A stretch of 35,562 bases of DNA from a virus. The notes beneath the pieces are model-generated. The model saw only the letters and a program-made list of their open reading frames with translations. It was not told where the DNA came from and did not search any database. Shown in pieces: positions 1-35,562 of the stretch; positions within the stretch are counted from its first letter, which is position 1; the number at the start of each line of letters is the position of its first letter. A program made the translations under genes and the position numbers. The stretch lies in IMG/VR virus record IMGVR_UViG_3300042509_000916, positions 1 to 35,562 of that record; one strand, given 5' to 3'.

Positions 1-1
1 G

Positions 2-130
2 CCGCCAGTGGTGTCTATTCGCTTTAACTGGCGACAGTGGGAGGCACTACAGGCCGCAGCCGGTGACGAAAAAATTGCTGCACTGGTCAAGCGGGTGGCG
101 TTGGAGAGCGTCGGGCAGGCTAGCGGATGA
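2..130 (+). CDS. Small RHH-like protein, 3' part (complete copy at 35052-35234)
   Basis: This is the C-terminal part of the 60-residue protein encoded in full at 35052-35234, cut by the window edge. The visible part begins PPVVSIRFNWRQWEALQ and continues with two predicted helices. A short basic beta-strand followed by two helices is the layout of a ribbon-helix-helix DNA-binding protein. That assignment is an inference from predicted secondary structure only. Confidence 0.8.
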   Translation, partial: PPVVSIRFNWRQWEALQAAAGDEKIAALVKRVALESVGQASG

Positions 131-133
131 TTG

Positions 134-161
134 TTGCCTGTTGGCTTGGTTGTGTTATGAT
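134..161 (+). promoter_or_regulatory. Predicted sigma70 promoter with extended -10
   Basis: TTGCCT (134-139) lies 16 bases before TATGAT (156-161), and the latter is preceded by TGT, giving an extended -10 motif. Predicted transcription starts near 168, 20 bases before the ATG of the zinc-ribbon gene. It would serve the replication genes. The same site recurs at 35238-35265 in the second repeat copy. Confidence 0.5.
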
Positions 162-187
162 TGTCACTGTTAAAACACGGAGGAAAA

Positions 188-376
188 ATGGACAGCCCAA
201 GATTAAAGGCCGCTCGAAATGGTGATGTTCACTATGAAGGAAGCCAATGCAGGAAATGCGGGACCACGGCCAAATACACCAGCACAGGCAATTGTGTTCA
301 GTGCATCAAAACTGCAAACGTAGAGAAGCGGAAGAAAGTTAGAGAACTTCTGGCGCAAGCAAGGGCGGCGGCATGA
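188..376 (+). CDS. Small zinc-ribbon protein
   Basis: This is a 62-residue protein with two CxxC knuckles, CRKC near residue 20 and CVQC near residue 36, followed by a basic, probably helical tail (VEKRKKVRELLAQARAAA). The spacing fits one zinc-binding ribbon. Similar short CxxC-CxxC proteins occur widely in phage early regions, some related to HNH/endonuclease VII-type zinc ribbons, but no catalytic residues are visible here. I chose ATG 188 because AGGA lies just upstream (181-184); an in-frame TTG at 161 has no good ribosome site and overlaps the predicted -10. The stop overlaps the next start (ATGA at 373-376), which implies translational coupling with the replication gene. Function is unknown; DNA or RNA binding is likely. 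Confidence 0.8.
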   Translation: MDSPRLKAARNGDVHYEGSQCRKCGTTAKYTSTGNCVQCIKTANVEKRKKVRELLAQARAAA

Positions 377-1137
377 AGCTAATTTGGTATGCCTTCAACC
401 CTGCGGATTACGCCAGAGACACGGCGCATCTGTCCATTCTTGAGCATGGAGCCTATCGACTTTTGCTCGATCACTACTATCTGACCGGCGTTCCATTGCC
501 TGCAAGTGCAGTGCATTTGCATCGCGTTTGCAGGGCGTTTGCAGAAGAGGAGCAGGCAGCTTTGCATAGCGTTTTGCATCAGTTCTTTACTTTGACTGAT
601 GACGGGTGGAGGCATGAGCGGGTCGAGGCTGAACTTGCGAAAAGTGGGGATATCAGCAAAAAACGTAAGCAGGCTGCAGAGTTACGTCACAAAAAGGCTA
701 AATCTGAGCCTGTGGAAAACCATGCAAATGCATGTGCAAATGCAGATGCAAATGCAATGCAAATGGACACACAATTACAATTACAATTACAAAAAGATAT
801 ATCTACTACTAACGTAGTAGATATTATTACCCCGCAAGCACGGAAGCGAAGGATTCCGGAAGACTTCTACCCAAACGAAGCCGGAATCAAGAAGGCAGAA
901 AAGGCAGGAATCAACATACAAGCCGAAGTTGAAGCGTTCAAGGATTACCACGCGGGCAAAGGGAACACGATGCTTGACTGGCAGGCCGCATGGCGTACAT
1001 GGGTTGGCAATGCAGTTAAGTTCAAAGCAAGCAAGCCGAACGGAGCATTTCAGACGGCAAGCGAAAAAAGAGCAGATCGCGTTAGACAACTCACTGGAGA
1101 ATCACATGACAGCCATTTCATCATTGAACACCACTGA
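373..1137 (+). CDS. DUF1376 protein, candidate O-like replication initiator
   Basis: This 254-residue protein starts MKLIWYAFNPADYARDT and has the DUF1376 (YdaU-like) N-terminal domain over about residues 1-95. The family sits in phage replication modules and resembles a winged helix. Residues about 115-140 are a low-complexity stretch rich in Asn, Ala, Met and Gln. The C-terminal half (RRIPEDFYPNEAGIKKA onward, to WRTWVGNAVKFK) resembles the C-terminal domain found in many phage replication proteins. The gene is followed by a lambda-P-like gene, the O-P order of lambda. Its own DNA carries two phased repeat clusters, an AT-rich repeat and an inverted repeat (516-824), again as in lambda O, where the origin lies inside the initiator gene. 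Origin binding by this protein is therefore my inference. It overlaps the next gene by 32 bases. Confidence 0.85.
   Translation: MKLIWYAFNPADYARDTAHLSILEHGAYRLLLDHYYLTGVPLPASAVHLHRVCRAFAEEEQAALHSVLHQFFTLTDDGWRHERVEAELAKSGDISKKRKQAAELRHKKAKSEPVENHANACANADANAMQMDTQLQLQLQKDISTTNVVDIITPQARKRRIPEDFYPNEAGIKKAEKAGINIQAEVEAFKDYHAGKGNTMLDWQAAWRTWVGNAVKFKASKPNGAFQTASEKRADRVRQLTGESHDSHFIIEHH
516..578. repeat. Iteron cluster 1: five phased TTTGCA sites
   Basis: TTTGCA occurs at 516, 527, 538, 561 and 573. The steps are 11, 11, 23 and 12 bases, so all sites fall on nearly the same helix face, with one position skipped. Several copies share the longer form GCGTTTGCA. The orientation is opposite to the second cluster at 723-765. 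Inside a replication gene this looks like initiator binding sites. Confidence 0.7.
723..765. repeat. Iteron cluster 2: four phased TGCAAATG sites
   Basis: TGCAAATG occurs exactly at 723, 735, 747 and 758, with steps of 12, 12 and 11 bases. The core TGCAAA is the reverse complement of the sites in cluster 1. The repeats account for the Asn/Ala/Met-rich low-complexity stretch in the encoded protein, suggesting that the DNA element constrains the protein here. Confidence 0.8.
772..789. repeat. AT-rich triple hexamer repeat (candidate unwinding element)
   Basis: CAATTA is repeated three times in tandem (772-777, 778-783, 784-789), followed by an A-run and ATATATC. It encodes an alternating Gln-Leu run. 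Its position directly after the iterons matches the AT-rich segment that melts first at iteron-type origins. Confidence 0.7.
799..824. repeat. 11-bp perfect inverted repeat
   Basis: ATATCTACTAC (799-809) and GTAGTAGATAT (814-824) are perfect reverse complements around a TAAC loop. It closes the iteron/AT-rich block, as the inverted repeat does at the lambda origin. Confidence 0.85.
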
Positions 1138-1693
1138 CACAAAAACGCTGCCCGTCGCATGGGTAGAGCGAATCTTTAAGCTGATGACCATGTATCACGG
1201 AAATCGGTTTGCAGACCAATTCGACGGAATGAACCTGAGCGAGGTAAAACAATTTTGGGCGGAACAACTGGCAGAGTTCACGCCAGAGGAACTTAAAAAC
1301 GGGTTATATGCTGCGGAACGCACGAAATGGCCTCCGACACTGGCAGAGTTCAAGTCAATGTGTCGCCCAGAGTTGCAGTATGAGGTTTTATACGCTGAAG
1401 CCTGCAAAGGAATTTATGCTCGGCGCATGGGGTCAAATTTCGATTGGAGTCACCCTGCCGTTTTTTTTGCCGCCTGCGATATGGCACACGAAATCATGAA
1501 CGATACCTACAAAGCGAATAGAACGCGCTGGGAGGCTTGCCTAGACAAGGCTATGTCCATGCATAGGCAAAGCCCTTTGAGCGTCCCTGAGCCGTTCCTA
1601 TCGCTTCCTGAGCCTGTTAAAAACCTAGAAGTTGGGCGTAAAGCGATGGAAGGCATGAGAGACGTGCTTGCAAAAATGAAAAGGGGTGCGTGA
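1106..1693 (+). CDS. Lambda P-like replication protein (putative helicase loader)
   Basis: This 195-residue protein has the pattern of the phage replication protein P family: VERIFKLMTMYHGNRFADQF near residue 20, then FWAEQLAEFTPEEL and RTKWPPTLAEFKSMCRP over about residues 50-90. Members bring the host replicative helicase (DnaB) to the origin. ATG 1106 was chosen because GGAGA precedes it (1096-1100) and the family signature begins soon after; the frame stays open upstream to 929 without a good start. The gene overlaps the 3' end of the DUF1376 gene by 32 bases, and its stop overlaps the next start, so the two replication genes are probably translated together. Helicase loading is inferred from the family and gene order. 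Confidence 0.8.
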   Translation: MTAISSLNTTDTKTLPVAWVERIFKLMTMYHGNRFADQFDGMNLSEVKQFWAEQLAEFTPEELKNGLYAAERTKWPPTLAEFKSMCRPELQYEVLYAEACKGIYARRMGSNFDWSHPAVFFAACDMAHEIMNDTYKANRTRWEACLDKAMSMHRQSPLSVPEPFLSLPEPVKNLEVGRKAMEGMRDVLAKMKRGA

Positions 1694-1878
1694 TGGAATG
1701 GAAAAAAACAAGCGATTACAGCGTGGCAACACATGACGATCGATTCCACATTGCTCGGGCGGTTTGCAGTGGGATTGATAAGTTCACGCTTTGGGACGGT
1801 AAAAACATCATCAAAAGCTTTCCAACGGCAGCACAGGCCAGAGAAGCGGCAAAAACGATATTTAACGAGAGGAATTGA
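1693..1878 (+). CDS. Small protein of unknown function
   Basis: This 61-residue protein (MEWKKTSDYSVATHDDRFHI...) has an alternating strand pattern and a helical, Ala-rich end (AAQAREAAKTIFNER). ATG 1693 shares one base with the TGA of the upstream gene, and a purine-rich AAAAGGGG lies 7 bases ahead. A GTG at 1690 is possible but less likely. The small beta-beta-alpha pattern resembles other phage proteins that annotate a substrate or bind nucleic acid, but no family was recognised. It belongs to the replication/recombination operon. Confidence 0.65.
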   Translation: MEWKKTSDYSVATHDDRFHIARAVCSGIDKFTLWDGKNIIKSFPTAAQAREAAKTIFNERN

Positions 1879-1880
1879 AC

Positions 1881-2141
1881 ATGAAATTGACCGGACAAAA
1901 AAACCAATGCGCAGGTTGCGGGTTGTATTTTCGTAGCAATCACGCTTTCGACAAGCATCGTGTTGGTAAGCATGGCGTTTCCAGCGGAGCAGACATGCGT
2001 AGATGCCTCTCCGAGAGTGAACTGAATACCTTGGGGTGGTCACCCGATCAAAACGGCTTCTATCGCACTCCGTCACTGCCGGGCACATCTTGGTGGGCAA
2101 AAGACGAAATCGAAGAAAAAGACTTGGTTGAGCATGATTGA
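1881..2141 (+). CDS. C2H2-type zinc-finger protein
   Basis: This 86-residue protein has a single zinc finger near the N terminus: C10-x2-C13, then a 12-residue spacer and H-x4-H (CAGCGLYF...FDKHRVGKH). The C-terminal half has the aromatic segment LGWSPDQNGFYRTP and ends in acidic residues. Single-finger proteins of this design are common in phage early operons next to RusA, and DNA or RNA binding is likely. ATG 1881 follows GAGAGGAA at the correct distance; an upstream TTG (1875) is less likely. The 3' end overlaps the RusA gene by 8 bases. Confidence 0.8.
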   Translation: MKLTGQKNQCAGCGLYFRSNHAFDKHRVGKHGVSSGADMRRCLSESELNTLGWSPDQNGFYRTPSLPGTSWWAKDEIEEKDLVEHD

Positions 2142-2568
2142 GTTCACCATACCCGGCAAGCCGGTTGGAAAAGGTCGCCCTCGCTTCTCAAGGCAGGGCG
2201 GTTTTGTTCGCGCTTTCACGCCTGAAAAAACGGTGAATTTTGAGCAGCTGGTGGCGTGGACGGCAAAGCAGGTTATCGGAAACGCACCGGCTACTGAACA
2301 AGCCTGCGAGGTAGTTATCGAGGCCGAGTTCCTTCCTCCTGCATCGTGGTCGTCAAAAAAGCGCAAGAGAGCGTCGGAAGGTATGGAACATCACTTGGTA
2401 TCGCCAGATGCTGACAACATCGCTAAGGCGGTTCTAGACGGTCTGAATGGGATTGTTTGGGTTGACGATAAGCAAGTGGTCTGTTTGACCGTAAAAAAAC
2501 GGTATGGCACCAGTGACCGGACAAATGTTTCGATCCGCTTATTGGGTGTTAATGAAGTTACAGCGTAA
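2134..2568 (+). CDS. rusA: RusA-family Holliday junction resolvase
   Basis: This 144-residue protein starts MIEFTIPGKPVGKGRPRFSR, the typical first strand of RusA endonucleases. The catalytic acidic residues are visible as SPDADN (Asp92, Asp94) and VDDKQV (Asp111, Asp112), with the conserved KAVLDGLNG helix between them. RusA enzymes are homodimers that cut four-way DNA junctions symmetrically and so resolve branched replication or recombination intermediates before packaging. ATG 2134 is preferred over TTG 2128. Neighbours are a zinc-finger protein and a DUF6378 protein, and the phage also encodes Bet and YqaJ on the other strand, so a complete recombination set is present. Confidence 0.93.
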   Translation: MIEFTIPGKPVGKGRPRFSRQGGFVRAFTPEKTVNFEQLVAWTAKQVIGNAPATEQACEVVIEAEFLPPASWSSKKRKRASEGMEHHLVSPDADNIAKAVLDGLNGIVWVDDKQVVCLTVKKRYGTSDRTNVSIRLLGVNEVTA

Positions 2569-2595
2569 ACTACAATTTGAACACTAGGGGGAAAA

Positions 2596-2880
2596 ATGAC
2601 CGACAATGTAAACGTGAGCGCAATCTTGGCTGAAAGAGGCAAAACTCATGGCGAGTTCGTAACTCATGCAAAAATCAGCCAAGACTTAAAAATCATTCTG
2701 CATTATTCAGACAATGAAAGATGGGAATTACTTTCTAATGACCAGAAAGAAGCGCTAGATATGATCGCCCATAAAATCGCCCGAATCTTGAATGGAAATG
2801 CGGATTATTTAGATCATTGGGCAGATATTGCAGGTTACGCTACTTTGGTGGCAAATCGTTTAACTTCTGAAAATAGTTAA
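2596..2880 (+). CDS. DUF6378-type phage protein
   Basis: This 94-residue helical protein carries the recognisable pattern ILAERGKTHGEFVTHAK near residue 10, then QKEALDMIAHKIARILNGN and DHWADIAGYATLVANRL. I recognise this as the conserved DUF6378 family of proteobacterial phages. The arrangement of acidic residues in the last helices (DMIAHK, DHWADIAGY) recalls all-alpha NTP pyrophosphohydrolases of the MazG group, but that link is an inference. AGGGGG lies 6 bases before the ATG. It sits between the recombination genes and the packaging genes. Confidence 0.8.
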   Translation: MTDNVNVSAILAERGKTHGEFVTHAKISQDLKIILHYSDNERWELLSNDQKEALDMIAHKIARILNGNADYLDHWADIAGYATLVANRLTSENS

Positions 2881-2881
2881 T

Positions 2882-3010
2882 ATGAAAAAAATTATTTTTG
2901 TTTTGTGCTTTGTAATTTCGCCTTATTGCTTGGCTAATTACGTTACAACATGCCAGACATTGCCGAATGGTCAAACTGTTTGCACGACTAAAAAGGCTGG
3001 AACTTTTTAA
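2882..3010 (+). CDS. Exported 42-residue peptide
   Basis: This is a very short gene. The product begins MKKIIFVLCFVISPYCLA, a good Sec signal peptide (two Lys, a hydrophobic core, a small residue before the likely cut), leaving about 24 residues, NYVTTCQTLPNGQTVCTTKK..., with two cysteines ten residues apart that could form a disulfide. It lies one base after the stop of the upstream gene and 16 bases before the terminase small subunit. There is no clear ribosome site, so it may depend on translational coupling. Function is unknown; an envelope role such as superinfection exclusion is speculation. Confidence 0.6.
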   Translation: MKKIIFVLCFVISPYCLANYVTTCQTLPNGQTVCTTKKAGTF

Positions 3011-3026
3011 TTGAAAAAGGTTAATT

Positions 3027-3524
3027 ATGGCTAATGAAAAATCAAAAAGAGCAACAAGAAAATATGACCAATTAACAAAAGAACAAATGATTGAATCAAT
3101 TTTGGATTCAATGTCCACAAAAGGCAAAAGCGCATTTGCTGCGTGTAAAGCAGTCGGATTGCCGCAAAGCACGTTTAATTTGTGGGTTGACCAAGATAAA
3201 GAACTAGCCGAAAAATATGCGCGCGCGCGAGAAGATTTAATCGAGAAACTCGCAGAGGAAACTTTGCAAATTGCAGATGAGCCAGTTGGCAGCACTGAAA
3301 GCGGTTCGACTGATTCTGGGGCAGTGCAAAAGCAAAAACTGCAGGTTGATACTAGAAAATGGCTTCTTTCAAAACTTGCCCCAAGAAAATACGGCGAGAA
3401 AATCCAATTGGCTGGCGATAAAGAGAATCCGATCGAGATTAAATCAACCATTGATACGACCAAGTTATCGACAGAAACACTAGCCGAAATCATGGCCGCA
3501 AAAGATGCAACTAACAGAGACTGA
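3027..3524 (+). CDS. terS: Terminase small subunit
   Basis: This 165-residue protein has an N-terminal helix-turn-helix region (about residues 25-60: FAACKAVGLPQSTFNLWVDQ), a central oligomerisation helix (ELAEKYARAREDLIEKLAEE) and the segment DTRKWLLSKLAPRKYGEK near residue 110, which marks Sf6/P22-like small terminases. It recognises the pac site and hands DNA to the large subunit. AAAAGG precedes the ATG. It overlaps terL by 20 bases, as is usual. In headful phages the pac site often lies in or near this gene; I could not identify it. Confidence 0.92.
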   Translation: MANEKSKRATRKYDQLTKEQMIESILDSMSTKGKSAFAACKAVGLPQSTFNLWVDQDKELAEKYARAREDLIEKLAEETLQIADEPVGSTESGSTDSGAVQKQKLQVDTRKWLLSKLAPRKYGEKIQLAGDKENPIEIKSTIDTTKLSTETLAEIMAAKDATNRD

Positions 3525-4977
3525 CCTTTTGAATGTAGAGCGTGAACTTTGCCGCCGGTCTTTGGCTGAGTTCGCTAAACGTGCTTGGAAGGTTTTAGAG
3601 CCAGCGCAGCCGCTTAAATGGGGCTGGGCGTTAGATGCTATTTGCCTGCACTTGGAAGCGGTCACAGACGGTCGTATAACCCGTCTGCTGATGAATGTCC
3701 CCCCAGGCTCGATGAAGTCTCTCCTGACTGGTGTTATCTGGCCTGCATGGGAGTGGGGTCCGAAAGATATGCAAGAAATGCGCTTCATTGGAACAGCGCA
3801 CGAGGAAGGACTTGCAATTCGGGATAGCCGCAAATGCCGTGACTTGATTAAATCGGAGTGGTACCAACGGCTATGGAATGTGGCGCTGTCATCGGACTTG
3901 GACGGTAAGCGAGAGTTCGGAAATGTCCGTAAAGGTGTCAGGCAGGCTCGCTCCTTCACAAGTATGACCGGAGTTCGGGGTGACAGGGTTGTACTTGACG
4001 ATCCGCTTTCCGCCCATGCCGCAAATAGTGCAGCACACTTGGAGGCGGCGCGGGTTGCCTTCACTGAGACATTGCCGACACGCGTAAACAGTGATAAGTC
4101 AGCGATTGTGGTCATCATGCAGCGGTTGCATGAGAAAGACACAAGCGGGGTCATTCTGGACATGAAATTGCCTTATGTGCATTTGTACATTCCGATGCGC
4201 TTTGAGGCTGCTCGGCGCTGCACAACTTCGATTGGGTGGTCAGACCCAAGGACGTATGACGGCGAATTGATGTTCCCAGAGCGATTCGGGGAGCAGCAGG
4301 TTAGAGAGCTTGAGAGCACGCTTGGTACATACGGAACAGCGGGACAGCTGCAGCAGCGGCCTGCACCACGTGGCGGTGGCATTTTGAATACGTCATGGCT
4401 AAAGTATTGGAGCGACTACCCGCCTGTAATCGAATTCCGGTTTATTACGGTGGACACGGCGCAAAAGACAAGCCAGCAGAACGATTATTCGGTTTTGCAG
4501 TGTTGGGGACGGTCGGTAACTGGGCAGGCGGTGAAACTAGACCGGATCCGTGGGAAATGGGAAGCACCGGAATTGCTCACTCAGGCTAGGGCTTTTTGGC
4601 TAAAACAACAGGCAGACGGAAGGCCACAGGTATCTAATGCTGCATTGCGTGGTATGTATGTCGAAGATAAAGTATCTGGAACTGGGCTGATTCAGACATT
4701 GCGCCGTGAGGGTTTTCCTGTAATTCCAGTGCAACGGAATAATGACAAGGTATCGAGGGCTTATGATGCTGCGCCGTTCATGGAATCTGGTAACGTGTTG
4801 ATACATCAAGATGCGCCGTGGCTGTCTGAATTCCTTGATGAAGTGTCATCATTCCCTGCTGGCGCACATGATGACCAGTTAGACCCGATGTTCGATGCGA
4901 TTTCAATTGTGCAAAAAACACCATTAAACAAGAAAACAAATACATTCGTCCCATTGCCATCTGTAAATAGATGGTAA
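3505..4977 (+). CDS. terL: Terminase large subunit (ATPase-nuclease)
   Basis: This 490-residue packaging motor has an ATPase domain with Walker A PPGSMKS (residues 66-72) and Walker B VVLDDP (162-167). The RNase H-like nuclease domain supplies acidic residues in FITVDTAQ (Asp317), YVEDKVSG (Asp388) and AHDDQLD (Asp456/457). The start overlaps the end of terS. It pumps DNA through the portal and makes the packaging cuts. Walker A reads GSMKS, a variant seen in this subfamily of podovirus and siphovirus terminases. With a P22-type portal next to it, headful packaging is likely but not proven by sequence. Confidence 0.96.
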   Translation: MQLTETDLLNVERELCRRSLAEFAKRAWKVLEPAQPLKWGWALDAICLHLEAVTDGRITRLLMNVPPGSMKSLLTGVIWPAWEWGPKDMQEMRFIGTAHEEGLAIRDSRKCRDLIKSEWYQRLWNVALSSDLDGKREFGNVRKGVRQARSFTSMTGVRGDRVVLDDPLSAHAANSAAHLEAARVAFTETLPTRVNSDKSAIVVIMQRLHEKDTSGVILDMKLPYVHLYIPMRFEAARRCTTSIGWSDPRTYDGELMFPERFGEQQVRELESTLGTYGTAGQLQQRPAPRGGGILNTSWLKYWSDYPPVIEFRFITVDTAQKTSQQNDYSVLQCWGRSVTGQAVKLDRIRGKWEAPELLTQARAFWLKQQADGRPQVSNAALRGMYVEDKVSGTGLIQTLRREGFPVIPVQRNNDKVSRAYDAAPFMESGNVLIHQDAPWLSEFLDEVSSFPAGAHDDQLDPMFDAISIVQKTPLNKKTNTFVPLPSVNRW

Positions 4978-5005
4978 ATAATGCGGAAATGAATCAGGGG
5001 CAATA

Positions 5006-7078
5006 ATGGCGCGTATTTCAAAAGAGCAGCAATTAGCAAATATCCATGCTCAGGCTAAATCCGATTTTGACCGGATTCAGTCTGCTATGCGTCCTGAGCG
5101 TAAACAATGCTTGGAAGACCGCCGTTTCTATTCTATTGCGGGTGCACAATGGGAAGGCGCACTCGGTGAGCAGTTTGAAAATAAACTGAAATTGGAAGTG
5201 AATAAGATTCACCTCGCAATTATCAAGATTTTCAATGAATACCGAAATAACCGCATTACGGTGGATTTTGTTGCTAAAGACGGCAGCAAGAACGATAAAC
5301 TGGCTGATGTGTGCGATGGTCTTTATCGGGCAGACGAGCAGGACAGTTGCGCCGAAGAAGCCTACGATAATGCTTTTGAAGAAGCGGTTGCAGGCGGGTT
5401 TGGTGCGTGGCGTCTCCGTGCTGAATATGAGGACGAAGAGGACGAGGACGACGACTATCAGCGGATCCGCATCGAGCCTATTTTCGATGCAGACTCTTCC
5501 GTGTTTTTTGACTTGGACGCCAAGAGACAAGACAAGTCGGACGCAAAATACTGCTACGTTCTAAATTCGATGACCCCGCAGGCTTACGAAGCCGAATATG
5601 GGGACAATCCATCATCGTGGCCTAAAGACATTAGTTCGTCTGAGTTCGATTGGGTGACCCCCGATGTTGTCTATGTGGCTGAGTATTACCGTGTCGAAGA
5701 AGTGTACGAAATCGTTAAGGTGTTTGAGGACATTGACGGGAAAGAACAGCGGTACACCGAAGAAGAATTAGAGGACGATGAAGAATTGCGAATGATGCTG
5801 GAGGCAACAGGCGCAAAGGAAGTAAAGTCCAAGAAAGTGAAGCGTCGTAAAGTTCATAAGTACATTATGAGCGGAAACGGCATTGTCGAGGATTGCGGAT
5901 ATATCGCAGGCAAGTGCATTCCGATCGTGCCGGTATATGGCAAACGATGGTTCGTGGACAATATCGAGCGGTGCATGGGTCATGTTCGCATGGCAAAAGA
6001 TGCACAGCGTCTGAAGAATATGCAGCTGTCGAAACTCGGCGAGTTGTCTGCATACAGCGGCATGGAAAAGCCCATTTTTACGCCAGAGCAAATGGCAGGG
6101 CATCAGAACATGTGGTCTGAAGATAACATCAAGAACTACCCGTATTTGCTCATTAACCCGATGACGGACGCAAACGGGCAGATTGTTCCTAGTGGCCCGC
6201 TCGGAATGAAGCAGTCGCCTAATATCCCACCTGCAATGGCTGCACTTTTGCAAGTAACAGAATCGGACATGCAAGAGATTCTGAGCCACAACCCGTCTGG
6301 CGAGAAGATGGTGTCGAATATCTCTGGCAAAGCCGTAGAGATGATTCAGCAGCGTCTGGATATGCACGCTTATATCTATATGTCGAATATGGCGAAGGCG
6401 ATTAAACGCTCGGGCGAGATTTGGTTGGGCATGGCTCGTGATGTATTCATTGAAGAAGGTCGCAGCGTTAAAACCATCACAGATACCGGTGAGGTGTCTA
6501 ACATCAAATTGATGACCCCGAACATTGATGATGAAACGGGCGAGGTTATTTTCGAGAATGACCTAACCAATGCCAAATTTGATGTGGCGGTGGACGTTGG
6601 TCCAAGTAGCAGCAGCAAGAAGGCTGCAACAGTTCGTGCGCTCACAGGCATGATGCAAGTCGCACAGGATCCTGAGACGCTTCAGGTATTGGGTGCAATG
6701 GCGATGATGAATATGGAAGGCGAAGGTATTTCAGACGTGCGCTCATTCTTCCGCCGTAGGCTTGTCAATATGGGCGTGGTTAAGCCGACCGAAGAAGAAA
6801 TGATGGAGCTGCAAGCGCAGCAGGCTAACGCAATGCCTGACCCGCAATCGCAGTATATGATGGCAGCAGCAGAGCAGGCCAGTGCGGAGGCTGCAAAAGC
6901 CCGTGCTGATACGGTGCTGACAGTTGCCAAGGCAGAAGAAACACAAGCCAAGACGATGAAAACAATTTCAGAGATTGACGAGATTGACCAACGTCAGGCA
7001 TTGCAGGTTATCGACAGATTTGGTGCGGTGTTACAGCCGCAACAGCAGCAACCACAGCAGGGTTTGCCCCTGATGTGA
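5006..7078 (+). CDS. P22-like portal protein
   Basis: This 690-residue protein is close to P22 portal (725) in length and matches the P22_portal family along its length: RRFYSIAGAQWEGAL near residue 40, an acidic loop (EYEDEEDEDDD) near 140, SGNGIVEDCGYIAGKCIPIV near 290 and a helical C-terminal region rich in Gln and Ala that would form the barrel. It forms the dodecameric ring at the capsid vertex through which DNA enters and leaves, and it binds the terminase and the gp4-like tail protein. CAGGGG lies ahead of ATG 5006. The gene follows terL by 28 bases and precedes the scaffold gene, the P22 order. Confidence 0.95.
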   Translation: MARISKEQQLANIHAQAKSDFDRIQSAMRPERKQCLEDRRFYSIAGAQWEGALGEQFENKLKLEVNKIHLAIIKIFNEYRNNRITVDFVAKDGSKNDKLADVCDGLYRADEQDSCAEEAYDNAFEEAVAGGFGAWRLRAEYEDEEDEDDDYQRIRIEPIFDADSSVFFDLDAKRQDKSDAKYCYVLNSMTPQAYEAEYGDNPSSWPKDISSSEFDWVTPDVVYVAEYYRVEEVYEIVKVFEDIDGKEQRYTEEELEDDEELRMMLEATGAKEVKSKKVKRRKVHKYIMSGNGIVEDCGYIAGKCIPIVPVYGKRWFVDNIERCMGHVRMAKDAQRLKNMQLSKLGELSAYSGMEKPIFTPEQMAGHQNMWSEDNIKNYPYLLINPMTDANGQIVPSGPLGMKQSPNIPPAMAALLQVTESDMQEILSHNPSGEKMVSNISGKAVEMIQQRLDMHAYIYMSNMAKAIKRSGEIWLGMARDVFIEEGRSVKTITDTGEVSNIKLMTPNIDDETGEVIFENDLTNAKFDVAVDVGPSSSSKKAATVRALTGMMQVAQDPETLQVLGAMAMMNMEGEGISDVRSFFRRRLVNMGVVKPTEEEMMELQAQQANAMPDPQSQYMMAAAEQASAEAAKARADTVLTVAKAEETQAKTMKTISEIDEIDQRQALQVIDRFGAVLQPQQQQPQQGLPLM

Positions 7079-7089
7079 CTTAAGGTTTC

Positions 7090-7109
7090 CACTCGTCCTT
7101 AATCGAGTG
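7090..7109 (+). other. Intercistronic hairpin between portal and scaffold genes
   Basis: CACTCG (7090-7095) pairs with CGAGTG (7104-7109) around an 8-base loop, 19 bases ahead of the scaffold ATG. No T-run follows, so it is not a simple terminator. It belongs to the set of hairpins found in most longer spacers of this genome. Confidence 0.6.
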
Positions 7110-7128
7110 AGTTAAATGGGGTTTTGGA

Positions 7129-8040
7129 ATGAATGTAAAAACGGCAGTAAGCGGAGAAAGCGAAAACCAGATTCAAGCGGAAACGCAAGATGAAAACATC
7201 GTAAGTATTGAAGATGAAGCGTCCGGTGAAGTCAAAAGTGGCGATGAAGAGGTTCCCGCCAGCCAAGACGAAAGCCAAGATGCTAATCAAAATGATGACG
7301 ATGAGGTTGTCGTAAGTATCGGTGAGGAATCGCCACCTCAAGAGGAAAAAGAACCTGCACCTGAATGGGTGCGTGAACTTCGCAAGAGTTACCGAGAATT
7401 GCAGCGTGAGAATCGGGAACTGAAAGCCAAGACAGTTGCAACTCAAACGGTGGACGAAAAGCCGCTGTCATTGGGGGCAAAACCTACGCTTGAACAGTTC
7501 GACTATGACGCAGAGCAGTTTGAGGGAGCTCTAGAGCAGTGGTACGAAACCAAGCGCAAAGTCGATGAGCAAGAATCAGCCAAGAAAGCCGAGCAGCAAA
7601 GAGCGGAGCAAGAATGGCAGAACACGCTTAAAAACTATGACGGGTTGCGTACACAGCTGCGTGTGAAGGATTACGACGAAGCAGAAAGTGTTGTGCTTGA
7701 ATCTCTCGACCAAACCAAGCAAGGCATTATTCTGCATGGAGCGAAAAATCCTGCGCTTGTCGTTTACGCACTTGGGAAAAATCCCAAGAAGGTGAAGGAA
7801 CTTTCCGAGATTAACGACCCCGTTAAATTCGCTATCGCTATCGGTGGATTGGAGAAAGAATTGAAAGTAACAAGCCGAAAAACTGCCTCCCCTCCTCCGC
7901 CGGAATCTAAAGTGCGTGGAAGCGCACCAATTTCTGGGGCGGTAGATTCAACCCTTGAACGACTCAGAGAGGAAGCCGCTCGTACCGGTGACCACAGTAA
8001 AGTGTTCGCGTACAAGCAGCAACTCAAACGGAAATCTTAA
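7129..8040 (+). CDS. Capsid scaffolding protein
   Basis: This 303-residue, highly charged protein is predicted to be mostly helical. The first 75 residues are very acidic (Glu, Asp, Gln), followed by a coiled-coil stretch around WVRELRKSYRELQRENRELK (about residues 83-102) and a basic C-terminal tail ending YKQQLKRKS. A basic helix-turn-helix at the end of P22 scaffold (303 residues, the same length) binds the coat. Position between portal and coat matches P22 gene 8. It would drive procapsid assembly and leave before or during packaging. The assignment rests on position, length and charge pattern rather than direct sequence similarity. Confidence 0.88.
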   Translation: MNVKTAVSGESENQIQAETQDENIVSIEDEASGEVKSGDEEVPASQDESQDANQNDDDEVVVSIGEESPPQEEKEPAPEWVRELRKSYRELQRENRELKAKTVATQTVDEKPLSLGAKPTLEQFDYDAEQFEGALEQWYETKRKVDEQESAKKAEQQRAEQEWQNTLKNYDGLRTQLRVKDYDEAESVVLESLDQTKQGIILHGAKNPALVVYALGKNPKKVKELSEINDPVKFAIAIGGLEKELKVTSRKTASPPPPESKVRGSAPISGAVDSTLERLREEAARTGDHSKVFAYKQQLKRKS

Positions 8041-8060
8041 TTTTTAACTTGGAGTAAATT

Positions 8061-9329
8061 ATGCCTAACGCATTTAGCAAAGAAGAACGCGTCGCCTTTG
8101 AAAACATTCTCGAAGGTTTTAATGATGCACTGGTGCTGTCCCGTAACGTCAGCATTTACAACACCGACCAGACCATGATGGAACGGACGAACAACGTCAT
8201 TTGGCGTCCTATGCCTTATGTCGCACAGTCGTTCGCCGGTACCAACATGACAAGCAACTTTAAGGACATGACCCAGTTGTCAGTTCCTTCGACTATTGGT
8301 TTCGGTCGTTCCGTGCCTTGGGCAATGACCGCAACAGAATTGCGTGACGCTCTGCAAGAGCAGCGCCTGGGCGATGCAGCAAAACAGAAGCTGGCTTCTG
8401 ATATCAACGTGTCTTTGATGTCTGTCGCCGCCAACCAAGGCACTTTGGTTGTTAAGCGTACCGCAGCCGCATCTGGTTTTGACGATATCGCCGCCGCTGA
8501 TGCTCTGATGAACGAATCTGGTGTTCAGCAGTTCGACCGTTTCTGTGCTCTGTCCAGCCGTGACTACAACAACATGGCTAGCAACCTTGCTAACCGTGGA
8601 ACGATGGCCGGCAAACCAACAACGGCTTACGAACGCGCTTACGTTGGTAACATCGCTGGGTTTGAAACCTTCAAAATGGATTACGCCAACTCGCTGGCTG
8701 TCCGCGCCGGTGTTACTGTGACCATCAACGGTGCAAACCAGTTCTACACTCCAAAAGCCACTAGCACAGCCGGCACTGGCGAGACGAACAACGTAGACAA
8801 CCGTTTCCAAAACATCAACATCACCGTGACATCTGGCACCGTGAAAGTTGGTGATGCGTTTACAATTCTGGGCGTGAACAACGTCAATGCGATCACCAAA
8901 GGCGATACCGGCCAACTGAAAACCTTCCGCATTACCGCAATCGTCACCGGCGCTGGTGGTACTGGCACAGTTCAGATCAGCCCCCCGATTATTTCCGGTG
9001 GCGGTGCAACTGACGCTGAATTGCAGTACAAAAACTGCACGGCAACCCCTGCAAACGGTGCTGCAATCACGTTCCTTAACACGGCTACTGCAAGCGTTAA
9101 CCCATTCTGGCAAAAAGACGCACTGGAAATTCTGCCGGGTCGCTATGCCGTTCCTGAGAGTGCTGGCGCAGATGTTATGCGTGGAACGACCGATCAAGGT
9201 CTTGAACTTGTGATGACGAAGCAATTCGACATTAACACCCTGACCACAAAGTTCCGTCTGGATACGCTTTATGGAGTTGTGAACAAGCAACCAGAAATGT
9301 CCGGAATTATCCTGTTCGGTCAGCCGTAA
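8061..9329 (+). CDS. P22-like major capsid (coat) protein
   Basis: This 422-residue protein (P22 coat is 430) starts MPNAFSKEERVAFENILEGF and contains the P22-coat pattern FGRSVPWAMTATELRDALQE (about residues 75-94), YERAYVGNIAGFETFKMDY near 193 and a C-terminal segment near 355-365 (LEILPGRYAVP). The middle part, about residues 220-345, is rich in Thr, Gly and Val and corresponds to the inserted I-domain and beta-rich region of P22 coat. It has an HK97 fold and builds the icosahedral shell. GGAG stands before the ATG, and a strong terminator follows the gene. Confidence 0.95.
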   Translation: MPNAFSKEERVAFENILEGFNDALVLSRNVSIYNTDQTMMERTNNVIWRPMPYVAQSFAGTNMTSNFKDMTQLSVPSTIGFGRSVPWAMTATELRDALQEQRLGDAAKQKLASDINVSLMSVAANQGTLVVKRTAAASGFDDIAAADALMNESGVQQFDRFCALSSRDYNNMASNLANRGTMAGKPTTAYERAYVGNIAGFETFKMDYANSLAVRAGVTVTINGANQFYTPKATSTAGTGETNNVDNRFQNINITVTSGTVKVGDAFTILGVNNVNAITKGDTGQLKTFRITAIVTGAGGTGTVQISPPIISGGGATDAELQYKNCTATPANGAAITFLNTATASVNPFWQKDALEILPGRYAVPESAGADVMRGTTDQGLELVMTKQFDINTLTTKFRLDTLYGVVNKQPEMSGIILFGQP

Positions 9330-9342
9330 TCGGTGTAATAAA

Positions 9343-9371
9343 AGAGAGGGGATTAAGTTCCCCTCTTTTTT
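9343..9371 (+). terminator. Rho-independent terminator after the coat gene
   Basis: AGAGGGG (9345-9351) pairs with CCCCTCT (9360-9366) around the 8-base loop ATTAAGTT, followed by a run of T. It would reduce, not abolish, transcription into the tail genes and so keep coat mRNA most abundant. Confidence 0.88.
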
Positions 9372-9386
9372 TAATTGGAGTTGAAA

Positions 9387-9548
9387 ATGCCGTTGAAAAA
9401 AGGCTATTCACAGAAAAGCATTTCGTCTAATATCAGCAAAGAAATGAAATCAGGAAAGCCGCAAAAGCAGGCTGTCGCAATTGCGCTTGATGTCGCTCGC
9501 GAAGCCGCAAAGAAAGCAGGCAAGAAAATGAAAGGCAAATCAAAATGA
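9387..9548 (+). CDS. Small lysine-rich conserved phage protein
   Basis: This 53-residue basic protein begins [20 protein letters not shown] and continues [20 protein letters not shown]. Short proteins with the pattern [24 protein letters not shown] are common in many tailed phages, typically in early or head regions, and have no established function. Fourteen or so Lys residues suggest nucleic-acid contact. GGAG is present ahead of the ATG, and its stop overlaps the next start (ATGA at 9545-9548). Confidence 0.8.
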
Positions 9549-9799
9549 TTCCAGAACCGACAACAATGCTCTATAAACTAGGGTCGATGCTCGATGTTGA
9601 TGGTACAAAAGTTGATTACTTGATTGTCAATGATTCAAATTTGGAGCAGGCCATTGCAGATGGTTGGAATGTAAGCCTGCAAGAAGTAATTGCGAAATCA
9701 CAATCAAAAGATGAGCCAACGAACGAGGAAGAAATCGCCTCAGACGAACCGGAAGCAAAACGTCGTGGCCGTCCACCTAAAGCAAGTGCAGAAGGCTGA
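9545..9799 (+). CDS. Small acidic protein with a C-terminal AT-hook-like motif
   Basis: In this 84-residue protein the N-terminal half ([20 protein letters not shown], then [17 protein letters not shown]) is a compact domain common in phage head regions. An acidic linker follows, and the tail [15 protein letters not shown] contains KRRGRPPK, the core of an AT-hook, which binds the minor groove of AT-rich DNA. Translation is coupled to the upstream gene. Its role is unknown; capsid or DNA association is an inference. Confidence 0.75.
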
Positions 9800-9804
9800 T
9801 TTTC

Positions 9805-10281
9805 ATGGGCTGGACTAAGCGACAATTGATTGAGCAGGCTTTCGACGAAATCGGGCTTGCGCCTTATATTTTCGATTTAACTGCAGACCAGTTAGAAAGT
9901 GCTTTGCGCCGTTTGGATTCGCTTGCAGCTACTTGGAATGGTAAGGGCATCAGAATCGGTTATCCGCTTACGTCTAGCCCACAGAATAGCGATATTGACA
10001 CCGATACCAATATCCCAGACATGGCAGCAGAAGCGTTGTTTCTTGCCCTTGCCAACCGTATTGCGCCGTCTTATGGCAAGACAGTTTCGCCAGAAACAAA
10101 AGCAAATGCGAAAATGGCTTATGACGCATTGCTGAACAAATTTGCGGTTCCGCCAGAAATGGAAATTCCTGGTGGTTTCCCGATTGGTGCCGGATACAAG
10201 TCTTATGCCGTTGGTGAGCCATTTGCGCCGGTGGTGGATAAATTACTCGTTGGCGATGATTCAACACTCGATTTTATGTAA
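9805..10281 (+). CDS. P22 gp4-like tail accessory (head completion) factor
   Basis: This 158-residue protein matches P22 gp4 (166) in length and pattern: MGWTKRQLIEQAFDEIGL at the start, LESALRRLDSLAATWNGKGI near residue 32 and ALFLALANRIAPSYGK near 75. gp4 binds the portal after packaging, extends the channel and provides the attachment surface for gp10 and the tailspikes. P22 gp4 also has reported peptidoglycan-hydrolysing activity; I see no residues that establish it here. In P22 gene 10 follows directly, while here six genes intervene. Confidence 0.9.
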   Translation: MGWTKRQLIEQAFDEIGLAPYIFDLTADQLESALRRLDSLAATWNGKGIRIGYPLTSSPQNSDIDTDTNIPDMAAEALFLALANRIAPSYGKTVSPETKANAKMAYDALLNKFAVPPEMEIPGGFPIGAGYKSYAVGEPFAPVVDKLLVGDDSTLDFM

Positions 10282-10290
10282 GGTGTCACA

Positions 10291-10746
10291 ATGACAACTA
10301 TCAACCAATTAAGTGCGCTTGATTCGGTTTCTGGCGGAGACCAAGTGCCGGTATTCAGCACGAATAACGGTGACACTAGGCGCGTTCCTATGTCGGTTTT
10401 GAAGGATTTTTGCCAAGATGGCATCACGGCAAATGATGACAAAATCACGCAGTATTCATCGCCGTCTGCTACTGGATTTTCCGTTCAAGTAAACAACGCT
10501 TCATCTAGTGTTTTCCTGCTTCTCACGCCCACTGGTGGATTCGCTGCAGGAACGCTTGTACTGCCTGTGCAAGCGAACTGTATTGACCGTCAGGAAATTC
10601 TAGTTTTCTGTACTCAGTCAGTGGCGACACTTACAATTAACGGCAATGGCTCGACCGTACTCGGTGCGCCTACAACTCTAGCCGCGAACGGCTTTTTCCG
10701 TCTGCGTTTCGACAACGTGAATAAAATTTGGTATCGAGTTGGTTAA
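10291..10746 (+). CDS. Putative virion protein, beta-rich
   Basis: In this 151-residue protein the first 40 residues (MTTINQLSALDSVSGGDQVP, then NNGDTRRVPMSVLKDF) match a short motif found at the N terminus of many podovirus virion and fibre proteins. The rest is predicted to be beta-rich, rich in Thr, Val and Gly, and ends FRLRFDNVNKIWYRVG. It opens the six-gene block between gp4 and gp10. A decoration or tail-associated role is likely, but no specific function can be given. Confidence 0.75.
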   Translation: MTTINQLSALDSVSGGDQVPVFSTNNGDTRRVPMSVLKDFCQDGITANDDKITQYSSPSATGFSVQVNNASSSVFLLLTPTGGFAAGTLVLPVQANCIDRQEILVFCTQSVATLTINGNGSTVLGAPTTLAANGFFRLRFDNVNKIWYRVG

Positions 10747-10757
10747 AGGGAAAACAA

Positions 10758-11513
10758 ATGCCGTTTATTCAATCTGGTGGGTCTGTAACTGTTCAAGTTC
10801 CTGCAAACCAAAGACTGTTGGTTACTTCTTATGGTGCTGGTCGAACTCAAATTCATTTTGGCACAAACCCATCGCAATACCCACGAGCATTTCGTAATAT
10901 CGCAAGCATTGAAAATGCTTCCTACTTGTCTCCGGTGTTTACGTCAGAGCAAGAAGTAGAAATTTTTGCTGCCGTGTGTGAGGTTGAATATGTAATCGGC
11001 GCTTCACCAGTTGCAACCAAAGAGCGTTATCAACCACGGTCGGTTGCAATCACTGGTGGCTCAGTTAATAACACTCCAATTGGCCAAACAACTGCATCAG
11101 CTGGTTCGTTTACAAATTTGGCAGCCTCCGGTTCATTGGTGGCAAACGGCGCAAACGTAAACCACTCATTGTCGCCAACCGGTACCGGAAGCGTTACGAT
11201 AGGTGCAACAGGAACAGGCTCAACTACTTTGACAAGGTTGAACTCTCTTACTGTCGTAAGTACAGATTCAAGCGGCACCCCAGGAAACGCAACAATTAAC
11301 ACATTGAGCGGTCGTGCAGCGTTTGCTGCTGGCGGCTCAACTGTTGTAATCACCAATTCTTTGGTTACAGCAAATAGTAAAGTGTTCGTCCAGCAGCGGA
11401 ATGACACTACGTTGAAATCTATTTCAGTTAACCCGGCGGCGGGTTCGTTTACTGTTACCGGCAACGCTGCTGCAACTGCTATCACTATTTTTGATTTCTT
11501 GGTCGTAAACTGA
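10758..11513 (+). CDS. Putative virion structural protein, beta-repeat rich
   Basis: This 251-residue protein divides into an N-terminal domain (FIQSGGSVTVQVPANQRLLV...; about residues 1-95) and a long Gly/Thr/Ser/Asn-rich region with regular short strands (about 105-251; GSVNNTPIGQTTASAGSFTN, SLSPTGTGSVTIGATG). The second part looks like the repeated-strand shafts of phage fibres. The ATG at 10758 follows AAAGGGAAAA and is preferred over an upstream TTG inside the previous gene. Function is unknown; a surface or fibre role is inferred from composition and location. Confidence 0.7.
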   Translation: MPFIQSGGSVTVQVPANQRLLVTSYGAGRTQIHFGTNPSQYPRAFRNIASIENASYLSPVFTSEQEVEIFAAVCEVEYVIGASPVATKERYQPRSVAITGGSVNNTPIGQTTASAGSFTNLAASGSLVANGANVNHSLSPTGTGSVTIGATGTGSTTLTRLNSLTVVSTDSSGTPGNATINTLSGRAAFAAGGSTVVITNSLVTANSKVFVQQRNDTTLKSISVNPAAGSFTVTGNAAATAITIFDFLVVN

Positions 11514-11523
11514 GGTTAAAAAA

Positions 11524-11922
11524 ATGACTGACATTATTAAAACAGACAATAACGTACCACGTCGCTACGTAGACAAAAACGACAGCGTATTTGCTGAAAC
11601 AGTCGTTTCAATGCCTTATTTCTGCGGGAACAACACTGCAATGCTGTCTGTTGGAACCACATCTGCATCTGTAAGCATTCCAGCGCCGCCGGGTAATAGT
11701 ATTCGCGTCACAAACGTCGGTTCTAACGTTGTGTGGTTTACAACCGGCCAAGCCGGGACAACTCCAACCGCTGTTGTAGCACTTGCCGGTGTGCCGGGTT
11801 CTACTCCGGTATTGCCAAACACTACAGAATCATTTGCTATTCCGTCTGGGAATACTGTACTTGCGGCTGTGAGCAACGCTGCTGGCAATACAGTTTACGT
11901 TTCATCTGGAGAGGGATTGTAA
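11524..11922 (+). CDS. Small beta-rich putative virion protein
   Basis: This 132-residue protein is rich in Thr, Val, Asn and Pro, with several predicted strands (SIRVTNVGSNVVWFTTG). The architecture (a polar N terminus, then a single beta-sandwich-like domain ending VYVSSGEGL) resembles small decoration proteins that bind the capsid surface, but I do not recognise a family. Its TAA overlaps the next ATG (11920-11924). Confidence 0.7.
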   Translation: MTDIIKTDNNVPRRYVDKNDSVFAETVVSMPYFCGNNTAMLSVGTTSASVSIPAPPGNSIRVTNVGSNVVWFTTGQAGTTPTAVVALAGVPGSTPVLPNTTESFAIPSGNTVLAAVSNAAGNTVYVSSGEGL

Positions 11923-12755
11923 TGGTAGTTCGTGCCACTACATCAACAACTGCGGCCGTTCCGTTCGGAATCGTTGATGTTTATTCAGGTGCTGCCGCAG
12001 CATATTCTGTCCGTAAATTGCGTGGCGCATATACAGGTGCTGCAATTCGCGTCCGTCGTTCTAATGATAATGCAGAGCAAGATATTGGTTTTACTGCCAT
12101 AGGTGATTTAGACGAGACAGCGCTTTCTACATTTGTAGGTATAAACTCTGGATTTATTACAACTTTGTATGATCAGAGTGGGAACGAACGGAATGTAAAC
12201 CAAGCCACGGCTGCAAATCAGCCAAGAATTGTTAATGCTGGCGTTATTGATAAAATCAATGGAATTCCTTCTGCTAGATTTAGCTTGCAATTTTTAACTA
12301 GTGCAGCAAATATCCCATCTCCGTCTGGCGGCTTGGCAACACTTATTTCTGTATTGCCATCGGTTACCGGAGGCTATCGTGGGATTTCTTTATTTGCGAC
12401 TCTCAGTGAGAACGAATATGTTCGATTCTCTGTAAACGGATTTTCGTATCCATTTCTTGGAAGAACACTTAGAACTGAAACTGTTAATGCTGGAATGCCA
12501 GCTTCTGGCGGTCTTGTTTTTTCTCACATAAACAATGGCTCAAACCATTTGCTTTACAGAAATAAAGTTTTAGGTGCTACTGCTGCGTTAAGTGGCGCTG
12601 TAGAAACATCTGCAACTTGCTCTATAAGAATTGGCGCAAATTTTATTTCTGATGGGAATTACATTTCGGAAAATATACTTTTCCCTAGAGTTTTATCGCT
12701 GCAAGAAAAACTAACAATCGAAGACAACATGATGTCTTATTATGGAATAACGTAA
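11922..12755 (+). CDS. Concanavalin-like / arabinofuranosidase B-like virion protein
   Basis: In this 277-residue protein residues about 17-95 follow the pattern of alpha-L-arabinofuranosidase B catalytic-domain (GH54-like) and LamG-type proteins: AAYSVRKLRGAYTGAAIRVR, then RSNDNAEQDIGFTA, FITTLYDQSGNERNVNQAT and QPRIVNAGVID. The rest is predicted to be a beta-sandwich ending in EKLTIEDNMMSYYGIT, typical of concanavalin-like domains. Phage proteins of this group are thought to bind or cut glycans. I cannot confirm the catalytic pair, so binding without catalysis is equally possible. True start is the ATG at 11922, overlapping the previous stop; the frame is open further upstream only by chance. 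Confidence 0.75.
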   Translation: MVVRATTSTTAAVPFGIVDVYSGAAAAYSVRKLRGAYTGAAIRVRRSNDNAEQDIGFTAIGDLDETALSTFVGINSGFITTLYDQSGNERNVNQATAANQPRIVNAGVIDKINGIPSARFSLQFLTSAANIPSPSGGLATLISVLPSVTGGYRGISLFATLSENEYVRFSVNGFSYPFLGRTLRTETVNAGMPASGGLVFSHINNGSNHLLYRNKVLGATAALSGAVETSATCSIRIGANFISDGNYISENILFPRVLSLQEKLTIEDNMMSYYGIT

Positions 12756-13004
12756 ATGAAATACAAAAAATTCAACTCGGAAAAACTGGCTTTAGATTTC
12801 TCAGAGCAAGAGTGCAATAAAAACGGGTGTTCTGGCGTGACTAAATACTGGTATAACGTAATCGAGGCCATTGATGGTTGGTACGTTGTAATCCATGATG
12901 ATGCAGAAATTGAAGGTACAACAGAAGTAGAACCGCAGTGGATTGAAGGTACAACAGAAGTAGAGCCGCAGTGGATTGAAAATGCCGAAAGACCCTCGGC
13001 TTGA
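12756..13004 (+). CDS. Small acidic protein with an internal tandem repeat
   Basis: In this 82-residue protein the N-terminal half (MKYKKFNSEKLALDFSEQEC, ending near residue 45 with GWYVVIHDD) may be a small domain. The C-terminal part contains two copies of the 11-residue unit IEGTTEVEPQW, encoded by a 33-bp tandem duplication with one synonymous difference. The unit is acidic and may be a flexible linker. The start follows the previous stop immediately, and the 3' end overlaps the next gene by 23 bases. Function is unknown. Confidence 0.7.
   Translation: MKYKKFNSEKLALDFSEQECNKNGCSGVTKYWYNVIEAIDGWYVVIHDDAEIEGTTEVEPQWIEGTTEVEPQWIENAERPSA
12909..12980 (+). repeat. 33-bp in-frame tandem duplication
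   Basis: Copies at 12909-12941 and 12942-12974 differ at one base (GAA against GAG, both Glu), and a third partial copy (ATTGAA) follows at 12975-12980. The near-identity indicates recent duplication, and the unit can be gained or lost without changing frame. Confidence 0.95.
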
Positions 13005-13263
13005 CCGGGTTGGGGTGTCTGGGTACAACAAGCCCAAGCGCACCCCATCACACCCCACAAAATCTCACGTTGTCGTTGCTAAAGAAGGCGACAAAGTGAA
13101 AACTATTCGATTCGGTCAGCAGGGCGTGTCTGGTTCTCCAAAGAAGGAAGGAGAATCAGAGGCCGATAAAACTAGGCGGGAATCTTTTAAGGCCAGACAC
13201 GCGAAAAATATTGCCAAGGGAAAAATGTCGGCGTCTTGGTGGTCCTCAAAGGTGAAGTGGTGA
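12982..13263 (+). CDS. Conserved basic phage protein of unknown function
   Basis: This 93-residue basic protein has strong phage-wide conservation of the pattern PRLDRVGVSGYNKPKRTPSH, KTIRFGQQGV, SEADKTRRESFKARHAKNI and SASWWSSKVKW. I recognise the family as widespread in podoviruses and siphoviruses, but no function is established. The basic, unstructured character and conserved aromatic tail suggest binding to nucleic acid or to another virion protein. It closes the inserted block just before the gp10-like gene. Confidence 0.85.
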   Translation: MPKDPRLDRVGVSGYNKPKRTPSHPTKSHVVVAKEGDKVKTIRFGQQGVSGSPKKEGESEADKTRRESFKARHAKNIAKGKMSASWWSSKVKW

Positions 13264-13266
13264 CCC

Positions 13267-14667
13267 ATGCAAATTCCAATTGTCCAAGGTATCTACACAG
13301 ATAACAAACCGGATTTTCGTACAGCCTACCCTCGTAATCTTGTGCCTGTACCAAAGTCTAACGGCATAAGTGAAGGTTATTTACGCCCCGCTGATGGCAT
13401 TGTGCAGCTTGGTACTGGTGTCGGTGTAGACCGTGGTGGCATTGAGTGGGACGGCGTTTGCTATCGAGTGATGGGAACAAAACTTGTCAGCATCGATTCG
13501 GTTGGCGTTTCAACTATCCTGGGCGATGTTGGCGGGTCTGGGCAAGTCACATTCGATTACTCATTCGACAGGCTTGCGGTTGCCTCTGGTGGCAATCTTT
13601 ACTACTACGATGGGACGACATTCACACAAGTGACAGACCCAGATATCGGAACGGTTGTCGATGTGGTTTGGGTAGATGGTTACTTTATGACAACCGATGG
13701 TGAGTTTCTGATCGTCACCGAGTTGAATAACCCGCTTGCAGTAAACCCTCTGAAATACGGAAGCGCAGAAGCCGACCCAGATCCGGTTGTGGCATTGTTG
13801 AAAGTGCGAAATGAGGTCTACGCATTAAACCGTCACACCATCGAAGTGTTCGATAACGTGGGCGGTGAGTTGTTTCCATTTAGCCGCATTGATGGAGCAC
13901 AAATTCAACGTGGAGCAATTGGCACCAATACTTGCTGCGTGTATCTCGATGCGATTGCATTCATGGGTAGTGGTCGAAATGAATCTGTTGCTATTTGGCT
14001 TGGCGCCAACGGGCAAAGCATGAAACTGTCTACCCGTGAAATCGACGAAATCTTGTCCGAGTATACGGAAGCGCAATTGTCCACGGCAGTGATGGAGTCT
14101 GTATCGTACAAGTCGCATAATTTTTTGTACGTACACTTGCCGGATAGAACACTGGTCTATGACGGTGGGGCATCAAAGGAATTGGGCGTGCCGGTATGGT
14201 TTATTTTGACTAGCGGCGTTGGTGCAACTGGGCAATATCGAGCACGTAACTTCGTGTGGTGCTATAACAAATGGCTTGTCGGTGACCCGACCAGTGCCAC
14301 TCACGGCTACATTGATTCTAATATCTCGACACATTACGGAAATGCCGTGGCGTGGGAGTTTGGAACCCAGATTATTTACAACGAAGGCAGAGGGGCTATC
14401 CTTCATTCGCTTGAATTGGTTAGTCTTACAGGCCGTGTCGCAGTTGGAGCAGATCCACAAATCAGCACTTCATATTCTATTGATGGGCTAACGTACAGCC
14501 AAGAGAGATTCGCAAAAGTAGGCGCTTCAGGAAATACAACAAAGCGCATTGTTTGGTTGCAACAAGGTGCAATGAGAAACTGGCGCATACAGCGCTTCAA
14601 GGGTACAAGTGATGCCCACATATCAATGGCACGTTTGGAAGCCGTTATTGAGCCGCTAAATGTCTAG
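13267..14667 (+). CDS. P22 gp10-like tail hub (packaged DNA stabilisation) protein
   Basis: This 466-residue protein (P22 gp10 is 472) starts MQIPIVQGIYTDNKPDFRTA, continues YPRNLVPVPKSNGISEGYLR and contains the beta-propeller-like repeats of the family (YSFDRLAVASGGNLYYYDG near residue 99; NRHTIEVFDNVGGELFPFSR near 189). gp10 forms the hexameric hub below gp4, where the tailspikes and the needle attach, and prevents DNA leakage. It overlaps the following gene by 8 bases. Confidence 0.93.
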   Translation: MQIPIVQGIYTDNKPDFRTAYPRNLVPVPKSNGISEGYLRPADGIVQLGTGVGVDRGGIEWDGVCYRVMGTKLVSIDSVGVSTILGDVGGSGQVTFDYSFDRLAVASGGNLYYYDGTTFTQVTDPDIGTVVDVVWVDGYFMTTDGEFLIVTELNNPLAVNPLKYGSAEADPDPVVALLKVRNEVYALNRHTIEVFDNVGGELFPFSRIDGAQIQRGAIGTNTCCVYLDAIAFMGSGRNESVAIWLGANGQSMKLSTREIDEILSEYTEAQLSTAVMESVSYKSHNFLYVHLPDRTLVYDGGASKELGVPVWFILTSGVGATGQYRARNFVWCYNKWLVGDPTSATHGYIDSNISTHYGNAVAWEFGTQIIYNEGRGAILHSLELVSLTGRVAVGADPQISTSYSIDGLTYSQERFAKVGASGNTTKRIVWLQQGAMRNWRIQRFKGTSDAHISMARLEAVIEPLNV

Positions 14668-15847
14668 GAAACGACCACTCACACGGAATCAGTTAGCAGA
14701 ATTCCTGCCGAACCATGAGGCAATCAAGGCTTTCGAACGCATCATGGACGAAGTTTATGACCTGCTCCCGACTGATGTTATTGCTATCAATCAAGCGATT
14801 AACGACCTTGCGTTGTCGCTTGGCTACACTGACGCTAAGGCCGAAATCCAATCTGGAAATTCACGCCAGTTTGATTACATAGACTTTCCGCAGATTGCGC
14901 CTGTATCACCTGTTGCTCGTCGCCTGTATTACGACGATGGTGACGGTACTTTGATGCTCACTCTAAAAGGCGGCAACTCTACTTTACCGATTGGTCAGAG
15001 CGAATTCGAACTGTGTTTCAACGGATCCGCTACGACAATGGCACGTGGTACTGTTGTACAAATTACTGGCGCCCAAGGCAATAGAATCAAGATTGACAGA
15101 GCTAGGGCAGATGCAGAAGCCACGTCAAACCATACGTTTGGATTTGTTGATGAATCCATTGCGTCTGGTTCCGAGGGTTTTGTTCTTAATTCCGGATTGA
15201 TTCGGAAATTGAACACCATCACCGATTCGGAAGGTAACGCACTTACGCAGGGAGATACGCTTTACCTTTCAACATCGGTGTCTGGTGGCTATACCCGCAT
15301 CAAACCTGTTGCACCGGACAATCTAGTTATTGTCGGTTTTGTTGTGCGTGTTCATGCTAGCGTTGGCGAAATCTTCGTCAAGGTGGACAACGGTTATGAG
15401 ATAGACGAGCTGCACAATGTCTACGCCCCCGCCCCTGTTAATGGCAATACGCTGATTTACAACAGCACTACAAGCCGTTGGGAGTCAAGCAGCCATATTG
15501 CGTCAGGCACATACACTCCGACTCTTACAAACGTCACAAACGTGGCTGCAAGCACGGCGGCAGTGTGCCAATGGTTAAGAGTAGGAACAACAGTAACGGT
15601 GAGTGGTACTGTTCAAATTGACCCTACGGCGGCAGGCAATACCGTTTTGAATATGTCATTGCCGGTGGCAAGCAATTTCACTGCTGCAACGCAGGCTGGC
15701 GGGACATTTAGCACAACCACTGCGGGGCAGTCCGATAACGGCAGCATAATTGCAAATACGGCTTCTGATGTGTTTGAATTTAGGTTCAATGCGGTTAATA
15801 TCGCAAATGCGACATACGCGTTTTCTGTCACTTATCAGGTGCTCTAA
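14660..15847 (+). CDS. Tail protein in the position of the P22 needle gene
   Basis: In this 395-residue protein the N-terminal helix region (MSRKRPLTRNQLAEFLPNHE, then AFERIMDEVYDLLP, residues 1-40) is common to podovirus tail proteins that dock on the tail hub. A domain at about residues 105-265 (MARGTVVQITGAQGNRIKID; TQGDTLYLSTSVSGGYTRIK) matches a small beta domain found in phage fibre and capsid-attached proteins. The C terminus from about residue 280 (SGTYTPTLTNVTNVAASTA) is a Thr/Ala-rich jelly-roll-like strand pattern. P22 has the gp26 needle at this place, but no long coiled coil is visible here, so this is a positional equivalent rather than a recognisable homologue. Confidence 0.78.
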   Translation: MSRKRPLTRNQLAEFLPNHEAIKAFERIMDEVYDLLPTDVIAINQAINDLALSLGYTDAKAEIQSGNSRQFDYIDFPQIAPVSPVARRLYYDDGDGTLMLTLKGGNSTLPIGQSEFELCFNGSATTMARGTVVQITGAQGNRIKIDRARADAEATSNHTFGFVDESIASGSEGFVLNSGLIRKLNTITDSEGNALTQGDTLYLSTSVSGGYTRIKPVAPDNLVIVGFVVRVHASVGEIFVKVDNGYEIDELHNVYAPAPVNGNTLIYNSTTSRWESSSHIASGTYTPTLTNVTNVAASTAAVCQWLRVGTTVTVSGTVQIDPTAAGNTVLNMSLPVASNFTAATQAGGTFSTTTAGQSDNGSIIANTASDVFEFRFNAVNIANATYAFSVTYQVL

Positions 15848-16182
15848 TGCCGATTACAGTTAAAAATATCATTCCGAGGAAATTTGCAGAGGCAGTGCAA
15901 ACTGCACAATACACGGCGACAGACTGCAAAACGGTGATTGACAAATTTACCGTTACAAACAACAGCGCAGCCACACGGACATTTAGCGCAAACCTAGTAC
16001 CAAACGGCGGCTCTGCAATTACGGAAAACAGGGTGATAAATAGTAGATCGATTGCTCCGGGTGAATGTTATTTGTGCCCAGAATTGATAGGTCAAGTCAT
16101 TGAGGACGGCGGTTTTATTTCCACGATTTCAAGCCTTGCATCTGCTTTGACCATTAGCGCTGCAGGCCGTGAAATAACATGA
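15847..16182 (+). CDS. Small beta-rich putative virion protein
   Basis: This 111-residue protein begins MPITVKNIIPRKFAEAVQTA and is rich in Thr, Ala and Val with predicted strands (VIDKFTVTNNSAATRTFSAN; SRSIAPGECYLCPELIGQVI). Such proteins often lie beside tail-fibre genes of phages, but no function is established. Its ATG overlaps the TAA of the upstream gene, and its TGA overlaps the next start, so it is translationally coupled on both sides. Confidence 0.7.
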   Translation: MPITVKNIIPRKFAEAVQTAQYTATDCKTVIDKFTVTNNSAATRTFSANLVPNGGSAITENRVINSRSIAPGECYLCPELIGQVIEDGGFISTISSLASALTISAAGREIT

Positions 16183-16532
16183 ACGATAGTATTTGGAAAG
16201 TTATCGCCACACATCTTGCCGAGTATGACATTCCATTTTCAAATGAAGTGCGTGAAGCGATAGAAAAATCGTGCGATATTGTGTCGTTTAATGGTGGCGC
16301 TTTTATTTCCTACGGAAATGAGTTTGATTTATTCGTTGTTCCAGAGAAACGTGGGAAGTGGAACATCAAACATGAGATTAAAAAATATCTGTCGGATATG
16401 AAGCAAAAACACGGAACTCTTTTGGTGCGGATTAACGAAAAAAATACTCGCTCATTGCGGTTAGCTAGATTTTTTGGATTCATAGAAACTGGCCGTGAAG
16501 ATGGCGATGTTATTAGATTGGAGTTGAAATAA
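16179..16532 (+). CDS. P22 gp14-like (DUF2824) GNAT-fold protein
   Basis: This 117-residue protein has a C-terminal half, LLVRINEKNTRSLRLARFFG then FIETGREDGDVIRLEL, that resembles the last strands and helix of GNAT acetyltransferases, including the N-R-x6-FFGF pattern. P22 gene 14, annotated as DUF2824, lies at exactly this place, between needle and gp7, and is a head-assembly factor. The acetyl-CoA binding loop is not evident in so short a protein, so catalysis is doubtful. Confidence comes from location and C-terminal pattern together. Confidence 0.72.
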   Translation: MNDSIWKVIATHLAEYDIPFSNEVREAIEKSCDIVSFNGGAFISYGNEFDLFVVPEKRGKWNIKHEIKKYLSDMKQKHGTLLVRINEKNTRSLRLARFFGFIETGREDGDVIRLELK

Positions 16533-17206
16533 TGGGCAAGGCAATTAGTTCGGTGGTTTCTATTGCAGCGCCAGTTGTGGGCGGTTTGGTTGGCGGTCCT
16601 GCTGGTGCTGCGATTGGTTCTGCCGTTGGTGGAATGCTTTCATCTTCTGCTGCTGGTAGCGCAGCACAGCAGGCAGCAAATACGCAAGCTGGAATGGCAC
16701 AGGCTGGAATTTCTGAACAGCAAAGGCAATTTGATGCATTACAGAAATTGATGGCTCCATACGTTACTGGCGGCACCGGAGCATTATCACAACAACAAGC
16801 ATTGTTGGGTCTTGGTGGTGTTGAAGCTCAACAGCAGGCGATATCCCAGATTGAAAAGTCGCCATTTTTTCAAGCAATGGCACAGCAGGGCGAAAATGCA
16901 ATGTTGCAACAAGCGGCGGCTACCGGAGGTTTGCGCGGTGGGAATATGCAGGCTGCGTTGGCGCAATTTAGACCTGGATTGCTCAACCAGATGGTACAAC
17001 AACAGTTTGCAAACCTTGGTGGACTGACTCAGATCGGACAAGCGTCTGCTGCAGGGCAGGCCGCACAGGGTATGCAAACAGCCGGTGCTATTGGAAATCT
17101 TTTAACGCAACAAGGTCAAGCACTTGCCGGTGGGCAAATGGCAAAGGCGCAATCGATGGCACAAATGGCTCAAGGCGCAGGAAAACTCGCCGGTTTGATT
17201 TTCTGA
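16532..17206 (+). CDS. P22 gp7-like ejection (DNA transfer) protein
   Basis: This 224-residue protein (P22 gp7 is 229) begins MGKAISSVVSIAAPVVGGLV and has a long Gly/Ala-rich hydrophobic segment (residues about 10-50), a Gln/Ala-rich body and the family pattern QISQIEKSPFFQAMAQQGEN (about residues 105-125). In P22, gp7 is packed in the virion and ejected with gp16 and gp20 to help the DNA cross the envelope. Its TGA precedes the next gene by 9 bases. The order gp7-gp20-gp16 is preserved. Confidence 0.9.
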   Translation: MGKAISSVVSIAAPVVGGLVGGPAGAAIGSAVGGMLSSSAAGSAAQQAANTQAGMAQAGISEQQRQFDALQKLMAPYVTGGTGALSQQQALLGLGGVEAQQQAISQIEKSPFFQAMAQQGENAMLQQAAATGGLRGGNMQAALAQFRPGLLNQMVQQQFANLGGLTQIGQASAAGQAAQGMQTAGAIGNLLTQQGQALAGGQMAKAQSMAQMAQGAGKLAGLIF

Positions 17207-17215
17207 GGATTAAAA

Positions 17216-18562
17216 ATGCAGCCTATTAACTACTTGCCGCAACAACAGCCAGATATTTTGTCAGGATTCATTTCTGGCGCACAGCAAATTGCACAGATCA
17301 ATGAGGCCAAACGCGTAAAAGATTTACAGGCTCAATATGCAATTGACCTGCAATCAACGATGAAAAATCCTACCGCACAGGCATTCGGAGAATTGGCTCT
17401 AAAATATCCTGGGCAAAGGGAGGCTATTCTTGCGTCCGGTAAGTACGTTACAGAAGCGCAGCAGAATACGCTTTTCGGCGATGCGGCAAAGATTTACAGC
17501 GCGCTGAATACCGGCAAACCTGATGCTGCATTGTCATATGCAACACAGAAACGTGACGCATTGAAAAATGCAGGGAAGGACACTTCTGATTACGACGAGG
17601 TTATTTCTGCAATCAATACAAACCCTGATGCTGCAAAGGCTACCATCGGAATCATTGGTGCTTCACTAGACCCTAAAAAATGGCTAGAGATTCACAAGGC
17701 ACCATCTGAAATTTCCGAGGCTCAAGGAAAGGCGCAAAAGGCGCTGGCAGAAGGTAAATATGCAGAAAAATTGCAAATTGCTGGTCTAAATGAGAAAAAT
17801 TGGAATATTGAGAATCTGCAAAGTCAGATTAAAGACAGGTCTGCCCGTCTGAATCTTGATAGGGAAGTAACTAAGGCAACAGTGGAAGAGAAAATGTCGT
17901 CTATCGAAAAGAATCTTAACGACATTCCGACCGATACCAGAAAGCTGATAAATGAGGCAGCAGTAACTGCAGCCACATCTAAACAGGCCGCAAACCAGTT
18001 TAATGACTTGGCAAATAAACTTGATGCAGAGGGCGGTGGTTATGGTGCGTTTTCTGGGGCAACTGACTTTGTGAAAAAGGTTGGAGGTTTTGAGGGCGGC
18101 ATGACGCAGTTGCGTCAAGAGTATGTCCGTCTTAGGAACACTGCTGCGGTTAAATCACTTCCGGCCGGTGCTGCATCGGATAAAGATATTGCAATGGCAC
18201 TTGAAGGGTTCCCGTCGAAGAATGCTTCTGCTAGCGACTTGTCATCATTCCTTCGTGGTGTCGCAAAATTGCAAGACCTAGATGCTTCTGTTTCAAATGC
18301 TAAAACTGATTGGCTTGCACAGAACAACGGCGTTTTGACTAGGGCAAAGGGGGCGTTTATTGCAGGTGATTATTCAGCTAGGCCGGGCGAATCATTCAAT
18401 GACTTCTCTCAACGTATTGCCGCTGATGTTTCCAAACGCTATTCAAGAGGAGGTCAAAGCTCATTGGTTGAGCAAATTCCAACAGAGCGCAACACTTCAC
18501 CAATGGCGGCGCAGCAGAATATCAGGTCGCAGGCTGACGCGATTTTGCGTGGGGGTCGATAA
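17216..18562 (+). CDS. P22 gp20-like ejection (DNA transfer) protein
   Basis: This 448-residue protein (P22 gp20 is 471) has a helical, Ala/Gln/Lys-rich composition with features of the ejection proteins: QPDILSGFISGAQQIAQINE near residue 13, the AMKNPT-like segment with LALKYPGQREAILASGKYV (about 60-80) and FLRGVAKLQDLDASVSNAKT near 344. It lies between gp7-like and gp16-like genes, its TAA overlapping the start of the next one, the P22 order. gp20 is ejected into the cell during infection. Confidence 0.88.
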   Translation: MQPINYLPQQQPDILSGFISGAQQIAQINEAKRVKDLQAQYAIDLQSTMKNPTAQAFGELALKYPGQREAILASGKYVTEAQQNTLFGDAAKIYSALNTGKPDAALSYATQKRDALKNAGKDTSDYDEVISAINTNPDAAKATIGIIGASLDPKKWLEIHKAPSEISEAQGKAQKALAEGKYAEKLQIAGLNEKNWNIENLQSQIKDRSARLNLDREVTKATVEEKMSSIEKNLNDIPTDTRKLINEAAVTAATSKQAANQFNDLANKLDAEGGGYGAFSGATDFVKKVGGFEGGMTQLRQEYVRLRNTAAVKSLPAGAASDKDIAMALEGFPSKNASASDLSSFLRGVAKLQDLDASVSNAKTDWLAQNNGVLTRAKGAFIAGDYSARPGESFNDFSQRIAADVSKRYSRGGQSSLVEQIPTERNTSPMAAQQNIRSQADAILRGGR

Positions 18563-20469
18563 TGGCAACTGCTGACGAATACGCGTCATGGATAGTTAAG
18601 AATCAAAGCAAACGAGGGTCATCTGAGTTTGAAACTGTTGCTCGTGCTTATGAGTTGGCTAAAAGCGAAGAAACAGCAGCGCAGACACAACAGCAAGTAA
18701 CACAACAGCCACAACAGCCTGGAATCGGACAGCAAATTGTCGGCGCAGGCGAGGCCGCCTTAACGCTTGGCACAGGTGCAGTAGGCGGCACGCTTGGAAT
18801 GATTGGTGGAACCCTTAAAGGGCTGGCGGAGCAGATTCTGACCGGTCAATTTGGCACACCGCAAGCCGCAAAGATGGTCGAGCAGGCTGCAGCAAAGGGC
18901 GCACAGGCTCTTACTTATGCTCCACGTACAGAAGTTGGTCAAGAGCGGGTTCAGCAGGTTGGGCAGGCATTGGCAGAGGTTATCCCGCCATTCATGCCGC
19001 AATTGTCTGTGCCTGGGCAAATGGTACAAGCTGCACGACAAGCCGCGCCGATGGCAGAGATTGCAGCACAAAGAGGGACGCAGGCAGTACAGCAAGCCGC
19101 TAGAACGGCAGCGAAGCCCGTACAAGCCGCTACAACAGCAGTTCGTGAGGCAGTGGGCATTGAGCCTAAGCAACCGGCTAAAACTGCCGTAAGCGGATCC
19201 GCTGGCGCAGCTGCGACACCGTTAGAGTTGCAGCGTGCAACAGAAGCGGAAATGGCTGGCTTGCGTCTGTCTGAAGGCGAGGTAAAACGCTCGCCGGAAT
19301 TGCTTGCTTGGGAAAAAGAGAAGGCTAAAACACCGGAATACCAAGCGCCATTTCTTGAGCGGCAGCAAGAAAACAACCGTGCGGCACTTGCTAAACTTAA
19401 TCAAGTGCTTGATGCAACAGGTGCCGAATCTGGGGACTACTCAAACACCGGTATCAAGGTGGTTGATTCGTTGATGTCTGGTTGGAAGGCTGAGAAGGCT
19501 AAAACCTCATCGCTATACAATCAATTCAGGCAATCGCCAGAGGCATCATTTCCGGTCAATACGGCACCGATAACTGACTTTTTGAATAGTCAGGCTAGAG
19601 GAGTTTCCGGCATTACTGGAGTGTCTGACACTGCCCGTCAAAATGCTGTCAATCTCGGAATTGCTCAAATTGATGATGCAGGCAACCTTGTCCCCAACCC
19701 TAGAGTGACGCTCGGACAGCTTGAAGATTTTCGGCAGTCCGTATCTGCTATTGGCGCAGCCAGTCCGAACGACAAGCGCATTGCCTCTATCATCAAAAGA
19801 ACGGTTGATGATATTGGGGAACCAATTGCAGGTCAGACTACAAAGGCAATGAGGGCGCAGCGTCAGAAGCAAGCGCAGAAGTATGAGAATCGTGCCATTG
19901 TTTCACGTTTGTTGCTTGAGAAAAAAGGCATGGCAGACCCTCAAGTGCCAATTGAGGAAGTATTCAACAAGACGATTTTGTCTGCCCGTCCGAGCGAGAT
20001 TCAGCACATTAAGCGTGTGCTGATGACGATTAAAGATGACGAAGGCAAACAGGCGTGGCGTGAATTGCAAGGTGCAACTGTGCGCCACTTGCTTGAAAAA
20101 TCCGAATCAGGTATTGGCGCTGATAATTTGCCGGTTATATCTGGTGCAAATCTGGACAAGGCATTGAAAGCACTGGACAAGAACGGCAAGCTAGATCTGG
20201 TGATGGGCAAAGAGGCGGCAGAGCAAATTAGAAACCTGAATCAGGTTTTGAAATATATCCAATCGACCCCACCGCTAACGTCTGTCAATAATTCCGGCAC
20301 TGCTAGAACTATTGCGGCATTGTTGGCTGAATCTGCTGTAATTGGAGGGCTGTCTGGTGTTCCAGTCCCTGCAATTCAAGGAATGAATTTTATTCGAGGC
20401 GCAGTTAAAGACAGGAAAATCAAAGCCAGAATCACAAAGGCATTGAACTATAAGCCAGAAGGTAAATAA
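18562..20469 (+). CDS. P22 gp16-like ejection (DNA transfer) protein
   Basis: This 635-residue protein (P22 gp16 is 609) starts MATADEYASWIVKNQSKRGS, which resembles the N-terminal segment of phage internal proteins (residues 1-35). A hydrophobic Gly/Ala-rich stretch follows at about residues 60-100, then an Ala/Gln-rich region to about 200 and a long helical domain to the end. gp16 of P22 is required for DNA transfer across the inner membrane and can act in trans. I do not see a clear lytic transglycosylase motif. The TAA overlaps the tailspike start. Confidence 0.85.
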   Translation: MATADEYASWIVKNQSKRGSSEFETVARAYELAKSEETAAQTQQQVTQQPQQPGIGQQIVGAGEAALTLGTGAVGGTLGMIGGTLKGLAEQILTGQFGTPQAAKMVEQAAAKGAQALTYAPRTEVGQERVQQVGQALAEVIPPFMPQLSVPGQMVQAARQAAPMAEIAAQRGTQAVQQAARTAAKPVQAATTAVREAVGIEPKQPAKTAVSGSAGAAATPLELQRATEAEMAGLRLSEGEVKRSPELLAWEKEKAKTPEYQAPFLERQQENNRAALAKLNQVLDATGAESGDYSNTGIKVVDSLMSGWKAEKAKTSSLYNQFRQSPEASFPVNTAPITDFLNSQARGVSGITGVSDTARQNAVNLGIAQIDDAGNLVPNPRVTLGQLEDFRQSVSAIGAASPNDKRIASIIKRTVDDIGEPIAGQTTKAMRAQRQKQAQKYENRAIVSRLLLEKKGMADPQVPIEEVFNKTILSARPSEIQHIKRVLMTIKDDEGKQAWRELQGATVRHLLEKSESGIGADNLPVISGANLDKALKALDKNGKLDLVMGKEAAEQIRNLNQVLKYIQSTPPLTSVNNSGTARTIAALLAESAVIGGLSGVPVPAIQGMNFIRGAVKDRKIKARITKALNYKPEGK

Positions 20470-23147
20470 TGACCCAGCTCGCAAAAAATCCGTTTGAAGT
20501 TTATAACGATATCGACGGAACTCCGCTTGAGGCGGGTTATCTGTATTTTGGTGAATACGGTCAAAACCCAGTAACAAGCCCTGTCAATGTGTACTGGGAT
20601 TCCGGTTTTACGAATGTCGCATCACAACCTATTCGCACTATTAACGGGTTCGCCGATCGAGATGGGTCGCCTGCGAAAATATACGTTCCGAGCAATTATT
20701 CAATTTTGATTCGTGACCGCAAACAGCAGACAATTATGTCCTCGCTGTATGAGGAAATCGAATCAACAGCAGCGGCAGACGGTGCTAACAATTCTTACCC
20801 GTATGTAATTAGCGGTTTGCTTCCGCAGCAGCCTGCGAATGGTTGGAACAGTCTCACGGCAACATTTACAACTGGCGTTGCTTGGGTCGAGGGAGTGCAG
20901 GTTACCTTTCCCGGGCAGACAATTTCATTTTCAGCGAACACTTACACCGATGTTTATATCGACAAGGCCGGTCAGCTTTTCATCAAGTCAAACGCAACAT
21001 ATTGGCTACTGACCGAAGAAAACGACAAGGCCAAAATTTGTCGAGTGCAAACTGATTCGTCAAAAATTACCGGCGTGTCGGACATGAGAAACCGTGTTTC
21101 TACTGAACGGGTTTACGTGCCAGAGGCATCGCTAGATTTTAATAAGATCATTGGCGATTTTGACATTCCAAAGTCTGGTGCTTTGACCTATGCTCCGAAC
21201 ACTTTTTTCAATTACGCGTCAAAAGTAAAAATTGGAGACAATCTTTACATCTGCGTTCAGAGCGGCGTGACCGGCGCTGCAAGCGCCCCAACTGGTTATG
21301 TCGGCACAACGTGGGACCCAGTACTAGAGCAATTTGTGTTCGTTGATGGAACTTGCAAATGGTTCTTTATTGCTGAATTCGACGTGCAGGGCGCATACCG
21401 GTGGGGCGTGAATAACGGCGTGGTTTGGTATTTCTCAAACCTTGGTCTGTTCTATGTTATCGACAGGTTGACGAACACACGAATTCAAGAATACGTTGAT
21501 GCTTACATATTCAATCTGATTACCCGTTGGCTTTCTGGTGTTGCTATTCAGAAGGGTATGAAGCGGTATATAAATGGCAACGTGTATGAATGCACCGTGG
21601 CAGGTACTACAGGCGTTACAGCGCCATCAGGTACTGGTGGCGCCATTGTGGACGGTACCGTTACATGGAAATACATTTACCCGCATGTGGGCGAATATCC
21701 TAACTGGGCTACTGGTCAGGTTGTAAGTATCGGCACACGTAGGTTTTCATCTGGCAATATCTATCAAGCCAAAACAGCCGGCACGACAGGGGCTACAGCG
21801 CCTTCCGGCACGTCGGACAATGTCAGTGACGGTGCAGTTACTTGGGCATTTCTAAACCCCATTGGCGTGTTTACAACCGGTGCTGATTGGTATGTGCATG
21901 ACGTACAGACAGACCGTTATTCAGTGCGGCCTGCTGACTCGCATGACGCTTATGCTTCCTCATTTTTGCGTCTGGTTGCCCAATGGCTCAAAATTCGGAA
22001 TGATTATTCGTGGCTGTCATCTACAAACGTGCACGGACAAACGAACCTCGCTACTCTGAAAAATGTGGCATTCGCAAACCTCGCTAGATGCCAGAAAACG
22101 TATACCACTTGGGCGGTTTCTACTGCATATACCAGAGGCATTTACCGTGAGGCGAATGGTTCTGTCTATCTATGCGTGACTTCTGGAACGTCTGCATCGA
22201 GCGGTACGGGGCCAAGCAGTACAGACCCGACAATCATCATTACCGATGGAACTTGCCAATGGCAGTATCAATACCCGTTGGCGCAGGGTTTGATTACGAC
22301 ATTTCAGAATGAATTGCACTCGAATGCTGTGGACAAGTGGCCTGTGTGTTACTTGCAAGATAACTGCGAGAACTACAGCGGCCTCAAAACGTTTTCGGAC
22401 ATGCTGGCTGTCATCGGTGATGCGGATACCACATACTATGGAAACATTGCTGCAGGCGTTGCATCGGGCATTAAAGGGCTTTATCAGGCATCGACGAAAG
22501 AATGGCGATTTGCCGATAACGCTCTGACTGTAAACACGGCATTTTACCCAGACATGATGGCTGCAATTTTTCCGGAATTGCATCAAGTACCGGTTGCATC
22601 ATCGCCTGAGTTGATTGCAGACCTTTATGGTCATGGTTACGAATTCGTTAATCGTGTATTCCCTGCATGGTGGAATCGGAACCCCGATACGCTGGCTTCG
22701 CTTGTAATCGCTTATGTGGCAGTAAGGTTCCGTCAGGAGCCACGCAAAGGTGCTGTCGCACTTGAGCACGCAATGTCACATCATTTGCGGCAGGGTTTGC
22801 CGCAGCTTGGCACATTCATGTTTAGTGACCTGTGCTATGCGTTCGCCATGCGCTCTATCATTACGAACCCTCTTGCTACTCAGGGAAGTCTATCGCTTTG
22901 GCAAGGGCAAGCAAGGGGTAATCTTGAATTCACGGACGATGGGGTTTATGACATTGGCACAGCGAACAACAGGCCACGTAGAATCATTGCCCGTGAGTTT
23001 CTTGAATTGCAAGAAATAGCAGCCACCCCGAGCCAACCGGCTGCAAACAGGGCAAGACTGTTTACTCGTGACAACGGATCCGGTAAAACTCAATTGTGCA
23101 TTCTCTGGCCGGGCAATGCCGTAACCGTTCTTTCTACTGAGCCATGA
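20469..23147 (+). CDS. Tailspike: P22-type head-binding domain with a helical enzyme-like body
   Basis: In this 892-residue protein residues 1-105 are the P22 tailspike head-binding domain (NPFEVYNDIDGTPLEAGYLY; PAKIYVPSNYSILIRDR). Residues about 105-215 form a beta adaptor. Four related modules follow at about residues 250, 361, 419 and 553, each with a glycine turn, Y-x-C, GTTG/GTS, APSG and DGT-x-W; they resemble small carbohydrate-binding repeats. Between and after them (about 467-540 and 600-800) lie long amphipathic helices with aromatic and acidic residues (AWWNRNPDTLASLVIAYVAV; DAYASSFLRLVAQWLK), the look of an alpha/alpha-toroid glycosidase or lyase, not the beta-helix of P22. The C terminus has DIGTANNRPRRIIAREF and ends RDNGSGKTQLCILWPGNAV. 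Surface polysaccharide recognition and cleavage is likely; the reaction is unknown. Confidence 0.88.
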   Translation: MTQLAKNPFEVYNDIDGTPLEAGYLYFGEYGQNPVTSPVNVYWDSGFTNVASQPIRTINGFADRDGSPAKIYVPSNYSILIRDRKQQTIMSSLYEEIESTAAADGANNSYPYVISGLLPQQPANGWNSLTATFTTGVAWVEGVQVTFPGQTISFSANTYTDVYIDKAGQLFIKSNATYWLLTEENDKAKICRVQTDSSKITGVSDMRNRVSTERVYVPEASLDFNKIIGDFDIPKSGALTYAPNTFFNYASKVKIGDNLYICVQSGVTGAASAPTGYVGTTWDPVLEQFVFVDGTCKWFFIAEFDVQGAYRWGVNNGVVWYFSNLGLFYVIDRLTNTRIQEYVDAYIFNLITRWLSGVAIQKGMKRYINGNVYECTVAGTTGVTAPSGTGGAIVDGTVTWKYIYPHVGEYPNWATGQVVSIGTRRFSSGNIYQAKTAGTTGATAPSGTSDNVSDGAVTWAFLNPIGVFTTGADWYVHDVQTDRYSVRPADSHDAYASSFLRLVAQWLKIRNDYSWLSSTNVHGQTNLATLKNVAFANLARCQKTYTTWAVSTAYTRGIYREANGSVYLCVTSGTSASSGTGPSSTDPTIIITDGTCQWQYQYPLAQGLITTFQNELHSNAVDKWPVCYLQDNCENYSGLKTFSDMLAVIGDADTTYYGNIAAGVASGIKGLYQASTKEWRFADNALTVNTAFYPDMMAAIFPELHQVPVASSPELIADLYGHGYEFVNRVFPAWWNRNPDTLASLVIAYVAVRFRQEPRKGAVALEHAMSHHLRQGLPQLGTFMFSDLCYAFAMRSIITNPLATQGSLSLWQGQARGNLEFTDDGVYDIGTANNRPRRIIAREFLELQEIAATPSQPAANRARLFTRDNGSGKTQLCILWPGNAVTVLSTEP

Positions 23148-23539
23148 TTAAATATATTGTAATTATTTGTGCATTTCTAACTTTTAATGTTGCAAATGCA
23201 CACACGCTAGACCCTTTGAAAGAATACCGTTATTGCGGTGAGCCAAGGCGGAATAAGGACGGGGATATTTCTAGAAGCCAGCGCGTGTTGTCAGCTTTTC
23301 AAAAGCAATATGCCTGCCCTTCTACCGGAAAAATGTCTGGCTCTTGTCCTGGCTGGGCAATTGACCACGTTATTCCGCTTGCATGTGGCGGGTGTGACGC
23401 AATCATAAACTTGCAATGGCTGCCTAATGACCTAAAATCAAAAGCAGTCATCGGTAAAGACAGATTTGAGCGCACGATATATGAGAAAGATATCGAATGT
23501 GACTTCAAAAACAAAATTACACAAGGTGACGATAAATGA
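23144..23539 (+). CDS. Exported HNH endonuclease-like protein
   Basis: In this 131-residue protein residues 1-19 (MIKYIVIICAFLTFNVANA) form a clear Sec signal peptide with Ala-x-Ala before the cut. The mature part carries an HNH core: GWAIDHVIPLACGGCDAI (Asp74-His75), Asn89 in INLQWLPNDLKSK, then KDRFER. Cysteines at about 31, 58, 68, 81, 84 and 118 could form disulfides. The product is predicted to reach the periplasm, so it would meet incoming foreign DNA or host envelope material rather than the chromosome. It is coupled by ATGA overlaps to the tailspike and to the next gene, and opens the lysis cassette. Confidence 0.85.
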   Translation: MIKYIVIICAFLTFNVANAHTLDPLKEYRYCGEPRRNKDGDISRSQRVLSAFQKQYACPSTGKMSGSCPGWAIDHVIPLACGGCDAIINLQWLPNDLKSKAVIGKDRFERTIYEKDIECDFKNKITQGDDK

Positions 23540-23970
23540 AAGCGGCTTTTTATAAGGGTAAACGGCGTCTATTCAATCGTTTGGTTTCGTGGTGGGATAG
23601 AGGGCCGTATTCCCACATGGAGATTGTATTCGATGACCAAACGGCAGCGTCTAGCAGTTTTATGGATAGCGGTGTACGCTTTAAGTCTATCCAATTTGAT
23701 GATTCTCGATGGGATTTTATCGAACTCCCACGAGAATTATTTGCAGAAGATATTTCAAGATATTGGTTTTACAATCATCTTGGCCTTCGATATGATTTTC
23801 TCGGGCTGATTAGGTTTGCTATCGATGCTATTCCGGAAAGGAAAAACAAGTATTTCTGCAGTGAAGCCTGTTTAGCGTCTCTCGGTGTTAATGAAGCATG
23901 GCGATTCACTCCAAATTCTGCTTATTCTTTTCTTTCAACCCTTGTCAAACTGAAAGCCAAAAATGTCTGA
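23536..23970 (+). CDS. NlpC/P60-like (peptidase C92, YiiX/YebB-type) cysteine hydrolase
   Basis: In this 144-residue protein His27 lies in RGPYSHMEIVF and Cys108 in KYFCSEACLASLG. This His-before-Cys order marks the circularly permuted papain-like branch (YiiX/YebB, C92) of the NlpC/P60 superfamily. Members act on peptides, amides or lipids; phage versions near lysis genes are thought to modify the envelope. It has no signal peptide, so it either stays in the cytoplasm or leaves through the holin. It overlaps both neighbours. Confidence 0.8.
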   Translation: MKAAFYKGKRRLFNRLVSWWDRGPYSHMEIVFDDQTAASSSFMDSGVRFKSIQFDDSRWDFIELPRELFAEDISRYWFYNHLGLRYDFLGLIRFAIDAIPERKNKYFCSEACLASLGVNEAWRFTPNSAYSFLSTLVKLKAKNV

Positions 23971-24307
23971 GTCTGCCGAAACATTCCTCAATAAACTGTT
24001 TTTCTGGGGGCTGTGTGCCGTTATCACTGCTAGTGCTGGGCTTCAATGGCAGATGTATAAAGAACAAAATTTGATGCGGCAAGAATTTACGCAAAGATTC
24101 ATTGAACTTGCTCAGATTCATAAAAATCACGATGCGCGAATAGCAGCAATTGAGCGTGATTTAGCAGAAACCAAAGGTCAGATGGTTGGTTGGGATACGT
24201 TGAAGCGTATCGAATTGTTTCTTGCCTCAATGCCGCCAGCGCAGCGTTCAGCAGCGTTATCAGCAGCAATCCGATCAGAAGTCGAATCAAAGTCACAGCG
24301 CAAATGA
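23963..24307 (+). CDS. One-TM coiled-coil protein of the lysis cassette (candidate i-spanin)
   Basis: This 114-residue protein has a single membrane segment at about residues 11-29 (KLFFWGLCAVITASAGLQW) with the N terminus inside, then a charged helical region (residues 33-75, QRFIELAQIHKNHDARIAAI) with coiled-coil spacing. An inner-membrane protein with a periplasmic coiled coil has the topology of an i-spanin (Rz-like), but no matching outer-membrane lipoprotein gene was found. A holin regulator is an alternative. It overlaps the upstream gene by 8 bases and shares ATGA with the endolysin. Confidence 0.65.
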   Translation: MSESAETFLNKLFFWGLCAVITASAGLQWQMYKEQNLMRQEFTQRFIELAQIHKNHDARIAAIERDLAETKGQMVGWDTLKRIELFLASMPPAQRSAALSAAIRSEVESKSQRK

Positions 24308-24690
24308 CATTCAAGTTTAGTCAGCGGTCCGAGAATAATCTTGACGGCGTTCACCCGGATTTGGTTCTGGTGATGCGTCAGGCAATTCAGACCACTGACA
24401 TTGACTTTGCCATTATCGAGGGCGTTAGAACTTTAGAGCGTCAGCGCGAAATGGTGAAAATCGGTGCAAGTCAGACATTAAATAGCCGTCACTTAACAGG
24501 CCATGCTGTTGATGTTGCTCCAGTTTACGACGGCAAAATATCATGGGATTGGCCTTTGTATTACGTTCTGGCTGATTGCATCAAGACTGCCGCAAAATTG
24601 GTTGATGTGCCAATTGAATGGGGCGGGGATTGGAAACGGTTCAAAGATGGACCGCATTGGCAACTACCTTGGACGGAGTACCCTAAATGA
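24304..24690 (+). CDS. Endolysin, M15 peptidase (L-alanyl-D-glutamate / D,D-carboxypeptidase type)
   Basis: In this 128-residue protein the zinc ligands are His63 and Asp70 in SRHLTGHAVDV and His118 in GPHWQLPW, as in the M15 family with T5 endolysin. The N-terminal part (KFSQRSENNLDGVHPDLV) and ERQREMVKIGASQTLNSRH are typical of the VanY/M15_4 pattern. It cleaves cross-link peptides in peptidoglycan. No signal peptide is present, so release depends on the holin. The frame remains open upstream to 24190, but ATG 24304, at the ATGA overlap, gives the normal family length. Confidence 0.93.
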   Translation: MTFKFSQRSENNLDGVHPDLVLVMRQAIQTTDIDFAIIEGVRTLERQREMVKIGASQTLNSRHLTGHAVDVAPVYDGKISWDWPLYYVLADCIKTAAKLVDVPIEWGGDWKRFKDGPHWQLPWTEYPK

Positions 24691-25109
24691 ATCCACTACT
24701 GGTCGGCGGCATCTTAGATATTGGCAGCAAGGTTATTGATAAGTTATTTCCAGACCCGCAGCAAAAAATTCAAGCGCAAATGGAGTTGATGAAACTTCAA
24801 CAGGAAGGTGCATTCCGTGAGCTTGATGCGACCGTCGAAATGTCGAAGGCGCAAGCGGAAATAAATAAGGTTGAGGCAGGTTCTGATGTGTTCAGAGGCG
24901 GGTGGAGGCCAGCATGTGGGTGGATTTGTGCATTTGGGCTTTTTTACGACTTTATTTTTCGTCCTATCGCACCGCCATTGATTGCGTTGACTACTGGAAG
25001 GGGAATAGAATTTGCGGCACTGGACAGCGACACGTTGATGACACTTCTAGTGGGTATGCTTGGCCTGGGCGGATATCGGACAATGGAGAAGATTAAAGGT
25101 AGTAAATAA
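24687..25109 (+). CDS. Holin of the 3TM superfamily
   Basis: In this 140-residue protein an N-terminal amphipathic helix with a Gln-rich coiled coil (PDPQQKIQAQMELMKLQQEG) is followed by SDVFRGGWRPACGWICAFG and hydrophobic segments at about residues 76-97 and 112-130. The motif FRGGWRP-x-CGW is the hallmark of the GTA/phage holin_3TM family. It would permeabilise the inner membrane and release the M15 endolysin. It is the last gene of the rightward arm and overlaps the endolysin by 4 bases. Confidence 0.9.
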   Translation: MNPLLVGGILDIGSKVIDKLFPDPQQKIQAQMELMKLQQEGAFRELDATVEMSKAQAEINKVEAGSDVFRGGWRPACGWICAFGLFYDFIFRPIAPPLIALTTGRGIEFAALDSDTLMTLLVGMLGLGGYRTMEKIKGSK

Positions 25110-25135
25110 AAAAATAACCCGGCATTGCGCCGGGC
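25107..25135 (-). terminator. Terminator at the arm junction, best for leftward transcripts
   Basis: CCCGGC (25118-25123) pairs with GCCGGG (25129-25134) around ATTGC. Read on the minus strand, it is followed by TTATTTTTTT (from 25117 downward), a proper U-run, so it should end the leftward operon. On the plus strand the T-run after it is poor. The 85 bases from 25136 to 25220 hold no gene that I can see, though AGGAGGAGG lies at 25156. Confidence 0.85.
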
Positions 25136-25220
25136 TGAATGTCATTTTACTGACAGGAGGAGGATTTACACACACAATCAACAATTCGATATTAACACCA
25201 TGCGAAACCAAAACGCAAGA

Positions 25221-25493
25221 TTAACTGCACTGCAATCCGAAATTTGATTCCGCAGCCGCTCGTTTGGCAACCAGTTGAAGCATTCTCATTCTGGCCTTTT
25301 GCTCTATTAGCGTACATTTGTGCAAGTCAATTCCGTGGCTTGAATAGATCTCATAAACATGGCGGGCATGGGTTTTGACCGTCTCTTCAGATATTCCTAA
25401 CAGTTCTGCTATTTCTGCGTTTGATGCGCCAGATTTTTTGAGAGCGGCTACTTGTCGCTGTCTTTCCGAGAGTCGTATTTCGATGTGTTTCAT
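25221..25493 (-). CDS. LuxR/GerE-type HTH regulator
   Basis: This 90-residue protein has a LuxR-type HTH over about residues 5-60: IRLSERQRQVAALKKSGASN, then AEIAELLGISEETVKTHARH. There is no receiver or ligand domain, so it is a stand-alone DNA-binding module. ATG at 25493 was chosen because AAAAGG stands 7 bases ahead; an upstream TTG frame adds 25 residues with no support. It is the last gene of the leftward operon, directly before the terminator, and is separated from the next gene by a 64-base spacer with a hairpin. Targets are unknown; late control is possible because late genes lie on the opposite arm. Confidence 0.85.
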   Translation of the reverse strand: MKHIEIRLSERQRQVAALKKSGASNAEIAELLGISEETVKTHARHVYEIYSSHGIDLHKCTLIEQKARMRMLQLVAKRAAAESNFGLQCS

Positions 25494-25514
25494 TTTATTG
25501 CCTTTTATTTCTAT

Positions 25515-25534
25515 AAGATAAAACTTTTTATCTT
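25515..25534 (-). other. Spacer hairpin before the LuxR-type gene
   Basis: AAGATAAA (25515-25522) pairs with TTTATCTT (25527-25534) around ACTT, 21 bases upstream of the ATG at 25493. It is AT-rich, unlike the other spacer hairpins. Confidence 0.7.
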
Positions 25535-25557
25535 GTGTGATTTGTTGTGAATTTTCT

Positions 25558-25893
25558 TTATTCCACAAAAGGTTGAATGGAATCTACTTGGCATGGAAAC
25601 ATCGGGACGCGACGAACTCCGGCGCTGAATGCTTCTTCCATCAAAATGTAAAGGTCATCATACGTCAGCCAATAACCGTTCACGCTATAAACTTCTCCAG
25701 TAGGTTCCATGTGTCTGCGCCATTTATCTTTTACATATAATTGATCTGCAATTTGTCTTGCGATTTCACTGCGCATCATTTTATGTATGTGATTCTCTGG
25801 AATACCTGCTGCTACGTCATGGGATATCTTGCTGTAACATTTAATGTCTTTTAATTTCCGAATGATAATTTCACGTATTTCGTAGTTATTCAT
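25558..25893 (-). CDS. Accessory protein of unknown function
   Basis: This 111-residue protein begins MNNYEIREIIIRKLKDIKCY and is predicted to be alpha-helical, then has a C-terminal part with aromatic residues (EVYSVNGYWLTYDDLYILME). No family was recognised. Its start codon overlaps the stop of the upstream gene (25890-25893). The lack of recognisable relatives and its place in a run of small overlapping genes suggest a host-interaction gene. Confidence 0.7.
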   Translation of the reverse strand: MNNYEIREIIIRKLKDIKCYSKISHDVAAGIPENHIHKMMRSEIARQIADQLYVKDKWRRHMEPTGEVYSVNGYWLTYDDLYILMEEAFSAGVRRVPMFPCQVDSIQPFVE

Positions 25894-26174
25894 TTCCCCT
25901 CCAGATTCTTCAACTCTGCACGAATGAATCCCAGTTCGCCGGCCAAATCAATCATGTCGTTTTCTGGTAGTCGCGCCACAAGCATTCCGACAATTTCGGT
26001 TAGCTTTAAGACTTGAGCGTGAAGCGTCTCAACCTGCCCATCGTCGTACCATGGGGCATCAGAGACGGCACATCTAACAAGTTCGCTTGGCGAAATCAAT
26101 CGTTCGTGCCAATCGTGTCGTTTTGTGAAGTAGGTCACATCAACTCCTTTCAATGCTGCAGCGTCGTCTTTCAT
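25890..26174 (-). CDS. Accessory protein of unknown function
   Basis: This 94-residue protein (MKDDAAALKGVDVTYFTKRH...) has a helical C terminus with ETLHAQVLKLTEIVGMLVAR near residue 52. The frame is open further upstream, but ATG 26174 is preceded by GGGAGGGGA and overlaps the upstream stop by 4 bases. The segment about 50-90 could form a coiled coil. Function is unknown. Confidence 0.72.
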   Translation of the reverse strand: MKDDAAALKGVDVTYFTKRHDWHERLISPSELVRCAVSDAPWYDDGQVETLHAQVLKLTEIVGMLVARLPENDMIDLAGELGFIRAELKNLEGK

Positions 26175-26569
26175 CTCCCCTCCCAAATTTTCAGTGCTAC
26201 ATCTGCCCTTATTTCTGCCCAAGAGTTGGGACAGTGTTCGATAATCTCTTTCAACGCCTCCACCAACTCCTGCACATCGGCGGCGGGTGGGTGGGTGTAG
26301 AGTGGTTTGTTCCACTCAATGTCATTCCATTGCTCTATTGCTTCTGGGGGTTGAACTGACACACAAAGTTTGCCGTCATTTTTCTTGTACTGCCACGCCA
26401 CAGGCTGCACATCTGGCGCAGGGGCGGCGTTCTTCTCCTTGCAAATATCCTCAATCGCCTTAGCGAAGTGCAACCAACCCCAAGTATTCAGGAAGCCTTC
26501 AAGCATGTCGGGCATAGACTTCATTGCGCGTTCACGGTCTTCGTCGGTGAGTTTGTTCCATTGGGTCAT
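26171..26569 (-). CDS. Accessory protein with the PVAW...PLYTHPP module (paralogue of 28227-28628)
   Basis: In this 132-residue protein residues about 50-105 contain APDVQPVAWQYKKNDGK, then NKPLYTHPPAADVQELVEAL. The pattern PVAW-x(n)-PLYTHPP is a mobile module found in many phage and prophage accessory proteins of unknown function. The gene at 28227-28628 carries the same module, and 50 of 53 bases match at DNA level between 26253-26305 and 28321-28373, which points to duplication or recombination. GGGGGGAAAG precedes ATG 26569. The N-terminal part (WNKLTDEDRERAMKSMPDML) is unrelated to the paralogue. Confidence 0.8.
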   Translation of the reverse strand: MTQWNKLTDEDRERAMKSMPDMLEGFLNTWGWLHFAKAIEDICKEKNAAPAPDVQPVAWQYKKNDGKLCVSVQPPEAIEQWNDIEWNKPLYTHPPAADVQELVEALKEIIEHCPNSWAEIRADVALKIWEGR

Positions 26570-26883
26570 TCTTTCCCCCCTGTTGCTTTGGTAATGGCGG
26601 CTTTGGCGGCTTGAATCGCCTCGTGCGGCGCAGTCGGTTGCCAACCAATCAATTCATTCAGTGCCTCCAGCAAATCAGGCGCAGCCGCTATCAGGCGGGC
26701 GTTGGCTTCCGTTTGCGGGGCGGCGTTGAGCATACTCTCAAAAAACTTCAACGCAGCAACAAAGCGCAGTTGTTCCATTGGGGTGCAACCAGAAACTACC
26801 GTCCTTGTGTAAAGCCCGTAAAACTCTTTTGCTGCATCAACGGCTTCATCAAAACCATCTGGCACAAGTTTCCATTGGTTCAT
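26566..26883 (-). CDS. Accessory protein with ARLIAAAPDLLEAL motif
   Basis: This 105-residue protein begins MNQWKLVPDGFDEAVDAAKE and carries ANARLIAAAPDLLEALNELI near residue 61. The ARLIAAAPxLLEAL motif is frequent in phage and prophage small accessory proteins (Eae/Ead group), without a known function. It overlaps both neighbours by 4 bases. Confidence 0.78.
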   Translation of the reverse strand: MNQWKLVPDGFDEAVDAAKEFYGLYTRTVVSGCTPMEQLRFVAALKFFESMLNAAPQTEANARLIAAAPDLLEALNELIGWQPTAPHEAIQAAKAAITKATGGKE

Positions 26884-27035
26884 ACTTTGTCCTCGTCGTT
26901 AGCGTCCTGAATCAGTTGCTGCTTGACGATCTCCAACACCCCGAGCGCAGTAGCAAGTGGCATTGTTTCGTCGTACTTGTGAATAATTTGCAAAATTTCG
27001 TCGGTCATGCCTTGGGCTAAGGTCAGAGAATTCAT
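26880..27035 (-). CDS. Very short accessory protein
   Basis: This 51-residue, mostly helical product begins MNSLTLAQGMTDEILQIIHK and ends QLIQDANDEDKV. ATG 27035 is preceded by GGAAAGGGAATGG. The frame continues upstream inside the neighbouring gene without a better start. Function is unknown. It overlaps both neighbours by 4 bases. Confidence 0.65.
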   Translation of the reverse strand: MNSLTLAQGMTDEILQIIHKYDETMPLATALGVLEIVKQQLIQDANDEDKV

Positions 27036-27391
27036 TCCATTCCCTTTCCCATCTCTGCTGCCGCACGAACGATTGCACGACGGGTTGCGGCGTATGGGTC
27101 TTGCGGCTTTAGCGTCCAACTTTCACAAGCCCAAGGGGAGATCATTTCTTGATCTTCTTGGCGAGCGTGCTGTGTGGCGACGGCTTCAACATCTTCTGGA
27201 GTGAATACCAAATCTATGCCAATCCTTACCGCCAATTGCAGCGCGTCGCCGTCACGCGCTAACGGATTCCACGGCTGAGGAAAACCATCAATCTCAATAC
27301 AAGGCTCCGAAAGATTTTCGTCGTATGTATAAAAAAACCGAAACCCAGCAGCCTTCGCAGCCAGTTCCAATAGTTCACGGTCTGTTTGCAT
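27032..27391 (-). CDS. Conserved phage protein (WNPLARDGDALQLAV family)
   Basis: This 119-residue protein begins MQTDRELLELAAKAAGFRFF and contains WNPLARDGDALQLAVRIGID, and near the C terminus PYAATRRAIVRAAAEMGK. I recognise this pattern in many phage and prophage proteins of beta- and gammaproteobacteria. No function is established. It overlaps the HNH gene by 17 bases. Confidence 0.8.
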   Translation of the reverse strand: MQTDRELLELAAKAAGFRFFYTYDENLSEPCIEIDGFPQPWNPLARDGDALQLAVRIGIDLVFTPEDVEAVATQHARQEDQEMISPWACESWTLKPQDPYAATRRAIVRAAAEMGKGME

Positions 27392-27806
27392 ATTTGGTTA
27401 CCCCTCTTAATAGTTGGCTAATGCACCCTTGAGAAACGCCGATGATGTTGGCAATTGCCTGTTGTGACATTCCAGAAATACGCATTGACTTGATTTGATC
27501 TATCTTCTCGGCACTGAGAATTGCCCTACTTGGAAGACCGTCTGCTTTTCTGACTGATACGCCTACCCACTTCCTACCTTTGGCTATCATGTCGTCTACG
27601 TTATCTTGCTGAGTGCCGAGAAATAAGTGCTCTGGATTTACGCAAGCGCGGTTATCGCATTTGTGCAGTACGCTCATTCCGGCGGGGATTTCACCGTTTG
27701 CGAGAATCCATGCTCTGCGCGATGCAACCATGTTCTTCCCCCTAAAGGTTACCCAACCATACCCATCTTGGTTTTTGTATCCCTCATACTCTATGCAAAC
27801 TGTCAT
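27375..27806 (-). CDS. HNH endonuclease with C-terminal helix-turn-helix
   Basis: In this 143-residue protein residues about 45-75 form an HNH_3-type core: SVLHKCDNRACVNPEHLFLG, continuing TQQDNVDDMIAKGR. The C-terminal part (about 95-135: RAILSAEKIDQIKSMRISGM, then SQQAIANIIGVSQGCISQLL) is a helix-turn-helix that would provide site recognition. This is the plan of free-standing homing endonucleases. It is inserted in the operon with a 17-base overlap on one side and a 4-base overlap on the other, so it is expressed with its neighbours and interrupts no visible gene. Confidence 0.9.
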   Translation of the reverse strand: MTVCIEYEGYKNQDGYGWVTFRGKNMVASRRAWILANGEIPAGMSVLHKCDNRACVNPEHLFLGTQQDNVDDMIAKGRKWVGVSVRKADGLPSRAILSAEKIDQIKSMRISGMSQQAIANIIGVSQGCISQLLRGVTKYANRP

Positions 27807-28015
27807 TTCTCTCCCCTCGCTTTCATCATTGCATCTGCAAATCTGTATGCAGCATCAGCATTTACAAAAGCCGAACCTCTATAGTGCGGACTTGCTAAAA
27901 TTCCTTGCATCGCCTTCGCAGCGAAGTAGTCACGCAGGGTCATGCCCTCGTAACCCATACCATGACTGTCAAGGCACGGAAACGCCGCGCCACCTGTTTC
28001 AATTTTGTCGCTCAT
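27803..28015 (-). CDS. Small conserved phage protein (MTLRDYFAAKAMQG motif)
   Basis: This 70-residue protein begins MSDKIETGGAAFPCLDSHGM and contains YEGMTLRDYFAAKAMQGIL. The TGGxAFP...GMTLRDYFA pattern is very common in phages and prophages of proteobacteria, with no known function. ATG 28015 is preceded by GAGGAAAGA. The product overlaps the HNH gene by 4 bases. Confidence 0.82.
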   Translation of the reverse strand: MSDKIETGGAAFPCLDSHGMGYEGMTLRDYFAAKAMQGILASPHYRGSAFVNADAAYRFADAMMKARGEK

Positions 28016-28230
28016 TTCTCTTTCCTCGTTCTGATTTTTTGTGTTAGTGCGTAACCTTCGTTTGACCATGCGCCGGTGTAATGCTCGACAATCCTCGCAC
28101 ACGCTTCCCGTTCATGCGCTGCCACGAGTGCAGCAAACCTCTCCAACTTCGTCGGCTCGTCCTGATGCTCATGAGATCGCATCATGATTCCCGCTTCATG
28201 TGCCATACGAACAATGTCATCGCGGGTCAT
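28012..28230 (-). CDS. MTRDDI-family accessory protein, copy A' (paralogue of 28632-28856)
   Basis: This 72-residue protein begins MTRDDIVRMAHEAGIMM and continues LERFAALVAAHEREACARIV, then EHYTGAWSNEGYALTQKI. The family is frequent in phages, with unknown function. The gene at 28632-28856 encodes a close paralogue, and the DNA is near-identical over about 75 bases (28063-28138 with 28677-28752). GGGAGG precedes ATG 28230. Confidence 0.82.
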   Translation of the reverse strand: MTRDDIVRMAHEAGIMMRSHEHQDEPTKLERFAALVAAHEREACARIVEHYTGAWSNEGYALTQKIRTRKEK

Positions 28231-28628
28231 TTGCCCTCCCACTTTTCCAACGCTGCCTGCGCTATAACAACAGTTGCGCTTGGAAAGCCGCCTTCTGTAT
28301 GGGAATCAATCATCAGTCGCAACGCCTCCACCAACTCCTGCACATCTGCAGCGGGTGGGTGGGTGTAAAGTGGTGCAATTTTTTGCCAACGAGGGTTGTT
28401 CTTTTCAAAGCCCCATTCAACCTGCTGAATGTCCACGCACTCGGTTAAACCCGTTTCTTCGTTTTGAAAAAGCCACGCAACCGGCTCCACATCTGGCGCA
28501 GGGGCTGCGGGTGGATTGGCATCACGCCATTCCTCCATCAACCTTCCCGCATCTGACCAGTTTTCTGCGTGGCGATGAATTAGTATCCAAGCGTCCATGC
28601 CGCTGACGTTTTTGAACTTGATGTTCAT
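28227..28628 (-). CDS. Accessory protein with the PVAW...PLYTHPP module (paralogue of 26171-26569)
   Basis: In this 133-residue protein the module spans about residues 45-105 (APDVEPVAWLFQNEETGLTE, then IAPLYTHPPAADVQELVEAL). It shares the module with the gene at 26171-26569, but the N-terminal 40 residues (NVSGMDAWILIHRHAENWSD) differ. Its stop overlaps the next gene and lies beside the MTRDDI paralogues, so this part of the operon seems to be built from reshuffled modules. Confidence 0.8.
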   Translation of the reverse strand: MNIKFKNVSGMDAWILIHRHAENWSDAGRLMEEWRDANPPAAPAPDVEPVAWLFQNEETGLTECVDIQQVEWGFEKNNPRWQKIAPLYTHPPAADVQELVEALRLMIDSHTEGGFPSATVVIAQAALEKWEGK

Positions 28629-28631
28629 CTC

Positions 28632-28856
28632 TCACCCCATCGCCCTGATTGCTTGTGTCAGTGCATAACCTTGGTCTGACCAAGCGCCGGTGTAATGCTC
28701 GACAATCTTTGCGCATTGCTCCCGCTCATGCGCTGCCACCAGTGCGGCGAAGCGTTCAAGATGGTCTTGCAATACATCACGGTTTTCATCGCCACTATCC
28801 CACCAAGCGTCAATACCTGCTTCTTTTGCCATCATCAAAATGTCATCGCGTGTCAT
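28632..28856 (-). CDS. MTRDDI-family accessory protein, copy A (paralogue of 28012-28230)
   Basis: This 74-residue protein begins MTRDDILMMAKEAGIDAWWD and continues LERFAALVAAHEREQCAKIV. Compared with its paralogue it carries a few extra residues (SGDENRDVLQDH) before the conserved helix. GGAGG lies 5 bases ahead of ATG 28856, which settles the start against ATGs further upstream. Confidence 0.82.
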   Translation of the reverse strand: MTRDDILMMAKEAGIDAWWDSGDENRDVLQDHLERFAALVAAHEREQCAKIVEHYTGAWSDQGYALTQAIRAMG

Positions 28857-29194
28857 ACATTCCTCCATGTAACACCAACCACGCCTAGGCAGTCCCAAGG
28901 CGTTACGGGTGTTTTACGTTGCGTTAGTCGTACCTTTGCACGGTTCTTTTCGTTGTACCGAAGTCTCACAATCAAGCGTGGTTGCGGATCCGGTTTTCGT
29001 GCATCTTTGCCTTGCCCCGCTGCATAAACCGGCACAGTTTGCCTGCCAGACTTCTCCCACCGGACAATGCGAACCTGGCCGGCATCGCGCAAATTTTTGA
29101 CATGGTGCCGAACGGTGCTTTTGGTGATCTGCAAGCGGCTTGCTAACTGCGAACTTGTGAGTTCGTACTTTGTGAGCAATTCAAGTGCTTTCAT
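28853..29194 (-). CDS. Winged helix-turn-helix regulator
   Basis: This 113-residue protein begins MKALELLTKYELTSSQLASR and continues LQITKSTVRHHVKNLRDAGQ, a winged HTH of the ArsR/GntR-like superfamily, with a wing strand pair (VRIVRWEKSGRQTVPVYAAG). A basic C-terminal extension follows (RLIVRLRYNEKNRAKVRLTQ). Such proteins sit in phage accessory operons, but the target is unknown. It overlaps the neighbouring gene by 4 bases on each side. Confidence 0.82.
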   Translation of the reverse strand: MKALELLTKYELTSSQLASRLQITKSTVRHHVKNLRDAGQVRIVRWEKSGRQTVPVYAAGQGKDARKPDPQPRLIVRLRYNEKNRAKVRLTQRKTPVTPWDCLGVVGVTWRNV

Positions 29195-29451
29195 TTTTCG
29201 CCACCGTTCAAAACCTCACGCGCCCATTTAATTGCTATCGGGTGGAACTTATGCTGTTCGTGCATTACATTTCTCGCCCAATCTTTTCCGTCGCCCATAG
29301 TTGGCGGTTTGTACCGGTACAACTCAGTGATGCGTTTAATGTCCTCATGATTCTTGTGTGGCGTGTTCAGATTTTGAATCGTGTGAAGTGCTTCCTGATG
29401 CATTACAGACCCTGCTGCCAGCGATAGCGTTAACGCTGATACTTGTTTCAT
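29191..29451 (-). CDS. Accessory protein of unknown function
   Basis: This 86-residue protein begins MKQVSALTLSLAAGSVMHQE and continues RITELYRYKPPTMGDGKDWA. The first residues look weakly like a signal, but the hydrophobic core is short. GGGGGAGCT precedes ATG 29451. No family was recognised. Confidence 0.68.
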   Translation of the reverse strand: MKQVSALTLSLAAGSVMHQEALHTIQNLNTPHKNHEDIKRITELYRYKPPTMGDGKDWARNVMHEQHKFHPIAIKWAREVLNGGEK

Positions 29452-29711
29452 AGCTCCCCCTTCAATGCCAGCCATGCCCGTTTAAGGCGGTTTGTAACGA
29501 ATGGCTGGTCCAGTTGTTTGAGAATCCAACCCCTGCGAACTTCATAAAGCGGAACAGGGTCAGACATAAAAACACGGTCATACCACCGATGCGCTTCATC
29601 AATAAAAGAAACGCATTTTTCACGGTCTGGGCTACAAAAAACAGTGTGCATGTAACTCGGCGCCAGTCGGTGAACGACCCAGACAGTTGGCTCAATTTTT
29701 TCATTAAACAT
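29448..29711 (-). CDS. Accessory protein of unknown function
   Basis: This 87-residue protein begins MFNEKIEPTVWVVHRLAPSY and contains VSFIDEAHRWYDRVFMSDPV, ending AWLALKGEL. The pattern suggests an alpha/beta protein, but no family was identified. GAGG is seen upstream of ATG 29711. It overlaps the next gene by 4 bases. Confidence 0.7.
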   Translation of the reverse strand: MFNEKIEPTVWVVHRLAPSYMHTVFCSPDREKCVSFIDEAHRWYDRVFMSDPVPLYEVRRGWILKQLDQPFVTNRLKRAWLALKGEL

Positions 29712-29717
29712 ATTGCC

Positions 29718-29885
29718 TCAATTAAAAAACAAGCCGACATATAAAATCACAGCAAACACAGCGCCAGTAATACCACCAGAAATTACCGGATGCCTGTCAA
29801 ACCAATTTTCATTATTTGAAAGTTGTTCAAACGGAAAAGCTTTTAGCATTGCTTTGTTTGAAAGTTGAGATTTGCGATTAAACAT
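29718..29885 (-). CDS. Small one-TM membrane protein
   Basis: This 55-residue protein has a soluble, basic N-terminal part (MFNRKSQLSNKAMLKAFPFE) and a C-terminal membrane segment at about residues 33-55 (ISGGITGAVFAVILYVGLFF). GGGGGT precedes ATG 29885. Small C-tail-anchored proteins like this in phage early operons sometimes affect envelope processes; this is speculative. Confidence 0.68.
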   Translation of the reverse strand: MFNRKSQLSNKAMLKAFPFEQLSNNENWFDRHPVISGGITGAVFAVILYVGLFFN

Positions 29886-30069
29886 TTTTACCCCCATTTT
29901 TTTTAGCGTGTCCAAGTTCAATTAAAAGCGCCATCAATTCACCGTTCGGCATTGACTTCACCCGCTGAATCTTTACATCAAGCTCGATTGCTTCAGCCTG
30001 GTCAATCAAATCTGCAGCGGCCTCTCGCATCGTCATGGCGATTGAAAGCATTTTTTTCTCGTCCATCAT
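29878..30069 (-). CDS. Small helical accessory protein
   Basis: This 63-residue product begins MMDEKKMLSIAMTMREAAAD and continues LIDQAEAIELDVKIQRVKSM. GGAGAA precedes ATG 30069; the second Met (30066) is also possible. It is the first gene after the predicted promoter at 30102-30132. Function is unknown; a coiled-coil dimer is plausible. It overlaps the next gene by 8 bases. Confidence 0.7.
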   Translation of the reverse strand: MMDEKKMLSIAMTMREAAADLIDQAEAIELDVKIQRVKSMPNGELMALLIELGHAKKNGGKNV

Positions 30070-30101
30070 TTCTCCGTTGTGTGTTGTGCCGCGATGTGTG
30101 A

Positions 30102-30132
30102 ATAATAACACGAAACGGTAATCATGTGTCAA
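30102..30132 (-). promoter_or_regulatory. Predicted leftward promoter of the accessory operon
   Basis: On the minus strand TTGACA (30132-30127) is followed after 19 bases by TATTAT (30107-30102), preceded by TGT, an extended -10. The -35 is consensus. Transcription would start near 30095 and serve the genes from 30069 down to 25221. Confidence 0.6.
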
Positions 30133-30146
30133 GTGATGTTCACTTG
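30130..30146. promoter_or_regulatory. Candidate operator overlapping the -35 at 30132
   Basis: CAAGTG (30130-30135) and CACTTG (30141-30146) are a perfect inverted repeat around ATGTT. It covers half of the TTGACA and reaches the stop codon of the upstream gene. A dimeric HTH regulator bound here would block RNA polymerase. Confidence 0.55.
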
Positions 30147-30661
30147 TTTGGGTCTGCTTTTATAAAGTTTTCTGCCCCCTGCCACGGCGAACCCTTGAAC
30201 AGGTGAGCGAATGGGTTGTTTGGCATGGCTTTCTCTACAGGCCTGTGACGAAAGTATTTGACCTCTGCATCTTGGTCGTGAACCCAATAGGTTTTGATGG
30301 TCAATCCTCTGAATGGCTGTGTATCCGCCATGATAGAGTTGCTGAGTTCCATTTTTCGTAGTACGTCTGAGAGCATTTTTTTAGAAATGCCTGTCGCTTC
30401 GGATATCTCTGCTGCGGTCATCTTGCGATGTTTTTTTAGTGCGTCCAGAACCAGTTCGTGGCGCAGTTTCATTGGCTTAGTCGACCACAAAAAGCCTCCA
30501 AATCCTAGTTTGTCGCCTCGGTAAGCCATGCAGTCATTCAGCATTGCGTTGAGGTACTGCAACACCGTGTCACGGTTCAACCCTGTGCCTTCCGAGATTT
30601 GTAGCGACGTGGCCTGCCCTGTTTTTTTTAAGAATTCTAAAATTTGTGTTTGTGCGTTCAT
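30140..30661 (-). CDS. Regulatory protein with two predicted helix-turn-helix domains
   Basis: In this 173-residue protein residues about 5-45 (LEFLKKTGQATSLQISEGTG, then LNRDTVLQYLNAMLND) and about 68-110 (LVLDALKKHRKMTAAEISEA, then TGISKKMLSDVLRKMELSNS) are two winged-HTH-like units. They are followed by a C-terminal region with basic residues (VKYFRHRPVEKAMPNNPFAH). It is well placed to act at the operator just beyond its own stop codon (30130-30146), which is an inference. No dimerisation domain of CI type is present. Confidence 0.8.
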   Translation of the reverse strand: MNAQTQILEFLKKTGQATSLQISEGTGLNRDTVLQYLNAMLNDCMAYRGDKLGFGGFLWSTKPMKLRHELVLDALKKHRKMTAAEISEATGISKKMLSDVLRKMELSNSIMADTQPFRGLTIKTYWVHDQDAEVKYFRHRPVEKAMPNNPFAHLFKGSPWQGAENFIKADPNK

Positions 30662-30668
30662 TTTTATG

Positions 30669-30687
30669 CGCCCAGATAACCTGGGCG
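30669..30687 (-). other. Spacer hairpin before the two-HTH gene
   Basis: CGCCCAG (30669-30675) pairs with CTGGGCG (30681-30687) around ATAAC. On the mRNA it ends 7 bases before ATG 30661, where the ribosome site should be, so folding could lower or control translation. Confidence 0.75.
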
Positions 30688-30715
30688 GCCTCCATTTATT
30701 TGTATTGGATAAAAG

Positions 30716-31171
30716 TTAAAAAACTGGATAGATAAACGGCTTCAAGTCTGGCGCCTTCCAGTCTTCCGGTTTTACTACCTTGCCATTTGCATCACGCACC
30801 GCAACACCATTCGGAAACTTTGCAAGGTTTGCCCTGCTAACCTCTGCCGCAGCACCCTCTACATTCGCCCCCTGAGACAATGCGGATCCGATTGTGACCC
30901 ATGCCAAGTCGATATCGGCATCAAGCAAAGCCTCCTTGTCTGCCCTGTAGACCATCACATCGAACAATCCTTTTTTGAAACTGGCGCTGGTTTCGTGCAG
31001 AAGGCTAACTGCAGGGCTTGCAGAATGGAAACCGCAGGCTTCTAGCTTCTCTTTCATTTCCTCTAATTGCAGACCGATGTAAAGGGCTGTCTGGCGTGTG
31101 TTCCACCCATCGCTGTCTAATTGCCCTGCGATCGTCATAAACTTTTGTACGTCTGAAAAAAATTGATTCAT
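30716..31171 (-). CDS. MazG-like nucleotide pyrophosphohydrolase family protein
   Basis: This 151-residue all-alpha protein carries the EExxE signature in QLEEMKEKLEACG (Glu37, Glu38, Glu41), the acidic second helix EALLDADIDLAWVTIG (Glu80, Asp84, Asp88) and the C-terminal signature VSRANLAKFPNGV... KVVKPEDWKAPDL. These match phage MazG-like NTP pyrophosphohydrolases, which hydrolyse noncanonical or regulatory nucleotides. Substrate is unknown. It follows the recombination genes in the leftward operon. Confidence 0.82.
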   Translation of the reverse strand: MNQFFSDVQKFMTIAGQLDSDGWNTRQTALYIGLQLEEMKEKLEACGFHSASPAVSLLHETSASFKKGLFDVMVYRADKEALLDADIDLAWVTIGSALSQGANVEGAAAEVSRANLAKFPNGVAVRDANGKVVKPEDWKAPDLKPFIYPVF

Positions 31172-31190
31172 TTTTGTTCGCCTGTTGAAT

Positions 31191-31206
31191 GCCGGCTTTC
31201 GCCGGC
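31191..31206 (-). other. Spacer hairpin before the MazG-like gene
   Basis: GCCGGC (31191-31196) pairs with GCCGGC (31201-31206) around TTTC. It lies 19 bases ahead of ATG 31171, between the exonuclease stop and the ribosome site. Confidence 0.75.
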
Positions 31207-31213
31207 GGGTTGA

Positions 31214-31864
31214 TTACTTGTTTGCTGCTGCTCGGATTTTTGCTTCGATGCTGTCTACATACGCCAAAAATTTGCGTGTTTTCTGGTCAATGTCTGACAT
31301 TTCTGATTCGTCACGCTCAAATCGAGTTACGAATAGGTCAAGACCTGCCCTGCTAAGTCGAGGGTCATAAACACCGATATCGACCCACTGCAGATTGCAG
31401 ATATACATCTGAAACTTGCACTGCTGTTCGTAGTCCGACACATCGCCAGTTGCCCATATTTCAGCAACCTTCGTTTGACTGAACGGGCATTTAATTTCCA
31501 ATGCGCCGATGGGCTTTCCATCGTCATCGCAGATAAGCCTATCGGGGCTACAACCGGCCGACAGTTCACCGTGAAATACAAACCCGACACTGGTAAGGAT
31601 TTGACCTGTACGAACCTCATACGCATCAGCAGCAAGTGATTCGTTGTCTTTGCCCCATTGCGTGGCTGTGTTGCCGACGAAGTTATCGCACAGGCTTCCG
31701 GTAATACGTTCCAAGGCCAGTTTGTGCGCCAGCGTTTTACCTGCTGCTGTCATCGAGCCATCTTTTTTAACGGACAGAAAATCAGCCGCATTGGAGGCCG
31801 ACAGAACACCGGTACGGATAGCAAGCCATTCGGCGGATCCCTGCTCAACGTTGATGATTTTCAT
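31214..31864 (-). CDS. YqaJ-type viral recombinase (lambda exonuclease family)
   Basis: In this 216-residue protein the catalytic core is visible: Asp108 in CSPDRLI and Glu123-x-Lys125 in GALEIKCPF, with QWGKDNE (Glu75) and QQCKFQMYICN, all characteristic of the lambda exonuclease/YqaJ fold. It degrades one strand of double-stranded DNA from the 5' end and gives the single strand used by Bet. It directly follows bet (6 bases between stop and start), so the pair forms a Red-type recombination module that could repair, circularise or diversify phage DNA. Confidence 0.93.
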   Translation of the reverse strand: MKIINVEQGSAEWLAIRTGVLSASNAADFLSVKKDGSMTAAGKTLAHKLALERITGSLCDNFVGNTATQWGKDNESLAADAYEVRTGQILTSVGFVFHGELSAGCSPDRLICDDDGKPIGALEIKCPFSQTKVAEIWATGDVSDYEQQCKFQMYICNLQWVDIGVYDPRLSRAGLDLFVTRFERDESEMSDIDQKTRKFLAYVDSIEAKIRAAANK

Positions 31865-31870
31865 GGTTGA

Positions 31871-32689
31871 TTACTCCCCGAAAAAATCGCTGACGGTTTT
31901 ATCCATGTCGGAAAAGAACTGTTTTGTTTCTGAGGCCTCGACCGGTTCTGCTTCGATGGTCCTGTCTTTGTCAGCCTGCGTTGCGATGGCTTTCCTGCGA
32001 TTGTGCGCCTCGGTGCCGTATGCTTTGCGCTGTGCTGGGGTGAGTTCCTTCCAGAAAGCCTGGTATGCCTGAACACCCTTTGATGCAGCATCGTCCGCAG
32101 GTACACGCATTTCCTCGGTTTCCTGAGCGATTTGCTCATTTCCAAGCGCGTCAATTTCCTTGACCATCTGCTGATTTACAGATTCGGCAATGCGGTCGGC
32201 TTCGTCTGCGTCATAGATACCTGCGAAACCGAAAGCAAGACGAGCACACTGAATCAGTGCCTTGTGTCGCAGCATACGCTTTGGGTGTGACTGCCACGGT
32301 TGTGCACTGCGTTTGCATTCGCTCATGTATTCGGTGACCGTGGTTGGGTGACTGCGGTCTTTGCGGTACATAATGCAAGTACAGGATTCATCGTCCTGCC
32401 TGAATTCCATACCATCGAATTGCGGGTGCTGATTGATGATTCGTGCCCAACCATCGACAGACACAACAGGCACAATACCTGCGTTACGGTCTGGGAAAGC
32501 GTAAATCTCTTTTGTCCAAGGGTTGAGGCCGTATTGGTTAGAAACAATCAGAAGCGCGGCGAGCTGTGAATCTGATACCTGACCTTTGAAGGCTGTCGCT
32601 TTCAGTGTTGTTACAAGTTCATCTCCTGCTCCTGTCAGGCCGAGTGCGTCTGCGAGCTTGTTTGCTTGGGCTACTACGATGTTGCTCAT
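31871..32689 (-). CDS. bet: Bet/RecT-family single-strand annealing protein
   Basis: This 272-residue protein has the Bet/RecT family pattern LNPWTKEIYAFPDRNAGIVP (about residues 55-74), VSVDGWARIINQHPQFDGME and the helix PKRMLRHKALIQCARLAFGF (about 136-155). It anneals complementary single strands made by the neighbouring YqaJ exonuclease. The C-terminal 80 residues are variable, acidic and end DKTVSDFFGE, an acidic tail with terminal aromatic residues that may recruit single-strand binding protein partners. GGAGGA precedes the ATG. Confidence 0.94.
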   Translation of the reverse strand: MSNIVVAQANKLADALGLTGAGDELVTTLKATAFKGQVSDSQLAALLIVSNQYGLNPWTKEIYAFPDRNAGIVPVVSVDGWARIINQHPQFDGMEFRQDDESCTCIMYRKDRSHPTTVTEYMSECKRSAQPWQSHPKRMLRHKALIQCARLAFGFAGIYDADEADRIAESVNQQMVKEIDALGNEQIAQETEEMRVPADDAASKGVQAYQAFWKELTPAQRKAYGTEAHNRRKAIATQADKDRTIEAEPVEASETKQFFSDMDKTVSDFFGE

Positions 32690-32704
32690 AAATCCTCCGA
32701 TAAA

Positions 32705-32721
32705 GGGCGCATGGTGCGCCC
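32705..32721 (-). other. Spacer hairpin before bet
   Basis: GGGCGCA (32705-32711) pairs with TGCGCCC (32715-32721) around TGG. It ends 15 bases before the bet ATG, just ahead of the GGAGGA site. Confidence 0.8.
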
Positions 32722-32731
32722 GTGTGGTTGG

Positions 32732-33070
32732 TTAGAATGGAATGTCGTCGAAGCAGTACGGGTCTTTGGCAAACTCTTTTTCTGCTCTCAGTTCGGCAAT
32801 GAACAGAATTGTGTTTGCCAGTTCCTTGTGAATAGCTTCATGCAATTTCTGAGAATCGCCAGCAATGTGAAGTCGAATCATCTTTTCGGCAAAGTCTGAG
32901 TCGAAGTATTCCGCAACGTCAGAAACGGTTTCGTCATCAAGGCTTTTGATTGAAGCTGTGATGATTTCGGCGTGTTCAACGGTCAATTCGAATACGGCTT
33001 TTTCTGCAGCATCTTCAAAGCGTTCGCGGCGAATCATCTCTTGGTATGCGCCTGCTGGGTAGTTGTCCAT
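32732..33070 (-). CDS. Acidic helical phage protein of unknown function
   Basis: This 112-residue protein begins MDNYPAGAYQEMIRRERFED and ends ELRAEKEFAKDPYCFDDIPF. Its helical, acidic pattern and the C-terminal DDIPF tail resemble early phage proteins beside recombination genes. The DDIPF end also resembles the acidic tail of SSB, which recruits partners, but this is only a similarity of shape. GGAGGT stands before ATG 33070, which is chosen over the longer frame. Confidence 0.75.
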   Translation of the reverse strand: MDNYPAGAYQEMIRRERFEDAAEKAVFELTVEHAEIITASIKSLDDETVSDVAEYFDSDFAEKMIRLHIAGDSQKLHEAIHKELANTILFIAELRAEKEFAKDPYCFDDIPF

Positions 33071-33108
33071 CTGAAAACCTCCTTGTGTGCTGTTATAAGC
33101 ATTTTTGT

Positions 33109-33125
33109 TGCGGCATTGGGCCGCA
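33109..33125 (-). other. Spacer hairpin before the 33070 gene
   Basis: TGCGGC (33109-33114) pairs with GCCGCA (33120-33125) around ATTGG. On the minus strand an A-run, not a T-run, follows it, so it is unlikely to be a terminator. Confidence 0.7.
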
Positions 33126-33131
33126 CTTTCT

Positions 33132-33446
33132 TTAATTAACAAAACCGCGAACGGCCACGATGTGGCCGTTGGAGCGTACAGCATCTGCCCCAGTATCCGG
33201 GGCTACAACGTCTGCCCTAGACCCGTTAAGGGCAGACAGGACCATTCCGCTAACAATATATGCGACCCCATCTTGTGGGGCCGGTACCCCACTCACATCA
33301 CCAAAAGTTTGTTTGGTGATCCGTACTTTCCCCCACCCACCAATGCAGACGCGCTTGGTTTCTACCCGCGCGATGTTTCCAGATGCCGGAAACACCCCAA
33401 CACCCTCTACGGTAATGTCGTGAGGAGTTAAATTCACAAACTTCAT
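33132..33446 (-). CDS. Conserved small protein (MKFVNLTPHDI family), hairpin-rich gene
   Basis: This 104-residue beta-rich protein begins MKFVNLTPHDITVEGVGVFP and continues with TFGDVSGVPAPQDGVAYIVS and VVAPDTGADAVRSNGHIVAV. I recognise this family from phages and bacteria, without a known activity. The coding DNA contains a close series of perfect hairpins (33150-33170, 33187-33203, 33210-33237, 33266-33280, 33297-33320, 33350-33372, 33374-33394). GGGGG precedes ATG 33446. It overlaps the upstream gene by 4 bases. Confidence 0.82.
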   Translation of the reverse strand: MKFVNLTPHDITVEGVGVFPASGNIARVETKRVCIGGWGKVRITKQTFGDVSGVPAPQDGVAYIVSGMVLSALNGSRADVVAPDTGADAVRSNGHIVAVRGFVN

Positions 33447-33907
33447 TTTTTCCCCCTATTGGAAAACTTTTCCATTTCAGCTTTAACACAAGCTTTTGCT
33501 TGTGTAGACTCGTCAACAGGCACTTTTTGCCCTATTTGTACAGCCCTTTCCGGGGCTGTTTTCCCAGATCCAAAAATGGCCATCATCAGAGCCGCCTCAG
33601 GCGAGGCGGCGTACTCGCATTGAGCGGCGATCTTCGCCTGCTCTCTCATGAGAGAGAACTTTTTTTGTGTCATTGCGGCATATGCCGCGGCCCAGTAATA
33701 GCGGGCGGCGATTGCCCAGTTTTCAAGCTCCGCTGACTTAACAGCGGAGTCCTGCTTCCCAACAGCGACGTTAGGAACCTCAGGCAGATCTTCTGCTTGA
33801 GCAAACTCTGGTACTCCCCAGTAATGCGCTTTGCTCATAACTTAAACCTCAATCCTCAATCCAGTTACTATCTTCCGACATGTTTCATGCACCCTGTGGA
33901 GTGCATG
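33150..33907 (-). other. Dense array of perfect hairpins in coding and leader RNA
   Basis: Perfect stems of 7-9 bp with loops of 3-10 nt lie at 33150-33170 (9 bp), 33210-33237 (9), 33297-33320 (9), 33374-33394 (7), 33486-33505 (8), 33540-33559 (7), 33591-33610 (8), 33728-33749 (8) and 33886-33907 (7). Shorter or wobble-containing ones fill gaps: 33187-33203, 33266-33280, 33350-33372, 33460-33474, 33626-33638, the 16-bp palindrome at 33641-33656, the 14-bp palindrome at 33675-33688 and 33779-33801. Stems are unrelated in sequence. Chance alone should give less than one stem of 7 bp or more in this length. Confidence 0.85.
33443..33838 (-). CDS. Helical phage protein of unknown function, hairpin-rich gene
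   Basis: In this 131-residue protein the middle is alanine-rich and helical (YYWAAAYAAMTQKKFSLMRE, then QAKIAAQCEYAASPEAALMM). No family was recognised. Its DNA carries more perfect hairpins (33460-33474, 33486-33505, 33540-33559, 33591-33610, 33626-33638, 33641-33656, 33675-33688, 33728-33749, 33779-33801). GAGG lies 8 bases before ATG 33838. It is the first gene of the leftward transcript. Confidence 0.75.
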   Translation of the reverse strand: MSKAHYWGVPEFAQAEDLPEVPNVAVGKQDSAVKSAELENWAIAARYYWAAAYAAMTQKKFSLMREQAKIAAQCEYAASPEAALMMAIFGSGKTAPERAVQIGQKVPVDESTQAKACVKAEMEKFSNRGKK

Positions 33908-33909
33908 GA

Positions 33910-33938
33910 TTGAAATACTACACACATTTTGGTACGAT
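33910..33938 (+). promoter_or_regulatory. Predicted rightward early promoter
   Basis: TTGAAA (33910-33915) and TACGAT (33933-33938) are separated by 17 bases. Transcription would start near 33945, ahead of the gene at 33981. It overlaps the leftward promoter. Confidence 0.6.
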
Positions 33939-33943
33939 GTAAA
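33915..33943 (-). promoter_or_regulatory. Predicted leftward early promoter
   Basis: On the minus strand TTTACA (33943-33938) and TAGTAT (33920-33915) are separated by 17 bases. Transcription would start near 33908, so the RNA begins with the hairpin CATGCAC/GTGCATG (33886-33907). Confidence 0.6.
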
Positions 33944-33980
33944 CACCCTAAGCGATTTTTTTAACATCAAGTGAGAAAAC

Positions 33981-34208
33981 ATGGAAACAAGATTCACAGC
34001 ACAATGGAACCAATATCAGCCGCAACCGGATCCGAGCATGACGCGAGATAAAGCAGCACATCTACTCAGGTCGTGGCGCAGGAATGCAAGGAAAGATAGC
34101 AACAATGGACGGTGGACATTGAAGCGGAACGGGTTGCACTCATTCACGGTGTCATGTCCTGGATACCCAAAAGAGTTCCACACGATTGCGTGGTCGACAG
34201 GCAATTGA
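33981..34208 (+). CDS. Small basic early protein
   Basis: This 75-residue protein begins METRFTAQWNQYQPQPDPSM and is basic in the centre (LLRSWRRNARKDSNNGRWTL). It ends with a short aromatic strand region (SFTVSCPGYPKEFHTIAW). It is the first gene behind the predicted rightward promoter. No family was recognised; nucleic-acid binding is suggested only by charge. Confidence 0.7.
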   Translation: METRFTAQWNQYQPQPDPSMTRDKAAHLLRSWRRNARKDSNNGRWTLKRNGLHSFTVSCPGYPKEFHTIAWSTGN

Positions 34209-34241
34209 TTCAGTCAACATCACTCTATTGAAAGTAAGAAC

Positions 34242-34421
34242 ATGACACTCGAACAGATCAAGACAATGCTGGCAGACCGCAACATTCGTGCGGTGTCTAA
34301 GGCTGCAGGCGTACACCCTAATGCTGTGTATCGACTGATGAACGGCACTACTAACCCAAAGTACGACACTGTGCAAAAGTTGATAGCCTACCTGCAAGGC
34401 CGGACAGAAAAGCAGAACTGA
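34242..34421 (+). CDS. Cro-like XRE-type helix-turn-helix protein
   Basis: This 59-residue protein begins MTLEQIKTMLADRNIRAVSK and continues AAGVHPNAVYRLMNGTTNPK, then YDTVQKLIAYL. The HTH (helix with NIRAVSKAAGVHPNAVYRLM) is a complete Cro/XRE-type fold in a minimal length, with no C-terminal effector domain. It sits directly upstream of a promoter whose spacer carries an inverted repeat (34461-34474), a natural candidate target. There is no divergent CI-type repressor gene beside it. Confidence 0.82.
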   Translation: MTLEQIKTMLADRNIRAVSKAAGVHPNAVYRLMNGTTNPKYDTVQKLIAYLQGRTEKQN

Positions 34422-34431
34422 ACAAAGAGAT

Positions 34432-34448
34432 GGGAATTGCACATTCCC
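34432..34448 (+). terminator. Hairpin after the Cro-like gene (weak terminator or spacer hairpin)
   Basis: GGGAAT (34432-34437) pairs with ATTCCC (34443-34448) around TGCAC, followed by GTTTG, a poor T-run. It lies directly before the next promoter. Confidence 0.5.
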
Positions 34449-34450
34449 GT

Positions 34451-34479
34451 TTGACAGGCGATATGTGTACATATAAGAT
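34451..34479 (+). promoter_or_regulatory. Strong sigma70 promoter
   Basis: Consensus TTGACA (34451-34456), a 17-base spacer and TAAGAT (34474-34479). It would start near 34486 and drive 34516 and the genes beyond, across the join, into replication. Confidence 0.8.
34461..34474. promoter_or_regulatory. Candidate operator inside the promoter spacer
   Basis: ATATGT (34461-34466) and ACATAT (34469-34474) are a perfect inverted repeat with a 2-base centre, located between -35 and -10 and touching the latter. A bound HTH dimer would repress. The Cro-like protein encoded just upstream is the obvious candidate, by inference. Confidence 0.6.
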
Positions 34480-34515
34480 ACTCACATCAACAACACAACA
34501 GCACCGGAGGGAATC

Positions 34516-34833
34516 ATGGCAGATTTTTCAAAAGCAAAGTTTACAAAGGTTTCTGATTACATTTTGGCAAGACATGACATGAAAGCCGGAGATAAAGGAA
34601 CCAGAACAATAATGCTTGATTCGGCAGTAAGTGAGACCGATAAAGCATTGGCATTTGAATTGCAAAAGTGGAATAGCACAGCAACAAAATTGATTAAAAC
34701 AAAATGCTGGTTTCCAAAAAAATTTATCCAAAAAGTTGAGAATGATTTTTACGTAAATATAAAACAAGATGTGATGTACGTTATCCCAGAATGGCTTGTT
34801 GACGCTAAAAAAGCAGACGGATTTGAAATATAA
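34516..34833 (+). CDS. Early protein of unknown function
   Basis: This 105-residue protein begins MADFSKAKFTKVSDYILARH and ends IPEWLVDAKKADGFEI. It mixes basic and acidic residues with no membrane segment. GGAGGG precedes the ATG. It is the first gene behind the strong promoter, so early and abundant expression is expected. No family was recognised. Confidence 0.72.
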   Translation: MADFSKAKFTKVSDYILARHDMKAGDKGTRTIMLDSAVSETDKALAFELQKWNSTATKLIKTKCWFPKKFIQKVENDFYVNIKQDVMYVIPEWLVDAKKADGFEI

Positions 34834-34851
34834 AAAGTTTAATAAACCCAC

Positions 34852-34867
34852 GCACCCTTCGGGGTGC
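34852..34867 (+). other. TTCG-tetraloop hairpin in the spacer
   Basis: GCACCC (34852-34857) pairs with GGGTGC (34862-34867) around TTCG. UUCG is the best-known stabilising RNA tetraloop. The hairpin ends 17 bases before ATG 34885. Confidence 0.85.
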
Positions 34868-34884
34868 ATTTCACTGGATTAAAA

Positions 34885-35055
34885 ATGCTTCAAATTGAAT
34901 CGATTATTAAACATAACAACGACGGGTCTGTTTTTGTAATGGTGGTAAATACGCACAACAAAAAAGTGCATGAGCATCATTTTGAAAATCTGAATGCTGC
35001 TAATAACTGGATTGCGGCAGTTAATAAACTATTGTCTGTTTCAAGGGGGCAATGA
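34885..35055 (+). CDS. Small beta-rich early protein
   Basis: This 56-residue protein begins MLQIESIIKHNNDGSVFVMV and continues HHFENLNAANNWIAAVNKL. The beta-beta-alpha pattern resembles the small protein at 1693-1878. The true start is ATG 34885; a GTG at 34864 lies inside the hairpin. It overlaps the next gene by 4 bases. Confidence 0.68.
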   Translation: MLQIESIIKHNNDGSVFVMVVNTHNKKVHEHHFENLNAANNWIAAVNKLLSVSRGQ

Positions 35056-35234
35056 TGCGATCAGAGGCACTTAAAAAAGCCCAGGACAAGTATCTGGCCA
35101 AGCAGCCGCCAGTGGTGTCTATTCGCTTTAACTGGCGACAGTGGGAGGCACTACAGGCCGCAGCCGGTGACGAAAAAATTGCTGCACTGGTCAAGCGGGT
35201 GGCGTTGGAGAGCGTCGGGCAGGCTAGCGGGTGA
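35052..35234 (+). CDS. Small ribbon-helix-helix-like protein
   Basis: This 60-residue protein begins MMRSEALKKAQDKYLAKQPP, then has VVSIRFNWRQWEALQAAAGD and IAALVKRVALESVG. A short strand followed by two helices is the RHH (Arc/MetJ) layout; the strand VSIRF would contact DNA. RHH function is an inference. The ATG overlaps the previous stop. Its 3' end is also present as 2-130. Confidence 0.72.
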   Translation: MMRSEALKKAQDKYLAKQPPVVSIRFNWRQWEALQAAAGDEKIAALVKRVALESVGQASG

Positions 35235-35237
35235 TTG

Positions 35238-35265
35238 TTGCCTGTTGGCTTGGTTGTGTTATGAT
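35238..35265 (+). promoter_or_regulatory. Predicted promoter, second copy of 134-161
   Basis: The same TTGCCT-16-TGT-TATGAT arrangement as at 134-161, in the second repeat copy. Confidence 0.5.
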
Positions 35266-35291
35266 TGTCACTGTTAAAACACGGAGGAAAA

Positions 35292-35480
35292 ATGGACAGC
35301 CCAAGATTAAAGGCCGCTCGAAATGGTGATGTTCACTATGAAGGAAGCCAATGCAGGAAATGCGGGACCACGGCCAAATACACCAGCACAGGCAATTGTG
35401 TTCAGTGCATCAAAACTGCAAACGTAGAGAAGCGGAAGAAAGTTAGAGAACTTCTGGCGCAAGCAAGGGCGGCGGCATGA
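35292..35480 (+). CDS. Small zinc-ribbon protein, second copy of 188-376
   Basis: Identical to the gene at 188-376, inside the second copy of the terminal repeat. On a circular genome it is the same gene. It carries the two CxxC knuckles and overlaps the following start by 4 bases. Confidence 0.85.
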   Translation: MDSPRLKAARNGDVHYEGSQCRKCGTTAKYTSTGNCVQCIKTANVEKRKKVRELLAQARAAA

Positions 35481-35562
35481 AGCTAATTTGGTATGCCTTC
35501 AACCCTGCGGATTACGCCAGAGACACGGCGCATCTGTCCATTCTTGAGCATGGAGCCTATCG
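35477..35562 (+). CDS. DUF1376 protein, 5' part (complete copy at 373-1137)
   Basis: The first 28 codons of the initiator candidate, cut by the window end. The sequence is identical to 373-458. Confidence 0.9.
   Translation, partial: MKLIWYAFNPADYARDTAHLSILEHGAY

Follow-up and report, generated by a model that had tools for sequence, protein, structure and literature searches.

Part of a DUF1376 gene in the phage record IMGVR_UViG_3300042509_000916 forms, with an estimated probability of about 0.87, the theta-replication origin of the phage, which would then lie, as in lambda, within the initiator gene. Judged from the sequence, the segment is very probably the place where this temperate phage starts copying its DNA. 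The design is lambda-like with a different initiator domain, and its function in replication is predicted. In-gene origins are already known from lambda and from pSK41-type plasmids (PMC3155836). As far as the searchable literature shows, two aspects appear to be new: the probable role of DUF1376 as the origin-recognition domain of a family of in-gene origins, and a lineage-restricted second cluster of putative sites within the codons for the DUF1376 helices.

DUF1376/YdaU is widespread, lacks an assigned function, and receives only passing mention in the literature searched (searches on both names returned no paper on replication by title or abstract); it gains here a candidate function, iteron recognition at an in-gene origin. 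The arrangement also suggests a rule for locating phage and prophage origins from sequence alone, namely, a DUF1376 linker with 11-bp-spaced repeats adjoining AT-rich repeats. Relatives with exchanged C-terminal domains and varied iterons provide a natural set for studying the recombination of initiator specificity and helicase loading, and a site cluster in the codons of a predicted recognition helix would be an unusual overlapping code, open to synonymous recoding.

Genome context

The window (the whole 35,562-nt stretch analyzed) is a nearly complete phage genome. Its ends overlap, with positions 1 to 458 repeating positions 35105 to 35562 (offset 35,104) apart from one difference near position 128. 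The end repeat indicates that the record, though classed as linear, is a complete genome of about 35.1 kb that either closes into a circle or is terminally redundant. On the circle, short rightward early genes precede the initiator gene. A RusA-like resolvase gene is located at 2128 to 2568, and genes for a Bet/RecT-like annealing protein and a RecE-like exonuclease are located on the minus strand at 31214 to 32689. Rfam and tRNA searches of the window found nothing. GC skew reflects the direction of the genes and does not locate the origin.

Initiator and loader genes

The coordinates of all features are given in Table 1. The initiator gene product matches DUF1376 (PF07120) over aa 5 to 89 (E = 6e-28; 97.4 bits against a gathering cutoff of 30.1), and no other Pfam family matched its N-terminal domain. 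PHROG 3992, named "primosomal protein," matches the product at E = 3e-37, while PHROGs 1408 and 1032, named "replication initiation protein," match only its second half (aa ~98 to 228). The N-terminal domain of the lambda O family was not matched in Pfam or by these PHROG hits, and RepA_N (PF06970) gave no Pfam match at E = 0.01.

The N-terminal domain was modeled confidently by AlphaFold (pLDDT of >90 over most of aa 11 to 80), with predicted helices at aa 22 to 38, 46 to 53, and 58 to 71 and a small wing at aa 72 to 80. Structural comparison gave middling Z scores of 6.3 with ORC2, about 5 with RepA_N N-terminal domains, and 4.4 with the DnaD N-terminal domain; the VIA Z scores against RepA_N (5.0 for 4pql, 4.9 for 4pt7, and 4.9 for 5kbj) are level with those of many unrelated winged helices. 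The model resembles the winged helices of replication initiators, and because the fold matches are weak (Z of ~5 to 6) and Foldseek returned no significant E value for the full-length or domain models, the predicted winged helix of aa 6 to 87 is supported as a fold class and not as a family. Sequence searches of the PDB found nothing convincing for the protein and no match for its DnaT part.

In the C-terminal half, aa 156 to 220 resemble the single-stranded DNA-binding domain of DnaT at middling VIA Z scores of 5.8 and 5.4, and the window protein has no Pfam DnaT (PF17948) match. Relative L017 has a Pfam DnaT domain at the matching place. This domain is predicted to be a single-strand-binding or loader-contact module, and the DUF1376 protein is most probably an O-like initiator. 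An initial annotation, made from the letters of the window, had placed a P-like gene after the DUF1376 gene, and this was borne out by a match of the downstream product to PHROG 109, "P-like helicase loader" (E = 3e-16); Pfam Phage_lambda_P also matched, under its cutoff (E = 3.7e-4).

Table 1. Features of the predicted origin region, in window coordinates
Feature	Positions	Strand	Basis
Putative initiator gene (254 aa): DUF1376/YdaU domain, linker, DnaT-like domain	373..1137	+	Pfam, PHROG, AlphaFold model
DUF1376 domain codons, predicted winged helix	385..639	+	Pfam, AlphaFold, fold comparisons
Predicted helix-turn-recognition helix codons (aa 46-71), overlapping cluster 1	508..585	+	AlphaFold and site coordinates
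Iteron cluster 1, reversed: TTTGCA at 516, 527, 538, 561, 573	516..578	-	Sequence; recoding test; kept in L017 and L020
Single DnaA-box-like TTTTCCACA beside cluster 2	711..719	-	One of 6 in the window
Iteron cluster 2: TGCAAATG at 723, 735, 747, 758	723..765	+	Direct sequence; family-wide 11/22/33-bp linker periodicity
AT-rich tandem repeat, CAATTA x3 (772, 778, 784), proposed DNA-unwinding element	771..792	+	Sequence; low duplex stability; family repeats
Perfect 11-bp inverted repeat, arms 799-809 and 814-824, 4-nt gap	799..824	.	Direct sequence
Predicted C-terminal DnaT-like domain codons (aa 156-222)	838..1038	+	Fold match to DnaT; Pfam DnaT at this place in L017
P-like helicase loader gene, overlapping the end of the initiator gene	1106..1693	+	PHROG 109, Pfam

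Repeat elements

The positions given in the initial annotation for TTTGCA, TGCAAATG, CAATTA, and the inverted repeat are all exact. TGCAAA/TTTGCA occurs at 57 sites on both strands of the 35.5-kb window, and 9 of these fall within 300 bp here. When duplex stability was computed across the whole genome, the 70-bp interval starting at 760 was the second least stable of 35,492; together with its place beside the iterons, this supports the AT repeat as the likely opening site, as had been proposed. The further claim that every site lies on one helix face was overstated, since spacings of 11, 11, 23, and 12 bp in cluster 1 and 12, 12, and 11 bp in cluster 2 drift at 10.5 bp per turn by ~4.5 bp (~150 degrees) and 3.5 bp (~120 degrees), respectively.

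In many relatives the AT element repeats a CAA-type unit of 6 bp with a strand bias (CAATTA in the window, CAATCA in L313, CCAACA or CCAATA in L005 and L093, and ACAACC in L181 and L182). The strand bias suggests a single-strand recognition element, beyond mere AT-richness. The DnaA-box-like TTTTCCACA ends 3 bp ahead of the first cluster 2 iteron; no counterpart was seen at the matching place of L017, and the box may be a chance occurrence.

Iteron recognition

Relatives were obtained by protein-guided scans of virus contigs (L003 to L016, L019 to L098, L101 to L179, and L180 to L234). C-terminal domains are swapped freely among them. Iteron similarity was correlated with DUF1376 similarity when the C-terminal domain was held fixed (partial Mantel r = 0.19, p = 0.001) and was uncorrelated with C-terminal similarity when DUF1376 was held fixed (r = -0.03, p = 0.83). 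An iteron word was held in common by 62% of pairs alike only in DUF1376, compared with 19% of pairs alike only in the C terminus and a background of 22%. The DUF1376 domains of the window protein and L017 are 74% identical, and their iterons have a common TGCAA core; of the two, only L017 has a Pfam DnaT C terminus. It is the DUF1376 domain, and not the C-terminal domain, that iteron sequence follows, which supports the earlier assignment of DUF1376 as the probable iteron-recognizing part; because the iterons lie next to the DUF1376 codons on the DNA, part of the association is due to common descent.

The upstream reversed cluster

Cluster 1 lies in opposed orientation ~145 bp from cluster 2. 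When the codons for aa 40 to 72 were redrawn synonymously from the window's own large genes, only 1 of 20,000 recodings reached at least five TTTGCA sites (p = 5e-5). In a first set of 76 DUF1376 genes, 400 seven-mers of these codons recur in the linker of the same gene, where synonymous recoding predicts 194 ± 17 (z = 12.4), compared with z = 1.9 and z = 4.9 for the preceding and following segments; these genes are related and hence not independent, and the z scores overstate the evidence. Sharing with the gene's own linker also exceeds sharing with the linkers of other genes.

Cluster 1 sites occupy equivalent codon positions in three of the genes, with reverse-strand starts at 26, 37, 48, 71, and 83 in the window, 26, 37, and 48 in L020, and 27, 38, and 49 in L017 (scored with a one-base shift of the motif). 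L043 and L091, whose iteron is the unrelated TAACC, have reverse-strand starts at 26, 37, 48, and 59 and at 26, 37, 43, 48, and 59, respectively. L279, L181, and L313 have forward iterons as well, in or beside an extra loop just ahead of the helix-turn-helix region, and both clusters of L313 contain the pattern word of the iteron-pair search. In L279 (1290 to 1370, minus strand), five forward TGCAA sites at 12-bp spacing are followed by three reversed sites, and the TGCAA run enlarges the DUF1376 domain with an additional (NAPA)n loop immediately ahead of helix 2. Read by eye, L181 and L182 seem to have TACAA in place of TGCAA, with the change made jointly in the two clusters.

The cluster is not general. 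A hold-out of 53 further DUF1376 genes gave no cluster 1 signal at the original settings (126 shared against 123 expected, z = 0.2), and extending the linker after the fact yielded z = 2.4, which did not exceed the value for the control segment; this failure rules out cluster 1 as a family-wide trait. It is missing from most TGCAAATG-bearing relatives and from many DUF1376 genes. Among TGCAA-bearing relatives other than the window, L279, and L313, the combined excess was marginal (9 against 5.3, p = 0.055), and a mod-11 ladder test on the remaining genes did not give a clean result. We conclude that in some lineages, including that of the window, cluster 1 is real and selected at the DNA level, and that it does not characterize the family as a whole. 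Of the second, reversed iteron set described in the initial annotation, the DNA-level signal therefore stands, restricted to certain lineages.

Two other readings of cluster 1 were weighed. In one, cluster 2 and the AT repeat make up the origin, and cluster 1 does nothing, having arisen through codon choice, gene conversion, or common ancestry; the signal-free hold-out and the marginal excess in TGCAA-bearing relatives fit this account. However, it has to accommodate five sites in the window that recoding almost never reproduces, seven-mer sharing in the first set far above that of the preceding segment, starts at matching codon positions even with an unrelated iteron, and the apparent joint change of letters in L181 and L182, and we regard it as unlikely. 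The other, raised as a possibility in the initial annotation, is a more specific form of the origin reading, in which the two clusters are brought together through looping of the DNA or through handcuffing. Plasmid iterons are an established case of handcuffing, and the opposed orientation and separation of the clusters would suit it. The length of the protein domain sets the distance between them, however, so conservation of that distance is not independent evidence, and this specific form is likewise doubtful.

A further reading, rated at somewhat below even odds, is that in several DUF1376 phage lineages the initiator gene carries its own binding sites in duplicate, in the linker and, in reverse orientation, in the codons of the DNA-recognition helix. 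A shift in specificity would alter both copies together, and the second would be a built-in control site (acting by titration, bridging, or autoregulation) that couples initiator expression to origin firing.

Conservation among relatives

The layout of the window recurs over ~125 other DUF1376 genes, in which 11-bp-spaced iterons are followed by AT-rich repeats and usually by a helicase or loader gene. Among 73 genes of the first non-redundant set, 39 had linker repeats at a lag of 11 bp, 36 at 22 bp, and 25 at 33 bp, and the segment after the linker carried AT-rich repeats of 6, 7, 12, or 14 bp. The independent hold-out reproduced the lag of 11 bp in 23 of 53 genes and that of 22 bp in 18 of 53. 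A DNA-only search with the iteron pair TGCAAATGCANNTGCAAATGCA returned 88 virus contigs (L235 to L322), 20 of which have DUF1376, with the match inside that gene in 19 of the 20; the letter-reversed control pattern returned 8 contigs, none with DUF1376. One short contig, L314, carries two DUF1376 open reading frames (614 to 1243 and 1913 to 2167).

Genes downstream of DUF1376 encode P-like loaders (L017, L004, and L066), DnaC-like loaders (L005 and L026), or DnaB-like helicases (L091 and L071); those of three other relatives had weak or no matches. These neighbors bear on a reading in which the sites are operators, bound by the DUF1376 protein or another factor to regulate early-operon transcription, with the true origin elsewhere. 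Winged-helix domains are common in transcription regulators, and in-gene sites could serve as a roadblock. Such a reading is nonetheless very improbable, as the sites of the relatives lie next to AT-rich repeats and a gene for a helicase or loader, the genes are ordered as in lambda O-P, and the C-terminal domains resemble O or DnaT.

Since 11 is not a codon multiple, the linker periodicity belongs to the DNA and points to selection on DNA. In L020, GCAAA repeats are kept at 12-bp spacing in a reading frame that differs from that of the window and yields a different peptide, and L017 combines the iteron core of the window with an Ala/Ser peptide. The comparison of related loci proposed in the initial annotation thus comes out in its favor, with the spacing kept while the protein differs, and the view that the iterons force the low-complexity stretch on the protein is supported. 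The DUF1376 frame of L020 (56 to 420), taken as it stands in the record, is broken just ahead of its intact linker iterons, by a sequencing error or in a broken gene. That the repeats are instead a protein feature, a low-complexity Asn/Ala/Gln linker in which the iterons are only apparent, is hardly credible: the stretch does encode HANACANADANAMQM and QLQLQLQ and such linkers are common, but the 11-bp lags, the changed frame and peptides of L020 and L017, and a cluster 1 that exceeds synonymous recoding within a folded, conserved domain all argue against it.

Proposed mechanism

In the favored reading of the segment as an in-gene origin, DUF1376 winged-helix domains would bind the TGCAAATG iterons of the linker-coding DNA and assemble there. 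The adjoining CAATTA and inverted-repeat DNA, judged by where it lies and by its low duplex stability, would be strained and opened by the assembled proteins. Fold and gene order suggest that the DnaT-like C-terminal domain then holds the exposed single strand, hands it to the P-like loader, or both, and that this loader loads the host DnaB helicase, as in the lambda model (PMC7466680, PMC6022878). Cluster 1, in the helix-turn-helix codons, would be a second set of initiator sites. Most likely it would regulate or strengthen initiation through extra initiator loading, titration, or bridging; autoregulation is also possible.

Comparison with known systems

The initial annotation had likened the segment to the lambda origin, and the iterons, meltable AT DNA, and order of the loader gene support a lambda-like origin inside the probable initiator gene. 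The lambda origin and the predicted origin of the window are equally far from the start codon of the gene that contains them (annotated lambda iterons at nt 349 to 433 of gene O, with P next; window cluster 2 at nt 351 to 393 of its gene). In both, iterons precede AT-rich DNA and a P gene follows, and the predicted plan of the window protein, a DNA-binding N-terminal part, a flexible linker, and a loader-contacting C-terminal part, is that of O (PMC7466680, PMC6022878). The window differs from lambda in its DUF1376 N-terminal domain and in its iteron spacing (11 to 12 bp, compared with 20 to 24 bp in lambda), and the test applied to cluster 1 shows no upstream cluster in lambda O.

The RepA_N initiators of plasmids pSK41 and pTZ2162 and PLE RepA have an iteron-binding N-terminal domain and a C-terminal domain that differs between hosts (PMC7145576), and pSK41-type plasmids have oriV within the initiator gene (PMC3155836). 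The window system would likewise have an iteron-binding N-terminal domain, a variable C-terminal domain, and an in-gene origin, with a weak fold resemblance (Z of ~5) that many unrelated winged helices equal. It differs in having no sequence match to RepA_N and in lying in a phage early operon with a P-like loader. The PHROG label "primosomal protein" agrees with the DnaT-like prediction for the C-terminal domain; it is silent on the iterons, the origin, and the role of DUF1376.

In the Rac prophage of Escherichia coli, ydaU is a DUF1376 gene followed by a gene for a putative ATP-binding protein (ydaV). Cluster 1 is not significant in ydaU, unlike in the window, and its linker carries GATGTT(C/G)AA repeats. 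The Rac prophage has an active origin, oriJ (PMC3945230).

Follow-up and report, generated by a model that had tools for sequence, protein, structure and literature searches.

A hairpin-dense phage cassette with a Crn4-family ring nuclease homologue and signs of selection for a structured message

The window analysed here is a virus record of 35,562 bases, and the stretch under study lies at positions 33150-33907. Two hairpin-dense genes are located there on the minus strand. The first gene (33443..33838) encodes a 131-aa orphan protein, for which Pfam, NCBIfam and homologue searches found no relatives or family, and its fold model was poor (pLDDT 47). The second gene (33132..33446) encodes a 104-aa homologue of Crn4b-type ring nucleases. 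A promoter-like site for a leftward early transcript, TTTACA-17-TAGTAT, lies at 33915..33943 on the same strand. This site is sigma70-like, and by consensus match only it puts the RNA start at about 33908, right before a hairpin, which agrees with an earlier sequence-only reading that had placed a hairpin at the 5' end of the transcript. The cassette is presumably expressed early, and the bet and exo genes sit downstream of it.

The 104-aa protein has no name in Pfam or NCBIfam, and its PHROGs entry is listed as unknown. Judged by sequence comparison and structure prediction, it is a Crn4-family ring nuclease homologue. A profile built from nine sequences of its family matched Crn4b with an E-value of 5e-12 and Crn4a with 7e-9, and a single-sequence search against Crn4 gave 3e-5. 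The AlphaFold model had a pLDDT of 95, and Foldseek aligned it to Crn4b (9r7b) with a TM-score of 0.73 and a probability of 1.00. The best four PDB matches were all Crn4 (probability 1.00, TM-score 0.67-0.73), and besides Crn4 the PDB gave the model no match below E 1. Residues T7 and H9 of the NLTPH motif, together with R91, were invariant in the nine homologues and aligned with the catalytic positions of Crn4b. PADLOC describes the matching family as "sometimes fused to CARF." A recent report describes Crn4 as breaking down cA3, cA4 and cA6, which act as messengers in type III CRISPR, counts it in 11 phage genomes and proposes an anti-CRISPR role for the phage orthologues (Chi et al., 2025, PMC12830947). 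By homology, the 104-aa protein probably degrades the cyclic oligoadenylates with which type III CRISPR signals.

Read from the predicted RNA 5' end, with all features on the minus strand, the leader hairpin CAUGCAC-UCCACAGG-GUGCAUG (33886..33907) comes first. It is followed by an 8-bp stem with a 24-nt loop (33798..33837), the upstream arm of which runs from base 2 of the first gene's start codon; this stem is a possible regulatory fold, though it is absent from the predicted MFE fold. Next come a hairpin of 8 bp with a loop of 6 nt (33728..33749), the palindromes GCGGCAUAUGCCGC (33675..33688) and CUCUCUCAUGAGAGAG (33641..33656), and three further hairpins of 8 bp with loop 4 (33591..33610), 7 bp with loop 6 (33540..33559) and 8 bp with loop 4 (33486..33505). 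The short hairpin UGGAAA-AGU-UUUCCA occupies 33460..33474. The second gene then contributes hairpins of 7 bp with loop 7 (33374..33394), 9 bp with loop 6 (33297..33320), 9 bp with loop 10 (33210..33237) and 9 bp with loop 3 (33150..33170), and at the codons of the last one a shorter hairpin is present in L120.

A stem scan of 33150-33907 recovered nine perfect Watson-Crick stems (7-9 bp, loops of 3-10 nt) in addition to palindromes and shorter stems, in keeping with the at least nine that the sequence-only reading had counted. The density of perfect stems was 11.4/kb in the array (nine per 790 bp) and 0.69/kb in the remaining window. The expectation that chance would yield well under one such stem was borne out by dinucleotide shuffles of the stretch (mean 0.30, maximum 3 in 3000 trials), and the Poisson probability of at least nine stems at the genome rate was 7e-9. 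Codon-preserving shuffles, the control named in that reading, gave stem z-scores of 9.1 for the gene at 33132-33446 and 6.0 for the gene at 33443-33838, and each gene exceeded all 5000 of its 5000 shuffles. The next-ranked genes of the window were 373-1137 (4.3) and 18562-20469 (3.4), with most others near 0, and the density was indeed unusual within this genome. RNA folding of 33120-33915 gave -325.9 kcal/mol on the transcribed strand with a z-score of -8.2, compared with -6.7 on the opposite strand (20 shuffles for each strand). Elsewhere in the window, an 11-bp perfect stem at 799-824, inside the gene 373-1137, was the longest observed; it recurs letter for letter on the complementary strand of the relative L094 (1709-1734) and is perhaps a replication or primer site.

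Each stem of the array has its own sequence and is unrelated to the others, as had been noticed at the outset. A repeat family of REP- or MITE-like palindromes was rejected because the stems share no sequence. An Rfam search of the array gave no match, and no DNA relatives of it were found among GenBank phages. A different arrangement was observed in L008, where inverted repeats TGTTCCCA and TGGGAACA alternate in tandem every ~30 bp at 1700-1845, in contrast to the mutually unrelated stems of the array.

Alignment with empty sites showed that the two hairpin-dense genes and a short intergenic stretch form a cassette with approximate limits 33075..33880 (minus strand). Three close relatives, L093, L094 and L095, are without both genes, yet the promoter region is kept in them, as are the leader and the gene that comes next; their identity to the window phage is about 94-95% in Bet (where measured) and 84-91% in P0003. 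The promoter-like site is kept in these relatives with single changes in L094 and L095. The leader hairpin is letter-identical in L093, and its outer pairs are lost in L094 and L095. Since L093 has the intact leader hairpin and is without both genes, this hairpin is ancestral and older than the other stems, which came with the cassette or evolved in it. On this point the sequence-only reading, which had taken the leader hairpin together with the others, needs correction. The 75-aa ORF at 33981-34208 on the plus strand, across the same promoter region, is also absent from L093-L095, so that accessory insertions flank the divergent promoter on both sides.

The lack of the cassette in close relatives is consistent with a history in which it came from generally hairpin-rich donor genomes and carries stems that have no function in this phage, and dense blocks often have a higher G+C content than their own contigs. 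However, the codon shuffles preserve each gene's own composition, no uniformly dense donor was found, and in G001 the dense blocks are islands too. The RNA-strand bias described below also implies selection somewhere. We consider such an inherited signature improbable. No close homologue of the window cassette was found.

Relatives of the 104-aa gene were fetched from viral contigs, and a density profile was computed over 29 crn4 loci, which include the window that raised the question and some loci related to each other; length was the only criterion for calling ORFs in this survey, and thresholds were set in the course of the analysis. Perfect-stem density at crn4 was 8.3, 7.5 and 5.9 times that of shuffles in the 500-nt bins at -500, 0 and +500, and fell to ~2-3 times beyond 1.5 kb. 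The Bet loci used as a control had 0.5-2 times the shuffled density and no peak near bet. Among small ORFs, a codon-shuffle z-score above 3 was reached by 29% of the crn4 genes themselves and by 27% of their near neighbours, against 8% of distant ORFs of the same contigs (Mann-Whitney p 6e-5 for crn4 genes and 3e-6 for near neighbours) and 3.8% of small ORFs in Bet loci (n=531). Strong cases were L007, L115, L120, the L128 family, L141 and L151, and the positions and sequences of their stems differ. These recurrent rows of sequence-unrelated stems at crn4 suggest that the message is selected to be structured.

The distribution is uneven. Roughly one crn4 locus in two is not hairpin-dense, and in named phage or plasmid loci the crn4 gene was above z 3 in one of eight. 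Dense genes also exist away from crn4. The strongest case of all, L007 189-785, is a 198-aa orphan gene located upstream of crn4; its seven stems measure 7-12 bp, and its codon-shuffle z-score is ~15. On the 95.7-kb contig of L007, further dense genes were observed at L098 1267-2202, 3694-4155 and 17610-18167 and at L099 12873-13884, with codon-shuffle z-scores of 6-13 and some stems of 11-14 bp; one of them is HAD-phosphatase-like. As a control, another ring nuclease type (PF08960) was not dense near the gene, with four viral relatives only, too few for a comparison. Bacterial Crn4 was sparsely sampled, with one locus in the species collection and two matches in 398 genomes.

Stems kept at the RNA level should tolerate one internal sense-strand G.U pair but not A.C, and we counted stems of at least 8 pairs with a single internal non-Watson-Crick pair against codon shuffles. 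In crn4 genes, 21 stems with one G.U were found (6.6 expected) compared with 8 with A.C (4.9 expected), and other single-mismatch stems were near expectation. In the wider crn4 region, the counts were 64 (12.5 expected) and 28 (12.2 expected), respectively. Stem pairs of close relatives had 36 G.U and 21 A.C changes, whereas column pairs generally had no such bias (ratio 1.03-1.11). Local folding across 32 crn4 genes gave mean z-scores against codon shuffles of -3.09 for the sense and -2.33 for the antisense strand, and the sense strand folded better in 24 of the 32 (p 0.002); the window crn4 gene alone had no strand difference (-4.7 and -4.9). Because G.U is in excess over A.C and sense folding goes beyond antisense folding, selection appears to act on the sense mRNA.

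This asymmetry bears on an origin at the DNA level, by which template switching perfects palindromes or DNA hairpins aid recombination beside bet and exo. The stems are perfect and turn over fast, and bet and exo are indeed downstream. Neutral template switching, offered in the sequence-only reading, does not predict that G.U is tolerated inside stems far more than A.C while column pairs in general are unbiased. The recombination role also failed, as relatives with 94-97% identical Bet are without the genes and Bet loci have no excess of stems. The DNA-level origin is already disfavoured, and we give it little weight.

The sequence-only reading had also proposed a search for compensatory changes in related phages. 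Unrelated stems do recur around crn4, but fixed-pair covariation was weak, and the few two-sided changes lay mostly in a terminator hairpin. In L144-L149, one coding hairpin occurs in two registers, one in L146, L147 and L149 and the other in L144, L145 and L148 (alignment A4, columns 110-132), with the protein nearly unchanged between these close relatives. We read this as selection favouring structuredness per se over any one given structure.

The array begins at the predicted RNA 5' end, and nine terminator-like sites on both strands were counted in 32600-34600 compared with 2.1 expected, which would suit a leader that acts in antitermination or attenuation in the manner of HK022 put RNA, one of the roles first suggested. 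The action of put depends on particular RNA elements close to the 5' end. The two are alike in that an early phage transcript begins with hairpins; in contrast to put RNA, the array has no conserved element, and its unrelated stems extend over 700 nt of coding sequence and are not the same from phage to phage. In addition, few transcribed-strand stems carry a U tract, and the Rfam search was negative. A leader of this kind is very improbable, the least likely of the explanations we weighed. Among the suggested roles, a function in mRNA protection or against host defence does fit, given the sense-strand bias and the Crn4 homology, while recombination and a put-like leader are not supported.

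The reason for selection on structure can be approached through the accessibility of the message. The predicted fraction of unpaired bases hardly differed from shuffles, and a blanket loss of accessibility was rejected on that ground; the emphasis was therefore laid on opening energy. Opening 32-nt, crRNA-sized sites in the two window genes required 13.3 and 14.1 kcal/mol, compared with 10.2 and 11.6 kcal/mol in shuffles. This is ~3 kcal/mol above the codon shuffles, with z-scores of 6.3 and 4.1; three other dense genes gave 5.7-9.1 and four control genes of the window 0.5-1.5. A type III complex has been reported to detect structured target RNA less well, with a loss of two orders of magnitude in the case of one guide, and the authors suggested relevance in vivo (PMC8682760). 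Taken with the Crn4 homology, the recurrence of stems at crn4 and the strand bias, this leads us to favour, over any other single explanation, a cis-acting RNA armour that protects the anti-CRISPR message, with a probability of about 0.38.

The model proposed for such armour is as follows. The two-gene cassette lies directly behind the predicted early leftward promoter, and its Crn4b-type product, by homology, would cut the cyclic oligoadenylate signal of type III immunity. Codon choice in both genes would have been selected to give many short, strong and independent hairpins in the sense mRNA, every ~40-90 nt. Almost every crRNA-sized stretch would then contain a stem to be melted before an RNA-guided type III complex or other RNA-targeting complex could pair, and the stems might in addition resist single-strand-specific RNases. 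The message could survive long enough to be translated, and the signal would be switched off. That the stems block type III complexes and their RNases from the phage's own anti-CRISPR transcript, and would thereby form a structural RNA anti-CRISPR that has no conserved sequence, is a tentative proposal that we hold more loosely than the armour reading as a whole.

The main rival, close behind the armour reading, is general protection, in which the stems guard an early message against housekeeping RNases or leave Rho no unstructured site for loading on the first genes of the transcript, with no special tie to CRISPR, and crn4 is one of several accessory genes expressed in this manner. The position of the array at the start of the predicted early transcript, the neighbours of crn4 that are as dense as crn4, the other dense accessory genes on the L007 contig and the C-poor, G-rich sense strand of the window cassette are all in its favour. 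However, the sense strand is C-rich in the dense genes of L120 and L128, and general protection alone leaves unexplained both the peak at crn4 and the lack of one among the small ORFs in Bet loci. The armour reading in turn has to face the crn4 loci and named phage or plasmid genes that are not dense, the dense genes away from crn4, the nearly unchanged unpaired fraction, the missing strand difference in the window crn4 gene and the weak covariation.

If armour is the correct explanation, it would represent a second layer by which viruses evade RNA-targeting immunity, with an anti-CRISPR protein acting in trans and the fold of its message acting in cis. It would also address a timing problem, as an anti-CRISPR must be translated from a transcript already visible to the defence. 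None of the papers found describes strong and local selection, at the level of the sense strand, on how the RNA of accessory genes in dsDNA phages folds, and this holds equally with general RNA protection as the cause.

Several known systems can be compared with the present one. The 104-aa protein shares with Crn4 (Crn4b) its sequence, predicted fold and catalytic His and Arg positions. The accessible part of PMC12830947 covers the Crn4 protein only and mentions no mRNA structure, cassette or hairpin-dense neighbours; to the 11 phage genomes with Crn4 given there, the present analysis adds about 35 viral contigs. Structure in viral coding RNA, as far as the accessible part of PMC6563262 describes it, likewise folds better than codon-preserving controls. 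In contrast to that case, the structure described here is confined to a small number of accessory genes in dsDNA phages, and it is made up of separate, perfect hairpins that differ from one relative to the next. A likeness in mechanism would be to PMC8682760, in which crRNA target sites become hard to open when the RNA is stably folded; that work was performed in vitro with a reporter target, whereas here the same effect is proposed as a natural, selected trait of a phage message.
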